DNA of 64,000 bases from Desulfovibrio sp. TomC (GTDB lineage Bacteria > Desulfobacterota > Desulfovibrionia > Desulfovibrionales > Desulfovibrionaceae), in the NCBI RefSeq assembly GCF_000801335.2, contig NZ_JSEH01000018.1, forward strand, positions 1-64,000. The letters are read 5' to 3'. The notes beneath the pieces are model-generated. The model ran no database searches, was not told the DNA's origin, and saw only the letters and a list, made by a program, of their open reading frames with translations. Positions 1 to 64,000 of this stretch are shown here, piece by piece; position 1 is the first letter of the stretch; every line of letters starts with the position of its first letter. A program made the position numbers and the translations under genes.

Positions 1-712
1 AGGGCTGGCCCGATGCGGCCACGGCCTCGGCTGCCAGTTCGCACCAGCTCGCCTGTCCCGAACCCACGGCATGAAAGATGCCGCAGGCGTCGGTCCGGGC
101 CAAATCCGTCATCCAGCCGGCCAGATCCACGGTGTAGGTGGGTGAGCCGATCTGATCGGCCACGATCTTGAGTTCCTCTCGGTCCTTGGCCAGCCCCAGG
201 ATGGTGGCCACAAAGTTCTTTTTTCCAGGACCATAAAGCCAGGCCGTGCGCAGGATTTGAAAGGCGGACAGGCCGGCGTCCAGCACGGCCCGTTCACCGG
301 CCAGCTTGCTCGCTCCATAGACCGACTGGGGATTGACCGGGTCGTCTTCGCGATACGGTTCGTGGCTGCTCCCGTCGAAGACGAAGTCCGTGCTGATATG
401 CACAAGCGTCGCGCGCGCGGCCCGGCAGACCCGGGCCAGACGGCCGGGCAGGTCGCGGTTGAGCCGGTAGGCCTCGTCCTGGTCGCCCTCGGCGGCGTCG
501 ACTGCGGTGTAGGCCACGGTATTAAAGACGTGGGTGGCCTCAAAGACGTCGATCTGCCGGGCCACGGCCTCGGCGTCAAAGGGGTCCAGCGTCGTGCGCG
601 TGGTCGGCAGGGTGGCAAATCCGGCCTCGGCCAAGGCCCGGGTCAGCGGACGGCCCACCAGCCCGGTCTGGCCGCCGAGGATGATGGCCCGTCCGGTCGT
701 TTGGCCGCTCAT
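1..712 (-). CDS. rfbD: dTDP-4-dehydrorhamnose reductase, partial (3' end outside the window)
   Basis: Reading the minus strand from an ATG at 712 gives an open frame that runs past position 1, so the C-terminus is missing (about 237 residues seen; the family is about 290). The product is a short-chain dehydrogenase-like RmlD: an N-terminal nucleotide-binding loop GGQTGLVG, the segment HISTDFVFDG, and the catalytic YGASK (Y-x3-K). It would reduce dTDP-4-dehydro-L-rhamnose to dTDP-L-rhamnose in the cytoplasm, the last step before rhamnose enters O-antigen or exopolysaccharide. Its ATG overlaps the rfbB stop as ATGA, so the two genes are translationally coupled. The frame is supported by family motifs along its whole length. 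Confidence 0.9.
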   Translation of the reverse strand, partial: MSGQTTGRAIILGGQTGLVGRPLTRALAEAGFATLPTTRTTLDPFDAEAVARQIDVFEATHVFNTVAYTAVDAAEGDQDEAYRLNRDLPGRLARVCRAARATLVHISTDFVFDGSSHEPYREDDPVNPQSVYGASKLAGERAVLDAGLSAFQILRTAWLYGPGKKNFVATILGLAKDREELKIVADQIGSPTYTVDLAGWMTDLARTDACGIFHAVGSGQASWCELAAEAVAASGQP

Positions 713-1731
713 GCCCGGTCCCCGTACCAGGCGGCCATGAACTGGCGATAGGCGCCGCTTTGCACGCTCTCCAGCCAGGGGCCGTTTTGCTGGTACCAGG
801 CCATGGTCTCGGCAATGCCCCGGGTGAAGTCCCAGGCTGGGGCAAAGCCCAGTTCCCGGGCCGCCTTGGTGAAATCCATGGCGTAGCGGCGGTCGTGCCC
901 GGGCCGGTCGGTGACGTAGCGGATAAGGCTTTCGGGCTTGCCAAGGGCGTGTAAGATGGTGCGCACCACCTCGATATTGGGCTTTTCGGCGTCCCCGCCA
1001 AAGTTGTAGACCTCGCCGGATTTGCCCTTCAAAAGCGCCAGCTCCACGCCCCGGCAGTGGTCGATGACATAGATCCAGTCGCGCACGTTTTGGCCGTCGC
1101 CGTAGACGGGCAAGGCTTCGTCGGTCATGGCCCGGGAGTACATGAGCGGGATGAGTTTTTCCGGGAACTGGTAGGGTCCGTAGTTGTTGGAACAACGGGT
1201 GATGACGGTGTCCATGCCGTAGGTCTCGTTGGCGGCCCGCACGAGCATATCGGCCCCGGCCTTGCTGGCGGAATAAGGGCTGTTGGGAGCCAGCGGCGTG
1301 TCCTCGGTGAATTTGCCGTCCGGTCCGAGCGTGCCGTACACCTCGTCGGTGGAGACGTGGACGAAGCGTTTGACGCCAAAATGCCGGGAGGCGTCGAGCA
1401 GGCTCTGGGTGCCGGCGATATTGGTGCGCACAAAGGGCGAGGCATCGGTAATGGAACGGTCCACGTGGGATTCGGCGGCGAAGTTGGCGACTGCTTCGAT
1501 CTTGTGTTCCTCAAAGAGGTGGAGCACCAGTTCGGCGTTGGCGATGTCGCCCCGGGCGAAGAAATAGCGGGAGCCGCCGTAGGCGGCCTCGACGTCGGCC
1601 AGGCTTTGACGGTTGCCGGCATAGGTGAGCAGGTCGAGGTTGACGATGGTCAGCCCGTCGTGGCGGGCCAGCATGTCGCGGATGAAGTTGGAGCCGATGA
1701 AGCCGCAGCCTCCGGTCACGAGCAATCGCAT
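709..1731 (-). CDS. rfbB: dTDP-glucose 4,6-dehydratase
   Basis: This 340-residue protein has the normal RmlB length. The N-terminus MRLLVTGGCGFIGSNF carries the GxxGxxG NAD-binding loop of extended short-chain dehydrogenases. HVSTDEVYGTLG holds the Thr-Asp-Glu active-site triad typical of dTDP-glucose dehydratases, and YSASKAG is the catalytic Y-x3-K. It converts dTDP-glucose to dTDP-4-dehydro-6-deoxyglucose. It is the first gene of a two-gene run with rfbD (4-nt overlap). The other dTDP-rhamnose genes (rfbA, rfbC) are not in the window and may lie beyond its left edge. Confidence 0.95.
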   Translation of the reverse strand: MRLLVTGGCGFIGSNFIRDMLARHDGLTIVNLDLLTYAGNRQSLADVEAAYGGSRYFFARGDIANAELVLHLFEEHKIEAVANFAAESHVDRSITDASPFVRTNIAGTQSLLDASRHFGVKRFVHVSTDEVYGTLGPDGKFTEDTPLAPNSPYSASKAGADMLVRAANETYGMDTVITRCSNNYGPYQFPEKLIPLMYSRAMTDEALPVYGDGQNVRDWIYVIDHCRGVELALLKGKSGEVYNFGGDAEKPNIEVVRTILHALGKPESLIRYVTDRPGHDRRYAMDFTKAARELGFAPAWDFTRGIAETMAWYQQNGPWLESVQSGAYRQFMAAWYGDRA

Positions 1732-1853
1732 GTTTCGATTTTCCCTTTTATTTTAGTGTGTTGCTTTAAAAGCCCGGAGTGAGTATTCGTTTTTAATGGC
1801 CTTCGGCAAAATAATGCTTGCCAGGGGGCGGGTGTTCGCATACTTTCTTCGAC

Positions 1854-1929
<76 letters not shown>

Positions 1930-1941
1930 CCGCATCGATCC

Positions 1942-1974
1942 AAGACGCCTCGCAACGCGAGGCGTCTTTTTTTT
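1942..1974 (+). terminator. Rho-independent terminator of tRNA-Val
   Basis: An 11-bp perfect stem (AGACGCCTCGC / GCGAGGCGTCT, loop AAC) is followed by a run of eight T. It lies 12 nt after the CCA end of the tRNA, so the tRNA is a single-gene transcription unit. Confidence 0.93.
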
Positions 1975-1991
1975 GGGGCCGGATATTCCAC

Positions 1992-2336
1992 TTATTGAAT
2001 ACCATGATCCCTAAATTCCTTGATTTTTTTGTAGTCATCGATGATTTTCGCCCGAAGCATTTCGATTTCCCGGACATAATGCTGCTTGATAATGCGGATT
2101 TCTTCGCGGCGTTTGACCGATGCCGGATCGTTGGCCGTGGTCGCCCGCATTTCCGCGTCATAGCCCAGGATGGCCTTTTCATAGTCGGCTATGCTGCGCC
2201 TGGCCGTCTCGATGGACCGTGACAGGTCGGCCGGTCCCGGCGGCGCAGCCAAGGCCAAGCCGGCATGGCCGGCCGGCGCTGCCGGGCAGGCCAAAACGGC
2301 CAAGAGCCACAGCATGGCGAAAGCGAGACGGTACAT
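1992..2336 (-). CDS. Small secreted coiled-coil protein, unknown function
   Basis: The product is 114 residues. It starts with a clear signal peptide (positive n-region MYR, hydrophobic stretch to about residue 30, Ala-rich cleavage region). The mature part is charged and helical, with many Glu, Arg and Lys in heptad-like spacing (about residues 38-110), which suggests a periplasmic coiled coil. The start is supported by a GGGGGA Shine-Dalgarno 6 nt before the ATG at 2336. I do not recognise a family. It is a lone minus-strand gene between the tRNA and the divergent thioesterase gene. Confidence 0.65.
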   Translation of the reverse strand: MYRLAFAMLWLLAVLACPAAPAGHAGLALAAPPGPADLSRSIETARRSIADYEKAILGYDAEMRATTANDPASVKRREEIRIIKQHYVREIEMLRAKIIDDYKKIKEFRDHGIQ

Positions 2337-2458
2337 GGCAGTCCCCCTGGTCGGGATGCCCCCCTATAGCTCCATTCGATCGGCTTGACAAATCCGGCCG
2401 CCCGGCGTTCCATCCCCGGGTTTCGACTGCCGCAAACTGCGGCCAAGGAGTGCGCCTC

Positions 2459-2863
2459 ATGGATATGCAGTGGTTTCTCGACCGCGACGTCTTCGCCAAA
2501 TCGCTTGGCATCCGCCTGATCGAGGCCCGGCCCGGCTATGCCAAAACCGCCATGGACATTACCGACAACCATCGCAACGGGGCCGGCATCGCCCACGGCG
2601 GAGCGATTTTCACCCTGGCCGACCTGGCTTTTGCCGTGGCCGCCAACAGCCATGGCAAGCTCAGTCTGGGCGTGGCCGCCTCCATCTCCTACGTCAAGGC
2701 CGGCCTGGGCTCGACCCTCTTCGCCGAGGCCCGGGAGATCTCCCTGGGGTCCAAAATGGCCACCTATATCGTGACCATCGCCAATGACGCCGGCGACGTC
2801 ATTGCCAGTTTCCAGGGCACGGCCTACCGCAAGGACATGCCCTACACCCGGGAGACGGCGTGA
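2459..2863 (+). CDS. PaaI-type hotdog-fold thioesterase
   Basis: The product is 134 residues, typical for single-domain hotdog thioesterases of the PaaI group. The signature segment is NGAGIAHGGAIFTLAD (about residues 39-54), with the HGG turn and the following Asp of the active site. It probably hydrolyses acyl- or aryl-CoA thioesters; the substrate cannot be told from sequence. The ATG at 2459 is chosen because AAGGAG lies 8 nt upstream and the hotdog fold begins right after it. A longer open frame reaching back to 2120 has no family similarity. The stop overlaps the GTG start of trmL (GTGA). Confidence 0.88.
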   Translation: MDMQWFLDRDVFAKSLGIRLIEARPGYAKTAMDITDNHRNGAGIAHGGAIFTLADLAFAVAANSHGKLSLGVAASISYVKAGLGSTLFAEAREISLGSKMATYIVTIANDAGDVIASFQGTAYRKDMPYTRETA

Positions 2864-3366
2864 TCGAAATCGTCCTCGTCGCCCCGGAGATTCCGCAAAA
2901 TACCGGCAGCATCGCCCGACTGTGCGCCGCCACCAAGACCCCCCTCCATCTCGTCCGGCCACTTGGGTTTTCCCTGGCCGACCGCTATCTCAAACGGGCC
3001 GGGCTGGACTATTGGCCCCATGTCAACCTGACGGTCTGGGAGGATTTCGAGGCCTTTCGGGCCGCCCGGGCCGGCCGCCGGCTGGTGGCGACCACGGCCG
3101 GCAATCGGGGACATGCCGCCACAGCCTGCCACCGCTTCGCCTTTGCCCCAGGCGATGTCCTGGTCTTTGGCGCTGAGTCCAGCGGCTTGCCCGAGCCGGT
3201 TCTGGACGCTGCGGCCTGCCGCCTGACCATCCCCATCTGGGGCCAGGTGCGAAGCCTCAACATCGCCAATGCCGCCTCGGTCGTGCTCTACGAGGCCCTG
3301 CGCCGCACCGGCGTCCTGGACGCCTTGCCGCCGGCCATATCTCCAGGGACCGACCAGCTGGAATAA
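2860..3366 (+). CDS. trmL: tRNA (cytidine/uridine-34 2'-O)-methyltransferase
   Basis: A 168-residue SPOUT (SpoU-type) methyltransferase of TrmL size. PEIPQNTGSIARLCAAT is the family N-terminal motif, FGAESSGLPE is motif 2 of the S-adenosylmethionine-binding knot, and IPIWGQVRSLNIANAASVVL is motif 3. It would methylate the ribose of the wobble base in certain leucine tRNAs. Translation starts at GTG, overlapping the preceding thioesterase stop by 4 nt, so the two are coupled. Confidence 0.93.
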   Translation: MIEIVLVAPEIPQNTGSIARLCAATKTPLHLVRPLGFSLADRYLKRAGLDYWPHVNLTVWEDFEAFRAARAGRRLVATTAGNRGHAATACHRFAFAPGDVLVFGAESSGLPEPVLDAAACRLTIPIWGQVRSLNIANAASVVLYEALRRTGVLDALPPAISPGTDQLE

Positions 3367-3426
3367 ACCGGAAAAAACCGGTATCAGGGACAGATGTCTC
3401 CATCTTCTCACCCCGACCGAGGCCCC

Positions 3427-4575
3427 ATGACCGTTGCCATCCCCCAACATATCGATCTGGCCTATGATTTCCCCGTCGTTTTTACCCGCCAGGCCTTTGA
3501 TGCGGCCAATCCGGTCCTGGCCGATGTCCTGGCCCGGGCCGGCGATGGACCGCATAAGGTCGGCGTGGTCGTGGACGACGGTCTGGCTGCAGCCGATCCA
3601 GGCCTGCTCGGGCGCATCACTGCCTACGCTGCCGCCCGGGCCGACCGGTTGACCCTGGCGGAAGCGCCGCTGCTGGTCGCTGGCGGCGAACGGGCCAAGT
3701 CGGATTTTTCCGTGGTCGAGACCGTGTGGGAGCTGACCCACCGGGCCAGATTGTGTCGCCAGTCCTTCGTGTTGGCCATCGGGGGCGGGGCGGTGCTGGA
3801 TGCCGCCGGTTTCGGCGCGGCCACGGCCCACCGGGGGGTGCGCCTGATCCGGATGCCTTCCACGGTGTTGGCCCAAAACGACGCCGGGGTCGGGGTGAAA
3901 AACGGCATCAATTTCTTTGGCCGCAAGAACTACCTCGGTTCCTTTGCTCCGCCCTTTGCCGTTGTCAACGACCATGCCCTGCTGGCCACCTTGCCGCCGC
4001 GCGAGGCCCGGGCCGGGTTGGCCGAGGCGGTCAAGGTGGCGCTGGTGCGCGATGCGGCTTTTTTCCATCGGCTGGAGGAACTGGCCCCGCGTCTGGCCGT
4101 CCTTGACGACGAGGCTTTGGAAGAGGCCGACATCTGCTGCGCCAAGGCCCATTTGCAGCATATCGCCAGCGGCGGGGACCCCTTTGAGCTGGGCTCGGCC
4201 CGACCGCTTGATTTCGGCCACTGGGCCGCCCATGCCCTGGAAGAGGCGACTGCCGGGGCCTTGCGCCACGGCGAGGCCGTAGCCGTGGGCGTGGCCCTGG
4301 ATACCTTGTATTCCTGCCGTCTGGGTTTGCTTGGCGAGGCCGAGGCCGAAATGACGCTGGCTTTGCTCGAGCGGCTGGGGCTGGCCGTGTGGCATCCGGC
4401 CCTGGCCGGGCTCGACATGGCCGGGGCCATCGAGGCCTTTCGCGAACACCTGGGCGGACGCCTGCATCTGTGTCTGTTGGCCGGCATCGGTGCGCGCCTT
4501 GAGGTCCACGAGGTCGATCTGGTCCGGATGGACGAGGCGCGCGGCATCCTGGCCCGGCGGGCGCAGCCGGTCTAA
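3427..4575 (+). CDS. eboD: EboD-like sugar-phosphate cyclase (3-dehydroquinate synthase superfamily)
   Basis: This 382-residue protein keeps the dehydroquinate synthase frame. It has an NAD-binding GGGAVLDAAGFGAA, a substrate segment MPSTVLAQNDAGVGVKNGIN, and the three zinc ligands: Glu in GLAEAVKVALVRD, His in LDFGHWAAHALE, and His in LRHGEAVAVG. The AQNDAGVGVKNGIN segment differs from ordinary AroB (usually LAQVDSSVGGKTGIN). An EboE-like gene follows 33 nt later, so I call it EboD rather than AroB. EboD proteins belong to the ebo metabolite-traffic clusters; the product is not known. Start: ATG 3427 with GAGG upstream; an in-frame ATG at 3394 with AGGGA is an alternative. A divergent AroB or valiolone-synthase-like role is possible. 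Confidence 0.75.
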   Translation: MTVAIPQHIDLAYDFPVVFTRQAFDAANPVLADVLARAGDGPHKVGVVVDDGLAAADPGLLGRITAYAAARADRLTLAEAPLLVAGGERAKSDFSVVETVWELTHRARLCRQSFVLAIGGGAVLDAAGFGAATAHRGVRLIRMPSTVLAQNDAGVGVKNGINFFGRKNYLGSFAPPFAVVNDHALLATLPPREARAGLAEAVKVALVRDAAFFHRLEELAPRLAVLDDEALEEADICCAKAHLQHIASGGDPFELGSARPLDFGHWAAHALEEATAGALRHGEAVAVGVALDTLYSCRLGLLGEAEAEMTLALLERLGLAVWHPALAGLDMAGAIEAFREHLGGRLHLCLLAGIGARLEVHEVDLVRMDEARGILARRAQPV

Positions 4576-4608
4576 GGACGGGGAAGGTTTGTTGCCCCGG
4601 GAGGGACC

Positions 4609-5703
4609 ATGGAGCCGACGACGTATTGCACCAACATCCATCCTGGCGAGAGCTGGGAGGAAATTCGCAGCGGCGTCCTGGGGCATGCCCCAGCCGTGGC
4701 TGCTGCAGTGTGCCCCGATCGACCCTTTCCGGTCGGCCTTCGCCTGTCAGGCCGGGCCAGTCTGGAAATCGACGACGCCGCTGCCCGGACTTTTGCCGAC
4801 GAAGCGGCCTCCCTGGGGCTGACCTTTCGCACCATAAACGGCTTCCCCTACGGCCGGTTCCACCACACGCCGGTCAAGGAGAGCGTCTACCTGCCGGATT
4901 GGCGCGATCCCGAACGGGCCGCCTACACCCTGCGTCTGGCCCGGCTGCTGGCCGCCTGGCTGGCCGAGGGCGAATCCGGGTCCATCTCCACCGTGCCCAT
5001 CGGCTTTCGCCAGGGCTTTCCAGACGCCGCCCTGCCTGCGGCCTATGCCGCCATCCGGCGGACCCTGGCGGCCCTGGCCGGGCTGTATGAGACGACCGGG
5101 CGGCGCATCCGGCTGGCGGTGGAAGCCGAGCCGGGCTGCCTGATTGAAACCACCGCCCAAATGGCGGCGTTTTTTGCAGCCGTGGATGCGCCGCCAGCTC
5201 ATATGGACCATCTGTGCGTCTGCTATGACTGCTGCCATCAGGCCCTGCAATACGAAGACCCAGTTGCCTCATTGGCGCTTCTCGCCAAGAACTCCATTGC
5301 GGTTGGCCATGTTCAGGTGTCCTCGGCTCTGCATTACGATGGGGCGGATGTGTCGCGTCTGGCCAGATTTGTCGAGCCAGTCTATCTGCATCAGGCCGTG
5401 GCCAGACTCCATGACGGAACGCTGTGTCGTTTTGACGATCTGCCACAGGCAATTTCCGCCCGTCTTGACGGTGTTGCCTCATGGCGGGTGCATTTTCATT
5501 TGCCGATTTTTGTCTCGCAATTACCGGAATGTACCACGACGCAACCTTTTTTGCGTACGATACTGCCCCTTTTCGCCCCATCCATTCCCCTGGAAGTGGA
5601 GACGTACACCTGGAGTGTCCTGCCTGCGGAATTGAAAACACAGGGGCTTACGCAGTCAATTATCCGGGAGATCGCATGGGTCGAAGCTGCCAGACGGCCT
5701 TGA
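4609..5703 (+). CDS. eboE: EboE-like TIM-barrel protein (metabolite traffic protein EboE)
   Basis: The 364-residue product resembles the xylose isomerase-like TIM-barrel proteins called EboE. It has the early motif YCTNIHPGESW, NGFPYGRFH, the core LAVEAEPGCLIET, CVCYDCCHQALQYEDP and HVQVSSALH. Glu, His and Asp in these strands fit a metal-dependent barrel. It follows eboD in the same direction with only 33 nt between, preceded by a GGGAGGG Shine-Dalgarno. In ebo clusters EboE is thought to act on a cyclitol or sugar intermediate exported to the periplasm. The other ebo genes (A, B, C, F) are not next to this pair. The name rests on my recollection of the family, not on a search. Confidence 0.72.
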   Translation: MEPTTYCTNIHPGESWEEIRSGVLGHAPAVAAAVCPDRPFPVGLRLSGRASLEIDDAAARTFADEAASLGLTFRTINGFPYGRFHHTPVKESVYLPDWRDPERAAYTLRLARLLAAWLAEGESGSISTVPIGFRQGFPDAALPAAYAAIRRTLAALAGLYETTGRRIRLAVEAEPGCLIETTAQMAAFFAAVDAPPAHMDHLCVCYDCCHQALQYEDPVASLALLAKNSIAVGHVQVSSALHYDGADVSRLARFVEPVYLHQAVARLHDGTLCRFDDLPQAISARLDGVASWRVHFHLPIFVSQLPECTTTQPFLRTILPLFAPSIPLEVETYTWSVLPAELKTQGLTQSIIREIAWVEAARRP

Positions 5704-5751
5704 CGACGACCGCGCACCTCATTACTTAAAGCGATAAGGACATTTCAAACG

Positions 5752-5776
5752 CGGGAGGCCACTCCCGGCCGGGAGG
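5752..5776 (+). promoter_or_regulatory. Mutually exclusive hairpins over the Shine-Dalgarno of the TPR gene
   Basis: Three short segments alternate just before the ATG at 5782: GGGAG (5753-5757), CTCCC (5762-5766) and GGGAG (5771-5775). The first two can pair around a GCCA loop. The last two can pair around GGCC, in a perfect 14-nt palindrome at 5762-5775. The third segment is the Shine-Dalgarno itself, so the two pairings would free or hide it. This is seen directly; a regulatory role is inference. Confidence 0.4.
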
Positions 5777-5781
5777 ACAAC

Positions 5782-7239
5782 ATGCACCACGCCATGGGAC
5801 GCTTTGCCAAAGGGCTTGCCGTGGTTCTGGCTGCTGCCGTCATCGGGGCCGGGCCGGTACGGGCGGCCAGCCTGGGGAGTCTGTCTGCCGCCAACGACAC
5901 GGTCTACCAAAGTGCCGTAGCCGCAAGCGATGCACTCGACTATCCCACGGCCCTGGCCTACCTCACCCAGTCCCTGACGACCAATCCCGATAATGGCGAG
6001 GCCTATCTGACCCGGGCCGGGATCGATCTGGTTCTTGACGTGCCCTCCCAGGCCGTTTCCGATGCTTCCAAGGCGGTATCGCTTCTGCGCGCGGCTGATA
6101 CCTGCGACCAGTATCTCCCCACCGACAGTCCGTTGCTGGCGGTCGCCGGGACCTCGATTTATTCCTCCTATCCCTATTCCTCTTCCCTGTATGGCGCCGG
6201 CAGCATCTTAAACGGCTCTTCGCTGTATTCGTCCACCAACGTTTTGAGCGGGACGACGACCGGCAGCACCACGGGAACGTCTACGGGAACCGGCGCCACA
6301 TCCAGTACGAGCGGCTCCACAACGGGTACGACGACTACGGGCACGACATCGGGCACGACAACTACGGGCGCCACAACGGGCACGACGACCTCCGGCACGT
6401 CCACTACGGCCAGTAGCTCGCAGTTTAGCTCTTCAGAAGGCAGCCAGCATTTGCCCGTGGCCGAGGACCTGACCGACAAGGACAAGAAGAAAAACGAGAC
6501 CATGAACGAGTACAACACGACCATGACCAAAGTGGCCATGGCCTCGGCCTACTGCGGCGGCACCTACTTGAAAAATATGGATAAGCTGGTTTTGGGCTAC
6601 ACGCTTCTCGGCGACGCCTATCTGGCTCAGGGGAACTATTCCAACGCCCAGCTTGCCTACAATGCCGCTCTGGAGCTGGATGAGAACAATGCCAAGGCCA
6701 CTGGCGGCCTGGGGCTCACCTATATCGGCCTGGGGGCCGGCACGGCCGCGCTTTCGACGCTCAATCTGGCTGTGACCTACGACCCGACGCTGCCCAATGT
6801 CTATGTGGACCGGGCCTCCTACTGGGTCAGCATCGGCGATCCCGGCCGCGCCCTGGAAGACGACACCACCGCGTTGTCTCTGGATGCCGGCTATGCCCGG
6901 GCCTACGACGCCATTGGCCGGCTGCGCTACGACGCCGGCAGCTATCAGGCGGCCATAACCGAGTATGACAAGGCTCTGGCTCTCCAGCCCTCTTATGTGG
7001 CCGCCCTCAAGCACCGGGCCAAAGCCTGGCAGGCCCTGGCCGCAGCCGATCCGGCCCAGGCCGCCACCTACAACCAGAACGCCCAGAACGATTTGGACAA
7101 AGCCAGTTCCCTGCAACAGCTCGTGACAACGTCCAGTTCTGCAACCTCTACGAGCACAAGCTCCTTGTACTCTTCCTCCCTAACGACGGCGGGCACGACC
7201 ACCACGCTGCCTTCGTCCCTGGATTCCGGTATCCGCTAG
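5782..7239 (+). CDS. Secreted tetratricopeptide-repeat protein with Thr/Gly/Ser tract
   Basis: A 485-residue protein with a signal peptide (cleavage likely after PVRA, about residue 28). Residues 35-110 form a first TPR-like helical region. Residues 123-155 are Ser/Tyr-rich, and 156-213 are a low-complexity Thr/Gly/Ser tract. Residues 265-440 hold about five TPR units (for example GDAYLAQGNYSNAQLAYNAA and DAGSYQAAITEYDKALALQP). The C-terminus is again Ser/Thr-rich. TPRs mediate protein-protein contacts; no enzyme motif is seen. The start is fixed by GGAGG 5 nt upstream of ATG 5782. It converges on the gspM end of the type II secretion operon (5-nt gap). It could be an accessory or a substrate of that system, but nothing proves this. 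Confidence 0.8.
   Translation: MHHAMGRFAKGLAVVLAAAVIGAGPVRAASLGSLSAANDTVYQSAVAASDALDYPTALAYLTQSLTTNPDNGEAYLTRAGIDLVLDVPSQAVSDASKAVSLLRAADTCDQYLPTDSPLLAVAGTSIYSSYPYSSSLYGAGSILNGSSLYSSTNVLSGTTTGSTTGTSTGTGATSSTSGSTTGTTTTGTTSGTTTTGATTGTTTSGTSTTASSSQFSSSEGSQHLPVAEDLTDKDKKKNETMNEYNTTMTKVAMASAYCGGTYLKNMDKLVLGYTLLGDAYLAQGNYSNAQLAYNAALELDENNAKATGGLGLTYIGLGAGTAALSTLNLAVTYDPTLPNVYVDRASYWVSIGDPGRALEDDTTALSLDAGYARAYDAIGRLRYDAGSYQAAITEYDKALALQPSYVAALKHRAKAWQALAAADPAQAATYNQNAQNDLDKASSLQQLVTTSSSATSTSTSSLYSSSLTTAGTTTTLPSSLDSGIR
6247..6420 (+). repeat. Low-complexity Thr/Gly/Ser codon tract
   Basis: About 58 codons almost all for Thr, Gly, Ser or Ala, with repeated units such as TTGT and SGTTTTG written with ACG/ACC, GGC/GGG and TCC codons. 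It forms a linker inside the TPR protein. The near-repeats are prone to slippage, so length may vary between strains. Confidence 0.8.
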
Positions 7240-7244
7240 TCCGG

Positions 7245-7754
7245 CTATCTGGCCTTGTCCGACGAAACAGACACGGCCACGGACAGATCGGCGTCAACGC
7301 CGCCTTTAGGGGACGGTTGCAATATGAACTGGCGGATGCGGATGCCGCGTTTGGGCGACTCCACCTGCTGCACAAAGGCCAAAAGCTGGTTCATGCCAAG
7401 GCCGGTCAGGCGCAGATCGACGGCCATCTCGCGACGTCCGCCGCCAAGTTCGCGATTGGCCGGGCGCATGAACTCCACATTGTCTTTGACCTTTTCCTTG
7501 GTGGCCACGCTTTCAACCAGGGAAAACAGCGAAAACCCTTCCGGCAGCGTCTCTCCGGTCGGAGACTGCCCGACGGTTGACAGTTGTCCGGCCAACTGTC
7601 TGGCTTCGTCCAGAGCGCGCATGGCTTCGCCCAGCCGTTTTTCCCGCACGGCCAGCCCGTCGGCCAGGGGCAGGGCCACCCACAGATACAGCCCCAGAAC
7701 CAAGGCTGTCCCACCACCGGCCAGCAGCAGGGGATGCGGCAGCGGGCGTTTCAT
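7245..7754 (-). CDS. gspM: Type II secretion protein GspM-like
   Basis: The 169-residue product has one N-terminal membrane helix (about residues 9-27), a periplasmic coiled-coil segment rich in Arg, Glu and Ala, and a C-terminal ferredoxin-like half ending in a beta-rich segment. This is the layout of GspM, which works with GspL in the inner-membrane platform. It is the last gene of the gspC-M operon, and its ATG overlaps the gspL stop as ATGA. The call rests on layout and position more than on sequence motifs, since GspM is poorly conserved. Confidence 0.75.
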   Translation of the reverse strand: MKRPLPHPLLLAGGGTALVLGLYLWVALPLADGLAVREKRLGEAMRALDEARQLAGQLSTVGQSPTGETLPEGFSLFSLVESVATKEKVKDNVEFMRPANRELGGGRREMAVDLRLTGLGMNQLLAFVQQVESPKRGIRIRQFILQPSPKGGVDADLSVAVSVSSDKAR

Positions 7755-9214
7755 GGGGCCTGCTCCCGCCCACCGGCCAACCGCAGATCGAGCTGGAATT
7801 CCACCTGCTTTTTATCCGGCATGTTTTTGGCTCCCTTGATCTCCACGGAGGCAAATACAGGTATGGCCGACAGACGCCGTTTGACGGCGTCAACGGTGGT
7901 GTAGTCGTCGGCCACGGCGTCGATCGTCACCCGCGCATCGTCAGCAGCAATGCGCCGGGCCTGAACCTTGCCGCTGGCCCCGAGTTCCTTGTGGATGGCG
8001 GCCAATACTTCGAGGATGGTGCCTGTCCCGGCTCCGCTGCGGTCCCGACCAGCGGTCATTTCGGCCAGTCGGCCGCGCACAACGGAGACTTTCTGCGAGA
8101 GCGTGAGCCCGGGAGCCAACTCTGGCGCAGCCGCGGCCACAATGGCGCTGGTTTCGTTCTGGATTTTTGTCAGGGCATCGTCGAGTCGCCAGTAGGCGGC
8201 AACCAGGGCCAGCACAGCGCAAAGGACCAGCAGCGCCAGAGACCCGCCGGCCATGACGAAGGCCCGACGGAGCGAGGCGCGCGACAGCGCCGGGGTGAGA
8301 GTGCCGCGCAAAAAGTTGGCCGTTCCCGGACCCTTGGCAGCGAGCAAGGCCAACCCGTAGGCTGCGGCATAGGCATCGGGCAAGGGTTCGCCTCCGGGCA
8401 GGAGCGGCCAGCCCGCACGCTCGGCCAGGCAGGAGGACGGCACGGCCAGGGCCTTTTCCAGGGCATTGGCGTGGGCCGCAGCGCAGGCGTCGCCGACAAC
8501 CGCCAGGGACAGTCCGGCCGGGGCCTGCGAGGCCATGGCCGAGAGGGTCAGAACCGCTTCCCGAACCAGAAAGGCGCTGATGTCGGGTGTGTCGTCGTCG
8601 GCGCTGCCGGTGGGGGCGGGCAGACTGCGCCAGGTCAGGGCGGCGCCGTGCAGGCGGCAGACGAAATCAGCCCGGCCATCAAGCAAACACACGCACAAGG
8701 CGGCGCCGTCTGCGGGGAACAGGGTGGCAAGCAGCGTGTCCAGACCGGCCAGATCAAGGCAGGCAGCGCTTGGCGGCAATCCCTGGGCCGTCAGGGCGGC
8801 TGTTTGGCCAATCAGGGCGTCCAGGGGCACAGCGGCGGCCAGGGTCATGGCGGCCGGGGGCGTGGCCAGGGCCGTGGGCGTCCAGCTCAGGGCGACATCC
8901 GTCAGGGGCGTGACCAAGTACGGTTCGAATTCCGGCCCAAGGACAAGATCAATCTTGCTGGACGCAGTGAAGGGAAAGGGCAGGCGGCGAAGGACGGCGG
9001 CAGCGCCGTCGAGGCCCAGGATAATCTGGTCGGCGGGCTGCATCCCCTCCGGGATGAGGGCGGCAGCCTGGGCTGCCATGGCCTCGGGCAATGCGCCAGG
9101 CAGGAGGGCGACACTTGCCGCCAGCGTGACGACAAACCGCCCCCGGCTGTGCTCCAGGTGCAAAACTTTGAGTGATTCCGGCCGTTCACAGACAGCCAGG
9201 ATGGATTCTCGCAT
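7751..9214 (-). CDS. gspL: Type II secretion protein GspL
   Basis: A 487-residue protein with an N-terminal cytoplasmic actin-like (PilM/GspL) region of about 330 residues. A single membrane helix follows (around SLALLVLCAVLALVAAYW), then a periplasmic ferredoxin-like domain. GspL anchors the secretion ATPase GspE to the membrane and pairs with GspM. The start at 9214 is preferred over the longer frame because AAGGA lies 5 nt upstream and the first residues then read MRESILAVCE. A 26-nt gap separates it from gspK; its stop overlaps gspM. Confidence 0.85.
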   Translation of the reverse strand: MRESILAVCERPESLKVLHLEHSRGRFVVTLAASVALLPGALPEAMAAQAAALIPEGMQPADQIILGLDGAAAVLRRLPFPFTASSKIDLVLGPEFEPYLVTPLTDVALSWTPTALATPPAAMTLAAAVPLDALIGQTAALTAQGLPPSAACLDLAGLDTLLATLFPADGAALCVCLLDGRADFVCRLHGAALTWRSLPAPTGSADDDTPDISAFLVREAVLTLSAMASQAPAGLSLAVVGDACAAAHANALEKALAVPSSCLAERAGWPLLPGGEPLPDAYAAAYGLALLAAKGPGTANFLRGTLTPALSRASLRRAFVMAGGSLALLVLCAVLALVAAYWRLDDALTKIQNETSAIVAAAAPELAPGLTLSQKVSVVRGRLAEMTAGRDRSGAGTGTILEVLAAIHKELGASGKVQARRIAADDARVTIDAVADDYTTVDAVKRRLSAIPVFASVEIKGAKNMPDKKQVEFQLDLRLAGGREQAP

Positions 9215-9240
9215 ACAGTCCTTGTGGCACGCCAGAGGCC

Positions 9241-10248
9241 TTAACGCAACTCCCGGTACAGGACCTTGCAATTGGGTATTTGGTTCGACTGTTTGCCCTG
9301 TTCACGCTTGAGGACGGCGTACAGGCGTCTTTGGGCCGAGCCGGAACGGCCGATGAGCAACACGGAAAAATACAGGCTGCGCGTGCTCAGGACACCCTGG
9401 GGCCACTCGGCATTCTGACCCCCGCCAGCTTTCCTGAGCCAGTCCAGGCTGACCAGTTCATCGTGCCGCACCGGATCGCGGCGGTAGGCGTCGACAGACA
9501 GGGCCAGGGAGGCGGCCCGGGCTGAGTCGAGATTGGCGGGAAGGGCGGCCAGAACGGGCAGGGGGGCAGTGTTGACGTTGATGAGTCCGCTGCCCCACAC
9601 GGTGAGCATGGAAAGCAGGCCGGGCCGAGTGCCCTGGCCGCTCAGCAGATCGCGGGAAAAACCCCGGATGAGCAGCAGTTCGGCCAGGGTGTCCAGAGAG
9701 TTGTTGCGCACGCGGTACGGCAGGAGTGCTGCGGCATAGAAAGCGTCCTCACCGCCGCCCTCGCCGGGATTGTCGTCAGGATCGAGCCAATCGATGAGGG
9801 CGGCGAGCAGGGCTTTGGCCTTGCTGTTTGGCAGGGAAAATGTCGGGCCAGTCAGCAGGCGCAGGAAGATCCCCTCGTAGATGGCATGGCCCGACAGGCC
9901 GGGGTGGAGGGAGTTAACGGGAAATTTGCCGGTCTCATCATCGATATGGCCGTCGAGGTGGCCGTCCAGGAACCAAACGCCCGGGTACGTGGCCAGATCG
10001 GGGAATGCGGCCCAGTCTTCGGCCAGATTGTCGGTATCTCGTTTCTGGCCATCCTTGATGAGCATGGCGGCCGCAGCCAGCAGTCCGGATTCGGCGATGG
10101 CCTGGGCTTGTCTGGAGTAGATGCCGCCGTAGGCGCTAAAGACCTCGATCTGGGCCGTACGTGTGGTTGAAACCGCCAACGAGGCCAGGAGAGCCACCAG
10201 GGCCAGTACAAAAAGGAGGACCGCCCCCCCGGTCTCGGACGTCTTCAT
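9241..10248 (-). CDS. gspK: Type II secretion minor pseudopilin GspK
   Basis: 335 residues from the ATG at 10248, which overlaps the gspJ stop (ATGA). The protein begins MKTSETGGAVLLFVLALVALL, a prepilin-like leader with Gly before the hydrophobic helix. As usual for GspK, the classical Phe-Thr-Leu-x-Glu is degenerate. The large globular domain with ALIDWLDPDDNPGEGGGED and GLINVNTAP is characteristic of GspK, the tip subunit of the pseudopilus. Upstream in-frame codons to 10446 overlap gspJ and have no family similarity. Confidence 0.9.
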   Translation of the reverse strand: MKTSETGGAVLLFVLALVALLASLAVSTTRTAQIEVFSAYGGIYSRQAQAIAESGLLAAAAMLIKDGQKRDTDNLAEDWAAFPDLATYPGVWFLDGHLDGHIDDETGKFPVNSLHPGLSGHAIYEGIFLRLLTGPTFSLPNSKAKALLAALIDWLDPDDNPGEGGGEDAFYAAALLPYRVRNNSLDTLAELLLIRGFSRDLLSGQGTRPGLLSMLTVWGSGLINVNTAPLPVLAALPANLDSARAASLALSVDAYRRDPVRHDELVSLDWLRKAGGGQNAEWPQGVLSTRSLYFSVLLIGRSGSAQRRLYAVLKREQGKQSNQIPNCKVLYRELR

Positions 10249-10970
10249 GGCCCCACTCCGGGAGTGAGCGTTTGCGGGGGCAGCGGGATGCGCAGGTCCA
10301 AGGCCCGGCGTTTGCCGGAAAAGGCCGCCGTTCCGGTGAGACGCACCTGGGCCGGCAGTGGGGAGAGGTGGGCGGATTGCCGGGTACGGCTGTTCCAGGT
10401 CGTTTGCGAGTCTGTGGAGGCATTGCCGAAAAAACGGATATCGCACTGCTCGAGAGCTTCGATCAGGATGGTTTCGGAAACGGGCATACGATTCTGATCG
10501 CGCCAGGTGAGCGTCCCCATGGGGATTTCCCGGCGTACGAGCTGACGGATGGCCTTGCTGGATTGATCGGTGTCCGGCGGGAGGCGCAGCACGTACTCCA
10601 CCCGGTTGAAAGCATAGGAGGGAAAAGACGCGCCCGGGTCCAGGGTGGCGGCCGTGGCCAGGGAAAGCAGGAGACGGTCGGATTGCGAGGACAGCGAGGT
10701 GGAGTCCTGGCCGCCGTAGAAAAGCATGGTTTCGGCCACATCCTTTTTCTGGACATCGGTCCAGATGGTCGATCCCAGGTCGTTTCCGAGGGTCAGGCGC
10801 ACGATCTCCAGGGAGTCTTCTGCGGCCAGACCGGACTGGACATCTTCAGCCAGACCCATGACCTGGGTGGTGACGGAATAAGACCCGACCATAACCATGG
10901 CGGCAATAAGCAAGGCCAGGAGCACCTCGACCAGGGTAAACCCGGCTTGCCGACCGGATCGGGCCGTCAC
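10245..10970 (-). CDS. gspJ: Type II secretion minor pseudopilin GspJ
   Basis: 241 residues, starting at a GTG that overlaps the gspI stop by 4 nt (GTGA). The prepilin signature QAGFTLVEVLLALLIAAMVM gives cleavage after Gly and Glu at +5. The rest is the beta-rich GspJ domain that forms the pseudopilus tip with GspI and GspK. Confidence 0.9.
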   Translation of the reverse strand: MTARSGRQAGFTLVEVLLALLIAAMVMVGSYSVTTQVMGLAEDVQSGLAAEDSLEIVRLTLGNDLGSTIWTDVQKKDVAETMLFYGGQDSTSLSSQSDRLLLSLATAATLDPGASFPSYAFNRVEYVLRLPPDTDQSSKAIRQLVRREIPMGTLTWRDQNRMPVSETILIEALEQCDIRFFGNASTDSQTTWNSRTRQSAHLSPLPAQVRLTGTAAFSGKRRALDLRIPLPPQTLTPGVGP

Positions 10971-11338
10971 GGCTTGGCCTCCAGACGCGACAGGCGAACG
11001 CTCACGCGTTCGGATCCGGCCGAGCGCACGGTCACCGACACCTCGCGCAACACATCATCCGTCGGACTGGTCACTTCCACGGCAAAGGCGAAGTTTTCGT
11101 CCGGGGCGGGGAAATTGCCGCTAGCATTATTGAGGCTGCCTTCGCCGGCCAGGAGCAGATCGGCCATCTTGGCCTCGGCCAGCCAGGCGGCGTGTCTGGC
11201 CCGGGCCGCCTCCAAGCGCTGGTCCTGCAGGCGCACGAGCCCGGCCAGAATCGAGACCAGGGCGATGGCCAGGATGGCCACGGCCACCAGGGTTTCGAGC
11301 AGGGCCTGGCCGCTTGCGGCAGAGGATGGACGGGACAT
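10967..11338 (-). CDS. gspI: Type II secretion minor pseudopilin GspI
   Basis: 123 residues, the usual GspI size. The prepilin motif is SGQALLETLVAVAILAIALV: Gly at -1 and Glu at +5, but with Gln instead of Phe at +1. The segment after the helix (RLQDQRLEAARARHAAWLAE) is the conserved GspI helix continuation. It starts 3 nt after the gspH stop and overlaps gspJ. Confidence 0.9.
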   Translation of the reverse strand: MSRPSSAASGQALLETLVAVAILAIALVSILAGLVRLQDQRLEAARARHAAWLAEAKMADLLLAGEGSLNNASGNFPAPDENFAFAVEVTSPTDDVLREVSVTVRSAGSERVSVRLSRLEAKP

Positions 11339-11341
11339 GGA

Positions 11342-12025
11342 TCAGCGTCCTGTCTTGGCGGCATCATAGGCCCAGGGCGGATCGGCCAGTCCCTGGGCCT
11401 TTTGAAAACGCATCTGGGCCGTATCCAGTCCGGCCGTAATCATCTCCACCCGGCAGCCGACAGCGGAGATGGTCACGGCTGCGTCTGTGCCGCCAGACCC
11501 CGGCAGGCGGAGAAAGGCTGGCTGGCACAGACCTTCGGGGCGCACTACGATGGAGACGACGGCCGGCTGGTCAACGGTTTTGCCGCTGATCATAGCCAGT
11601 CGTGGGCGGAGTTGTTCCTGCAATTTCACGGCAGGTAGTGTTGCCGTTTTTTTGGGCGTCATGGCGGCGTCAATGCCTGCGGCGGCAGATGGCGTGGCGG
11701 TTGATGCTGTTTTCTTGCGGTTGTTTGCTGCGGCCCTTTCCCTGGGAGAGGTCGCCCGATCCGGGGAGTCCTTTGGAGTATTGGGTCCCAGACGGCATTC
11801 CCCTTTGTCCCAGTCGATGTCCACCCGCCAGGGCTCTCCGGTCAGGATGGCCTCGCTCCTGGCCCGGCGCAGCACCCCTGTCAGGATGCGGGCGGTGGAT
11901 TTCTCCCCCTCCCGGGCCAGCAACCCGGACAGGGCCGGGAGGACCAGACCGGCCGATAGGCCCAGCACCACCAGGACGATGGTCAGTTCCACCAAGGTGA
12001 ATCCGGCTTGATGACGGGCGTACAA
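11342..12025 (-). CDS. gspH: Type II secretion minor pseudopilin GspH
   Basis: 227 residues with the prepilin motif QAGFTLVELTIVLVVLGLSA. The start codon is TTG (12025-12023) with AAAGGA about 9 nt upstream. It is longer than the common 150-190 residues because of a Lys/Ala/Thr-rich insertion at about residues 83-130, which looks like a flexible loop. It caps the pseudopilus rod under the I-J-K tip. Confidence 0.87.
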   Translation of the reverse strand: MYARHQAGFTLVELTIVLVVLGLSAGLVLPALSGLLAREGEKSTARILTGVLRRARSEAILTGEPWRVDIDWDKGECRLGPNTPKDSPDRATSPRERAAANNRKKTASTATPSAAAGIDAAMTPKKTATLPAVKLQEQLRPRLAMISGKTVDQPAVVSIVVRPEGLCQPAFLRLPGSGGTDAAVTISAVGCRVEMITAGLDTAQMRFQKAQGLADPPWAYDAAKTGR

Positions 12026-12039
12026 CGGAGCGAGTCCTT

Positions 12040-12525
12040 TTACCCGCCAAGGTCCCAGCTTTTTACGTCGGCATTGACGCCTTCGCCGCCTTCCTGGCTG
12101 TCGGACCCAAGTGAAATGAGATCAAAATCGCCGTGTTCGCCCGGACAGATGTAGACATAATCCTTGCCCCAGGGGTCCTTGGGCAGGTTGTCGAGGTAAC
12201 CCTTGGGCGGATAGTTCTGCGGCACGCGGCCGATGCTGGGCTTTTCCCGCAAGGCGCGCAGGCCCTGCTCGGTGGTCGGGTAGACGCCGTTGTCGAGCTT
12301 GTACTGTTTAAGGGCCATGGACAGGCTTTCGATCTGCATTTTGGCCTTGACGACCCGGGCCTTGTCCGGCTGGTCCACGATGCGCGGCAGGACAAGGCCG
12401 GCCAAGACGCCTAATATGACGATGACCACCATCAGTTCGATCAGGGTAAAACCGGCGGCGGCAGAACTCCGGCGCCGGGCTCGGACGGCGGCGTGGTTGG
12501 AAGCGGGAAGGGCGGGTGCGTACAT
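12040..12525 (-). CDS. gspG: Type II secretion major pseudopilin GspG
   Basis: 161 residues. After a rather long basic leader (24 residues) comes [20 protein letters not shown], the class III signal. [14 protein letters not shown] and [19 protein letters not shown] are the GspG C-terminal calcium-site region. It is the main subunit of the periplasmic pseudopilus. AAGGAGG lies just upstream of the ATG at 12525. Confidence 0.95.
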
Positions 12526-12545
12526 GGGGCCTCCTTGGGGGGGAT

Positions 12546-13775
12546 TTAGCCTATCAGGCTGCTCATTTCAAAGATGGGCAGGAGTACGGCCAAGACCATA
12601 AGACCCACCATGCCGCCAAGCAACAGGATCATGATGGGCTCAAACAGCGAACTGGCGCTTTTGATGCGGGTGCTGACGTCGTTTTCGAGCATTCGGGCCA
12701 AGCCGATGAGCAGCTCCCCAAGCCGGCCGCTCTGCTCCCCGGCTGAGACGAGCTGAATGGTGATGGGCGGAAAGATGTCGGCCTCGCGCATGGGATCGGT
12801 CAGGCCGCCGCCCTGGCTGGCTTCGTCGCGGATTCGTTCCATGGCTTGCTCGAAGACCACGTTGCCTGACACGGAACCCGCGATACGAAGGGCAGCCAGC
12901 ATGGTCACGCCCTGGTTGAGGCAGGTGCCGAGCGTGCGGGCCATGCGGGCGGTGGCGGCGTTTTGGGCGATGGCGCCGACCACGGGCAGAATCAGGGTGA
13001 GCCGGTCTTTCAGGATGCGGCCCCGGCGGGTGCGCAGCAGGCGGCTGAGGCCAAAGATCACGCCGGCCAACCCGCCGAAAATGGCTGGCCACCAAGCTCG
13101 GAAAAAGTTGCTGACCGCAATGAGTATGACCGTCGGCAGCGGCAAGGCGCGGTGCAGGTCCACGAAGATACGGGTTACTTCGGGGATGACGTAGACCAGC
13201 AGTAGCCCCATGACCACGATGCCAAACAGGAACATGAAGGCCGGATAGGCCAAAGCGGCCTGCAAGGTGCGGGTCAGCGCCATCTGGCGGTCGAGGTATT
13301 CGGCCAGATTGGCCAGAACGATGGGCAACATGCCGGTTGCCTCGGCCGAGCGCACCATGCTGATATAGGTGGGCGGGAACACGGCCGGATAGGCGGCCAG
13401 GGCGGTGGAGAAGTCCTGGCCCTCGCGGATGCGCTCCAGGATATGGGAAAAGACCCATTTGGCCCGGCCCGAGCGCATTTGTTCAATAAGCGACCCCAGC
13501 GCCTTGTCCAGGGGCAGGCCGGCTTCAAGAAGGGTGGCCAGCACTTGGGTGGCGGTCAACAGCTCTGCCCGGCCCACCCGGCGGGAAAAGACCGGCATGG
13601 AGGAAGCGGAGGCCGTTTGGGCCGAGGCTCCGGCCCCGGCCGCCTCGGCCAGGGTGCTGACAAACAGGCGCTTGGCCCGCAGGAGCTGTCTGGCCGCCTG
13701 GGTGCTTTCGGCAGAGATGATGCCCTGTTTGTTGCGCCCCTTGGCGTCGACGGCGGTGTATTCGTAGACGGGCAT
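12546..13775 (-). CDS. gspF: Type II secretion inner-membrane platform protein GspF
   Basis: 409 residues, normal GspF length. It starts [18 protein letters not shown], the signature N-terminus, and has two repeated GspF domains (about residues 75-200 and 275-400), three membrane helices, and a C-terminal helix [18 protein letters not shown]. It links the ATPase to pseudopilus assembly. It starts 6 nt after the gspC stop. Confidence 0.95.
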
Positions 13776-13781
13776 GGCGGC

Positions 13782-14255
13782 CTAGGGTTTCATGGACAGG
13801 ATTTCCTCGCGGCCCTGCCGTTCGAGGATGACGAAATTTTTGCCGATCTGTTGGATACGGGCGTCTTTGACCGTGGCCCCGACAGCATAGGACTTTTGGA
13901 TCTTGGTGGACTTGTCGCGCAAAAATGCCGAGCTGTGCCGACCGTCGGTGGATACTATGGTGCCGGCCAGTTCCATGTCGATTTCGGCCGGTTTCGGCGG
14001 TTCCTTGGATTTCTCCTGGCTGCCGGGCAAGGGTTTTAAGCCAAAGATGTCGTTGGCGAGAATGGTGCGGGTCAGTTCCGTTGGCGTGGTCGACTTGGTC
14101 GGCAGGGGCGCTTCCTGTTTGACCGCAACAGGCGAAGATGGCGGGCGGGCGGGCGCTGTCGGAAAGAGAAAGGTGCGGGCCACTATCCACAGGGCTCCGG
14201 CCAGGGCGGCAGCACTTGTCAGCGCTACGAGGCGTTTGAGTCCGGATTCGGTCAT
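13782..14255 (-). CDS. gspC: Type II secretion protein GspC, short form without PDZ domain
   Basis: 157 residues with one N-terminal membrane helix (about 10-30), a Pro-rich linker, and an HR domain (ILANDIFGL then MELAGTIVSTDGRHSSAFL) that in GspC binds the secretin. The PDZ domain found in many GspC proteins is absent; the protein ends right after the HR domain. It lies between the TPR lipoprotein gene and gspF in one operon. Confidence 0.82.
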   Translation of the reverse strand: MTESGLKRLVALTSAAALAGALWIVARTFLFPTAPARPPSSPVAVKQEAPLPTKSTTPTELTRTILANDIFGLKPLPGSQEKSKEPPKPAEIDMELAGTIVSTDGRHSSAFLRDKSTKIQKSYAVGATVKDARIQQIGKNFVILERQGREEILSMKP

Positions 14256-14280
14256 AGCGTCCGGGGACGGCCTCTCAGGG

Positions 14281-15258
14281 TTACTGGCACAGGCCGAAAT
14301 TGCGGGCTTTTTCCAGGTGGCCGCACAGGCCGAGCTGACAGGCCAGAGCCAGATCGCCGCACCCGTCGCGGGTCATCTGCAGGCGAAGCCGCAGTACGCC
14401 CCGGTTGCGGTAGGTCTGGGCAAAGTTGGACCGCAGTCTGGCCGCCCTGTCATAGTCTTCCATGGCCTGGGGATAGTGCCCGAGTTTTTCCCGGGCAAGC
14501 GCCCGGTTGTAGTAGAGATCGGCGTCATTGGGGGACAGACGCACCGCCGTATCAAGCACCATGGCTGCTTCGTCGTAACGGCGCAGCGTGATAAGGATGT
14601 CGGCCTTGTTATTGAGCGCCGCCGCGTTCGTCGGGTCCATGGCCACGACCTTGTCATAATCGGCCATGGCCCGGTCAAATTCGTTTTGGGCCTGATAGGC
14701 CAGGGCGCGGTTAAAAAGCGACGCGGCCCCATTGGGGCCGGCCAGTTTGGCGGCAGCGGAAAAATCCGCGCCGGCCTTGTCATACTGGCCCAGGGCATAG
14801 GAGGCCACGCCCCGGTTGTTGTAGGCTTGGGCCATGCCGGCGTCGATGGTCAGGGCTTCGGTGAAAAGAACCACGGCCTTGTCATAGTCCTGGCGCATAT
14901 AGGCGGCGGCGCCGAGATCGTAGGCCGTTTGCGCGTTGCCGTTGCCGGAACGGGCGTGCTCGAAATCCTTCTGGGCCAGTTCGTATTGACCCATGCGGTA
15001 GTATGCCTCGCCGCGTTCCTGATAGGCGGTGGGCGCAGCATTGCCGGCCGCGATGGTTGGGGAGGTCTTATGGATAACGTCTGCCGGGTTTTCGCCGGCA
15101 GATTCCGGGGCCAACCGGACGGGAGTAACCGGCGGTTTGCTGGCGCACCCGGTCAGGACGGCTGCCAGCAAGGCAACGGTGACCCAGCCGGCAAGCGCTC
15201 GGCCCAGCACGGGTTGCCTCGGGCGACTCTGAAAAAACGGCAAAAAGCGATTGGACAT
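14281..15258 (-). CDS. TPR-repeat lipoprotein of the type II secretion operon
   Basis: 325 residues from ATG 15258. The N-terminus ends in a lipobox LAAVLTGC, so the mature protein is a lipoprotein. At least six TPR units follow (for example AYQERGEAYYRMGQYELAQK and AYNNRGVASYALGQYDKAGA), and the C-terminus is Cys-containing. It is the first gene of the gspC-M run, 25 nt before gspC. Outer-membrane TPR lipoproteins serve as secretin pilotins or scaffolds in related systems, so a role in placing GspD is plausible but not shown. No good Shine-Dalgarno precedes the chosen start. Confidence 0.78.
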   Translation of the reverse strand: MSNRFLPFFQSRPRQPVLGRALAGWVTVALLAAVLTGCASKPPVTPVRLAPESAGENPADVIHKTSPTIAAGNAAPTAYQERGEAYYRMGQYELAQKDFEHARSGNGNAQTAYDLGAAAYMRQDYDKAVVLFTEALTIDAGMAQAYNNRGVASYALGQYDKAGADFSAAAKLAGPNGAASLFNRALAYQAQNEFDRAMADYDKVVAMDPTNAAALNNKADILITLRRYDEAAMVLDTAVRLSPNDADLYYNRALAREKLGHYPQAMEDYDRAARLRSNFAQTYRNRGVLRLRLQMTRDGCGDLALACQLGLCGHLEKARNFGLCQ

Positions 15259-15396
15259 AGTAGAAGCGTGCCGGCGGGAGAAAGGACCGCGTCCGGTATC
15301 GTAATGGGTTTGGGTCAACGGATGCACCGATAACAAAACAGTGCCAGTATGCCCCAATGCCCGGAGATGGACAAGGCAGATTTTTTTGGCGCCCGG

Positions 15397-15846
15397 CTAC
15401 AGCCGTTCCAGCATGGTTTGCAGGACCTGCCGGGTTGTTTCCAGGTCCCGGGGGGAAATGCCCCGAGTCAGTTCGCTGCTGAGTTCAAGGCCGGCCCGCA
15501 GGGAAGCATTCCAGTTCGGCCGGGCCGCTTCGGTCAGCTCCACCCGTTTGATGCGGCGATCGCCCGGATCGGAAACCCGCCGGGCGATGCCGCATTGTTC
15601 CAGTCGATCAAGCAGACGGACCAGGGTTGGTCCCTCAATGCCGACGGCTTCGGCCAGTTCGCGCTGGGTCAGAGCCGCCGGGCCCGCGTCCAGACGACGG
15701 ATGACGGCCCACATGGCGCAGGAGAGACCCAAGGGGCGCAGGCGTTCATCCAGGCGTGCGCGCCAAGCCCTGGCCACATCGTTGAGGGCCAGGGGAATTG
15801 ATTCCGGAGTGCTGTCGGCAGCGGCGACTGAAGGAGAATGTGCCAT
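15397..15846 (-). CDS. MarR-family transcriptional regulator
   Basis: 149 residues with the MarR winged-helix: LTQRELAEAVGIEGPTLVRL (recognition helix) followed by the wing segment VSDPGDRRIKRVELT, which keeps the DxRxx(R) element. It lies downstream of the RND pump gene in the same direction. AAGGAG lies 8 nt before the ATG. A 16-nt perfect palindrome sits in its leader (15862-15877) and could be its operator. It is likely a local repressor of the efflux genes or of itself. Confidence 0.9.
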   Translation of the reverse strand: MAHSPSVAAADSTPESIPLALNDVARAWRARLDERLRPLGLSCAMWAVIRRLDAGPAALTQRELAEAVGIEGPTLVRLLDRLEQCGIARRVSDPGDRRIKRVELTEAARPNWNASLRAGLELSSELTRGISPRDLETTRQVLQTMLERL

Positions 15847-15861
15847 GACGGATACTCCTTG

Positions 15862-15877
15862 CGCGACGCGCGTCGCG
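15862..15877. promoter_or_regulatory. 16-bp perfect palindrome upstream of the marR-type gene
   Basis: CGCGACGCGCGTCGCG is fully self-complementary. It lies 16 nt upstream of the MarR-type start and downstream of the RND pump stop. MarR proteins commonly bind palindromes of this size in their own promoters, so this is a candidate operator. High GC makes chance palindromes more likely. Confidence 0.4.
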
Positions 15878-15915
15878 ACATACCGCGCGCTTGGCTTTTA
15901 TCAGATATGCAATGA

Positions 15916-18900
15916 TTAGCCCGCTTTTGTCTCCTTGGCAACACGTTTTCCCATAATACGCCCCAACCCTTGGCCCGCGCCCATAATAAGCTTGAAAAAG
16001 ACCGGGATGAAAAAGGGTGCGATGATGGTGGCCCCGAGCATACCGCCGATGACGCCGGTACCGATGGCGTGGCGGCTGTTGGCGCCGGCGCCGGTGGAGA
16101 TGGCCAGCGGCAGACAGCCGAGGATAAAGGCCAGGGAGGTCATGATGATGGGGCGAAAGCGCAGTGTTGCCGCCGACAGGGCTGCCTCGGCCAGGGATTT
16201 GCCGGCCTTGACCTCAAGCACGGCGAATTCCACGATCAGAATGGCGTTTTTGGCGGCCAGACCGATAAGCGTCACCAGGGCGATCTGGAAATAGATGTCG
16301 TTGCTGAGATCGCGGCCGTAGACGGCGGCAATGGCCCCGAACAGGGCAAAAGGCACGGCCAGGACCACGGCAAAGGGCAGGCTCCAGCGTTCGTACTGGG
16401 CAGCCAGGATCAGGATGACCATGACGATGCCCATGGCAAAGACCAGGGTCGAGGAGCCTTGGGCCGCCTTTTCCTGGTAGGCCGAGCCGGTCCAGGCCAG
16501 GGTGTATTCCGGCGGCAGCACCTTGGCCGCGGCCTGTTCCATGGCGATCAGGGCTTCGCCCGAGGTATGCCCCGGGGCGGGCTGGCCCATGATTTTGGCG
16601 GCTGGGAACACGTTAAAGCGCTCCATGACCTCGGGACCGGTGGATTTCTCGATGGTGGCCAGGGCCGTCAGCGGAATCATCTCGCCTTTGCTGGAGCGCA
16701 CGTACACATCGCGCAGGTCCTCGGGGCGGTCGCGGTAATCCGCTTCGGACTGGATCTGGACCTTGAAGGTCCGGCCGAATTTATTGAAGTCGTTGACATA
16801 GTACGCGCCGAAGGTGGCCTGCATGGCGTCATAGACGTCGCTTATGGCCACGCCCAGGGCCTTGGCCTTGGCGCGATCGAGGTCGATGCGCAGCTGGGGT
16901 ACGTTGGCCCCGAAGGTGGTGGCCACGCGGCCAAGCACGGGATTCTTGCTGGCCTCGGCCACCAGCTTGTCGGTCATGGCAGCCAGGGCCTTGACGTCGG
17001 CTTCCCCGCGGCTTTGCAGGTAGGCGTCAAAGCCGCCGGTGTTGGACATGCCGGAGATGGCCGGCGGATTAAAGGCCAGGGTCAGGCTCTTGGGCAGGGC
17101 CATACCCCGGCCGAAGATGCGTTTGACCACGTCAAAGGAGGACAGCCCCGGGGCTTGGCGTTCGCCCCAGGGTTTAAGCGGCATGAAGACCGTGCCGTAG
17201 TTGGAGCGGTAGGTGAAGCTCAAGAGGTCAAGACCGGTGATGGCAATGACGTCCTTGCTCGAAGGATCCTTCATGTTCATCGCGTCCATGGCGTCGTCAA
17301 TGGCCTCGGTGGCGCGAAGGGACGTGCCGTCGGGCAGGATGTTGACGGCAATGACGTAGCCCTGGTCCTCGTCCGGAACGAGTCCGCCCGGAACCTGCTT
17401 GAACAGCCAGCCCGTGGCCAGGCACAGCCCGGCGAAGAGCAGGATGGCAACGAAGCTTCGGCGCAGCAAAAAGGCCACGCCCGCGCCGTAGAGCCGGGTC
17501 AGGCCGTCAAAGGCCCGGTTAAAGGCCCGAAACAGGCGGTTGGGCTCCTGGTGGCCGGCTTTGAGCAGGCTCGCGCACAAGGCCGGCGTCAGGGTCAGGG
17601 CCACGAGGCCCGAGATAACCACGGAAACCGCGATGGTGATGGCGAACTGCTTGTACATCTGGCCGGTCAGTCCCCCCAGGAAAGCGACAGGGACGAACAC
17701 GGCGCAAAGGACCAGCACGATGGCCACCACCGGTCCGGTCACTTCCTCCATGGCCTTGGCCGTGGCTTCCTTGGGCGGCAGCTTCTGGCTGGTCATGATG
17801 CGCTCGACGTTTTCGAGCACCACGATGGCGTCGTCCACGACGATGCCGATGGCCAGGACCATGCCGAACAGGGTCAGGGTGTTGATGGTAAAGCCGAGCG
17901 CCTGCATGCCGGCAAAGGTGCCGATGATCGACACCGGCACGGCCAGGCAGGGGATAAGCGTGGCCCGGAAGTTTTGCAGGAAGAGAAAGACCACCAGAAA
18001 GACCAGGATCATGGCTTCGACAAGGGTATGGATGACCTCTTTGATGGAGACGCGCACGAAGGTGGTGGTGTCCAGCGGCACCGAATAGGTGACGCCGTCG
18101 GGGAAGCGTTTGGACAGTTCGGCCAGCTTGGCCGTCACCAGATCGGCCGTGTCCAAGGCGTTGGCGCCAGGAGCAAGGAAGATGGCAATGTTGACGGTGG
18201 GGCTGCCGTTGCGTTTGGAAATCGAGTTATAGTCTTTGGCCCCAAGTTCCACCCGGGCCACGTCTTTTAAGTGCAGAAGCGACCCGTCGGGCAGGGCGCG
18301 CAAGATGATGTTGCCGAACTCCTCAGGGGTCATGAGCCGGCCCTGGGTGGTCACCATGTAGTTCAGCGCCACCGGGTGTTCGGGATTCGTCGGCTCGGCC
18401 CCGATGCGACCGGCGGCGAACTGGGCGTTTTGTTCTGAGATGGCTGCGGCCACGTCGGCCGGGGTGAGCTTGAGCTGGGCCAGTTTGTCCGGGCGCAGCC
18501 AGACGCGCATGGAATAGTCCTTGGCCCCGAAGATGGAGGCGTCGCCGACGCCGGGCAGGCGTTTGAGCTCGTCTAAGACGTTGACCAGGACATAGTTGCT
18601 GATAAACACCGAATCGTAGCGCCCGGTGGGCGAATCGAAACCGATGATCTGCAGGATGTTGGACGATTTCTTGGTAACGGTCACGCCCTGGCGGCGGACC
18701 TCGGTTGGCAGGGTGGTCTGGGCGGCCTGGACGCGGTTGTTGACGTTGATCGTGTTCTGGTCGGGGTTGGTGCCCACGGCAAAGGTGACGGTAATCGACA
18801 ACGAGCCGTCGCCGGAACTCGTCGAGCGCATGTAGAGCATGTTGTCGACGCCGTTTATCTGCTGCTCAAGCGGCGCGGCCACGGTTTCGGCGATGACCTC

Positions 18901-19065
18901 GGGGCTGGCCCCGGGGTAGACGGCCGTGACGTTGACTTCCGGCGGAATGATGTCGGGAAATTGGGCAATGGGCAGGCTTCTGATCGCCGCCAGACCCGCC
19001 AGTACGATGACCAGCGAGATGACGATGGAGAAAACCGGGCGGCCCAGGAAGAAGCGTGAAATCAT
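15916..19065 (-). CDS. RND multidrug efflux permease (HAE1 / AcrB type)
   Basis: 1049 residues, normal for AcrB/MexB. It opens [40 protein letters not shown] in TM4 carries the two proton-relay Asp residues. There are twelve membrane segments and two large periplasmic loops. It exports lipophilic compounds by proton antiport, together with the adaptor encoded just upstream (ATGA overlap). No TolC-type outer-membrane channel gene is in the window, so one encoded elsewhere must be used. Confidence 0.95.
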
Positions 19066-20327
19066 GAACGGGCCTCCTTGCCCTCGACCTTGGCCGCCTC
19101 GCCGGTCTTGGTTGCGGCGTCGGAAGCGCCGGCGGCCGGCTCGGCCATGGCGGCCGGGGCCGGGGCGTCGGCGCGAACGGTGACGGTCATGCCGGGACGG
19201 ACCTTGATGACCCCTTCGGCCACGATGCGCTCGCCCGGCTCCAGACCCTTCTCCACGAGATAGGTATTGCCGACCGTTTCGCCGAGGACCACCGGACGCG
19301 GGGCAATCTGGTTCTTGTCGTCCACGGTCCAGACCATGGCGCCCTGCTGGGTGTTGAGGACCGCCCCCTGGGGAATGGACAGCACGTCCTTGTAACGCGC
19401 CCCTTCCAGGCGCACCCGTACGAACTGCCCGGGCAGCACCAGACTGTCAGGGTTGGTGAACTCGGCCCGCACCTTGACCACGCCCGTGGTGGAATCCACC
19501 TGGGTGTCGGTGAAGTTGATGCGGCCGGTATCCGGATAATCCACGCCGTCAGGCATGGTCAGACGCACGCCAAAGTCTTTGCCGCCGGTGATGACCACCT
19601 TGCCCTCGGCCCGAAGCTTGCGGATCTTCATCATCTCCGGACCGGACATGGAGAAGTTGACGTAGATCGGATCGACCCGGGAAATGGTGGTTAAAAGGCT
19701 GGCGTCGGTGTTGGTGGTGACAAGGCTGCCCTCGGAACGGGTTTCCTTGCTGGTCATGCCGGAGATGGGGGCCGTAACCTTGGTCCATTCGAGGTTAAGC
19801 GACGCTTCCCGGACCTTGCCCCGGGCCGTTTCCACGGCGGCAGTCGTGGATTCCAGGGTGGTTTTGGCGTCGTCAAAGTCCTTTTTGGCCACCACGTCGC
19901 CCTTGTACAGGGTCTGCATCCGCTCGGCGTCGCGCTTGGCCTGGGACAGTGTGGCCTCGGCCTGACCAAGGGCGCCCTTGGCCTGCTCCAGGGCGGCCTG
20001 ATAGGGCGCGGGGTCGATCTCGAACATGAGATCGCCTTGGCGTACCCGGGAACCTTCTTCATAGTTGCGATGGAGCAGAATGCCGCCAACCCGGGCGCGC
20101 ACCTCGACCTCGCGCGAACCGGCGGTCTGGCCCATGTAGGCCATCTCCAGGGGGATATCGGTCCGGGTCACGGTGTGGGCCACGATTTCGGGCGGCGGCG
20201 GCGCAGCGGCCCCGGCTTCCTGGCCGGAACTGTCCGTAGCGCAGCCGGAAAGGGCGGCGAGCAGGCAAAAGGGGAGGCAGAGGGCCGCAGAGCGGCGAAG
20301 AGCTTGAGCGAAAACGGATACGGACAT
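19062..20327 (-). CDS. RND efflux periplasmic adaptor (membrane fusion) lipoprotein
   Basis: 421 residues from ATG 20327, which has GGAGG 6 nt upstream. [12 protein letters not shown] gives a lipobox, so this is an inner-membrane-anchored lipoprotein like AcrA. The barrel-lipoyl half-motifs [20 protein letters not shown] and [18 protein letters not shown] are seen, with an alpha-hairpin between them (about residues 85-150). The C-terminus is Ala/Glu-rich. It is coupled to the pump gene. Confidence 0.93.
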
Positions 20328-20395
20328 GGCAACCTCCAAAACAGGTGGCCGCTTCGTCTGGCGAAGCGGGAATACGGCGGTGTCGCGGCGCGTGT

Positions 20396-21406
20396 TCATT
20401 GCGCCGCCGAAACGGGGCTGTCGCCTCGGGCCAGAAGCGGCATCCAGGCGGCGGCGAAGCGGTCGGCGGCCTTGGCAGTGAAATGATAGCCGTCATTGCG
20501 GTCGAACCAGGGGACGAGCAGGTCGGTGTTGGGGCCGGAGAAAATTCTTCGGGCCGGGTTGGCGACCTCGGTCTGGGCCGCCGTCAGGGTCGGGCAGGAC
20601 CGATAGCAGGCCGGGTCACTGTGTTCGGAACAGACTGGATCGAGATAGAGCGATGCCCTGGCGACGATGATGTCGTTCTCTTCGCCGACACGCTGGCGTA
20701 TCTGGCTGACCACGGCCTCAAGCATGGCGCGATAGTCGGGCGCGTCAAGGCCCAGGGCGCAGTCGGCCTCGCCTTGGTGGAACAAAATGTGGGTCGGAGG
20801 CAGACCCTGGGCGATAAGGTCGTCCAGGGTGTTTAGGAGCAGGGGATTGAGCGTTCCGCCCGGTCCCCAGTTGAGAATGGAAGAGCCGCCCCGGGCGATG
20901 TCGGCAAAAATGACGGTGTCATAGAGACCGCTGCTAACCACCCGGTCGCCCAGGCGCGGCCAGGAACTGCCCTTGGCGCCGGTCGCGCCGGGCAGGGCGT
21001 CGTGGGCCTTCTGACAGGACCCGCCGAAAAAGGCATAGACCGGCTGTCTGGAATCATAGCCCGGGTCCACGGTGTTGGAGGCGTTGGACTGGCCAAAGAC
21101 CAAGGCCACCATGGTCCGTCCGCCGGCCAACGCGGCGCAGTCCCCGGCCGGCTCCCCGGCCGGGCCGGGAAATACGGCCAATTCGCCGGTTTCGGGCAAC
21201 ACCGGTGCGCGCCCGGCATAGCGGGCCTGGATGGCGTCGGGCGAAAGGACTTGCGAGGCGGCGACTCCTGGTGCAGACGGCTGCAGCAGCAGCAGCGCCA
21301 GGGCAGCCAGACCGGCAACACCCAGTGTCAGACGAGAACCCCGATGGGCGTACAGTGTTAACACTTGTTCACTTGTAGGGCCAAGAAAATTATGCGGCAA
21401 CGGCAT
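20396..21406 (-). CDS. Exported SASA/GDSL-like carbohydrate esterase
   Basis: 336 residues. After an N-terminal signal or membrane segment (LGVAGLAALALLLL), the protein has the sialate O-acetylesterase-type (SASA) blocks: FGQSNASNT with the nucleophile Ser, FHQGEADCAL, and DRNDGYHFT with the catalytic Asp-x-x-His. It would remove acetyl groups from a periplasmic or surface substrate. It lies between tetR and the adaptor gene, all in one direction, so it may be co-expressed with the pump. Start is uncertain: ATG 21406 overlaps the tetR stop by 17 nt and has GGGAG upstream; GTG 21364 would give a more compact signal peptide. Confidence 0.75.
   Translation of the reverse strand: MPLPHNFLGPTSEQVLTLYAHRGSRLTLGVAGLAALALLLLQPSAPGVAASQVLSPDAIQARYAGRAPVLPETGELAVFPGPAGEPAGDCAALAGGRTMVALVFGQSNASNTVDPGYDSRQPVYAFFGGSCQKAHDALPGATGAKGSSWPRLGDRVVSSGLYDTVIFADIARGGSSILNWGPGGTLNPLLLNTLDDLIAQGLPPTHILFHQGEADCALGLDAPDYRAMLEAVVSQIRQRVGEENDIIVARASLYLDPVCSEHSDPACYRSCPTLTAAQTEVANPARRIFSGPNTDLLVPWFDRNDGYHFTAKAADRFAAAWMPLLARGDSPVSAAQ
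21357..21372. promoter_or_regulatory. Candidate TetR operator, copy 2
   Basis: GTTAACACTTGTTCAC matches the site in front of tetR (GTTAACACCGGTTTAC) at 13 of 16 positions, in the same orientation. It also contains a 12-bp palindrome AGTGTTAACACT (21354-21365). On the minus strand it follows a TTGGCC that could act as a -35 element, so it may control the esterase and efflux genes. It overlaps the beginning of the esterase frame. Confidence 0.5.
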
Positions 21407-21983
21407 GGGCAAACAACTCCCAATTGGCGGCGGTCTGGCGGGGCATATCCAAATCTTCCGGCGTTCTGGCCTGGATCAGTGCCGGCATGGCAATAAGGCC
21501 GATGAAGTTCACAAAGATCTCTTCAGGGCGTATGTCGAGGCGAATCTCACCATTTTGCTGGGCTGCACCAATCAGTTCGATAATGAGTTCACGTAGAAGC
21601 TTATGGTGCTTCAATTTTAGCTCGCGAAGCTGCGTTTCTTCGAACCAGAGGACATCGGACAAAAAGACGACTGGTAGGGCACAATATCGATTGACCATGC
21701 CCATCGATGAAAAATACAGACGCCGTATGGCATCTAACGGACTTATAGCGTCAGCCTTGGCCTTACGGACATTGGCCATGAAGAACTCCTGATGTTCTTC
21801 CATGATGGCCTTGAGGATCTCGGCTTTATTTTTATAGTGCCGGTACAGGGCGGCGGCCGAGATGCCAACGGCATCGGCCACCCGGCGCACCGTGACGGCG
21901 CCGATCCCCTGGTTCACGACAATGTCCAGGGCGGCTTCAGCGATTTGTTCGCGACGCAGGGGGGAATCAAGGCGTTCAGTCAT
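21390..21983 (-). CDS. TetR-family transcriptional regulator
   Basis: 197 residues. The N-terminal helix-turn-helix reads VTVRRVADAVGISAAALYRH followed by YKNKAEIL, a classic TetR signature. The C-terminal ligand-binding half is helical. There is no Shine-Dalgarno before the ATG at 21983 (the leader reads TTCCTCCCC), which fits a leaderless or near-leaderless transcript from the promoter at 21990-22018. It is the first gene of the efflux cassette and probably represses it. Confidence 0.92.
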   Translation of the reverse strand: MTERLDSPLRREQIAEAALDIVVNQGIGAVTVRRVADAVGISAAALYRHYKNKAEILKAIMEEHQEFFMANVRKAKADAISPLDAIRRLYFSSMGMVNRYCALPVVFLSDVLWFEETQLRELKLKHHKLLRELIIELIGAAQQNGEIRLDIRPEEIFVNFIGLIAMPALIQARTPEDLDMPRQTAANWELFAHAVAA

Positions 21984-21989
21984 GGGGAG

Positions 21990-22018
21990 GAAGTTAACAC
22001 CGGTTTACAAACTGTCAA
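21990..22018 (-). promoter_or_regulatory. tetR promoter with TetR operator between -35 and -10 (copy 1)
   Basis: On the minus strand, TTGACA (22018-22013) is followed after about 16 nt by TAACTT. The start point would then fall near the ATG at 21983. The spacer holds GTAAACCGGTGTTAAC (21993-22008), the complement of the repeated 16-mer also found at 21357-21372. A repressor there would block polymerase, the usual TetR autoregulation. Confidence 0.55.
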
Positions 22019-22083
22019 GAAGGATGCCCTGGCTGGCGGCCGGAAATAAAACGGCTGGCCCAGACTGTCAAGAGGCCCAGTCG

Positions 22084-23901
22084 TCAGACCACTGTGGCCC
22101 GAATAACTTCTTCGATCGTCGTGATTCCGCTGAGAATTTTTTCCAGTCCATCCTCGCGCAGGGTGGTCATGCCGGACGCGATGGCCTTGGCCCGGATGCG
22201 GCCGGCTTCGGAACTGTGCAGAATAAGATCGGCCATGGATTCGTCGATGACCAGCAATTCGTGGATGGAGGTCCGACCGCGAAAGCCGGTGTGCATGCAC
22301 TGGGGGCAGCCTTTGGCCCGCCAGATGGTGCAACCGGCCAGTCTGACGGCCGCGGGGCCGAAGGGGAGCAGGTCTTCTTCGCTGGGCACAAAGGCCTCCC
22401 GGCACCGGGTGCACAGGACCCGCACTAAACGCTGGGCAATAAGCGCCCGGACCACCGAGCAGACCATATAGGGTTCGATGCCCATATCGACCATGCGGGT
22501 GACGGCCGAGGCCGCGTCATTGGTGTGCAGGGTGGAAAAGACGAGGTGGCCGGTGAGGGCGGCTTGGCAGGCGATCTGGGCGGTTTCGGCGTCGCGGATT
22601 TCGCCGACCAGGATGACGTCCGGGTCCTGGCGCAGAATCGAGCGCAACCCGCTGGCAAAGGTCAGGTCGATCTTGGCGTTGACCTGCATCTGCCCCACGC
22701 CTTCGATCTGGTATTCCACCGGGTCTTCGATGGTGAGGATGTTTTTGTCGGATGAATTGATATGGTTGATGATGCCATAGAGGGTGGTGGATTTGCCCGA
22801 GCCGGTCGGGCCGGTCACCAGGATGATGCCGTGGGGCAGGGTGACCAGGGTTTTGAGGCGCGTAAAGTGGGGTGGCGACAAGCCGAGTTCCTCAAGGCTC
22901 AGGATCCGGCTGTTTTTTTCAAGCAGGCGCAGCACGAGCCGTTCGCCGAACTTGGTGGGAAAGACCGAGACGCGGATATCCACGTTGCGGTTGCCGAGCC
23001 GAATGTCGAAGCTGCCGTCCTGGGGCAGGCGACGTTCGGCGATGTCGAGTTTGGCGCGGATTTTCACATGGGAAACCACTGGCGGATGCCAGCGTTTGTC
23101 CAGGGTCTTGATGTCGTAAAGCACGCCGTCGAGGCGGAAGCGGATTTTGAGGGAATTCTGGTACGGTTCGATATGGATGTCGCTGCACAGATCGCGCACG
23201 GCCTGGGTAAGGAGCTGGTTGACGAGCCGGATGACCGGGGCGTTTGAGGTCTCGTCCAGGAGATCCTCGGTGGACATGTTTTCCGGCGGCGGCCCCATGA
23301 AATCATCCAGGCTGACATCGCCCAGGCGCGTTTCCCCGTCGGCCTCGGCCTGGCCGAAGGCATGGTTAATGGCGGCCAGGATGGTCTCCGGCAGGGCCAG
23401 GGCCGGTTCGAGGTCGGACACGCCCAGCATCCGGCGCACATCGTCGGCCAATTCCGGGGAAAAGGGATCGGCCAGGGCCAGGACCAACCGGCCGTTGTCC
23501 GTAAACGGCACGGCCAGATTGCGCTTGAGGTAGGCAAAGGGCAGGGCGCGCATCCGCTCGGCATCGGCGTCGGTGGCGGGAATGGTTTCGAGATAGGGCA
23601 GGCCCAGGACCTTGGCCAGGGCGGAGGCGGCCATGGCCGGGTCGGCCTTGTGGACTTCGGCCAGCCGACGAAAGGGATTGTGCCCGCTGCGGGCCGCTTC
23701 GGCAAAGACGTCTTCCAGGGCGGCAACTGTCAGGCCCAGAGTCTCGGCCACGGGTTCAAGAAGGGCCGGACGCGGCAGAGAGGAGGCAGGGTCGACGCCT
23801 GGGTTGCGGTCACGGCCGGGTCGGACAGGCAGACGGCACAGGGAGGCCAAACGGTCCCCTATGGTTTTGGGGACAAGGCCTTCGGGCAGGGGCAGGGCCA
23901 C
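22084..23901 (-). CDS. gspE: Type II secretion ATPase GspE
   Basis: 605 residues if the GTG at 23901 is used, just after the gspD stop. An N-terminal GspE/PilB (MshEN-like) domain is followed by the ATPase core. Walker A is GPTGSGKSTTLYG, the Asp box is TIEDPVEYQIEGVGQMQVN, Walker B is LRQDPDVILVGEIRDAETA, and the His box is TGHLVFSTLHTND. The zinc-binding CTRCREAF...CPQC segment supplies four Cys. It powers pseudopilus assembly from the cytoplasm. The frame stays open upstream inside gspD, but those codons have no family similarity. No ATG lies near the expected start, so the GTG is a best guess. Confidence 0.9.
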   Translation of the reverse strand: MALPLPEGLVPKTIGDRLASLCRLPVRPGRDRNPGVDPASSLPRPALLEPVAETLGLTVAALEDVFAEAARSGHNPFRRLAEVHKADPAMAASALAKVLGLPYLETIPATDADAERMRALPFAYLKRNLAVPFTDNGRLVLALADPFSPELADDVRRMLGVSDLEPALALPETILAAINHAFGQAEADGETRLGDVSLDDFMGPPPENMSTEDLLDETSNAPVIRLVNQLLTQAVRDLCSDIHIEPYQNSLKIRFRLDGVLYDIKTLDKRWHPPVVSHVKIRAKLDIAERRLPQDGSFDIRLGNRNVDIRVSVFPTKFGERLVLRLLEKNSRILSLEELGLSPPHFTRLKTLVTLPHGIILVTGPTGSGKSTTLYGIINHINSSDKNILTIEDPVEYQIEGVGQMQVNAKIDLTFASGLRSILRQDPDVILVGEIRDAETAQIACQAALTGHLVFSTLHTNDAASAVTRMVDMGIEPYMVCSVVRALIAQRLVRVLCTRCREAFVPSEEDLLPFGPAAVRLAGCTIWRAKGCPQCMHTGFRGRTSIHELLVIDESMADLILHSSEAGRIRAKAIASGMTTLREDGLEKILSGITTIEEVIRATVV

Positions 23902-23905
23902 GGAG

Positions 23906-25942
23906 CTAGCTGCCGGCTCCGGCGGCGAAAAAGACCGGGGCCTTACGGATCGGTTTGGACAGCTCTTCCTCGTTGAATTCGATTTGCCGTTCCAGCTCCA
24001 TTTTTTTGGTGTGCAGGAGCTGGTCGCTCTCAACGCCCGGCGTGGTGATGCGCGGGGTGATGAAGACATAGAGATTGGTCCGATCGTCCTTGACGGTCTT
24101 GTTTTTAAAAAGCCATCCCAGCACCGGGACGTCGCCCAGGCCTGGGACCTTGCTGTTGCCTTCACTCCGGCTCTTACCGATCAGACCCGAGAGCACAATG
24201 GTCTCGGCGTTTTTGCACATCACGGTCGTTTCGGTGACGCGCTTGCGGGTGGTGGGCTGCAGGGTCCCCGTCTGCTGGGTCACGGTTTCGTCGATGCGGC
24301 TGGTCTCCTGCTTGATTTTAAGCTTGATGGAGTCCCCTTCGTTGATTTGCGGCGTGACCTTGAGCGTCGTGCCGACATCCTTGTAGTCGAAACGCTGGTA
24401 AGGACGGTCGGTGGTGGATTGGCCCACGTCCTGGCTGGTCAGATAGGGGCGGTTTTCAGCCACGGTGATGGTGGCTTCCTCGTTGTCGAGGGTCATAAGC
24501 TGGGGGGTGGCGATGATGTTGAAGCTGTTGTCGGATTTGGAGGCGCTCACCATGGCCTGAAGATTGGAATAGACGACCTCGCCGATCTTGACCGGGAAGG
24601 CCAGCGCCCCAAGCGATCCGCCCGCCGGAGGGACAAAGGCCCCGGAGGAATTATACAGGGATTCATAGCCGGCCGGATTGGAGGAACCGTAAATGAGGCC
24701 GCCGTACTTGCTGTCGCCAAGACCGGACTGTTTGTTGGCCACATTGAGGTTGACGCCAAACGACACGGACTTGTCGGTGGAGACTTCCATGATCAGCGCT
24801 TCGACATAGACCTGCTTGCGTGGGGCGTCGAGCTTTTTGACCACCTGATCGACGAAGGCGAAATCTTCCGGGGCAGCGGTCACGAGGAGGCTGTTGGTGG
24901 ACTTGTCGGCCACGAAATTAAACCCGCCGGAGATGGCGGGAGCCTGCCCTTTGGTGGCGTCGCCCGAGGTGGAACTGCCCTTGGTAAAAAGCTCGTTTAA
25001 GACCTTGCTCAGGTTTTCGGCGTCGGCGTGCTGGAGCTTGTAGACGTGCAGATTGCCCTGTTCGATGGGATTGACCACGTCCAGGCGGGCCAGGAGGGAT
25101 TTGATCTGGGTCACGTACTGCGGCTCGGCCAGGACGATGATGGCGTTGGTGCGTTCTTCGGGGACCACGCTGATCTTGGTGCCGGCAGCTTCCTTGGAGG
25201 CGGCCTGGGTCATCAGCTTTTCGATCTTTTGGGACAGCTTGGCTGCCGAGGCGTGCTTGAGGGGAAAGAGATAGAGCGAGGACTTGGCCGAAGCCAAGTC
25301 GAGCTGGTCCACAATGCCGATGATACGCTGAATGTTGGGACGGTAATCGGTGATGATCAGGGCATTGGTGTCGGCAAAATCGGCCAACATGCCATCCGGG
25401 GAGACCAGCGGGGCAAGGACTTTGCGCAGCTCCGGGGAACGGATATTTTTGAGCGGCACGATCTGCGTCACCATGCTGTCGTTGGGCGAGGCCACGGTTT
25501 CACGGCCCTCGATAAGGGGCATACTGCGCGCGCGACTGGTCTTGGCCGGCACGATTTTGACAAAGTTTTCGGTGGGAAGCGCCGTGTACCCGTTGACCTC
25601 AAGCACCGACTCGAAAACTTTGTAGACCTCGGGTACGGACAAGGGCTTGGGGGAAATGACTGTAATATTGCCTTTGACCGCGTCGTCGATGACGAAATTC
25701 TTGCCGGTGACCTGGCTTATGTATTTGATAAAGGCGCGGAGATCCACGCCGTCGAAATTAATGCTGATGGTCTTGGCCGAAGTGTCTTCCTGGGCTGTTG
25801 CAGGCGTTTCCGGGGCCGGAGACTGGGCTGACGCCGGCAGAGCCTGTCCCAGGAGGCCAAGCCAGACGAAACAACCGGCCAGAAGCAGGGACAGTGTACA
25901 TCCGGCAGATGCCGGGAACCGGAAACAACGGGGACGCATCAT
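23906..25942 (-). CDS. gspD: Type II secretion outer-membrane secretin GspD
   Basis: 678 residues from ATG 25942 (AAGGTG upstream). A signal peptide (cleavage near ALPASAQS) is followed by the N0 domain (ISINFDGVDLRAFIKYISQV), N1-N3 repeats (about residues 150-390) and the secretin C-domain with VPGLGDVPVLGWLFKNKTV, the family signature. It forms the outer-membrane channel. gspE follows after 5 nt. The remaining gsp genes are 6.8 kb downstream, beyond the efflux cassette. Confidence 0.95.
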   Translation of the reverse strand: MMRPRCFRFPASAGCTLSLLLAGCFVWLGLLGQALPASAQSPAPETPATAQEDTSAKTISINFDGVDLRAFIKYISQVTGKNFVIDDAVKGNITVISPKPLSVPEVYKVFESVLEVNGYTALPTENFVKIVPAKTSRARSMPLIEGRETVASPNDSMVTQIVPLKNIRSPELRKVLAPLVSPDGMLADFADTNALIITDYRPNIQRIIGIVDQLDLASAKSSLYLFPLKHASAAKLSQKIEKLMTQAASKEAAGTKISVVPEERTNAIIVLAEPQYVTQIKSLLARLDVVNPIEQGNLHVYKLQHADAENLSKVLNELFTKGSSTSGDATKGQAPAISGGFNFVADKSTNSLLVTAAPEDFAFVDQVVKKLDAPRKQVYVEALIMEVSTDKSVSFGVNLNVANKQSGLGDSKYGGLIYGSSNPAGYESLYNSSGAFVPPAGGSLGALAFPVKIGEVVYSNLQAMVSASKSDNSFNIIATPQLMTLDNEEATITVAENRPYLTSQDVGQSTTDRPYQRFDYKDVGTTLKVTPQINEGDSIKLKIKQETSRIDETVTQQTGTLQPTTRKRVTETTVMCKNAETIVLSGLIGKSRSEGNSKVPGLGDVPVLGWLFKNKTVKDDRTNLYVFITPRITTPGVESDQLLHTKKMELERQIEFNEEELSKPIRKAPVFFAAGAGS

Positions 25943-26044
25943 GGCGGCACCTTGAAAATGGCAAGTATTAATGGACAAGCTTTGCGGGGCCGGACAATCG
26001 GTCCGTTGCATCCACCGGTCAAATGGCCGGCACGCTTTTCATCA

Positions 26045-26082
26045 CTGGACGCTTCGTAGCACGACGGCGGCGAAGCGTCCAG
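26045..26082. other. 12-bp inverted repeat between porin and gspD
   Basis: CTGGACGCTTCG (26045-26056) and CGAAGCGTCCAG (26071-26082) are perfectly complementary around a 14-nt loop. It lies just after the porin stop on the minus strand and could end or protect the porin mRNA, although no T-run follows. Confidence 0.5.
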
Positions 26083-26114
26083 ATAGCCAGACTGGTGCGT
26101 TGAGGAAGACTTCG

Positions 26115-27545
26115 TTAGAAAGTGTACAGGAAGCCGACCGAGGTCATCCAGGCGTCGTTGGCCTGATTGGTCATGCGGTGGCCCCAGATACTGGTTTTAA
26201 GCCCTTGGGGCGAGGCAAAACCGGTCTGGAGCGTCAGGGACAGAGCTTCGGTGACGGCATAGCGGTGATCGAAGTTGACGCCAAGGACCCATTCGCCCTG
26301 GGCCAGGTTGCGGCCCATGGCGACGTACTCGCCTGGGCCGCCGGTTGCGGCCACGGCTTTTCGCAGGCCGGCCGGGCTGTTGCGGCCGGCAATGGCGGCC
26401 AGGGTCAGCCGGCTTTTGAGAGCTTCAAAAAAAGAGATATCCCGGATGGCGATCGTAGCGCCCCAGGTGCCTGTCGGGTCGATCCCTATGGAATTATTTC
26501 CGAATTCCTGGTCGCAATCAAACAGGAACGAGGTGCCGGGTCCCCATTTGGGGGTGATGACCGGCAGGCGCTCGCTGCCGTTGGACAGGCTTGCATCCTC
26601 GCCGCTGGCAAACCAGCCGAAAAGGCCCGGGGTGGCCCAGTCAAGACCGGTATAGGTCAGGCCGGCGTCAAAGAAGTAGCCTTCGCGCCGGTTGCGGGAG
26701 CGGTCGGAACCGGCGGCGTTGCCGTAGATGCCGTCGAAATACAGGTTCACCGGGTCCAGGGCCGTGACGGACAGGGCCAGGCCGGTCCACCACATGGGAT
26801 TCTGGTTGTCGTTATACCCGGTGGGATCAAGATAGCTGCCGGCCGCGCGCAGACCGCCGGCGAAATACCCTTCAGGATCGGCGTCCTTGCCGTATACGCC
26901 GACCAAGGCCCAGGGGGCGACGTCAAACCCTTCGACCGTGATGGGCAGGGCCAGACGGTAGACGTCGAAGGCATCACCGACCTGGGTGGTGGTCGGTTGG
27001 CAGGTGCGGTTGGCGTCAAGGAGCCGACCATAAGCGGCCTCGATGGCCAGGGTATCCTCGATGATCGGGAGCTTCACGAACAAGGCGGCGCTGGATTGGT
27101 CGCCGTCATCGGCGGCCAGGACGATGCTGTCGTAAAAGACCCCGGTATGCGGCACGGAAAAGGGTTGGTAGCCGGCAGTCACTTCAATGTTGGCGCCGGG
27201 CCATTTGAATTGAAGATAGGCCAGGTAGGGTTCGATGGCCGCTTGCGGGTTGGCCGCAGTGAGATAGCCGGAACCCCAGGTCTCGTCATCAATACGCATC
27301 CCGAAGCGAAACTTGAGGTTTTCATTGGCCACGAAATCGGTGCGCAGCCGCAGTCGTTGCCAGATCGTGGTCCGGTCTTCAGTCTGGGTTCCGGTTTCAT
27401 CCCAGCCGGTAAAATTGCGGTTGGCGAAAAAGACGCCGTACACCCGGGCGTCTCCGGCCATTTTCACTTCTGTGGCCGCGTGCCCCGGGGTTGCTGCCAG
27501 GACATAGACGGCCAGGACCAGCAGCAACACAATCGTTCTTCGCAT
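26115..27545 (-). CDS. Outer-membrane porin (desulfovibrio homotrimeric porin type)
   Basis: 476 residues from ATG 27545, with AAGGAG 9 nt upstream. A signal peptide ends at about ATPGHAA. The mature chain alternates polar and aromatic residues along its length (for example LKFRFGMRIDDETWGSG), as in beta-barrels, and ends in Phe after aromatic alternation (SVGFLYTF), the outer-membrane insertion signal. It resembles the large porins abundant in Desulfovibrio. A monocistronic gene is likely, with its own leader. Confidence 0.85.
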   Translation of the reverse strand: MRRTIVLLLVLAVYVLAATPGHAATEVKMAGDARVYGVFFANRNFTGWDETGTQTEDRTTIWQRLRLRTDFVANENLKFRFGMRIDDETWGSGYLTAANPQAAIEPYLAYLQFKWPGANIEVTAGYQPFSVPHTGVFYDSIVLAADDGDQSSAALFVKLPIIEDTLAIEAAYGRLLDANRTCQPTTTQVGDAFDVYRLALPITVEGFDVAPWALVGVYGKDADPEGYFAGGLRAAGSYLDPTGYNDNQNPMWWTGLALSVTALDPVNLYFDGIYGNAAGSDRSRNRREGYFFDAGLTYTGLDWATPGLFGWFASGEDASLSNGSERLPVITPKWGPGTSFLFDCDQEFGNNSIGIDPTGTWGATIAIRDISFFEALKSRLTLAAIAGRNSPAGLRKAVAATGGPGEYVAMGRNLAQGEWVLGVNFDHRYAVTEALSLTLQTGFASPQGLKTSIWGHRMTNQANDAWMTSVGFLYTF

Positions 27546-27680
27546 CTGCGACACTCCTTCCTCATCTTCCGCGTAGTTCATAGGGACTCAGTTCAAGAGT
27601 GCTTGCCCGTTTTTGTCTCCTCTTGATTTTGGGACGAAATTCAATGGCTGTGGACGGGGCGTTCGATCCAGGCAGCATTC

Positions 27681-28376
27681 TCACGGCATCCTGATGCCGT
27701 CCCGGCAGGAGCCGAACAACCGCCGCACATCCCCGGCCACGGCAGTGAACGCCGCTACCACTTCCGGATCGAACTGGCTGCCCGAGCAGCGTACGATTTC
27801 CCGGAGGGCCTCGTCAAAACCCATGGCTGGACGGTAAGGCCTGGTTTGCAGCATGGCGGACAGGCTGTCGGCCACACAGATAATGCGCGCCCCAAGCGGA
27901 ATGGCTTGGCCGCAAAGCCCTTGGGGATAGCCGCCGCCGTCGAAGCGCTCGTGGTGGGCCTTTACCATTGCAACGATGCCGGTCTGGGCAAAGCAGGTCA
28001 GCGGCAGGAGGATCTCCGCGCCGATGACCGGATGGGCCTTCATTTTCTCCCATTCATTCGGGTTCAGGCGGCCGGGTTTGCCAAGCACGGCGTCGGGTAC
28101 GCCGATTTTGCCGATGTCATGCAGGTGGCCGGCCACATGGATGCAGGCGGTCGCCTCCCGGGGCAGGCCCATGACCGTGGCCAGGTAGTTGGCCACCTCG
28201 GCCACCTCCTCGGAATGGGCCAGGGTATGCGGGTCCTTGGCGTCAATGGCTTTTCCGAGAGAGGCGGCCAATTCGTGGACCAGGGCCATCAGCGCGTCCT
28301 GGTCCGGACCGGCAGGTGCGGTCAGGACCTCAAAGACCCCGGGTACGGCAAGAAGCAGGCTTGGCGGCATGGTCAT
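27681..28376 (-). CDS. Stand-alone HD-GYP domain protein (probable c-di-GMP phosphodiesterase)
   Basis: 231 residues made almost only of an HD-GYP domain. HLHDIGKIGVPD has the metal-binding HD and Lys, and HHERFDGGGYPQGL is the GYP motif. ARIICVADSLSAML holds the later conserved Asp. It would cleave cyclic di-GMP. No receiver or other sensory domain is present. It starts 22 nt after the stop of the HMA-like gene of the P1B ATPase operon, so it may be the last gene of that operon. The start is uncertain (ATG 28376 or 28370; no clear Shine-Dalgarno). Confidence 0.87.
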   Translation of the reverse strand: MTMPPSLLLAVPGVFEVLTAPAGPDQDALMALVHELAASLGKAIDAKDPHTLAHSEEVAEVANYLATVMGLPREATACIHVAGHLHDIGKIGVPDAVLGKPGRLNPNEWEKMKAHPVIGAEILLPLTCFAQTGIVAMVKAHHERFDGGGYPQGLCGQAIPLGARIICVADSLSAMLQTRPYRPAMGFDEALREIVRCSGSQFDPEVVAAFTAVAGDVRRLFGSCRDGIRMP

Positions 28377-28398
28377 ATGGGCAACAACTGGTTGGGCA

Positions 28399-28830
28399 TC
28401 AAGCCAAAAAACGGCGACGGTGCAGGTACAGATGCCAGGCGGCAAACCCGGCCAGAGCGAGACCGAAGGCCAGATGGGCGGTCTTGGCGTCGGCCAGTCC
28501 GGTGGCCACGGTGGCGGCCATGCAGCCGGCCAGGCCGATTTTCTGGGTACGGCGTTTGAGCTGCGCGTTGGTCATCGTCTTTTGGGCCGGTTGGCCGGCA
28601 GCCAGGGTCTGGGCATGGGTGGCGGCCAGGGCTTCGGCCATGGCCGCCAGATCGTCGGTGGCCACGGACTCGTCGTGGGTCACCAGGACACTGCCGGTCC
28701 GGGGATTGGCTTCGATGGCGGTGATGCCGGACATCTGGGCCAACTGGCTGGTCACAATCGCAAGCAGGTCAGGGTCGGACAGGGCCGGGTGCCGGAACCG
28801 GATACGGCCTTCAAGGCAGCTGGCTATCAT
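28399..28830 (-). CDS. HMA-like membrane protein, FezC-like candidate
   Basis: 143 residues from ATG 28830, overlapping the ATPase stop by 20 nt. Residues 1-75 resemble a heavy-metal-associated (HMA_2-like) fold, but with no CxxC. The N-terminus holds GRIRFR (residues 8-13), echoing GRMRLR at residues 12-17 of the ATPase. Residues 90-143 are hydrophobic with two helices and a basic end (HRRRFLA). A small HMA-plus-membrane protein after a P1B ATPase fits FezC of ferrosome operons; that assignment is inference from layout and recalled literature. Confidence 0.6.
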   Translation of the reverse strand: MIASCLEGRIRFRHPALSDPDLLAIVTSQLAQMSGITAIEANPRTGSVLVTHDESVATDDLAAMAEALAATHAQTLAAGQPAQKTMTNAQLKRRTQKIGLAGCMAATVATGLADAKTAHLAFGLALAGFAAWHLYLHRRRFLA

Positions 28831-31042
28831 GGGCGACGCCTCCGCAGGGCAGTTGTTTGGGGAGATAGGGACGCAGGCTGGCCAGGGCAATGCCCATGGT
28901 GGCCAGGTTATGGGCCAGGGCCGAGACGCCCGGGGTGATGCGGCCCAGAAGGCCCAAGCCCAGGATGACGGAATTGATCAGGCAGATGGCGCGAAAATTG
29001 GAGCGCAGCCGGCCCATAAGGCCGCTTGCGATGTCGCGCAGGGCGACCACGCTTGTAAGGCTCCCTTCGGCCAGCAGGATATCGGCGGCGGCCTGGGCAA
29101 TGTCCGCGCCATGGCGCGGGGCAATGCCGACGTTGGCTGCGGACAGGGCCGGCGAGTCGTTGATGCCGTCGCCGACCATGGCCACGACATGCCCGGCCTC
29201 GCGCAGTTCGCGCACAATACGGGTCTTGTCTTGGGGCAGAACCTGGGCATGGTAGTCGGTGATGCCGAGTTCCCGGGCGGCGAGGGCGGCCGGAGCGGCG
29301 GCGTCGCCGGTAAGCATGACCAGCCGCGTCACGCCCCGGGCGGTCAGTTCGCGAAGGACCTGCGGTGCCTGGGGAACGAGCGGATCCTCGATGGCCAGTA
29401 CGCCGGCCACCGTGTCGCCAATGGCCAGATACAGGGTGGACAGGCCGGCCAGGCCACGGGCTTCGATGGTGGTGTCGGCCTCGGTGATGTCGATGCCTTC
29501 GTCCTCGCCGATGAAGTGTCGGCTGCCCAGGCGCACCCGGTCGGTCCCGACCATGGACGACAGGCCGTGGGCCAGGATGTAGTCCACGTCGGCATGGAAC
29601 TCCTGGTGCTCGACTCCTTCCTGTTCGGCCTGACGGACCACGGCCCGGGCTACGGGATGGGGGAAGTGCTCTTCCAGGCAGGCGGCCAATTTGAGGACGT
29701 CGTACCGGGTGGAGCCGTTTAAGGGTTCAACGGCCGCCACCTTGGGCCGGGCCTGGGTGAGCGTGCCGGTCTTGTCGAAAACGAAGGCGTCGGCCGAGGA
29801 CACGCCTTCCAGGAACTTGCCGCCTTTGACCAGGATGCCGCCGGAGGCAGCCTCCCGCATGGCGGCCAGAACAGCCAACGGAGCCGAGAGCTTGATGGCG
29901 CAGGAGAAGTCGACAAGCAGCACGGCCGAGGCCAGGCGCGGGTTTCGGGTGAGGGCAAAGACCGCCAGCGCGCCAAGCAGGGTCCAGGGCACGACGGCAT
30001 CGGCAAAGCGTTCGGCCAGATCCTGGGCCTTGGCCTTGAAGTTTTCCGACTCCTCAATGACCCCCACCATCTTCTGGATGCGCGTCTCGCCGCCGGATTT
30101 CTCCACCCGGACAACGATCCCGCCTTCCTCGACCACCGTGCCGGCAAAGACCGTGTGCCCCGCCCGTTTGTGGGCGGGCAACGGTTCGCCGGTCATGGAG
30201 GCCTGGTTGACCAGCCCCTCGCCCTCGGCCACCACGCCGTCGACCGGTATGGCGTTGCCTCTGGTGACGATGGCCAGATCGCCGGGCACGACCTCGGAGG
30301 CCGGGATGTGCACCGGACCGGCCTCACGCCGCACCCAGACGGCGTCAAAGGTGGCGGCCAGCGTCTCGGCCAGACTGTCGCGGGAGCGTTTGCGGGTGGA
30401 GCTTTCCAGCACTTCGCCAAGCCCGAGCAGCAGCGCGATGCCGGTAGCGGCCCGGTAGTCCCGACGGGCGACAGACACGCCGATGGCCAGGGCGTCGAGA
30501 ACCTCGACATTGAGTTTGCCGCGCAGCAGAGCGGCCGCCCCTCGCTTGATAAACGGCAGCACCCGCTTGAGCAGGAAGAGTGGGCGAAAAGCCGGCGGCA
30601 GGATCGCGCGCGCCAGGAACATGCCGGCTTCACGGGCCATGGACTGCATCGGGGTGGTGACCGGGGCTTCGGCCGGGGCCGCAAGCTTGTTTCCGGCCGC
30701 CTGGGCATGGCGGTTGACCGTACCCGGCGCGGTTCTGGTTGTTTTCTTGATGGTTCTGGCGGCCTGGGCCGCCAGGGTGGGGGTGCGGGATCGGGGACCG
30801 GCCAAGGGGGCCTTGGCCGAACAGCCGTTTTGGGCCATGGCCTGGAGGGCGAGGCGCACCCGCGCTCCGTCGTACAGGACCAAAAGGCCGCAGGTAGGGG
30901 CCGAGGCGATCACCTCGGCCACGCCGGAAAGGGCCGAGGCGGCAGCGGCCATGGCCGGAGCCTTGGCCGAAAAGGTTTCGGGCGAGGCGAAGCGCAGGCG
31001 CATCCGCCCCGGAATATCGTGAACAATGGCGCAGTGCGTCAT
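28811..31042 (-). CDS. fezB: P1B-type heavy-metal ATPase, candidate ferrosome ATPase FezB
   Basis: 743 residues. The N-terminal HMA-like domain lacks CxxC and begins with IPGRMRLRF. The actuator has TGE (about 285-287), the phosphorylation motif DKTGTLT starts at Asp423, HP is at 462-463, and GDGIND at 624-629. The membrane metal-site motif is SCA (Ser380-Cys381-Ala382, in VDFSCAIKLSAP) instead of CPC or CPH, so it is not an ordinary copper or zinc exporter. Such ATPases, called P1B-6 as I recall, include FezB, which loads iron into ferrosome organelles of anaerobes. A small membrane gene precedes it and an HMA-like gene follows. A Mn, Fe or other metal exporter remains possible. Confidence 0.68.
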   Translation of the reverse strand: MTHCAIVHDIPGRMRLRFASPETFSAKAPAMAAAASALSGVAEVIASAPTCGLLVLYDGARVRLALQAMAQNGCSAKAPLAGPRSRTPTLAAQAARTIKKTTRTAPGTVNRHAQAAGNKLAAPAEAPVTTPMQSMAREAGMFLARAILPPAFRPLFLLKRVLPFIKRGAAALLRGKLNVEVLDALAIGVSVARRDYRAATGIALLLGLGEVLESSTRKRSRDSLAETLAATFDAVWVRREAGPVHIPASEVVPGDLAIVTRGNAIPVDGVVAEGEGLVNQASMTGEPLPAHKRAGHTVFAGTVVEEGGIVVRVEKSGGETRIQKMVGVIEESENFKAKAQDLAERFADAVVPWTLLGALAVFALTRNPRLASAVLLVDFSCAIKLSAPLAVLAAMREAASGGILVKGGKFLEGVSSADAFVFDKTGTLTQARPKVAAVEPLNGSTRYDVLKLAACLEEHFPHPVARAVVRQAEQEGVEHQEFHADVDYILAHGLSSMVGTDRVRLGSRHFIGEDEGIDITEADTTIEARGLAGLSTLYLAIGDTVAGVLAIEDPLVPQAPQVLRELTARGVTRLVMLTGDAAAPAALAARELGITDYHAQVLPQDKTRIVRELREAGHVVAMVGDGINDSPALSAANVGIAPRHGADIAQAAADILLAEGSLTSVVALRDIASGLMGRLRSNFRAICLINSVILGLGLLGRITPGVSALAHNLATMGIALASLRPYLPKQLPCGGVAHDSQLP

Positions 31043-31069
31043 GTGTAATAACTCCAGCCGAAGCCAGGG

Positions 31070-31330
31070 TTAAGCCGACTCGCCTTCAGTGACGGGTTTG
31101 CTCTCGCGGGCATCCTTGGCATGTTTGGCTTCAGCCATCAGGTCTTCGATATTTTCCTTGGCCCGTTCCAAAACCGATGCCGTTTTTTCCTTGAGGTCCA
31201 TGCCATGGGACAACAGATCGGTCATGGCCGGTCGGACCGAAAATTTGCCCTTGCCCAGGGCCACCGCGCCCAAGGCTCCAAGGGCCACCCCGGCAACCAG
31301 AAACAGTCCGTTTTTGAGAGAATCATTCAT
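31070..31330 (-). CDS. Small single-span membrane protein, FezA-like candidate
   Basis: 86 residues from ATG 31330, with AAGGAG 8 nt upstream. One membrane helix with a Gly/Ala face (about residues 8-28, NGLFLVAGVALGALGAVALG) is followed by an amphipathic charged tail. It is the first gene of the ATPase operon, 27 nt before the ATPase start, and a Fur-box-like site lies about 110 nt upstream. Small membrane proteins accompany FezB in known ferrosome operons; similarity here is by position and topology only. Confidence 0.6.
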   Translation of the reverse strand: MNDSLKNGLFLVAGVALGALGAVALGKGKFSVRPAMTDLLSHGMDLKEKTASVLERAKENIEDLMAEAKHAKDARESKPVTEGESA

Positions 31331-31426
31331 TGGCTCAGCTCCTTTTCTAACGAGTGACGGTGCGGGCAGTTTCTCAGACCGCGTGCTCAGTGAGGCATTT
31401 GGGTGACGGCCCAAATACAGGGGGGA

Positions 31427-31455
31427 TCATTATTGAATTTGAAAATCGTTGTCAA
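31427..31455 (-). promoter_or_regulatory. Promoter of the P1B ATPase operon with Fur-box-like operator
   Basis: TGAAAATCGTTGTCA at 31440-31454 matches the 7-1-7 Fur consensus TGATAAT-N-ATTATCA at 12 of 14 informative positions. It is flanked by TTGA...TCAA symmetry. On the minus strand it overlaps TTGACA (31455-31450), a perfect -35 hexamer, with TAATGA 17 nt or AATAAT 15 nt downstream as -10. Fur bound there would block transcription of the small membrane protein, ATPase and HMA-like genes when iron is plentiful. Confidence 0.6.
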
Positions 31456-31499
31456 CATCAATAAAGCAGTCTCTCCTCCTCAGGGTCCGGGAGAAAGAC

Positions 31500-31534
31500 A
31501 AAAAAAAGACGCCGGCGGATACAATCCGCCGGCG
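31500..31534 (-). terminator. Rho-independent terminator of cydB
   Basis: On the minus strand an 11-bp stem CGCCGGCGGAT / ATCCGCCGGCG with loop TGT is followed by TC and then a run of eight T. It lies 22 nt past the cydB stop and separates the cyd transcript from the ATPase operon. Confidence 0.92.
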
Positions 31535-31556
31535 CCGTTGCGTGGAGTCGTTTGGC

Positions 31557-32585
31557 CTAGTAGGCTTCTTCGTACTCGAGGTCTTCCTTGGTCACCGGGT
31601 GACGGAAGGTGCGAAGTGTCCAGATCTGGTAGGCGATGACCACAGGCACGAACACCAGGGCCACGCCCAGCATGATGGCCAGGGTCATGGGCGAGGACGA
31701 GGAGTTCTCGATGGTCAGCGAGAAGGCCGGGTTGAGGCTTGAGGGCAGCAGAGCCGGGAAGATGCCGACCACGCCAAACAGGGCCGTGGTCCCGATCAGC
31801 AGGGCCGAAGCGCCCCAGGAAGCCAGGATGCGTCCGGCCCGGCGGTAATGGCAGGTCAGCAGCAGGCCGGCCACGGCCGCCAGCAGGATGACGAACAGGA
31901 TGGGGTTGACCAGGTAATTGGTGAAGAGCTTGGTCATGGCAAAGCTCATGACCAGGAACAGCACGATGACGCCGGCCAGGATGGGCCAGAGCTTGCCGGC
32001 CAGGGCCACGGCCCGGGCGTGGACGTCGCCAACGGACTTGTAGGCCAGCCACAGCGCGCCGTGGTGGGCGAAAAGCAGCACGAACAGGACGCCGCCGGCC
32101 AGACCGTAGGGGTTAAGCAGCGTGAGCAGGTTGCCGTGCAGGATGCCTTCCTGATCGATGGGGATGCCCTTGAAGATGTTGGCAAAGGCCACGCCCAGGA
32201 GCAGGGCCGGCAGGAAGCTGCCCAGGAAGTTGCAGGTGTCCCACAGTTTGCGCCAGCCAGGGCTGTCCACCTTGGAGCGGAACTCAAAGGACACGCCGCG
32301 CAGGATCAGGGCGAAAAGCAGCAGCATAAGCGGCGTGTACAGCGATGAGAACATGACGGCATAGGTTTTGGGGAAGGCGGCAAAGGTCACGCCGCCGGCG
32401 GTAATGAGCCACACCTCGTTGCCGTCCCAAAACGGCCCCATGGCGTTGTACATGATGCGTTTTTCTTCATCGGTTTTGGCGAAAAAGGGCATGATGCTGC
32501 CGATGCCGAGATCAAATCCGTCCAGGATGAAATAGACGGCCCAAAGTACGCCCCACAGGATAAACCAGATGGTTCCGAGATCCAT
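31557..32585 (-). CDS. cydB: Cytochrome bd ubiquinol oxidase subunit II
   Basis: 342 residues with eight or nine membrane helices. It starts MDLGTIWFILWGVLWAVYFILDGFDLG, the CydB signature, followed by GPFWDGNEVWLITAGG. It pairs with CydA to reduce oxygen to water without pumping protons, in anaerobes mainly an oxygen-defence enzyme. ATG 32585 is preferred to ATG 32591 because the AAGGAG lies 8 nt before the former and only 2 nt before the latter. cydA is 78 nt upstream in the same direction. Confidence 0.95.
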   Translation of the reverse strand: MDLGTIWFILWGVLWAVYFILDGFDLGIGSIMPFFAKTDEEKRIMYNAMGPFWDGNEVWLITAGGVTFAAFPKTYAVMFSSLYTPLMLLLFALILRGVSFEFRSKVDSPGWRKLWDTCNFLGSFLPALLLGVAFANIFKGIPIDQEGILHGNLLTLLNPYGLAGGVLFVLLFAHHGALWLAYKSVGDVHARAVALAGKLWPILAGVIVLFLVMSFAMTKLFTNYLVNPILFVILLAAVAGLLLTCHYRRAGRILASWGASALLIGTTALFGVVGIFPALLPSSLNPAFSLTIENSSSSPMTLAIMLGVALVFVPVVIAYQIWTLRTFRHPVTKEDLEYEEAY

Positions 32586-32663
32586 GGCCATTCTCCTTCG
32601 ATTAGCAACCGGCCGGGCCGGGTTGAGTCATGCGCGTTGCCAGAACATCAAGGCTGCCCGGGG

Positions 32664-33965
32664 CTAGTGCGGCTGGGAGCGGGCGTATTTGGCCAAAAGG
32701 AAGATGTCCAGGGCGGCGAGCAGGATATAGACCACGAAGAAGGCCGCCAGACTAATGGCCACCTGGGAGGTGGCAATGGGCGAGACGGCGTCCTTGGTGC
32801 GCATGATGCCGTAAACGATCCAGGGCTGGCGACCCACTTCGGCCACGGCCCAGCCGGCCTGCAGGCAGAGGTAGGGCAGGGGGATGCCCCAGATCAGGAG
32901 CTTCAACAGCCGGGGGGAGCTTTCGACCGGCTGATGGCGGGCTATGAAGGCCAGGATGGCCAGAACGATCATGGCCGTGCCCAGGCCGACCATGACGCGG
33001 AAGGCGGAAAAGGTCAGGGCGACGGGCGGACGGTCTTCCTTGGGGAAATCTTTGAGTCCCTTGACCGAAGCCGACGGGTCATTGAAGGCCATGAGGCTCA
33101 GGATGCTCGGGATACGGCCGATCTCGATGCTGTTCTTTTCATTGTCCGGATCGGGCAGGGCAAAGAGATACATGGGCGCGTTTTTCTGGGTGTCCCAGTG
33201 GGATTCCATGGCCGCCAGCTTGGCCGGCTGCACCTCGGCCACGATATTGCCCTGGCGGTGGCCGACGACAGCCACGAGCAGGGAGAAGATCAGGGCAAAG
33301 CCGGCGCCGATGCGAAACGACTTGGTGAAAAAGTCGATGTTCTGCTTGCGAAGCAAATGCCAAGCCGAGACGCCTACCACGAAAAATCCGGCCAAAGCCC
33401 AGGCCCCGGTCACGGTGTGGAGGAAGGCGTTCCAGCCGTAGCCGTTGGTAATGACATCGATGAAGCTGCCCAGTTCAGCCCGGCCGTTTTGGATCACGTA
33501 GCCGACCGGGTGCTGCATGAAGCCGTTGGCCAGAATGATCCACAGGGCCGAAAAATTGGCGGCGATGGCGACCAGCCAGATGGCCAGGAGGTGGACTTTG
33601 GGCGAGAGTTTGTTCCAGCCGAAAATCCAGACGCCCAGGAACGTGGATTCCAGGAAAAAGGCGGCGGTTGCTTCAATGGCGAGCAATGAGCCGAAAATAT
33701 CGCCGACAAAGGCCGAATAGCGCGACCAGTTGGTGCCGAACTGAAATTCCAGGGTGATGCCGGTGACGATGCCCAGGGCGAAGTTGATGAGAAACAGCTT
33801 GCCCCAGAATTTGGCCATTCGTTTGTACGTCTCGTCCCCGGTGCGGACGTACTTTGTTTCCATGATCGCAATGAGCACGGAAAGTCCCAGGGTGAGTGGG
33901 ACAAAGATAAAGTGAATGAATGTCGCAAAGGCGAACTGCAGTCGTGAAAGCATGAGCGTGTCCAT
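32664..33965 (-). CDS. cydA: Cytochrome bd ubiquinol oxidase subunit I (short Q-loop)
   Basis: 433 residues. Heme ligands are present: His18 in FATFIHFIFV, a His in the AFLHTVTGAWALAG region, and Met in FSAFRVMVGLG. GWAVAEVGRQPW carries the Glu of the heme b595/d site. It lacks the roughly 90-residue Q-loop extension of the Escherichia coli enzyme. AAGGAG lies 7 nt before the ATG. It is the first structural gene of cydAB, 138 nt after the rrf2 stop. Confidence 0.96.
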   Translation of the reverse strand: MDTLMLSRLQFAFATFIHFIFVPLTLGLSVLIAIMETKYVRTGDETYKRMAKFWGKLFLINFALGIVTGITLEFQFGTNWSRYSAFVGDIFGSLLAIEATAAFFLESTFLGVWIFGWNKLSPKVHLLAIWLVAIAANFSALWIILANGFMQHPVGYVIQNGRAELGSFIDVITNGYGWNAFLHTVTGAWALAGFFVVGVSAWHLLRKQNIDFFTKSFRIGAGFALIFSLLVAVVGHRQGNIVAEVQPAKLAAMESHWDTQKNAPMYLFALPDPDNEKNSIEIGRIPSILSLMAFNDPSASVKGLKDFPKEDRPPVALTFSAFRVMVGLGTAMIVLAILAFIARHQPVESSPRLLKLLIWGIPLPYLCLQAGWAVAEVGRQPWIVYGIMRTKDAVSPIATSQVAISLAAFFVVYILLAALDIFLLAKYARSQPH

Positions 33966-34007
33966 GATCTGTCTCCTTTTCCTCCGTGTTGACCGTACAC
34001 CTGTATC

Positions 34008-34081
34008 GCATTTTCCCCTTCACCGGGCCTTGCGGCATCCTTGCGGTCCGCCCCACTCTAGCACCGGGTTCAGGAAAATGC
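34008..34081. promoter_or_regulatory. Inverted repeat in the cydA leader
   Basis: GCATTTTCC (34008-34016) and GGAAAATGC (34073-34081) are perfect complements 56 nt apart. The 138-nt rrf2-cydA gap is otherwise featureless apart from two copies of CACCGGG. It could form a leader hairpin or a two-site operator; no known regulator motif is recognised. Confidence 0.3.
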
Positions 34082-34103
34082 ACCAACCCCATTACAAAAA
34101 ACA

Positions 34104-34559
34104 TTAACCATTTCGCGCGGGCAACGGCTCCGGCGAGCGCCCCTGGCAGGTCCGTTTCTCCATGGCCGCCAATTCGGCCAGAGTCGTTGCGCCCAGGGTG
34201 CTTCGCAGCTGCCGCCGCGCGTTTTCCCAGACATGATGCACCGAGCAGATAGTCTGCCGGTCGCAACTTTCAGGACGATTAATGCAGTCATTCAGAAAGA
34301 TTTCGCCGTCAATAGCCTCGATGACGCTCAAGAGCGTGATGTCTTCTGAACGCCTGACCAATTCGTAGCCGCCCTGGGAGCCTTGGCGGATGCTGATGAT
34401 CCCGGCCCGGGCCAGTTGCTGGGCGACCTTGCCGAGGAACTGGGCCGGCACATCCATGGCTTCGGCAATTTCCTTGCGCCCAATGAGTGTCCGCTCGCTG
34501 TGCATGGCCAGATACAGAACACAACGGATGGCATATTCGCCGGCTCTGGTTAAACGCAT
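34104..34559 (-). CDS. Rrf2-family iron-sulfur regulator
   Basis: 151 residues from ATG 34559, with GAGGGG upstream. MRLTRAGEYAIRCVLYLA and IAEAMDVPAQFLGKVAQQL form the Rrf2 winged helix, and GSQGGYEL is the wing. Cys92, Cys99 and Cys105 (C-x6-C-x5-C) would bind an iron-sulfur cluster. Lying directly upstream of cydAB on the same strand, it may sense oxygen or nitrosative stress and control cydAB and itself. A palindrome lies in its promoter (34579-34596). Confidence 0.9.
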   Translation of the reverse strand: MRLTRAGEYAIRCVLYLAMHSERTLIGRKEIAEAMDVPAQFLGKVAQQLARAGIISIRQGSQGGYELVRRSEDITLLSVIEAIDGEIFLNDCINRPESCDRQTICSVHHVWENARRQLRSTLGATTLAELAAMEKRTCQGRSPEPLPARNG

Positions 34560-34578
34560 GTCGCCCCTCAAATTTAGA

Positions 34579-34607
34579 TTAATCGGACACGATTGATCCT
34601 ATATAGG
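34579..34607 (-). promoter_or_regulatory. Candidate operator and promoter of the rrf2 gene
   Basis: AATCG-N4-CGATT is a perfect inverted repeat (34581-34594), extended to 34579-34596 with one mismatch. It lies 20 nt upstream of the start. Next to it is CCTATATAGG (34598-34607), a perfect 10-bp palindrome holding a TATA-like stretch. Both fit an autoregulated promoter. Confidence 0.45.
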
Positions 34608-34654
34608 GACCGGCCGGGCCTGTCAACGGATAACCGTATGCGCCCGCCTCTTTT

Positions 34655-35533
34655 TCAGGAATCTTTGGGTGCGCCGCCAAGGGCCGGAGCGAAGCGGTTG
34701 ATGAGGTCGCGGGCGATGCTGGCCCGGGGCGGCAAGACCGGCGGCGGGCGTCTGGCTGAGAACCAGCCGGCGTCTTCCAGCTCGGTGGTGTCCAGCGTCA
34801 GTTCGCCGCCGGCATAGGTCGCGGCAAACCCGGCCATGAGCTGGCTGGGGAAGGGCCAGCTCTGACTGGCCAGATAGCGCACCTCCGCCACGCGAAGGCC
34901 GGTTTCTTCCAGCACTTCGCGCTCCACGCACTCTTCCAGGGTTTCGCAGAATTCCACATAGCCGGCGACCAGCCCGTACTGGCCGGCCGGCCAGTCGGCC
35001 TTGCGCACCAGGAGAAATTCGTCGCCCCGGTTTACGAGAACAATCACCGCCGGATGGATGCGCGGATAGTATTCCCGGGTACATGACGGACAGCGCGCCC
35101 CGAAACTGCCGGCGATTTCTCCAGGGGACCCGCCGCAGGCCGGGCAGATGCGGCTGCGGTCGCGCCAGTGGAGCACTTGCCGGGCCAGTCCGGCCAGGGT
35201 GAGGAGGCGGTCGTCGAGGGTCTGGTTGCGGTAGGAGGCGCGCACGGCGATGAGGCCGGCCGGCAGGGTGGCTTCGGGTTCCAGGCGGGCGGCTCGAAGG
35301 GGTCGGCCCTGCCAGAAGCCGACCAGCACCGGGGGCACGGCAAACGGACCGGCCACAGGCAACACGCCGTCAGGAAGACCGTAGCCGTCGCGGCAAAGGA
35401 CGAGTCCGTTTTCCCGCAGGATGATCCAGCAGCCCGGCGTCTCCGGGGTGTCGCGGTCCGGAGTGGCCGAGGCAAAGTCGTTGCCCAGGGCGGCGAGTGA
35501 AAACGGCAGATGGGTGGGGTCGGGCTGGCGCAT
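34655..35533 (-). CDS. nudC: NADH pyrophosphatase (NudC-type Nudix hydrolase)
   Basis: 292 residues from ATG 35533. A zinc ribbon CPACGG...CPSC is followed by the Nudix box GYVEFCETLEECVEREVLEE with TGL. The NudC tail motif SQSWPFPSQLM (usually SQPWPFPxS) comes after it. It hydrolyses NADH to NMNH and AMP and, in relatives, removes NAD caps from RNA. Start uncertain: ATG 35620 would add 29 residues, and neither has a strong Shine-Dalgarno. It is divergent from the glycerate kinase gene. Confidence 0.9.
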   Translation of the reverse strand: MRQPDPTHLPFSLAALGNDFASATPDRDTPETPGCWIILRENGLVLCRDGYGLPDGVLPVAGPFAVPPVLVGFWQGRPLRAARLEPEATLPAGLIAVRASYRNQTLDDRLLTLAGLARQVLHWRDRSRICPACGGSPGEIAGSFGARCPSCTREYYPRIHPAVIVLVNRGDEFLLVRKADWPAGQYGLVAGYVEFCETLEECVEREVLEETGLRVAEVRYLASQSWPFPSQLMAGFAATYAGGELTLDTTELEDAGWFSARRPPPVLPPRASIARDLINRFAPALGGAPKDS

Positions 35534-35739
35534 GGCGGTATCGTCGCTCTCGTTTGCCGGCTGGCCGGCGTTGGCGAAGGGGAGGCATTGCTGCGCCCAT
35601 GCTACGCCGGCAGGCGGCATTTGGCTATCCCGACGCCACGTTGCCAGCAAAAAACGGGTCGCCTTGACGCGACCTGTCCCGGCTGGCACTCCCTGGCAAC
35701 AGACCACCGGGGGTGCAGGCCCGGTTATGGAGGACGATC

Positions 35740-37098
35740 ATGGCTCAAAGCCTTGCCGATGCCGAAACCATTTTCCGGGCCGGGCTTTCCCGGGTCGACC
35801 CCCTGGCCATGATGCAGCGGGTGCTCTCGCTCACCGGCGACATCCTGCGCGTGACCACGGAAACCGAGTGCCACGCCTATGACCTGTCGCGCTACAACCG
35901 TATTTTCGTCCTGGGCATGGGCAAGGCCTCGGCCCGTATGGCCTTGGGGCTGGAACGTCTTCTTGGCGAGCGTATCACGGCCGGCGTGGTGGCGGTCAAG
36001 GAAGGCTATCTGGAGACATTATCGCGCATCCGGCTCCTGGAGTCGGCCCATCCCGTGCCGGACGAGCGCGGCGCGCTCGCCGCCCGGGAAGTCCTGGCCA
36101 TGGCCGAGGCCGCCCGGGAGGGCGATCTGGTCATTGTGCTGGTCTCCGGCGGCGGGTCGGCCATCCTGGCCGCGCCCCTGGCCGTCGCCGGTCGCCGGCT
36201 GACCCTGGCTGACAAGCAGGCCACCACCCGGGCGCTGCTCGCCTGCGGGGCCACGATCAATGAAATCAACTGCGTGCGCAAAAAACTCTCGGCGGTCAAA
36301 GGCGGCCGGCTGGCGGCGGCCATCGCCCCGGCCGACTGCCTGGGGTTGCTGCTCTCCGACGTGGTGGGCGATGATCTGGACGTGATTGCCAGCGGCCCGA
36401 CCGTGCCCGATTCCACGGACGCCGCCGATGCCCTGGCCGTGCTTGACCGCTACGGCGTGCGCGACGCCGTGGCCCCCGAGGCCCTGGCCGTTCTTATGGA
36501 CGTGGCGGCCGGCCGGGCACCGGAAACCCCCAAGGCCGGCGACCCGGTCTTTGACGCCACCCGCACGGTACTTATCGGCACGAATTTCCAGGCCCTTTTG
36601 GCCGCCCGGGACAAGGCCGCCGCCCTGGGCTACGCCACGCTGGTGCTGACCTCGCACTTGACCGGCGAAGCCCGGGAAATGGCCAATCTCTTTCTCGGCA
36701 TGGCCAAGGATATCGCCGAATATGCCGTGCCCCTGCCGCGTCCGGCCTGTGTCATTGCCGGCGGGGAGACTACCGTGACCCTACGCGGTCCGGGCAAGGG
36801 CGGGCGCAACCAGGAAATGGCCCTGGCCTTTCTGGCCGGGCTGATCGGCGAGGCCAAAAATGCCGAGGAAGCCGTGTTTCTGGCTGCGTCAACCGATGGG
36901 TCCGATGGCCCGACCGATGCCACCGGCGCTTTTGCCAGCCTGGAGATCCTGCGCCGGGGGCGTGCGTTGGGGCTCGACGCCCGGGCCTATCTGGCGGCCA
37001 ACGACGCCTACCATTATTTTGAAGCGGTCGGACAACTCCTGAAAACCGGTCCCACCAATACCAATGTCTGCGACATCAAAGTACTGCTGGTGCCGTAG
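35740..37098 (+). CDS. Glycerate 2-kinase (MOFRL family)
   Basis: 452 residues from ATG 35740, with GGAGG 6 nt upstream. The N-terminal domain (DUF4147 type) has VLGMGKASARMA and LVSGGGSAILAAP. The C-terminal MOFRL domain has CVIAGGETTVTLRGPGKGGR, followed by STDGSDGPTDATGA. It phosphorylates D-glycerate to 2-phosphoglycerate, joining glycerate or serine breakdown to glycolysis. It is a single gene, followed by the glycan transferase gene. Confidence 0.92.
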   Translation: MAQSLADAETIFRAGLSRVDPLAMMQRVLSLTGDILRVTTETECHAYDLSRYNRIFVLGMGKASARMALGLERLLGERITAGVVAVKEGYLETLSRIRLLESAHPVPDERGALAAREVLAMAEAAREGDLVIVLVSGGGSAILAAPLAVAGRRLTLADKQATTRALLACGATINEINCVRKKLSAVKGGRLAAAIAPADCLGLLLSDVVGDDLDVIASGPTVPDSTDAADALAVLDRYGVRDAVAPEALAVLMDVAAGRAPETPKAGDPVFDATRTVLIGTNFQALLAARDKAAALGYATLVLTSHLTGEAREMANLFLGMAKDIAEYAVPLPRPACVIAGGETTVTLRGPGKGGRNQEMALAFLAGLIGEAKNAEEAVFLAASTDGSDGPTDATGAFASLEILRRGRALGLDARAYLAANDAYHYFEAVGQLLKTGPTNTNVCDIKVLLVP

Positions 37099-37212
37099 CC
37101 GGCCTGTGACGCATGAACTGGCCCGGAGGTTGCATTCCCCGATGCGGTTGGGATAGAGTGCTTGAATGCGGTTTCTCCGGTCGGTCTGCCGGCCGGGTGA
37201 GAGCGCGCAGGA

Positions 37213-38700
37213 ATGGTCCGCCTGTACCGGACTGGGGCCGCAATCGCATTGGGGGACGACTTGCCATTTGCATCCAGACAGGGAGCCATTACTTGGCTTC
37301 GCGCCCTTGACCTGGCGTTGGCCGCTATCGCACTGGTTGTTGCGGCGGCATTCTCCACAACGCTGACTCCGGAAACGGCATCCGCTGCCCATCTGCATTT
37401 TGATGCGGCCAGCCTGGCCCTGTTGCTGGTCGTTCTCGTTGGCACGGCCTGTGTGTTTCCGTTGTTTGGTCTGTATACGGAAATGGCGCTCTATAATCGA
37501 CGTGAAGCGCTCAAGGCGACCATCAAGGCAGTCACTGGCGTGTTGCTTGTGTTGCTGGTGGCCGCTGCTGTGTTGCGTCCGCCCCTGGCCGCGCCTGCTT
37601 TTCTGGCTGCCTATTGGTTTTTGGCCGCTGCCGGCGGCGTGGTCGTGCGCCTCGTGACTCGCCGTCTGCTCTTCCTCGGTGAGGCCCAGGGCCTGCTGCG
37701 TCGCCGCACCCTGGTGGTGGGCACCGGAACGCGCGCCCAGGAGATCGCCCGGGAGATGCTGGCCCATCCCGAACACGGCCGCCGGTTTCTGGGGTTTGTG
37801 GCTGATGACTGGGAGGCGTCCCCGGCTCCCGGCCCGATGCCCGAAGCCATGCAGCTGGCGGCCCGTCTTGACGGCCTTACCGACTATCTGCGCGGACATG
37901 TGGTGGACGAGGTGGTCATCTGCCTGCCCCTGGAGCAGTTGTGCCACCGGGCCTCGGCCCTGGTGTCGGTCTGCGAGGAGCAGGGGGTGTCGGTGACGGT
38001 GGTGACGCGGCTTTTTGAACTGAAAAATCCGCACAGCCGTCCCGGTGGCCATGGCGGCGAGGTGGCGGTGACCATCTCCAATACCTTGGCTGATGAGCGT
38101 GAGCGCATCATCAAACGCTTTCTCGACGTGGCCGTTTCTGTGACCGCGCTCGTCGTTTTGTCGCCGCTTTTGGCCGCGACGTGGGGGCTTATCCGGCTCA
38201 CGTCACCCGGGCCGGCTCTTTTTGCCCAGGATCGGGTGGGCCTTGGCAAGCGGATTTTCAAGTTTTACAAATTCCGGACCATGGTGCAGAACGCAGCCGA
38301 CATGCAGGAGGCTCTTGAGGCCCAAAATGAGATGGATGGGGCGACATTTAAGATTAAAAACGACCCCCGCATCACCCCGCTTGGCCGGTGGCTGCGGCGC
38401 ACAAGCATTGATGAGCTGCCCCAACTCGTCAACGTGCTGCGCGGCGACATGAGCCTTGTGGGGCCGCGTCCGCTGCCGCTACGGGATGTTGAGCGTATTG
38501 AAAAGGACTGGCCCAGGCGTCGTTTCGGGGTCAAACCCGGCATTACCTGTCTGTGGCAGATCAGCGGCCGCAACAATACGCCCTTTGAGCGCATGATGGA
38601 ACTGGATATTGAATACGTGGATACGTGGTCGGTGGCCCTGGACATCAAGATATTGCTGCGTACCGTCCCGGTGGTGCTAAGCATGCACGGGGCTTATTAG
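37213..38700 (+). CDS. Polyprenyl-phosphate sugar-1-phosphate transferase (WcaJ-like)
   Basis: 495 residues. Four N-terminal membrane helices (about 27-150) lead into a CoA-binding-like domain (about 165-260, RRTLVVGTGTRAQEIAREML). A further helix and the catalytic bacterial sugar-transferase domain follow: KRFLDVAVSVTALVVLSPLL, KFYKFRTMVQNA, RTSIDELPQLVNVLRGDMS, VGPRPLP and KPGITCLWQISGRN. It places the first sugar phosphate on undecaprenyl phosphate for exopolysaccharide synthesis. The start is weakly supported (AGGA directly before ATG 37213). Confidence 0.92.
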   Translation: MVRLYRTGAAIALGDDLPFASRQGAITWLRALDLALAAIALVVAAAFSTTLTPETASAAHLHFDAASLALLLVVLVGTACVFPLFGLYTEMALYNRREALKATIKAVTGVLLVLLVAAAVLRPPLAAPAFLAAYWFLAAAGGVVVRLVTRRLLFLGEAQGLLRRRTLVVGTGTRAQEIAREMLAHPEHGRRFLGFVADDWEASPAPGPMPEAMQLAARLDGLTDYLRGHVVDEVVICLPLEQLCHRASALVSVCEEQGVSVTVVTRLFELKNPHSRPGGHGGEVAVTISNTLADERERIIKRFLDVAVSVTALVVLSPLLAATWGLIRLTSPGPALFAQDRVGLGKRIFKFYKFRTMVQNAADMQEALEAQNEMDGATFKIKNDPRITPLGRWLRRTSIDELPQLVNVLRGDMSLVGPRPLPLRDVERIEKDWPRRRFGVKPGITCLWQISGRNNTPFERMMELDIEYVDTWSVALDIKILLRTVPVVLSMHGAY

Positions 38701-38714
38701 AAGACGGTATGGCG

Positions 38715-39266
38715 TCAGTTGAGGACCACAATATCCAGGCTCTGGACGCCAAAGTCCAGGGCCTGCCGTTTGTCTGGCAGGCACAGGTCCATGCGGCCGG
38801 CAAAGCGTGGATGCATGAGGTCTTCGACCACCCGCACCCCGAATCCTTCGATATAGACCGTGCGCCCAAGCAGCCGGCGCAGATCACGGGAGACGGCCAC
38901 GGTGTGTCCGGCCCGCACCGGTCCGCCCAGGGCCGAGAGTTGGGGACCGTCCTCGTCGGGCAGACAATCCGGACAGTAGGCTGTGGCCGTCAGCCGCAAC
39001 CGTCGCCGTTCTTCCGGGTCGATGCTGAAAAGCGAGGCTGCGAGCCTGGCTTCGGACTCGCGCATGGCCGCATTCTGGGTCAACCAGATGGTTTCGTGGC
39101 GCAGGGCGGCCGTGCGCTTGGCCAGCCAGTCGTTGACGCTGCCCAGGAACAGGGCGCACACGACCAGCGACACCGTTGACGCCGACCAAGCCAGGGAAGG
39201 ACGTCTGCCCGGGGTCGGGGGAGCGGCAGGCGCTCCTTGGGATGTGGTCTGCGTTTCGCTGGTCAT
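38715..39266 (-). CDS. Membrane-anchored 3D-domain protein
   Basis: 183 residues. One membrane helix (about residues 28-46) is followed by a short helical part and a C-terminal 3D domain. TATAYCPDC opens the domain, and GVRVVEDLMHPRFAGRMDL and LDFGVQSLDIVVL carry its conserved Asp residues. 3D domains share the double-psi barrel of MltA-type transglycosylases, so a periplasmic peptidoglycan role is likely. It converges with the preceding transferase gene and is divergent from the degenerate M23 gene. Confidence 0.8.
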   Translation of the reverse strand: MTSETQTTSQGAPAAPPTPGRRPSLAWSASTVSLVVCALFLGSVNDWLAKRTAALRHETIWLTQNAAMRESEARLAASLFSIDPEERRRLRLTATAYCPDCLPDEDGPQLSALGGPVRAGHTVAVSRDLRRLLGRTVYIEGFGVRVVEDLMHPRFAGRMDLCLPDKRQALDFGVQSLDIVVLN

Positions 39267-39367
39267 GGAAATCTCCGTGGTTGTCTTGGGCCGGCACGAT
39301 GCGGCTTGCCCGGGGCGCTTGCCTCACCTATACTGTCGGTATCCGGCAGACAGGGGATACGTTCGCT

Positions 39368-40744
39368 ATGCGCATCAGAAAGCCGTTTAAAAAACGAGGC
39401 ACAACCGGTCCGATATTCTGGTTTGTCGCTCTGGGATTGCTCGCATCCCCGTTGGCCGTCGCCGGTTTTGCCGGCTACTATCTGTTTCTCAAGGACGCCG
39501 AAAAGCCGCGGGTGACGATAACACCCGAGGCCGAGGCCACGTCCGTGAAGCGTCCCTTTGTGCTCGCCGCTTCCGACGACCAGTCCGGCATCCGCTCGGT
39601 CACCGTGTCCGTTGCCCAGGGCCAGCGTCGGGTGGATGTCCTGCGCAAGGTCTATGATCCACCCCGCGACCATGTTTCCGAACGTTTCTCGCTGGAATCC
39701 TCGGAGTTGCGCGGCGGGACCTTCGAGATGCAGGCCGCCGCCTTCGACGGCTCCCATGCCAACCTCGGCGCCGGCAACGCCGCCCGCATTTCCAAGCGGA
39801 TGCTTCTTGATCCCGTTCCCCCGACCATCAAAGCCCTCACGCCGGCCAATTACCTGCGCCAAGGGGGGGCCGGTCTGGTCGTTTACGAGGTGAACAAGGA
39901 CGTTGCCCGCAGCGGGGTGGTGGTGGGCGACAAGTTCTATCCGGGCTACAAGCAAAAAAGCGGCCAATACGTTTGCCTCTTTCCCTTCCCGAGCGAAATA
40001 GACCCCGATGCCTACAAGCCCAGGCTTTTTGTCGAGGATGCTGCCGGCAACGAAAAAACCGGATTTTTCGTCAATATGGCCATTAAGCGGCGATTTCGTG
40101 AGGAGCGGGTGGACATCACCGACGAGTTCCTGGCGGCCCGCCTGCCGGCCTTTGCCGGTCTGTTCCCCCAGGTGCGCGACCCCGTTGAACGTTTTAAAAA
40201 ATTAAACAGCGAACTGCGCCAGCAAAATGCCGCAGTGATTGCCTCTCTTTCCGCCAAGTCCGGGCCGGAGCCGCTCTGGGAGGGCGGGTTTATCTATCTG
40301 CCCCGATCGATCGTGCGCGGCTCGTTTGGGGCGCAACGGGTCTATGTCGCCAATGGTCAGGAGATCGGTCGGGACGTAAGCGACGGCATTGGTCTTGCCT
40401 CTGTTCCCGGAGCCCAGGTTCCGGCGGCCAATTCCGGCAAGGTCGTTTTTGCCGGACCGCTCGGCGTTTACGGCAACACGGTGGTCATCGACCATGGCCT
40501 GGGCCTGACCACGGTGTATGCCAGCCTGTCCTCGGTGGCCGTGGCTGTGGGCGACGCCGTCAAAAAGGGTGATCCGGTGGGGGCGACCGGCACAACGGGA
40601 CTGACCCCGGGCGATCAGGTGCTCTTTGCCGTGTATCTCTCCGGCCAGCCGGTCATTCCCATCGAATGGTGGGACGGCCACTGGATCGAGGACAATGTGA
40701 CAACGAAAATGCGGCGCTATGCCGCCGAGACCCCGCAGCAGTAA
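39368..40744 (+). CDS. Degenerate M23/LytM-domain protein (catalytic residues lost)
   Basis: 458 residues from ATG 39368. A membrane helix (about 14-40) is followed by a beta-rich region of about 180 residues and a C-terminal LytM domain. The domain aligns with that of the paralogue ending at 63495 (VPAANSGKVVF, VIDHGLGL, PIEWWDxHWI). The zinc ligands are gone: the expected H-x3-D is Ser338...Gly342, and H-x-H is Gln417-Val418-Leu419. Like EnvC or NlpD, it may activate an amidase or bind peptidoglycan rather than cut it. Upstream in-frame codons to 39176 are unlikely to be coding. Confidence 0.87.
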   Translation: MRIRKPFKKRGTTGPIFWFVALGLLASPLAVAGFAGYYLFLKDAEKPRVTITPEAEATSVKRPFVLAASDDQSGIRSVTVSVAQGQRRVDVLRKVYDPPRDHVSERFSLESSELRGGTFEMQAAAFDGSHANLGAGNAARISKRMLLDPVPPTIKALTPANYLRQGGAGLVVYEVNKDVARSGVVVGDKFYPGYKQKSGQYVCLFPFPSEIDPDAYKPRLFVEDAAGNEKTGFFVNMAIKRRFREERVDITDEFLAARLPAFAGLFPQVRDPVERFKKLNSELRQQNAAVIASLSAKSGPEPLWEGGFIYLPRSIVRGSFGAQRVYVANGQEIGRDVSDGIGLASVPGAQVPAANSGKVVFAGPLGVYGNTVVIDHGLGLTTVYASLSSVAVAVGDAVKKGDPVGATGTTGLTPGDQVLFAVYLSGQPVIPIEWWDGHWIEDNVTTKMRRYAAETPQQ

Positions 40745-40877
40745 CGGGCGGGATGTCTCCCAAACCCGCGCCCCGGCCAGGGCTGTCCCTGGCTGGCGCG
40801 GCTGCCGGGATGTGCCGGGAGTCGCAGGCTGTTTTGCTGCATATGGACCCTCCCGGGCGCTCCGGACGGGGGCGTCC

Positions 40878-41288
40878 ATGGATCGCAAGCCACTTGTTCC
40901 TTTTATTTTTATTGTATTTGCCGGGCTTCTTTTTGGCCTGCAGCGCATCGTGCCGCAGCCCGTGTTCCCCCTGTTTGAGCAACTGCATCTTGGCGGCAGA
41001 TCTGCTTCGAAGACCGAGGGCGGACCGGATGTCCGGGCCAAGGCAGCGCTTCCCGCCCCCCGGCGCTACATTGAAGCCTGCCGCAGCGAGGCGGCCCGGC
41101 GCATGGCCCGACCGGATTGGGCCGGCCTTGGCCGGGAGGATCGGGAGGCGGCGCTCACGCAGGTGCTGATCCTGTGCGGGGCCGACGCCGAGTACTGGAC
41201 CATGTCCGAGGCGCACCAGAAGCGGGTGGCCCGGGAGTTCGCCGAAGCCTTTCTCGCCCCTCCGGCCAGGCCTCTGGTTGACAAATGA
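40878..41288 (+). CDS. Small membrane protein of unknown function
   Basis: 136 residues from ATG 40878. One hydrophobic helix (about residues 6-24, LVPFIFIVFAGLLFGLQ) is followed by a basic and acidic cytoplasmic or periplasmic tail with one Cys (ILCGADAEYW). I do not recognise a family. The start has only a G-rich leader (GGGGG). It lies between the degenerate M23 gene and icd, all plus strand. Confidence 0.6.
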   Translation: MDRKPLVPFIFIVFAGLLFGLQRIVPQPVFPLFEQLHLGGRSASKTEGGPDVRAKAALPAPRRYIEACRSEAARRMARPDWAGLGREDREAALTQVLILCGADAEYWTMSEAHQKRVAREFAEAFLAPPARPLVDK

Positions 41289-41345
41289 CCGGCTCCCTTT
41301 TTAACCTGACGTATTGTTCTAAATTTCCCAGAGGAGTTGAGGCGC

Positions 41346-42497
<1,152 letters not shown>

Positions 42498-42524
42498 AAG
42501 AACCGTTCGTTGTCGTTCTGGCGT

Positions 42525-42559
42525 CAACGCCGTTCCATCCTTATGGTGGAGCGGCGTTG
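42525..42559. other. Stable hairpin after icd
   Basis: CAACGCCG (42525-42532) pairs with CGGCGTTG (42552-42559), and the inner TTCCATC/GGTGGAG adds more pairs, giving about 15 bp including G-T pairs. It is followed by CCCCTTG and an A-run, not a T-run, so it is not a standard terminator on the plus strand. The rest of the 256-nt gap to hyuA shows only T-rich stretches. Confidence 0.5.
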
Positions 42560-42753
42560 CCCCTTGAAAAAAAACGGAAACCCGCGATAGTGAGCGTATC
42601 CGGACCAAGGCCCGGTTTCTCGCGTCTGACGATGTGGCCCGCGTCGCCCTTTGGCGGCACGTTCCGTTCTCTTTTTACGGCCCGTTTTTTTGTGCAGCCG
42701 TTTATAACCGAGCATGACCGTATCCCTTCGCAGCAGGGGAGAAAGGGGGCACG

Positions 42754-44730
42754 ATGGCCGTTGTCGGCGTTGATACCGGCGGCACGTTTACCGATATTAT
42801 CTGTCGGACGGAGCAGGGCTTTGTCGTGGTCAAACTGCCCTCCAGTCCGGACAACCCCTCAAGAGCCATCCTGGACGGCCTTGGCCGTCTGACCCTGGCT
42901 CCCAGGCAGGTCATGCACGGCTCCACCGTGGCCACCAATGCTCTGCTCGAACGCCGGGGTGCGGTAACGGCTTTTGTGGCCAATGCCGGGTTCGAGGACA
43001 TCATCGCCCTTGGTCGCCAGGACCGTGTCGAGTTGTATGATCTGGCCAGCCGCAAGGAACCGTGTCTGGTGCCTGAGGCGCTGCGTTTCGGCGCTCCGGG
43101 TCGGGTGAGCGCCGAGGGCCGCGTCATTGAAGAGCTGACGCCTGAGGCTGCCCGGGATCTGGCCCTGCGTGTGGCGGCGGCCGGAGCGGACTCCGTGGCT
43201 GTCTGCCTGCTTTTTTCCTTCCTGAAGCCGGAACACGAGTTGCTGCTAGGCGAAGCCCTGTCTGAAGTCGGGCTTGCCGTCTCGCTTTCTTCCGACATCC
43301 TGGCCGAATTTCGCGAGTATGAGCGCGCCGCCACCACGGTGGTCAACGCCTATGTTGCGCCGGCCATGCGCACCTATCTGGGTGATCTGGCCACCGAGCT
43401 GCCGGATGGAACGGACCTTTGCGTCATGCAGTCCAGCGGCGGGCTCATTTCCGCTGAGACCGCCCGGCGCGAGCCGGTGCGCACCGTGCTTTCCGGTCCG
43501 GCCGGCGGGGTTGTGGCCGCTTTGGCCGTGGGCAAGGCGGCCGGTTTTGACCGGCTCATCACCTTTGACATGGGCGGCACCTCCACGGACGTGTCGCTGC
43601 TCGACGGCAGCCTGTCCATGGCCGCCGAGACGGTGCTGGCCGGCATGCCCATCAAAACCCCCATGCTCGACATTCACACGGTCGGGGCTGGCGGCGGGTC
43701 GCTGGCGGCCATTGATGCCGGCGGGGCGCTTCGGGTCGGGCCGCAAAGCGCCGGGGCTGTGCCCGGTCCGGCCTGCTACGGCCGGGGCGAGGGCTTGACC
43801 GTCACTGACGCCAACCTGTTTTTGGGGCGCCTGGCTGCGGATCACTTCCTGGGCGGAGCCATGCCGCTTTTCCCGGAGCGGTTGCCGGAGTTGTTTGCGG
43901 CGCTTGGCGCTTCGGTCGGGCTTTCGGCCATTGAGGCCGCCGAGGGGGTCGTGGCCGTGGCCGAGTCGGCCATGGAGCGGGCCATTCGGGTCATCTCGGT
44001 CGAGCGTGGCCATGATCCGGCCGATTTTGCCTTGCTGTCCTACGGCGGGGCCGGCGGGCTGCATGCCGTGTCCCTGGCCCGGCTCCTTGGCGTGGGAACC
44101 GTGGTCGTGCCGCAGCATCCCGGGCTTTTTTCCGCCCTGGGCATGCTTATGGCCGATGTTGTCCGGGATTTTTCCGAGACGGTTATGGCCGCCTCCGACA
44201 AGACCGATCTTATCGAGGTGGCCGGGCTTTTCGGCACGCTCGAAACCCGGGCCAGGCAGACCATGGCCGAGGAAGCGCCCGGGGCGCGCATTGTCCTCGA
44301 ACGCCAGCTCGACATGCGCTACAAGGGGCAGTCCCACGAGCTGTCCATCCGTTTCGTGGCCGATCCATTCCTGGCTTTCCACAACCGCCACGAGGCCATC
44401 TTCGGTTTCAAACATCCCAAGGCCGTCATCGAGATTGTGACGTTGCGCATCCGGGCCAGGGTCATCACCGACAAGCCGGGACTGACCGAGGCCGAGCATC
44501 TGGTTGCTGCCGTGCCGGCTGCCGCACAGATCGGCGAGCGTCCGCTCATCTGGCGCGGCCGGGAGCTGGCCGCCATGTGGTATGACCGGGAGAAGCTTCT
44601 GCCCGGCAACCGCTTTGACGGCCCGGCCCTTGTGGCCGAGACCTCGGCCACGACCTTTGTGCCGCCGCGCGCGTCGGCCCACGTGGACGCCTTTGGCAAT
44701 ATCGTTATCGCCACGGGCGGACAGGCCTAG
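42754..44730 (+). CDS. hyuA: Hydantoinase/oxoprolinase family protein, subunit A
   Basis: 658 residues. The N-terminus VVGVDTGGTFTDIICR is the ATP-binding actin-like signature of the family, and HGSTVATNALLERRGA and DMGGTSTDVSLLDG are further phosphate-loop elements. It would pair with subunit B (45644) to open a hydantoin, 5-oxoproline or related ring using ATP; the substrate cannot be told. ATG 42754 is preceded by GAAAGGGGG. Confidence 0.9.
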   Translation: MAVVGVDTGGTFTDIICRTEQGFVVVKLPSSPDNPSRAILDGLGRLTLAPRQVMHGSTVATNALLERRGAVTAFVANAGFEDIIALGRQDRVELYDLASRKEPCLVPEALRFGAPGRVSAEGRVIEELTPEAARDLALRVAAAGADSVAVCLLFSFLKPEHELLLGEALSEVGLAVSLSSDILAEFREYERAATTVVNAYVAPAMRTYLGDLATELPDGTDLCVMQSSGGLISAETARREPVRTVLSGPAGGVVAALAVGKAAGFDRLITFDMGGTSTDVSLLDGSLSMAAETVLAGMPIKTPMLDIHTVGAGGGSLAAIDAGGALRVGPQSAGAVPGPACYGRGEGLTVTDANLFLGRLAADHFLGGAMPLFPERLPELFAALGASVGLSAIEAAEGVVAVAESAMERAIRVISVERGHDPADFALLSYGGAGGLHAVSLARLLGVGTVVVPQHPGLFSALGMLMADVVRDFSETVMAASDKTDLIEVAGLFGTLETRARQTMAEEAPGARIVLERQLDMRYKGQSHELSIRFVADPFLAFHNRHEAIFGFKHPKAVIEIVTLRIRARVITDKPGLTEAEHLVAAVPAAAQIGERPLIWRGRELAAMWYDREKLLPGNRFDGPALVAETSATTFVPPRASAHVDAFGNIVIATGGQA

Positions 44731-44883
44731 GCGGCGTGCGTCCGGTCGGATTTTTCTCCTCGTTGGCGGCGGTACGATGACTGCGCCGACCGGCCTTCGC
44801 CGCCTCTGGCGTGATTGCTGTGCGCCCGCTACGGCTTGTGGCCGGGCGTCCCGGCCTTTGGGCCGGGGCAGGAGGGCGTTGTA

Positions 44884-45627
44884 ATGCTGGTCATTGGCAC
44901 GCCGTGTTTTGGCGGCGTGGTCACTGTGCCGTACATGCTGTCCATGCTGGCGCTCAAAGATGTGCTCAACCGGGCGAAGGTCCCGTTTCGCCTGCTCACC
45001 CCCTGCCACGAAAGCCTCATCACCCGGGCGCGCAACTCCATTGTCAGCGAATTTTTGCGCGACGAGCGGGCCACGCACCTGCTGTTTATCGACGCCGACA
45101 TCGAGTTCGACCCCCGCATGGTCCCGCGGCTGTTGGGCGCGGACAAGGATGTTGTCTGCGGCGTCTATCCGGTCAAAGGCTTGTCTGTGGAGCGGGTCAT
45201 GGCCCAGCCGGCCGGCACGCCGGCAGCCGTGGCCGAGGCGGCCAGCCTCGATTATGCGGTCAAGGTCAAGCCAGGCTGCAAAATGGACGAACAGGGCTTT
45301 TTGGAAGTGGAGTACGCAGCCACCGGCTTCATGCTGATCCGACGGGACGTGTTTGCCCGCCTTGTGGACGCCTACCCGGCATTGCGTTACCGTTTTGCCT
45401 GCACCAACGAGGCCGCGGCCGAGAACTACGCTTTTTTTGATACGATGATTGATCCCGAGACCCGCGACTATCTGCCCGAGGATTACGCCTTTTGCAGGCG
45501 CTGGCGCGATATTGGCGGACAGGTGTATGTCAGTGTGTTGGGGCGGTTTACGCACATTGGTGTAAAGGGGTACGCCGGGGATTTTGCGGCGTATTTAACC
45601 CAGCACGGCGCGAAGCAAAACAGTTGA
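44884..45627 (+). CDS. Glycosyltransferase-like protein between hyuA and hyuB
   Basis: 247 residues from ATG 44884 (AGGAGG upstream). The N-terminal part has TPCHESLITRARNSIVSEF and LLFIDADIEFDPRMVPRLLG; the D-x-D would hold a nucleotide-sugar metal. The C-terminal part has YLPEDYAFCRRWRDIGGQVY and a GRFTHIG end, as in GT-A fold enzymes of phages and bacteria. The donor and acceptor are unknown. It is 153 nt after hyuA and 16 nt before hyuB, so it probably shares their transcript. Confidence 0.72.
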   Translation: MLVIGTPCFGGVVTVPYMLSMLALKDVLNRAKVPFRLLTPCHESLITRARNSIVSEFLRDERATHLLFIDADIEFDPRMVPRLLGADKDVVCGVYPVKGLSVERVMAQPAGTPAAVAEAASLDYAVKVKPGCKMDEQGFLEVEYAATGFMLIRRDVFARLVDAYPALRYRFACTNEAAAENYAFFDTMIDPETRDYLPEDYAFCRRWRDIGGQVYVSVLGRFTHIGVKGYAGDFAAYLTQHGAKQNS

Positions 45628-45643
45628 CGGACGGCGCAGGTAC

Positions 45644-47209
45644 ATGAACATCACCCCCATCACGCTTGAAGTTTTCAAAAACAAATTCGCTTCGGTGGCC
45701 GAGGAAATGGGCGTCGCCCTGACCCGGACCGCGTATTCCCCCAATATCAAAGAACGCCGCGATTTTTCCTGCGCCGTGTTCAATGCCGCTGGCGACATGG
45801 TGGCCCAGGCCGCCCACATCCCGGTGCATCTCGGCTCCATGCCGCTGTCGGTGCGCGCCGCCATAGACGCCGTGGACATGGCCCCGGGCGATATGGTCAT
45901 GTTAAACGATCCCTTTAAGGGCGGCACCCATCTGCCCGACATAACGCTGGTGGCCCCGGTCTATGCCGGGGGCGACGCGCCGCTTTTTTACGTGGCCAGC
46001 CGCGCCCACCACGCCGACGTCGGCGGCATGGCCGCCGGCTCCATGCCGCTTTCCACCTCGATCTATCAGGAAGGCCTGATCATACCGCCGCTCAAAGTGG
46101 TGGCCGGGGGCGAAATCGTGGCCGACGTCATGGCCCTTTTTCTGGCCAACGTGCGCACGCCGCAAGAGCGGCAAGGTGATTTCACCGCCCAGATCATGGC
46201 CAACCGCACCGGGGTCGTCCGCCTGGAAGCCCTGGTCGCCGCCCACGGCCCGGACGCCATGGCCAACATGGCCGGGGCGCTGCTCGATTATGCCGAGCGG
46301 CTCATGGCCGCCGCCATAACCGCCATACCCGACGGAACGTATACGGCCGAGGACAGCCTGGATGACGACGGGGCCGGCGGCGGGGAAGTGGCTGTGCGCC
46401 TGACGCTCGCCATCGAAGGCGGCGAGGCCGAGCTGGATTTTCGGGCCAGCGACCCCCAGTCCGGCGGCTGCGTCAATGCCGTGCGGGCCATAGCCGTCTC
46501 TGCCGCGCTCTACGTGTTTCGCGCCCTGGCCGGCGAGGCCGTGCCGGCCAATGCCGGCTGCCTGCGCCCGCTGACCATACGCACCAAGCCGGGAACCGTG
46601 GTGGATGCGCTGCCCCCGGCGGCCGTGGCCGGCGGCAACGTCGAAACCTCCCAGCGCATCGTGGACGTGATCCTGCGCGCCCTGGCCCCGGCCCTGCCGC
46701 AGCGCATACCGGCGGCCTCCCAGGGCACCATGAACAACCTGACCATGGGCGGGGTCGATCCGCGAAGCAGGACTGCCTTCACCTATTATGAAACCCTGGC
46801 CGGCGGGGCCGGAGCGGATGCGAGCGGCAATGGGCAATCGGCCGTCCATTCCCACATGACCAATACCCTCAACACCCCCATTGAGGCCCTGGAATATGCC
46901 TATCCGCTGCGGGTTGTGCGCTACGCCCTGCGGCACGGTTCCGGCGGGGCCGGACGGCATACCGGCGGCGAGGGGCTGGTGCGCGAGATTGAGGCTCTGG
47001 GGGCCATGGAGGCGACGGTGCTTTCAGATCGGCGGCTGCACGGGCCATGGGGCCTGGACGGCGGCGGCGAAGGGGCGGCGGGCGTCAATGTTGTGACGCG
47101 CCGGACCGGCGAGATGGTCATGCCGGGCAAATTTCACGTGCGGCTGCGCCCGGGCGACCGGCTGCGCATCGAAACGCCGGGCGGCGGGGGATTTGGCCGC
47201 GCATCCTGA
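45644..47209 (+). CDS. hyuB: Hydantoinase/oxoprolinase family protein, subunit B
   Basis: 521 residues. NITPITLEVFKNKFASVAEE begins the family, with AVFNAAGDMVAQAAHIPVHL and MLNDPFKGGTHLPDITL following. SQGTMNNLTMGG and GGGGFG near the end are also conserved. The protein length fits HyuB. Functional partner of the protein encoded at 42754. Confidence 0.92.
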   Translation: MNITPITLEVFKNKFASVAEEMGVALTRTAYSPNIKERRDFSCAVFNAAGDMVAQAAHIPVHLGSMPLSVRAAIDAVDMAPGDMVMLNDPFKGGTHLPDITLVAPVYAGGDAPLFYVASRAHHADVGGMAAGSMPLSTSIYQEGLIIPPLKVVAGGEIVADVMALFLANVRTPQERQGDFTAQIMANRTGVVRLEALVAAHGPDAMANMAGALLDYAERLMAAAITAIPDGTYTAEDSLDDDGAGGGEVAVRLTLAIEGGEAELDFRASDPQSGGCVNAVRAIAVSAALYVFRALAGEAVPANAGCLRPLTIRTKPGTVVDALPPAAVAGGNVETSQRIVDVILRALAPALPQRIPAASQGTMNNLTMGGVDPRSRTAFTYYETLAGGAGADASGNGQSAVHSHMTNTLNTPIEALEYAYPLRVVRYALRHGSGGAGRHTGGEGLVREIEALGAMEATVLSDRRLHGPWGLDGGGEGAAGVNVVTRRTGEMVMPGKFHVRLRPGDRLRIETPGGGGFGRAS

Positions 47210-47396
47210 TTGCCTTTTTTCGCAGAGTCGCATAATGCGGGGCTTCCCGGCGCTCCGGGGTTCCCGGATTTGGCGCTTTCCTTTTCCCATGCCATCCTGT
47301 AGCATATCCCATTTCGTATCATAGTATTGATTTACCCGACACGACCCACAATCCGCTATGCCCAAGTGGGCTTTGGCGAACATCTTGGAGGAAGCT

Positions 47397-48719
47397 TTGG
47401 AATATACCGTCACTCAGATTTCCCCTGTTAAAACGCAGGTTACCGTGAGCGTTCCGGCCGAAGAAGCCACCGCCGCCCTGTCCACCGCCGTAGCGCTTTT
47501 TCGCTCCAAGGCCGACATAAAGGGCTTTCGCAAAGGCAAAGTGCCGTCGAGCGTCATCGAACAGCGTTTCAAGAAGGAAGTCGTCGGCGAAGCCACTACC
47601 GACCTCATTAACGTCCATATCAACGAGATCATGGGCGAACTGAAGCTCTCCCCGTTGTCGGGGCTGGACGTGAGCGAGGCCGCCCTGGCCAAGGGCGAAC
47701 CGCTGGAATACACCTTCAGCTTCGAGCACGCCCCGGAATTCGAACTGCCCGAATACAAGGGCCAGGCCATTGAGGAAGAGGAAGTCGTCGTCTCCGACGC
47801 CGACATCAATTCCGTCATCGAACGCGTGCGCAAGAATCTGGCCGAAGTCGCGCCCATAAGCGACAATCGCACCCCGGCCGACGGAGATGTGGTCTCCGTC
47901 ACCTTCGAGGCCTTTGAAAACGGCCAGGCCATTCCCGGCGTGCGGGCTGAGAATTTCGAGATGACGCTCGGCGAGGGCCAGTCCCTGGCCGAGTTCGAAG
48001 CCCTGGTCAAAACCATCCCAGCCGGTTCCGAAGGCGAGGGTGAGATCACGTTCCCGGCCGATTTCATCAATACCGATCTGGCCGGCCGCACCGTGACCAT
48101 GAAGGTCGCCGTCCATGTCATCAAGGTCCGCACCCTGCCGCCGGTCGACGACGAGCTGGCCAAGAAGGCCGGCAACTTCGAAGACCTGGACAAGATGCGC
48201 GAAGCCATTACCATGTCCTACAAGAAATCGCGCGAGGACCTGCACCGCTCGTCGGCCCAGAAGAAGCTGATCGACACATTGCTGGCTGCCGTTGATTTCC
48301 CGCTGCCGCCGACCACCGTCGAACAGCAGCTTGGCCAGATGGTTCAGGAGTTCGTCACCCAGTTGGAGCGCCGGGGCAAGAGCCTGGAGTCCACGGGCAA
48401 GTCCCTGGCCGATGTCGAAGTCGAGATGAAGCCCCAGGCCGAGGAGCTGGTCAAGACCCAGATTTTCCTCTCGGCTGTGGCTGCCAAGGAAGAACTTGCC
48501 GTCACCCCCCAGGAGATGGATGCGTTTTTCTACCGCCTCTCGACCCAGGTCGGACAGGACGTCGTGTTGCTCAAGCGCTACTACGAGGACAACGGCATGA
48601 TGATCATGGTGCGCGACAAGCTCTTGTGCGACAAGGCCGCCGACCTGATCTACGCCAGCGCCCTGGTGACCAAGGTTGCTCCGACCGAATCGGCCGCCGA
48701 TGCCGAGGCGACTGCCTAG
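47397..48719 (+). CDS. tig: Trigger factor (ribosome-associated chaperone and prolyl isomerase)
   Basis: 440 residues from a TTG at 47397 with a perfect GGAGG 5 nt upstream. The protein then begins MEYTVTQISPVKTQVTVSV, as in other trigger factors; the longer frame from 47358 lacks this support. GFRKGKVP is the ribosome-binding signature (about residue 44). The FKBP-type isomerase domain spans about 150-240, and the helical C-terminal substrate arm follows. It is the first gene of tig-clpP-clpX-lon. Confidence 0.96.
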   Translation: MEYTVTQISPVKTQVTVSVPAEEATAALSTAVALFRSKADIKGFRKGKVPSSVIEQRFKKEVVGEATTDLINVHINEIMGELKLSPLSGLDVSEAALAKGEPLEYTFSFEHAPEFELPEYKGQAIEEEEVVVSDADINSVIERVRKNLAEVAPISDNRTPADGDVVSVTFEAFENGQAIPGVRAENFEMTLGEGQSLAEFEALVKTIPAGSEGEGEITFPADFINTDLAGRTVTMKVAVHVIKVRTLPPVDDELAKKAGNFEDLDKMREAITMSYKKSREDLHRSSAQKKLIDTLLAAVDFPLPPTTVEQQLGQMVQEFVTQLERRGKSLESTGKSLADVEVEMKPQAEELVKTQIFLSAVAAKEELAVTPQEMDAFFYRLSTQVGQDVVLLKRYYEDNGMMIMVRDKLLCDKAADLIYASALVTKVAPTESAADAEATA

Positions 48720-48757
48720 ACATTGAGGACTGTTTCTTGCAGATAAATTGAAACCTG

Positions 48758-48791
48758 GACGAAGCAGCCCCGTCACGCCGGCTGCTTCGTC
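48758..48791. promoter_or_regulatory. Perfect 12-bp hairpin between tig and clpP
   Basis: GACGAAGCAGCC (48758-48769) and GGCTGCTTCGTC (48780-48791) are perfectly paired with a 10-nt loop. No T-run follows, so it is not a standard intrinsic terminator. It may act as an mRNA processing or stabilising element between the two genes, or slow the polymerase. Confidence 0.55.
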
Positions 48792-48880
48792 CCACAACCG
48801 AAGCCGGGAGGTCGTGGCGGTCGCGGTTTGCGGACAAAACCGACGCAAGCCGTCGCCCCCGGCGCACCAAAGGGAACGTG

Positions 48881-49495
48881 ATGGCCACCATCCCAATCGT
48901 CATTGAAACGACCGGTCGCACCGAACGTGCCTACGACATCTATTCGCGGCTGCTCCGGGACCGCATCATCCTGCTTGGCGACGCCGTCGACGACCATATC
49001 GCCAACCTGATCTGCGCCCAGTTGCTCTTTCTCGAATCCGAGGATCCCGAGAAGGAAATTTTCATGTATATCAATTCCCCGGGCGGTGTTGTCTCGTCGG
49101 GGCTGGCCATCTACGACACCATGCGCTACGTGCTGCCGCCGGTTTCCACCCTGTGCCTGGGACAGGCCGCCAGCATGGGGGCATTGCTCCTGTGCGCCGG
49201 GGCCACGGGCATGCGCTACGCCCTGCCGCACAGCCGCATCATGATCCACCAGCCGTCTGGCGGCTACCAGGGACAGGCCACGGATATCGAGATTCACGCC
49301 AAGGAAACCAGGCGCACCCGCGACACCTTAAACGAGATCATGGCCCACCATACCGGCCAGGATATCGAGAAGATCAAGGTGGACACTGAGCGCGACAATT
49401 TCATGAGCGCCGAGGAAGCCGTGGCGTACGGCCTTATCGACAAGGTGCTGACGACCAGGGAACCGCTTGGAAAAAAAGAACCCGAACAGGCCTAG
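48881..49495 (+). CDS. clpP: ATP-dependent Clp protease proteolytic subunit
   Basis: 204 residues. The catalytic triad is seen as Ser in [11 protein letters not shown], His in MIHQPSGG, and Asp in [12 protein letters not shown]. It forms the 14-mer protease barrel and is fed by ClpX, encoded 54 nt downstream. ATG 48881 is preferred (AAAGGGAA upstream); a GTG lies directly before it. Confidence 0.97.
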
Positions 49496-49549
49496 GACTG
49501 GTTGGCGGTCAAAAAGGCCCGGAATGCCGGGCAGGGTGGGTTTTCCCGT

Positions 49550-50803
<1,254 letters not shown>

Positions 50804-50870
50804 CACCCCTGTCTCCTCTCGTTTGACAACGGGTGATCCGGCCTTACCTCACTTTCTGCCGCCTTGCCGC

Positions 50871-50893
50871 CGGATCGGGTCATACCCGGTCCG
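50871..50893. promoter_or_regulatory. Hairpin in the lon leader
   Basis: CGGATCGGGT (50871-50880) pairs with ACCCGGTCCG (50884-50893) over 10 bp (one G-T) with a 3-nt loop. It lies 44 nt before the lon ATG. A TTGACA at 50823-50828 upstream could be the lon -35. No T-run follows the stem. Confidence 0.4.
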
Positions 50894-50936
50894 ACGGTGG
50901 CGCGAGCCGAAATAAACCCCGTGAGCGGGAGGTTGC

Positions 50937-53396
50937 ATGACTGGATTTACCTTCGATAACAACCGGTTCGCCGCCGAGACCATACGCCTGCCCATGATGA
51001 GCCTGCGGGAAGTCGTGATGTTCCCGCGCTCGATCGCCCCCCTTTTTGTCGGTCGCGAGGCCTCGATCAAAGCCATCGAACAGGCCGTCGCCGCCCATGA
51101 CAAGAAAATTTTCCTGGTGGCCCAGCGTTCGCCGGAGACCGAAAAACCCACCTCCGAAGACCTCTTCGAGATGGGCACGGTCAGTAAGATCCTGCAGATG
51201 CTGCGCCTGCCCGACGGCACCATCAAGGTGCTTTTCGAAGGCCTGTACCGGGCCGAGTGGGAATCCGAGACCATGACTATGGGCGAGGACGCCAATTATC
51301 CCATGGTCACCGTGCGCCGGGTGCCGGAAGAGGAGACCCATGGTCCCGAATCCGATGCCCTGATCCGGGCCACCCAGGAGTCGCTCGAGCACTACGGCCG
51401 CATCAACAAGAAGCTGGCCCCGGAAACCATCCTGGCCATCAATTCCATCACGTCCCCGGGCCGTTTGGCCGATGCGGTGATGCCGCATCTCAAGGTGGAC
51501 TACATCAAAAAGCAGGGCGTGCTCGAAGAGCTCGAACCCATGCGCCGTCTGGAAGAGACCTATGCCTTCCTCCAGGGCGAAATCGAAATCTCCTCCATCG
51601 AAAAGCGGATCAAAAACCGCGTCAAGCAGCAGATGGAGAAGAACCAGAAAGAGTACTATTTAAACGAGCAGATCAAGGCCATCAACAAAGAGATGGGCCG
51701 CGAGGACGATCCTGCCGCCGAGGCCGTTGAATTCGAAAAACGCCTCGAAGAAAAGAACATGCCCGAAGAGGCCCGGGAAAAGACCCTGCGCGAGATCAAA
51801 AAACTGCGCCAGATCCCGCCGTCTTCGGCCGAATACACGGTTGTGCGCAACTACGTGGAATGGATTCTCGATCTGCCCTGGCAGGTCTACCAGGACACCG
51901 ATCTGGACATTCTGGCGGCCGAGAAGATCCTCAACACCGACCACTATGGCCTGGACAAACCCAAGGAGCGCATCCTTGAGTTCCTGGCCGTGCAAAAGCT
52001 CGTGGACCGCATCAAGGGTCCCATCCTGTGTCTGGTCGGTCCTCCGGGCGTCGGCAAGACGTCGTTGGCCAAGTCCATTGCCCGGGCCATGGGCCGGGAA
52101 TTCGTGCGTCTGTCGCTTGGCGGCGTGCGGGATGAAGCCGAGATTCGCGGCCATCGCCGCACCTATGTTGGGGCGTTGCCGGGTAAGATCATCCAGTCGC
52201 TCAAGCGCGTGAAGTTCAACAACCCGGTCTTTTGCCTGGACGAAGTGGACAAGATGAGCACGGACTTTAGGGGCGATCCGTCTTCGGCCCTGCTCGAAGT
52301 GCTCGATCCTGAGCAGAACTACGCCTACAACGACCACTATCTTGATCTGGACTATGACCTGTCCAAGATCTTTTTCATCACCACGGCCAATTCCCTGCAC
52401 TCGATCCCGCTGCCGCTGCAGGACCGCATGGAGATCATCCGCATCCCGGGCTATCTCGAAACCGAGAAGGCGGAGATTGGCAGCCGTTTCCTGTTGCCGA
52501 AAAATATCGAACAGCACGGCTTGACCCCGGACAACATGACCCTGACCGACGACGCCCTGCTGACCATGATCCGGCGCTATACCCGCGAGGCCGGCGTGCG
52601 CAATCTCGAACGCGAGATTGCCAGCGTGTGCCGCAAGGTGGCCAGAAAGCTCGTTGAAGGCAAGGAGTCGGAAGGGGGCTTTGAGATCAGTTCGGCCAAT
52701 CTCGAATCCTACCTCGGCGTGCCCAAGCATCGCCACGGCGAGATGGAGCCGTTGCCCAAGGTCGGGTTGTGCACCGGCATGGCCTACACCGAGGTCGGCG
52801 GCGAACTGCTCATGGTCGAAGCGGCCATTATGCCCGGCACGGGCAAGGTGGAAATCACCGGCAAGCTCGGCGACGTCATGCAGGAGTCGGCCCGGGCGGC
52901 GCTGTCCTACCTGCGCTCCCGCTCCGGGCTCTATGGCCTTAAGTCCGATTTCCACAAGGAAATCGACATGCACATCCACGTGCCCGAGGGCGCCATTCCC
53001 AAAGACGGCCCGTCGGCCGGCATTACCCTGGCTACCACGGTCATTTCAGCCCTGCTCAACATTCCGGTGCGTAACGACATCGCCATGACCGGCGAGATCA
53101 CCCTGCGGGGCCGGGTGCTGCCTATCGGCGGCCTTCGGGAGAAGCTCTTGGCCGCCCACCGCGGACTCATCCGCACGGTGCTCATCCCGGCCGAGAATGA
53201 AAAGGACCTCAAGGAAGTGCCTGAGGCCATTCTCAAGGATATGGAGATCATCAAGGTCGAGAGCATGGACGAGGTGTTGTCCAAGGCCCTGGTGTGCGAG
53301 GGGCAGGCCCGGCTCTTCTGCGGCCGGGACGAAAACGCCGCGCCCTTGTCCGAATCGCTGCTCAAGGAAGAATACCGCCTGGAACATCGGCACTAG
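50937..53396 (+). CDS. lon: ATP-dependent Lon protease
   Basis: 819 residues. The N-domain ([20 protein letters not shown]) is followed by the ATPase with Walker [14 protein letters not shown] and Walker [12 protein letters not shown]. The protease domain has the catalytic Ser in [10 protein letters not shown] and Lys in [12 protein letters not shown]. It degrades damaged and regulatory proteins in the cytoplasm. GGGAGG lies just upstream of the ATG. Confidence 0.97.
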
Positions 53397-53442
53397 GCCA
53401 TAAGCGGGCCTTGGGAGTGTCACTCCCGGACGAAAAGATCAC

Positions 53443-53475
53443 AAGCCGGGGCGGTTCGCCGTCCCGGCTTTTTTT
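53443..53475 (+). terminator. Rho-independent terminator of lon
   Basis: AGCCGGGGCGG-TTCG-CCGTCCCGGCT gives an 11-bp stem (one G-T) closed by a UUCG tetraloop, followed by seven T. It lies 47 nt past the lon stop and ends the tig-clpP-clpX-lon run. The rest of the gap to the cca stop (53476-53657) shows nothing clear. Confidence 0.95.
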
Positions 53476-53657
53476 GGAGCCAAGGCAAGGGGCGGGATCA
53501 GGCCGGGGACAGTATTGGGACGCTCCTGGCGTCGATACTCTGGCGAAATGCCGGTGAGACGGTGGCATAATCGACGACATCGACGGGATAGGGAAGGTCG
53601 GAGGCGGCCAAGAGTGGCCATATCCTGTCCCGGCCTAAACGCCTTCAGCCCGCGGCC

Positions 53658-54842
53658 TTAGTCGCCCGGCAATTCCAGCGGCGCATCGCTGTCCCCGTGG
53701 CCTTCGGGAGCGCGGCCCTGGGACTTGTCGTGCTCGGCCAGTTTCTGGCAGCGCAGGTTGCGCAGCCGTTCGCCTGAGATCGGCCCGCGCTGGCGCTGGC
53801 GGCCGGGCAGATGGACCGAGAGCATGACCTTGAGGTCCCGCTTGGCCAGGGGAAAGACGTCATGGCCGCTGTCGGCCCGGACCAATGCAAAAAGCGGTTC
53901 CACCATCTCGTGCTTGTGCAGCCAGGCGAGCATGTCGACCCGGGTGCCGGCCCGCAATTCCTCGTAGCGCGCTGCCTTCATGTGCAGTTTGGCCGCCGCC
54001 ACCCCGGCCTCGCGAACCCGGTTGGGGAGCTTGAGCCTGCGGCCGACTTCCTCGGCAATGGCCACGCCCCGGTCGTCATGACCGTGATGGCGCGGCCATT
54101 CGCACTGGGGGGTGGCGATCTTGCCCAGGTCGTGGCACACGGCCATCCAGCCGGCCAGCGGTTCTCCAGCCAGCTTGTCCACCACCTTGAGCATGTGCTC
54201 AAAGATGCTGCCGTCATGGAATTCGGGCGGCCCGGCCGGGATGTGGCGGGCCGCTTCGAGTTCGGGCAGCCAGGGGAGCAGGCAGCCGGTTTCGGCCAGA
54301 AGCGAGAAGAAGCGCGAGGGCATGGGCGCATCCAGGGCCTTTCGCACCTCCTGGGCCACCCGCTCGGCAAAAACATCGGACAGTGCGCCGCAAGCCGCAA
54401 TCGCCCGCATTTGGGCGATAAGCTCCGGGTGGGGCGAAAAATCCGGCAGCGAGGCGGCAAACCGGGCCGCCCGGTAGACCCGCAGCGGATCGTCGAACAT
54501 CGACATCTCGCCGCACGGGCGCAACAGCCGGTCGCGCAGATCGGCCAGGGCCAGGGGATGGAAATGCAACCGTCCGGCAATGTGCCGGGAATCGCCCATG
54601 GCCATGGCGTTTATGGTGAGGTCCCGGGCCAGCAGGTCCTCGTTGATGTCATCCCCGCGCGGCCAAGCATACTGGGCCGCGCCCAGCATGAAAACCGGAA
54701 AGGTCTTGCCGACTTGCCGTGCCCTTCGATACCGTCTCACGAACGCTTCGGGCGTTGCGTCGACAATGAGGTAATCCTGGTCCACAACCGGCCGGCCGAG
54801 CAAAATATCGCGGACCGCGCCGCCTACGAGATACCGTTTCAT
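53658..54842 (-). CDS. cca: CCA tRNA nucleotidyltransferase with HD domain
   Basis: 394 residues from ATG 54842 (GGAG 7 nt upstream). YLVGGAVRDILLGR and DQDYLIVDATPEAF (catalytic D-x-D) are the polymerase head, and ARDLTINAMAMG and DDPLRVYRAARFAA are the nucleotide-binding motifs. A C-terminal HD domain is present (GWMAVCHDLGKIATP). This is the bifunctional Escherichia coli-like layout: CCA repair plus phosphohydrolase. An in-frame ATG at 54863 is an alternative. It is divergent from birA. Confidence 0.93.
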   Translation of the reverse strand: MKRYLVGGAVRDILLGRPVVDQDYLIVDATPEAFVRRYRRARQVGKTFPVFMLGAAQYAWPRGDDINEDLLARDLTINAMAMGDSRHIAGRLHFHPLALADLRDRLLRPCGEMSMFDDPLRVYRAARFAASLPDFSPHPELIAQMRAIAACGALSDVFAERVAQEVRKALDAPMPSRFFSLLAETGCLLPWLPELEAARHIPAGPPEFHDGSIFEHMLKVVDKLAGEPLAGWMAVCHDLGKIATPQCEWPRHHGHDDRGVAIAEEVGRRLKLPNRVREAGVAAAKLHMKAARYEELRAGTRVDMLAWLHKHEMVEPLFALVRADSGHDVFPLAKRDLKVMLSVHLPGRQRQRGPISGERLRNLRCQKLAEHDKSQGRAPEGHGDSDAPLELPGD

Positions 54843-54906
54843 GCTTAACTCCGGGGCGGACATTGGCCCAAAAACCTTGAAAAATCCAGGGGCACGGACC
54901 AAGGGA

Positions 54907-55854
54907 ATGCAAAACCCTTTTGCCGGCGGCGGCATCTGGCTGCGAACCTCGGGCGACGAGGCTTTGGCTGGACCGATTTCGCCTGAAAATTTAGCAAGTT
55001 GTCATCCTCTCTGGGCGGCTGACGTCGCCCGCCTTGCTCCCTGGCGCGAGGTGGAGCTTGGCCCGCAGTACGGGCCGGCGGCCGGGCGCTGGCTTGCGGC
55101 CCTGGGGCCGGGCGCGGCGGCGGCGAATGCCGTTTTGCTTGTCGGCCCGTGCACTTCGAGCCTGGACGTGGCCTGGGAATTGGCCGGGGCCGGGTGTCTG
55201 CCGCCTTTTGCCTCGGTGGTGGCCGTTTCCCAGAAACAGGGCCGGGGGCAGATGCGCCGGAACTGGATTTCACCGCCGGGGAATCTCTATGCCGCCCTGG
55301 CCTGGCCCGGGGCGACCGGCAATCTGGCGGCCATGGCCCCGGTGCTGGTGGGGGCCTGCCTGTCTGCCGCCCTGTACGACCGGGGGTTTCCCAGCCGGGT
55401 CAAGTGGCCAAACGACCTGCTGGCCGGGGATCGGAAAATCGGCGGCATTCTGCTGGAAGAGCGGGCTGGACGAATCATGGCCGGAATCGGTATAAATTTC
55501 GCTAGTGCGCCCGATGCGGCGTTGCTTCGACGGGATCATGCCGCGCCGGCCGCCAGTTTGCAGGTGTTTGGCGAGGTCCCGGGCGCGGTTACGCTGTGGA
55601 GCGAACTTGTGAAGTCTGGGCAAACCTGCTACCTCCAGTGCGTTGCGCTATCGGACACAAATGCCGTATCCCGTTTCGTTGAGCAGCACCTCGCATGGCT
55701 TGGCCGGGAAGTGTTTGTGCGTGAGAGCGAGACAGATGGTTTTCGGGCGCGGATCATTGGTTTGGCCGAGGACGGGGGACTTCGGCTGCGACATATCGAT
55801 ACCGGCCCAGGGCAGGATTTGACGCTTCATAGCGGGAGTATATCCCTCCTTTGA
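54907..55854 (+). CDS. birA: Biotin--protein ligase (no DNA-binding domain)
   Basis: About 315 residues. SQKQGRGQMRRNW is the biotinyl-AMP loop, followed by VKWPNDLLAGDRKIGGILLE. There is no N-terminal winged helix, so this is the non-repressor (group I) type. It would biotinylate the carboxylase encoded 69 nt downstream. The start is uncertain: ATG 54907 has AAGGGA nearly adjacent; ATG 54841 would add 22 residues. Confidence 0.88.
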   Translation: MQNPFAGGGIWLRTSGDEALAGPISPENLASCHPLWAADVARLAPWREVELGPQYGPAAGRWLAALGPGAAAANAVLLVGPCTSSLDVAWELAGAGCLPPFASVVAVSQKQGRGQMRRNWISPPGNLYAALAWPGATGNLAAMAPVLVGACLSAALYDRGFPSRVKWPNDLLAGDRKIGGILLEERAGRIMAGIGINFASAPDAALLRRDHAAPAASLQVFGEVPGAVTLWSELVKSGQTCYLQCVALSDTNAVSRFVEQHLAWLGREVFVRESETDGFRARIIGLAEDGGLRLRHIDTGPGQDLTLHSGSISLL

Positions 55855-55923
55855 TACCGGCCCCCGCCGGATCGTCACTCTTTAAGCGAATGGACAGGTC
55901 GCCCCCAGGGGTCAGAGGACAGC

Positions 55924-58900
55924 ATGATCGCCAAGACGTTTCAGGAAGTGCTTTCCGAAGTTGAAGGAAAGAAGATTCTGGTCGCCAACCGGGGCATTTC
56001 CGCCCGGCGGGTTCTGCGTTCCATCCGTGAACGGCTTCGCGCCATCCCCGTACTCACCGTCACCGATGTGGACATGACGTCCCCGGCGACGGCCGGAGCC
56101 CACGAGCTCATCACCCTGGGGCCTGATCCCAGAGCCTATCTGGATATTGACGGCATCATTAAAAAAGCCAAAGCCCGCGGCGTCGTGGCCATCCATCCGG
56201 GCTGGGGCTTTGCCTCGGAAGACTGCGAATTTCCCCGCAAGTGCGCCGAAGCCGGCATCCTTTTTATCGGCTCCTCGGCCGAGGCCATGAAGAGCCTTGG
56301 CAACAAGGTCGAAGCGCGCCAGCTGGCCATGAACCTGGGCATCCCGGTGGTGCCCGGCTCCGAAGGCTCGGTGACCATTCCCGAAGCCCGGGAAATCGCC
56401 AAGAAGATTGGCTTCCCCATCATGCTCAAGGCCGAAGGCGGCGGCGGCGGCCGGGGCATCTACGAAATTTATTCCGAGGCCCAGCTCGAGTCGGCCTTTT
56501 CCAAGGCTTCGGCCATGGCCCAGGCCTCGTTTGGCAACCCGCATTTGTTCGTCGAAAAGCTTTTGACCAGCGTGCGCCACATCGAAATCCAGGTGGCCGG
56601 CGACCGCTTCGGCAATGTCTTCGCCTTTGACGAGCGTGACTGCTCGGTGCAGCGCAACCACCAAAAGCTGGTGGAAATCACCCCGTCCCCCTGGCGCGGC
56701 ATGACCGAAGAGTTGCGTCAGCGCCTCAAGGACTACGGCGAGCGGCTCGTGCGCGAGACCGGGTATTATTCCCTGGCCACCGTGGAATTTCTGGTCGACG
56801 CCGACGGCGAGCCGTACATGATCGAGGTCAATACCCGGCTGCAGGTGGAGCACGGCATCACCGAATGCCGCTACGGCGTGGACCTGGTCGAAGAGCAGAT
56901 CAACATCGCCTTTGGCGGCAAGCTGCGCTTTAACTGCGCCGATACCCGGCCGCTGCTCCAGGCCATGCAGCTGCGCATCAACTGCGAGGACCCCAAACAG
57001 AATTTTGCCCCCAACGCCGGCACCGTTACCCGCTACCTGTCCCCGGGCGGCCAGGGCATCCGGCTCGATTCCTGTCTGACGGCCGGCTACGAGTTCCCCA
57101 CCCAGTACGATTCCGCTGGTGCGCTGCTCATTTCCTACGGCCGCAACTGGCCCAAGGTTGTCTCGGTCATGGAACGGGCCCTTCGCGAGTACATCATCGG
57201 CGGTCTCAAAACGACCATCCCCTTCCATCGCCAGATTCTGCGCCATCAGGAATTTATCAAGGGCGATTTTGACACTAAGTTTATCAACCAGAATCCGTAT
57301 CTGCTCAATTACCTCGACGAGGAGCCCGAAGCCCTGCGCCTGTCCTGGCTGGTGGCCGAGATTGCGGCCCGGGGCTACAATCCCCATGTCCAGCTGGGCC
57401 GGTACCGGGGCCGTGAAGACTATCGGCTGGGCCGGTTCTCCCCGCATTTGCCCGAAGTGGACCTGCGTTCCCCGGAAAATCCCTACCCGCGCGGCGACCG
57501 GCAGGCCGTGCTCGACATGGTGCGCGACTCCGGCAAAGTCCACTTTGTCGACACCACCACCCGCGACATCACCCAGTCCAACAGCGGCAACCGCTTCCGG
57601 CTGGCCGAGGACGAACTGGTCGGGCCGTATCTCGACAATTGCTGCTTTTTCTCCCTGGAGAACGGCGGCGGCGCCCACTTCCACGTGGCCATGATGGCCA
57701 ACATGACCTACCCCTTCACCGAGGCGGCCAAGTGGAACGAGTTTGCGCCCAAGACCATGAAGCAGCTCTTGATCCGCTCGACCAACGTGCTTGGCTACAA
57801 GCCCCAGCCGCGAAACCTGATGCGGCTGACGGGCGAGATGATCTGCGAACACTACGACATCATCCGCTGCTTTGATTTCTTAAATCACATCGACAATATG
57901 TATCCGTTTGCCGAGGTCGCGCTGTCGCGTCCCGGCATCATCTTCGAGCCGGCCATCTCCCTGTCCTACGCCCGGGGCTTTGACGTGCCCCATTACTTGG
58001 GCGTGCTCGAGGCCATTCTCGACCAGATCGCCAAGGCTGGCGGCATGACCAAGGCCAAGGCCGCCCGAAGCATCATCCTGTGCCTCAAAGACATGGCCGG
58101 CATGTGTCCGCCGCGGTTTGTCAAGGCGCTCGTCACCGCCATCCGCAAGGCCTATCCGGACTTGGTCATCGACTACCATCGCCACTACACCGACGGCCTG
58201 TTCGTTCCGGCCGTGGGCGCGGCGGCCGAGGCTGGATGCCACATCGTGGACACGGCCATCGGCGCTTCGGTGCGCTGGTACGGCCAGGGCGAGGTGCTCT
58301 CCACCGCGGCCTACATCGAGGAAGACCTCGGCGTGCCCGTGGTCCTGACCAAGGAAAACAAGGACATGATCCGGGCCGCCAACTTCGTGCTCAAGCAGAT
58401 CATGCCGTACTACGACCGCTATGCCGCCCCGTACTTCCAGGGCATTGATTACGATGTCGTGGAGCACGCCATGCCCGGCGGGGCCACCAGTTCGTCCCAG
58501 GAAGGGGCCATGAAGCAGGGCTATATCCACTTGCTGCCCTATATGCTCAAATTCCTGGCCGGAACCCGCAAGATCGTGCGCTACCACGATGTCACGCCCG
58601 GCTCGCAAATCACCTGGAATACCGCGTTCCTGGCGGTCACCAGCGCCTACAAGGCCGGCGGCGAACGGGCCGTCAAGGACTTGCTTGAGGTGCTGGAGGT
58701 CGTGGCTGAGCACGCCGAAGAATGCCTGACCCCGGCGGCCAAGGAAGACCGGCTTCTGCTGTACGCCAACTGCAACGACGCCTTCCGCAACCTGCTTTTG
58801 GGCAAGTTCGGCAAGATGCCGCTCGGGTTCCCGCCGAACTGGGTCTACGAGAGCGCTTTCGGGGCCGACTGGAAGCGGGCGATTGAGACGCGCACCGAGG

Positions 58901-59619
58901 ATTCGCCGCTGGACGCCCTGGGCGAGATCGATATGGACGCCGAGATGACGGCGCTCACCAAGCAGCTTGGCCGTGAACCCTCCAACGAGGAGTTCGTGCT
59001 CTATCTCAATCATCCGGGCGATGCGCTCAAGACCATGGAATTTCGCAAGAAATTCGGCGACGCCAACAACCTGCCCCTGGATGTCTGGTTCGAGGGTCTG
59101 GAGCCGGGCGAAGAATTGACCTTCCTTGACAGCCAGGACAAGCCCCATCACCTCTCGCTGCTTGACATCTCGCGGCCTGAAGCCAGCGGCTTGGCAACGG
59201 TACGCTATGTCCTGGATTCGGAAATCCTGAGCCATCAGGTCCAGGTCGCAGCGGCCCAGGGCGGTCCGGCCAGCAAGGTCGAAATGGCCGATCCCAATAA
59301 TCCCTATCACGTGGGCGCCCCGGTTTCCGGCGACCTGTGGGTCATGCACGTCTCGCCCAACGACTACGTCAAAACCGGCGAGGAGCTGTTTAACATCTCC
59401 GTTATGAAGCAGGAAAAAACCGTGGCTGCGCCCATGGACGGCATTATCAAACGGGTGATCAAGAACGCTGATTACGCCAATGACCGCAAGATGGTTCCGG
59501 TCAAGGAAGGGGAGCTTCTGGTCGAACTGGGTCCCGTCACCAAGGACTGCCCAACCTGCCGTCAACCTGTAGGCGAAGATCATTACAAATTCTGTCCCAA
59601 CTGCGGCCAGCAGGTGTAA
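55924..59619 (+). CDS. pyc: Pyruvate carboxylase with C-terminal zinc ribbon
   Basis: 1231 residues, longer than usual (about 1150). The biotin carboxylase domain has MLKAEGGGGGRGI and EVNTRLQVEHGITE. The carboxyltransferase domain has DTTTRDITQS in place of the common DTTxRDAHQS, and YHRHYTDG with the metal-binding H-x-H. The biotin carrier has SVMKQEKTVAAP with biotinyl Lys1162 (MKQ instead of MKM). After it comes a zinc ribbon with CPTC (1209-1212) and CPNC (1224-1227), not usual in this enzyme. It makes oxaloacetate from pyruvate. birA is upstream and ppsA downstream. Confidence 0.9.
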   Translation: MIAKTFQEVLSEVEGKKILVANRGISARRVLRSIRERLRAIPVLTVTDVDMTSPATAGAHELITLGPDPRAYLDIDGIIKKAKARGVVAIHPGWGFASEDCEFPRKCAEAGILFIGSSAEAMKSLGNKVEARQLAMNLGIPVVPGSEGSVTIPEAREIAKKIGFPIMLKAEGGGGGRGIYEIYSEAQLESAFSKASAMAQASFGNPHLFVEKLLTSVRHIEIQVAGDRFGNVFAFDERDCSVQRNHQKLVEITPSPWRGMTEELRQRLKDYGERLVRETGYYSLATVEFLVDADGEPYMIEVNTRLQVEHGITECRYGVDLVEEQINIAFGGKLRFNCADTRPLLQAMQLRINCEDPKQNFAPNAGTVTRYLSPGGQGIRLDSCLTAGYEFPTQYDSAGALLISYGRNWPKVVSVMERALREYIIGGLKTTIPFHRQILRHQEFIKGDFDTKFINQNPYLLNYLDEEPEALRLSWLVAEIAARGYNPHVQLGRYRGREDYRLGRFSPHLPEVDLRSPENPYPRGDRQAVLDMVRDSGKVHFVDTTTRDITQSNSGNRFRLAEDELVGPYLDNCCFFSLENGGGAHFHVAMMANMTYPFTEAAKWNEFAPKTMKQLLIRSTNVLGYKPQPRNLMRLTGEMICEHYDIIRCFDFLNHIDNMYPFAEVALSRPGIIFEPAISLSYARGFDVPHYLGVLEAILDQIAKAGGMTKAKAARSIILCLKDMAGMCPPRFVKALVTAIRKAYPDLVIDYHRHYTDGLFVPAVGAAAEAGCHIVDTAIGASVRWYGQGEVLSTAAYIEEDLGVPVVLTKENKDMIRAANFVLKQIMPYYDRYAAPYFQGIDYDVVEHAMPGGATSSSQEGAMKQGYIHLLPYMLKFLAGTRKIVRYHDVTPGSQITWNTAFLAVTSAYKAGGERAVKDLLEVLEVVAEHAEECLTPAAKEDRLLLYANCNDAFRNLLLGKFGKMPLGFPPNWVYESAFGADWKRAIETRTEDSPLDALGEIDMDAEMTALTKQLGREPSNEEFVLYLNHPGDALKTMEFRKKFGDANNLPLDVWFEGLEPGEELTFLDSQDKPHHLSLLDISRPEASGLATVRYVLDSEILSHQVQVAAAQGGPASKVEMADPNNPYHVGAPVSGDLWVMHVSPNDYVKTGEELFNISVMKQEKTVAAPMDGIIKRVIKNADYANDRKMVPVKEGELLVELGPVTKDCPTCRQPVGEDHYKFCPNCGQQV

Positions 59620-59696
59620 ATTTCACCACGAACGTGTTAACGGTGGCCGGCCAAGACGATCCGGACCACCGAGCCTGGAGAGACAAGGAGGGGACA

Positions 59697-62600
59697 ATGG
59701 CCAAGACCAAAGCCAATGATACGCCGCGTCAGGACGATATGCCGTCCGCTTCGGGACAGGATGCGGTTTTTGATACTGCCACGACACTCATTCTGACGGG
59801 AGCCGACATTGTCGGCATCGGCGAAGAAGCCGAAATCCTCGTCGGCGGGAAGAACTATAATACGGCGCTTATCAGCCAGATCCAGGGCATCCGTGCTCCC
59901 CAGTTCCGGGCGGTTTCGTCGGTGGCCTTCCACCGCGTTCTCGACGAGACCAAGGTCAATGCGGCGCTCATACGGGAAGTCGTCAACGATGGTTATCGCC
60001 GGGTCAACTGGTCCGACGAGGACGTCAACAGCGACCCGGAATACATGAAAAACCTTGTGCGCGATCTGGCCGAGGAAGCCCGGGCCAAGGCCGCAGACGC
60101 TCCAGGATCGTCGATAAAACTGCGCACCCTGATTAATAATGTGGTCGAGGGGTTCGCCACCTCTCCCGAAGGCATCGACCAGCTGCGCAAGCGTTCCGTC
60201 CTGGTTCAGGTGGCCATTTTGTCCGTGGACATGCCGGCCGGCGTCCGCGAGGCCGTGTCCAACGCCTACAACGACATCTGCCGCGAGGCCGGTCTCGAAG
60301 ACGTGCCCGTGGCCGTGCGTTCCTCGGCCGCCGGCGAGGATAGCCGCAAGAAGGCCTTTGCCGGCTTGCAAGACACCTATCTCAATATCGTCGGCGCGGC
60401 CCAGTGCGTGCGCGCCTACCAGTGGGACTGCGCCTCGGCCTATAACCTGCGCTCCATGACCTATCGCCGCGAAGCCATTCTCGACGCCGTGGCCCTGGCC
60501 GAGCGCACCGGCGACGACGCCATTGCCGAACAGGCCAAGCTCGAATGGGCCATTGAAAACACCTCGCTGTCCGTGTGCATCATGCGTATGATCAACCCGG
60601 TGATTTCCGGCACGGCCTTTGCCGCCGACACCGCCACCGGCTGCCGGGGCACCTCGCGCCACGACCTCGTCTCCATCGACGCCAGCTATGGCCTGGGCGA
60701 AGCCGTGGTCGGCGGCATGGTCACTCCGGACAAGCTCTACGTGTTTCAGCGCGACGACGGCTCCGAAGTCGTTATCCGCAATATGGGCTACAAGGATAAA
60801 AAGATCGTCTACGACGACAAGGAAGGCGGCACCAAGCTGGTCAAGGTCTCCGAAGAGGAGGCCTACCGCTGGGCGTTGTCTCTGGCCCAGGCCGAGGAAG
60901 TGGCCCGGGGCGTGCGCGCCATCTCGGTTGCCTACGGCAACTGCATTATGGACACGGAATTTTGCATTGACGAGTCCGATCGCCTGTGGTTTGTCCAGGC
61001 CCGGCCGGAAACCCGCTGGAACGACGAGCTGGAGCTGCACCCCCACACCATTTTCATGCGCCGCATGGAAGTGGAGAAACGGGCTGTGGCCACGGCCGAG
61101 GTCATCCTCGAAGGCAACGGCGCGTCACGCGGGGCCGGGCAGGGCATGGTGCGCTTTTTGCGTTCGGCCCTGGAGCTCAATAAGATCCAGAAGGGCGACG
61201 TCCTGGCTGCCGAGCGCACCGACCCCGACATGGTGCCCGGAATGCGCGTGGCCTCGGCCATTTTGGCCGATGCCGGCGGCGACACCAGCCATGCCGCCAT
61301 TACCTCCCGGGAACTGGGCATACCGGCCATCATCGGTATCCAGCGGGCCGAAACCCTGCGTGCCCTCGACGGCCAGTACGTCACCGTCGACGGTTCGCGC
61401 GGCTGCGTCTACCGGGGCCTGCTTCCCCTGGAGGAAGTCGGCGGCGAGATGGATCTGTCCAAGCTGCCGACCACCAAGACCAAGGTCGGCCTGATCCTGG
61501 CCGACGTGGGCCAGGCGCTTTTTCTGTCCCGTCTGCGCAATGTCCCGGATTTCGAAGTGGGGCTGCTTCGGGCCGAGTTCATGCTCGGCAACATCGGCGT
61601 CCACCCCCAGGCCCTGGAAGCCTACGACAACGGCACATTGCCGAACCTCATTGACACCAAGGTCAAGGAATTCGACGCCAAGCTGACCAAAATCGTGCGG
61701 GATCAGCTTGGAGCCGGGTATATCAACGTCCAGCTCAAGCTGCGCAGCTACGTCGGGCTTGTCACCGGCCTGTCCGCCGAACTGGATACCCTGGCCGATC
61801 ATTCCGGCGCGCGCGGCACCGACGAAGTCATGGCCGTGCATCGCCGCATTCGCGAATTTGAGAAGAAACTCGACCACCATCTCGAAGAGGTCACCCGCCG
61901 CCTGGATCTGCTCAAAACCTCAGCCGATCTGGAAACCCACGTGGCCATTATTCTCGGCTATTGGGACGAGTTGCAGACCAAGGCCGTCGATCCTGACGCC
62001 GTCAAACGCCGCTACGAGATCAAGGCCCGCATCGCAGACCGCGTGGCCGCCGTGGCCGATGAACCCATGGTCAAGGACACCCTGGCCAAGATTGCGGCCA
62101 TGCGCCAGGAAGTGGCCCGCCAGATCGGCATCAAGGGACAAATCGACGATTTGACCGCCTTGCTTGGTAAAATTCGCAAGCAGCTGACCTCACGCGGGTT
62201 CCGCAGCGGCAAGGAACTCTACGTCCAGACCCTGTCCCAGGGCCTGGGCCTTTTTGCCATGGCCTTCCACGGCAAGCCGATTTTGTACCGCACCACGGAT
62301 TTCAAATCCAACGAGTACCGAAACCTGCTTGGCGGCAACCTGTTTGAAGCCCTGGAAGACAATCCCATGCTCGGCTACCGGGGCGTGTCGCGCAACATCC
62401 ACGACTGGGAAATCGAGTCGTTCAAGCTGGCGCGCGGCATTTTCGGCGGCAAGAACCTGCACATCATGCTGCCCTTCGTGCGCACGGTGGAGGAAGCCAC
62501 CTCCATGAAGCGGTATCTTGAGCGGGTGCACAAGCTCCAGTCCGGCGATGACGGGCTCAAGATGTTCATCATGTCGGAGATTCCGAGCAACGCCATCCTG

Positions 62601-63284
62601 GCCAAGCAGTTCATTCAGGAGTTCGACGGGTTCTCCATCGGCTCCAACGACATGACGCAGATGGTGCTCGGCACCGACCGCGACAACCCGGCCCTGCGCC
62701 ACATCTATGACGAAGAAGATCCGGCCGTGGTCTGGGCGCTTTTGGTCACCATCTTTGCCGGCCAGAAGTACGGCAAGAAGGTCGGCTTCTGCGGCCAGGG
62801 CGTGTCCAACAGCATCATTTTGCGGGGGCTGGTCGCCATTGCCGGCATCGTGTGCGCCTCGGTCGTGCCCGACACCTACTACCGCACCAAGTTCGACATG
62901 GCTCATGTCGAGGCCGAGGGCATTCCGGTCAGCGGTCTTGGCCAGTGGCTTGGCGAGCAGCATCTGGCCCGGCTCAAGGTCGTGCTCCAGGAAAACAAGT
63001 ACGAGCACATTGCCAAGAAGTACGACACCGCCGCCGACATCAAGGATTGGTACGATGGCGAATTGATGCGTCTCGGCGAACAGCTGCGCGAAAATCTGGA
63101 AACCGCCAAGGCCAATTTCTATCGCCAGGAGATGGAGACGTTTCGTCGTCTGTTCCACAAGCCGGCCCTCTATGCCACCTGGGACTGGCCTGCCACGGTG
63201 TTTGACGCCTTGCGCCAGGCCGGTTTCGACAACTATGAGGAACAAGCCGTGGCCCTGGCCGGCCAGCGCGCCAAGATTTGGTAG
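59697..63284 (+). CDS. ppsA: Phosphoenolpyruvate synthase, greatly enlarged form
   Basis: 1195 residues from ATG 59697 (AAGGAGG upstream); the Escherichia coli enzyme has 792. The ATP-grasp half has VPVAVRSSAAGEDSRKKAFAG. The phosphohistidine is His532 in GGDTSHAAITSRELG, and the C-terminal catalytic Cys is Cys1032 in FCGQGVSNS. Compared with E. coli, about 110 residues are added before the His, about 170 between His and Cys (a helical stretch around LEEVTRRLDLLKTSADLETH), and about 120 after the Cys. It converts pyruvate and ATP to PEP for gluconeogenesis. It follows pyc by 77 nt. A PEP-utilising enzyme with another acceptor cannot be excluded. Confidence 0.87.
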   Translation: MAKTKANDTPRQDDMPSASGQDAVFDTATTLILTGADIVGIGEEAEILVGGKNYNTALISQIQGIRAPQFRAVSSVAFHRVLDETKVNAALIREVVNDGYRRVNWSDEDVNSDPEYMKNLVRDLAEEARAKAADAPGSSIKLRTLINNVVEGFATSPEGIDQLRKRSVLVQVAILSVDMPAGVREAVSNAYNDICREAGLEDVPVAVRSSAAGEDSRKKAFAGLQDTYLNIVGAAQCVRAYQWDCASAYNLRSMTYRREAILDAVALAERTGDDAIAEQAKLEWAIENTSLSVCIMRMINPVISGTAFAADTATGCRGTSRHDLVSIDASYGLGEAVVGGMVTPDKLYVFQRDDGSEVVIRNMGYKDKKIVYDDKEGGTKLVKVSEEEAYRWALSLAQAEEVARGVRAISVAYGNCIMDTEFCIDESDRLWFVQARPETRWNDELELHPHTIFMRRMEVEKRAVATAEVILEGNGASRGAGQGMVRFLRSALELNKIQKGDVLAAERTDPDMVPGMRVASAILADAGGDTSHAAITSRELGIPAIIGIQRAETLRALDGQYVTVDGSRGCVYRGLLPLEEVGGEMDLSKLPTTKTKVGLILADVGQALFLSRLRNVPDFEVGLLRAEFMLGNIGVHPQALEAYDNGTLPNLIDTKVKEFDAKLTKIVRDQLGAGYINVQLKLRSYVGLVTGLSAELDTLADHSGARGTDEVMAVHRRIREFEKKLDHHLEEVTRRLDLLKTSADLETHVAIILGYWDELQTKAVDPDAVKRRYEIKARIADRVAAVADEPMVKDTLAKIAAMRQEVARQIGIKGQIDDLTALLGKIRKQLTSRGFRSGKELYVQTLSQGLGLFAMAFHGKPILYRTTDFKSNEYRNLLGGNLFEALEDNPMLGYRGVSRNIHDWEIESFKLARGIFGGKNLHIMLPFVRTVEEATSMKRYLERVHKLQSGDDGLKMFIMSEIPSNAILAKQFIQEFDGFSIGSNDMTQMVLGTDRDNPALRHIYDEEDPAVVWALLVTIFAGQKYGKKVGFCGQGVSNSIILRGLVAIAGIVCASVVPDTYYRTKFDMAHVEAEGIPVSGLGQWLGEQHLARLKVVLQENKYEHIAKKYDTAADIKDWYDGELMRLGEQLRENLETAKANFYRQEMETFRRLFHKPALYATWDWPATVFDALRQAGFDNYEEQAVALAGQRAKIW

Positions 63285-63305
63285 GTTCCCCTGGCGCGGG
63301 GAACC
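63284..63305. other. Hairpin at the ppsA stop
   Basis: GGTTCCCC (63284-63291) and GGGGAACC (63298-63305) form an 8-bp stem beginning at the last base of the stop codon. No T-run follows; the true terminator lies 70 nt on. Confidence 0.45.
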
Positions 63306-63372
63306 GGGGAGCGGGCTAGCGTGCTCCTTGCGGTCTTCCAACCAAGGCTGCCCTGACGTTGCCTGTCAATGC

Positions 63373-63412
63373 AAAGCGGCCTCCGGCATCTGCCCGGAGG
63401 CCGCTTTTCTTT
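63373..63412 (+). terminator. Rho-independent terminator after ppsA
   Basis: AAAGCGGCCTCCGG (63373-63386) pairs with CCGGAGGCCGCTTT (63394-63407), a 14-bp stem with a 7-nt loop, followed by TTCTTT. It lies 89 nt past the ppsA stop and faces the convergent M23 gene, which it might also serve. Confidence 0.88.
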
Positions 63413-63494
63413 GCTTGTCTGGCGGAAGCCGGGACTCCGGTCCGGCGGGGAGCAGCCAGTTTTTAGAGGCAGCGAGGGCTGCGGACGGGCCCGA

Positions 63495-64000
63495 TTACAG
63501 CTTGCTTAAAATGTTGTCGTCGATCCAGTGCTGGTCCCACCATTCGATGGGCGAGGTTTCCTGGCCATCGAGCAGGACGCCAAAGTGCAGGTGGTCGCCG
63601 CCGGCCAGGCCGGAGACGCCGGTCTTGCCGAGGATTTCCCCTTTCTTGATATCCTGGCCGACCTTGGCGTCGATCTGGCGCAAGTGGGCGTAGAGGGTCT
63701 GGAGTCCCAGGCCGTGGTCAATGATCACGGTTTCCCCGTAGATACCGAGAAATCCGGTAAAGACGACCTTGCCGGAATTGGCGGCCGGCACCGGCGCTCC
63801 TTCAAGGGAGGCCAGATCCACGCCCATGTGGGTCTGCTGGTCGATTTCCTTGTTCTGATAATAATAGGTCCGATGATCGCCGAAACCGGCCCGGGGCGCG
63901 GCATTGGGCAGGCGCAGGAAGGCCTTTTTATCCCAGAGCATGGTCGGGGCGCTTTTCTGGGCCAGTTCTTTGAGAAACACGCCGTTCTGCCGGCGGATAT
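63495..64000 (-). CDS. M23 (LytM) metallopeptidase, partial (5' end outside the window)
   Basis: Read on the minus strand, the frame is open to the right edge (…IRRQNGVFLKELAQKS…), so the start lies beyond 64000. The LytM domain is intact: the zinc ligands are in THMGVDLAS (H-x3-D) and GDHLHFG (H-x-H), with VIIDHGLGLQTLYAH between. It would cut peptide bonds in peptidoglycan cross-links. The C-terminal PIEWWDQHWIDDN is shared with the degenerate paralogue at 39368. Confidence 0.92.
   Translation of the reverse strand, partial: IRRQNGVFLKELAQKSAPTMLWDKKAFLRLPNAAPRAGFGDHRTYYYQNKEIDQQTHMGVDLASLEGAPVPAANSGKVVFTGFLGIYGETVIIDHGLGLQTLYAHLRQIDAKVGQDIKKGEILGKTGVSGLAGGDHLHFGVLLDGQETSPIEWWDQHWIDDNILSKL

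Follow-up and report, generated by a model that had tools for sequence, protein, structure and literature searches.

A probable fezABC ferrosome operon in a Solidesulfovibrio species

Genes and features of the locus

The locus lies within a 64,000-nucleotide stretch of DNA, analyzed as a whole and hereafter called the window, and consists of three intact genes, fezA, fezB, and fezC, preceded by a Fur-box-like operator (Table 1). The first-pass annotation had described here a Gly-rich single-span protein of 86 residues, a P1B ATPase, and a small HMA-like membrane protein in tight succession. The coordinates agree, with a 27-nt gap between fezA and fezB and a 20-nt overlap between fezB and fezC. 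Upstream on the same strand are cydB, cydA, and a gene for an Rrf2-type regulator, and downstream are genes for HD-GYP and porin-like proteins and for type II secretion (all named by reading their translations only). The hairpin following cydB, which is terminator-like by consensus match, probably sets cydAB apart from the fez unit; the stretch searched holds five such terminator-like sites, versus 2.6 expected.

Table 1. Features of the fez locus, numbered from the first nucleotide of the window
Feature	Position	Strand	Description
Terminator-like hairpin 3' of cydB	31508-31536	minus	13 pairs, 8-T tail; consensus match only
Fur-box-like operator TTGACAACGATTTTCAA	31439-31455	minus	14/16 to the dFUR consensus WTGAAAATNATTTTCAW
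Sigma-70-type promoter-like site	31426-31455	minus	TTGACA-18-AATGAT; consensus match only; -35 inside the operator
fezABC unit	28399-31330	minus	Three intact genes
fezA	31070-31330	minus	86 aa; Gly-rich, one membrane span, charged tail; 84% identity to RS-1 orthologue
fezB	28811-31042	minus	743 aa; P1B ATPase with an SCA motif and a CxxC-free HMA-like head; 83% identity to RS-1 orthologue
fezC	28399-28830	minus	143-aa protein, HMA domain and long helices, invariant His119/His133; 79% identity to RS-1 orthologue

As for the proteins, FezA has one span, at residues 8-26 in a hydropathy scan, and no match in PHROGs. FezB has matches to both the E1-E2 ATPase domain and the hydrolase domain, and its metal-site membrane helix reads DFSCAIKLSAP, which contains the SCA reported at first pass. 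This motif marks the P1B-6 class, to which FezB is assigned, with Fe(II) as its putative metal. The claim of an HMA-like head without CxxC also stands, since CxxC is absent from the first 150 residues and HMA_2 matches the head, although weakly and below cut-off (E 0.0041). The GRxRxR element noticed near the N-termini of the ATPase and the last protein is found in both, as PGRMRLRF in FezB and EGRIRFRH in FezC.

FezC was correctly recognized as HMA-like: it matches HMA_2 above cut-off (E 7.6e-10), and HMA_2 also matches all 14 homologues. DUF4405 matches its last part below cut-off (E 0.088), and only 4 of the 14 homologues match this family at E <= 0.1. In the predicted fold (mean pLDDT 79.7, pTM 0.47), an HMA-like head is joined by helices at residues 58-79, 88-112, and 116-136, the last two of them long; when it was compared with solved structures, most top matches were HMA domains, none of them at E <= 0.001. 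A hydropathy scan (19 residues, threshold 1.5) placed no span of FezC over the threshold, and the evidence for its membrane helices thus comes from the fold prediction and from the published description of a membrane protein. Searches with FezC gave one weak match in PHROGs (E 0.052) and, among plasmids, three weak HMA-domain matches only, from Azospirillum and over 38% of the query, and we therefore claim no plasmid-borne relative.

Residues invariant in all 14 aligned FezC homologues include Gly8, Arg9, Arg11, Arg13, His119, and His133. Both histidines lie on one helix, at a distance of 14 residues (His-X13-His). In cytochromes b, such a spacing of histidines places two hemes at both sides of the membrane. 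The invariant pair would fit the heme binding published for another FezC, that of Desulfurispirillum indicum, which binds heme b (PMC11334425).

Conservation in the genus and the operator-like site

The window's genome was compared with 13 others of the genus, giving a sample of 14 with a completeness of 69-100%. These include Solidesulfovibrio (Desulfovibrio) magneticus RS-1 (G005), whose plasmid is 100% identical to NC_012797.1 over the first 8000 bases. The comparison with RS-1 that the first-pass annotation had proposed bears out its reading. The RS-1 chromosome carries, at positions 3191455-3194380, orthologues of fezA, fezB, and fezC whose products are 83.7, 83.4, and 79.5% identical to those of the window, in the same order, with the same 20-nt overlap, SCA motif, HMA domain, and pair of FezC histidines, and in the same place, between cydB and the HD-GYP gene. 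One FezB match at E <= 1e-100 was found in RS-1 among the 18 of 29 candidates scored. From its content, we take this locus to be the one named fezABC, in which the FezB gene presumably bears the tag DMR_28330. This tag roughly fits the position in the RS-1 chromosome when interpolated from tags in PMC4287615, which is consistency and not proof. Our literature search found no paper naming DMR_28320, DMR_28330, or DMR_28340, and none joining Desulfovibrio magneticus and P1B-ATPase.

Intact fezABC is present in 7 of the 14 genomes, and the 20-nt fezB/fezC overlap is kept in all seven copies. Six genomes are devoid of the operon (G001, G002, G003, G004, G006, and G011) and have cydB followed by the HD-GYP gene in the same stretch, with no fez gene between. 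The remaining genome, G012, holds a remnant in which fezA is present, fezB is reduced to residues 1-32 and 708-741, and the fezC match begins at residue 10 in one search and 5 in another, its ATG being out of frame with the rest, in a frame itself free of stops. With gene order, overlap, and protein sequences kept in half of the genomes, the arrangement is beyond chance. In six of the seven copies an ATG is found 18-22 nt past the end of fezC, and the HD-GYP gene may be co-transcribed with the fez genes. We considered it as a member of the operon and rejected it: since it stands behind cydB even in the six genomes without fezABC, it is a neighbor and not a fez gene.

The claimed Fur-box-like operator matches, at 14 of 16 positions, the sequence given by Rodionov et al. 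as the delta-proteobacterial Fur consensus (PMC545781), and it is the only site in the window with up to three mismatches. When the window is shuffled 100 times, 22 of the shuffles have at least one such site, so that the window taken alone gives weak evidence for a Fur box. Genome-wide, up to two mismatches to dFUR are seen at 23 places, versus 3 for a reversed-pattern control. The fez operator is one of the 23, and another precedes feoA (our own reading) and feoB, with extra 12/16 matches there at a 6-bp shift. Overlapping Fur boxes with a 6-bp shift are reported for Desulfovibrio (PMC545781).

All seven copies of the genus retain TTGACAAC and the first TCA, and the second step, 6 bp on, reads TCA in five and TCG in two. 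Scores against dFUR are 14 of 16 for the window, 11 for RS-1, and 12, 11, 11, 13, and 12 for the other five copies. RS-1 differs in the center of the operator, which reads TTGACAACGAGAATCAA (11/16) instead of TTGACAACGATTTTCAA (14/16), and together with two close copies it has a better dFUR match (13/16) about 230 nt upstream of fezA. Promoter-like sites such as the one in the table occur twice in the stretch searched, versus 0.3 expected. Given the dFUR match, its partial conservation in the genus, and the promoter-like -35 inside the box, fezABC in the window is likely to be controlled by Fur through an operator-like site that is partly conserved.

The FezB tree and the metal-export alternative

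P1B ATPases are mostly exporters. The locus could accordingly encode a plasma-membrane metal-export system, detoxifying Mn, Zn, Cu, or Fe and forming no organelle, with FezA and FezC as accessory subunits. That FezB matches the general heavy-metal P-type ATPase and cadmium models of NCBIfam above their cut-offs, and that its closest solved structures are copper exporters, speaks for such a role. A tree of P1B ATPases, also proposed at first pass, bears directly on the question. We built it with a quick search and a midpoint root from 117 rows, several with long branches and none a named CtpC; the input comprised 80 ATPase loci among the matches listed in a contig scan, of which 14 gave SC-motif rows and the rest served as outgroup.

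The 40 rows with an SC motif (SCA, in a few SCG, and in one SCT) all fall, together with one other row, in a 41-row clade (SH-aLRT 97). Within it, FezB of the window and that of RS-1 belong to one set of five rows (support 100), the nearest to the window's being G013, followed by the group of G007, G008, and RS-1. The clade also includes ATPases of Methanobrevibacter and Clostridia. We read the surroundings of 12 named loci, i.e., 11 of the 14 SC loci and L044, and by this reading a short FezA-like frame stands directly 5' of the SCA ATPase in six of them. The main CPC clade has 52 rows and does not contain FezB of the window. Seven further CPC rows are closer to the SC clade than the main CPC clade is, five of which are the first ATPase of a second cluster described below. 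The window's genome has seven further places that match FezB, and the four that are in the tree (three CPC, one other) all fall outside the SC clade.

FezB can thus not be placed among the CPC-type Cu/Zn/Cd exporters: it has SCA in place of CPC and, in a tree where seven other CPC rows are nearer, lies outside the 52-row CPC clade and groups with the RS-1 ATPase. The conserved histidine pair of FezC and the Fur-like operator also argue against metal export, and derepression upon starvation would ill suit the export of excess iron. We consider an export operon very improbable. We also considered membership of the magnetosome system, for which MamC was the one family searched; the genome that holds the window gave no match to the NCBIfam MamC model.

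A proposed ferrosome function and a second cluster in sister genomes

Orthology of all three genes to those of RS-1 and the place of FezB in the SC clade uphold the ferrosome reading of the first-pass annotation, and we consider the three genes to be fezABC, a Solidesulfovibrio ferrosome operon, with a probability of about 93%. After iron starvation, RS-1 forms membrane-bound iron-phosphorus organelles, even without the magnetosome island (PMC4287615), and it is described as a ferrosome-making species (PMC12748827). In Clostridioides difficile, FezA and FezB are needed for ferrosomes and are repressed by Fur (PMC12574912). The operon of the window resembles that system, by description and not by sequence, in its membrane protein FezA, its transporter FezB, and its Fur-like site, and it differs in having FezC, which goes unmentioned in the accessible portion of PMC12574912. 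The fez operon of Rhodopseudomonas palustris CGA009 has six genes, RPA2333-2338, versus three in the window, and the organelle is the same according to PMC12016538; here too the likeness is one of description only.

On this basis, we propose the following mechanism. Upon iron starvation, Fur would leave the operator over the -35, and FezA, FezB, and FezC would be made and inserted into the membrane. When iron returns, FezB would, by analogy with RS-1, spend ATP on carrying Fe(II) out of the cytoplasm and into membrane vesicles, in which the iron would precipitate with phosphate to form granules. FezC might form a homodimer whose paired His-X13-His helices hold b hemes between them, and pass electrons across the vesicle membrane, which would set the Fe(II)/Fe(III) state so that iron is stored or released. 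This electron step follows the heme finding and the suggestion made in PMC11334425. The HMA domain of FezC would lie at the cytoplasmic face, near FezB, while FezA, with one Gly-packed helix and a charged tail, may help to shape or mark the vesicle.

Sequence cannot show granules, and the locus is dispensable, being absent from 6 and decayed in 1 of the 14 genomes. An intact operon whose products serve iron redox or trafficking only in the host species, with granules rare or absent, has therefore to be weighed. Against this stand three intact genes whose products are 79-84% identical to those of a ferrosome-making species (PMC12748827), and we hold it to be, if anything, slightly less probable still than metal export.

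The ferrosome operon may have a counterpart within the genus. Exactly five of the 14 genomes, all among the six that are devoid of fezABC, encode both a MamC-family protein and an HMA protein of 105 aa, which mark a second cluster. Gene order was read in the loci of four of these genomes (L132-L135) and in one family member (L136). First comes a CPC-type P1B ATPase, then the 105-aa HMA protein, a long protein with Tyr/Gln/Pro/Gly repeats, and the MamC-family protein; next are a small protein rich in Gly, one of 77-79 aa with a FezC-type histidine pair, and an SC-type P1B ATPase. An FeoA protein follows in L133 (E 1.5e-22) and L135 only, two of the five loci read. The MamC-family protein matches NCBIfam MamC at E 7.9e-13, with 48.5 bits versus a cut-off of 100, and the 77-79-aa protein resembles FezC by sequence match. 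FezA has no match in the second-cluster loci or genomes, and the Gly-rich protein resembles it by layout only. For G002, the evidence is limited to matches to MamC, HMA, and SC-ATPase. One of the 14 genomes has neither fezABC nor the second cluster, and none has both.

This second cluster may be of a published six-gene type. Our literature search found no paper joining "MamC-like" and "P-type ATPase," and the accessible portion of PMC12713370 mentions MamC and the ferrosome without linking them. A tentative idea, to which we give somewhat less than even odds, is that two different iron-organelle systems, fezABC and the second cluster, replace each other within the genus. If so, a magnetosome-type mineral-shaping protein would act in a ferrosome-type organelle, linking both iron organelles. 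The second cluster is more interesting than the operon of the window and deserves a separate look.

The operon of the window, which is of a kind already known, adds an intact, syntenic copy of fezABC beside that of the model species. Since a single genus holds fez copies alongside empty sites and what looks like one fezB deletion, tests of the roles of the genes, and of why ferrosomes are kept or lost, become practical.

P1B-type ATPase loci outside the genus

Several genomes outside the genus carry P1B-type ATPases with noteworthy neighbors, as judged by reading of the frames. In Clostridiales bacterium CHKCI001, a putative FezA-like frame and an SCA-type ATPase are immediately preceded by frames named FeoA-like and Fur-like on the same basis. 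An SCA-type ATPase with a candidate FezA-like frame directly 5′ was likewise read in Methanobrevibacter genomes. Anaerosolibacter appears to have two tandem P1B-type ATPases with a short Gly-rich FezA-like frame in between, and in Peptacetobacter an SCG-type P1B ATPase is flanked by several apparent HMA-like proteins with GRIR motifs.

Coordinates of the features discussed
Feature	Location	Remark
HD-GYP-type gene (HDIGK motif)	window 27681-28376	directly after fezC
Decayed fez locus	L152:4300-5207	genome G012
Second cluster	L133:6589-14548	also L132, L134, L135, L136
Three Fur-box-like matches, successive 6-bp shifts	L163:2922-2950 (G000:C5)	5′ of feoA and feoB
FezA-like frame and SCA-type ATPase, Clostridiales bacterium CHKCI001	L035:4660-8067	putative
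SCA-type ATPase, Methanobrevibacter	L039:5404-7839; L040:312-2755	putative
SCG-type ATPase, Peptacetobacter	L045:3979-8393	putative
Tandem ATPases, Anaerosolibacter	L044:3118-8214	putative

A second cluster with a MamC-family protein

Markers of a second cluster occur in 5/14 genus genomes, none of these five carrying fezABC. This cluster comprises two P1B ATPases, an HMA protein, a Tyr/Gln/Pro repeat protein, a FezC-like His-X13-His helix and a MamC-family protein (NCBIfam E 8e-13, under the model's cut-off), and it includes FeoA at loci L133 and L135.

The fez site and its neighbors

The HD-GYP-type gene may be transcribed from the fez promoter, since its ATG lies 22 nt past fezC in the window and 18-22 nt past it in six of the seven genus copies. 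The fez locus of G012 is decayed: fezA is intact, fezB is reduced to residues 1-32 and 708-741, and the ATG of fezC is out of frame. Either fezB has been deleted naturally in this genome or the assembly is at fault. In six other genus genomes (loci L151 and L153-L157), cydB is followed by the HD-GYP gene without fezABC in between. It seems that fezABC is gained or lost at this spot as one unit.
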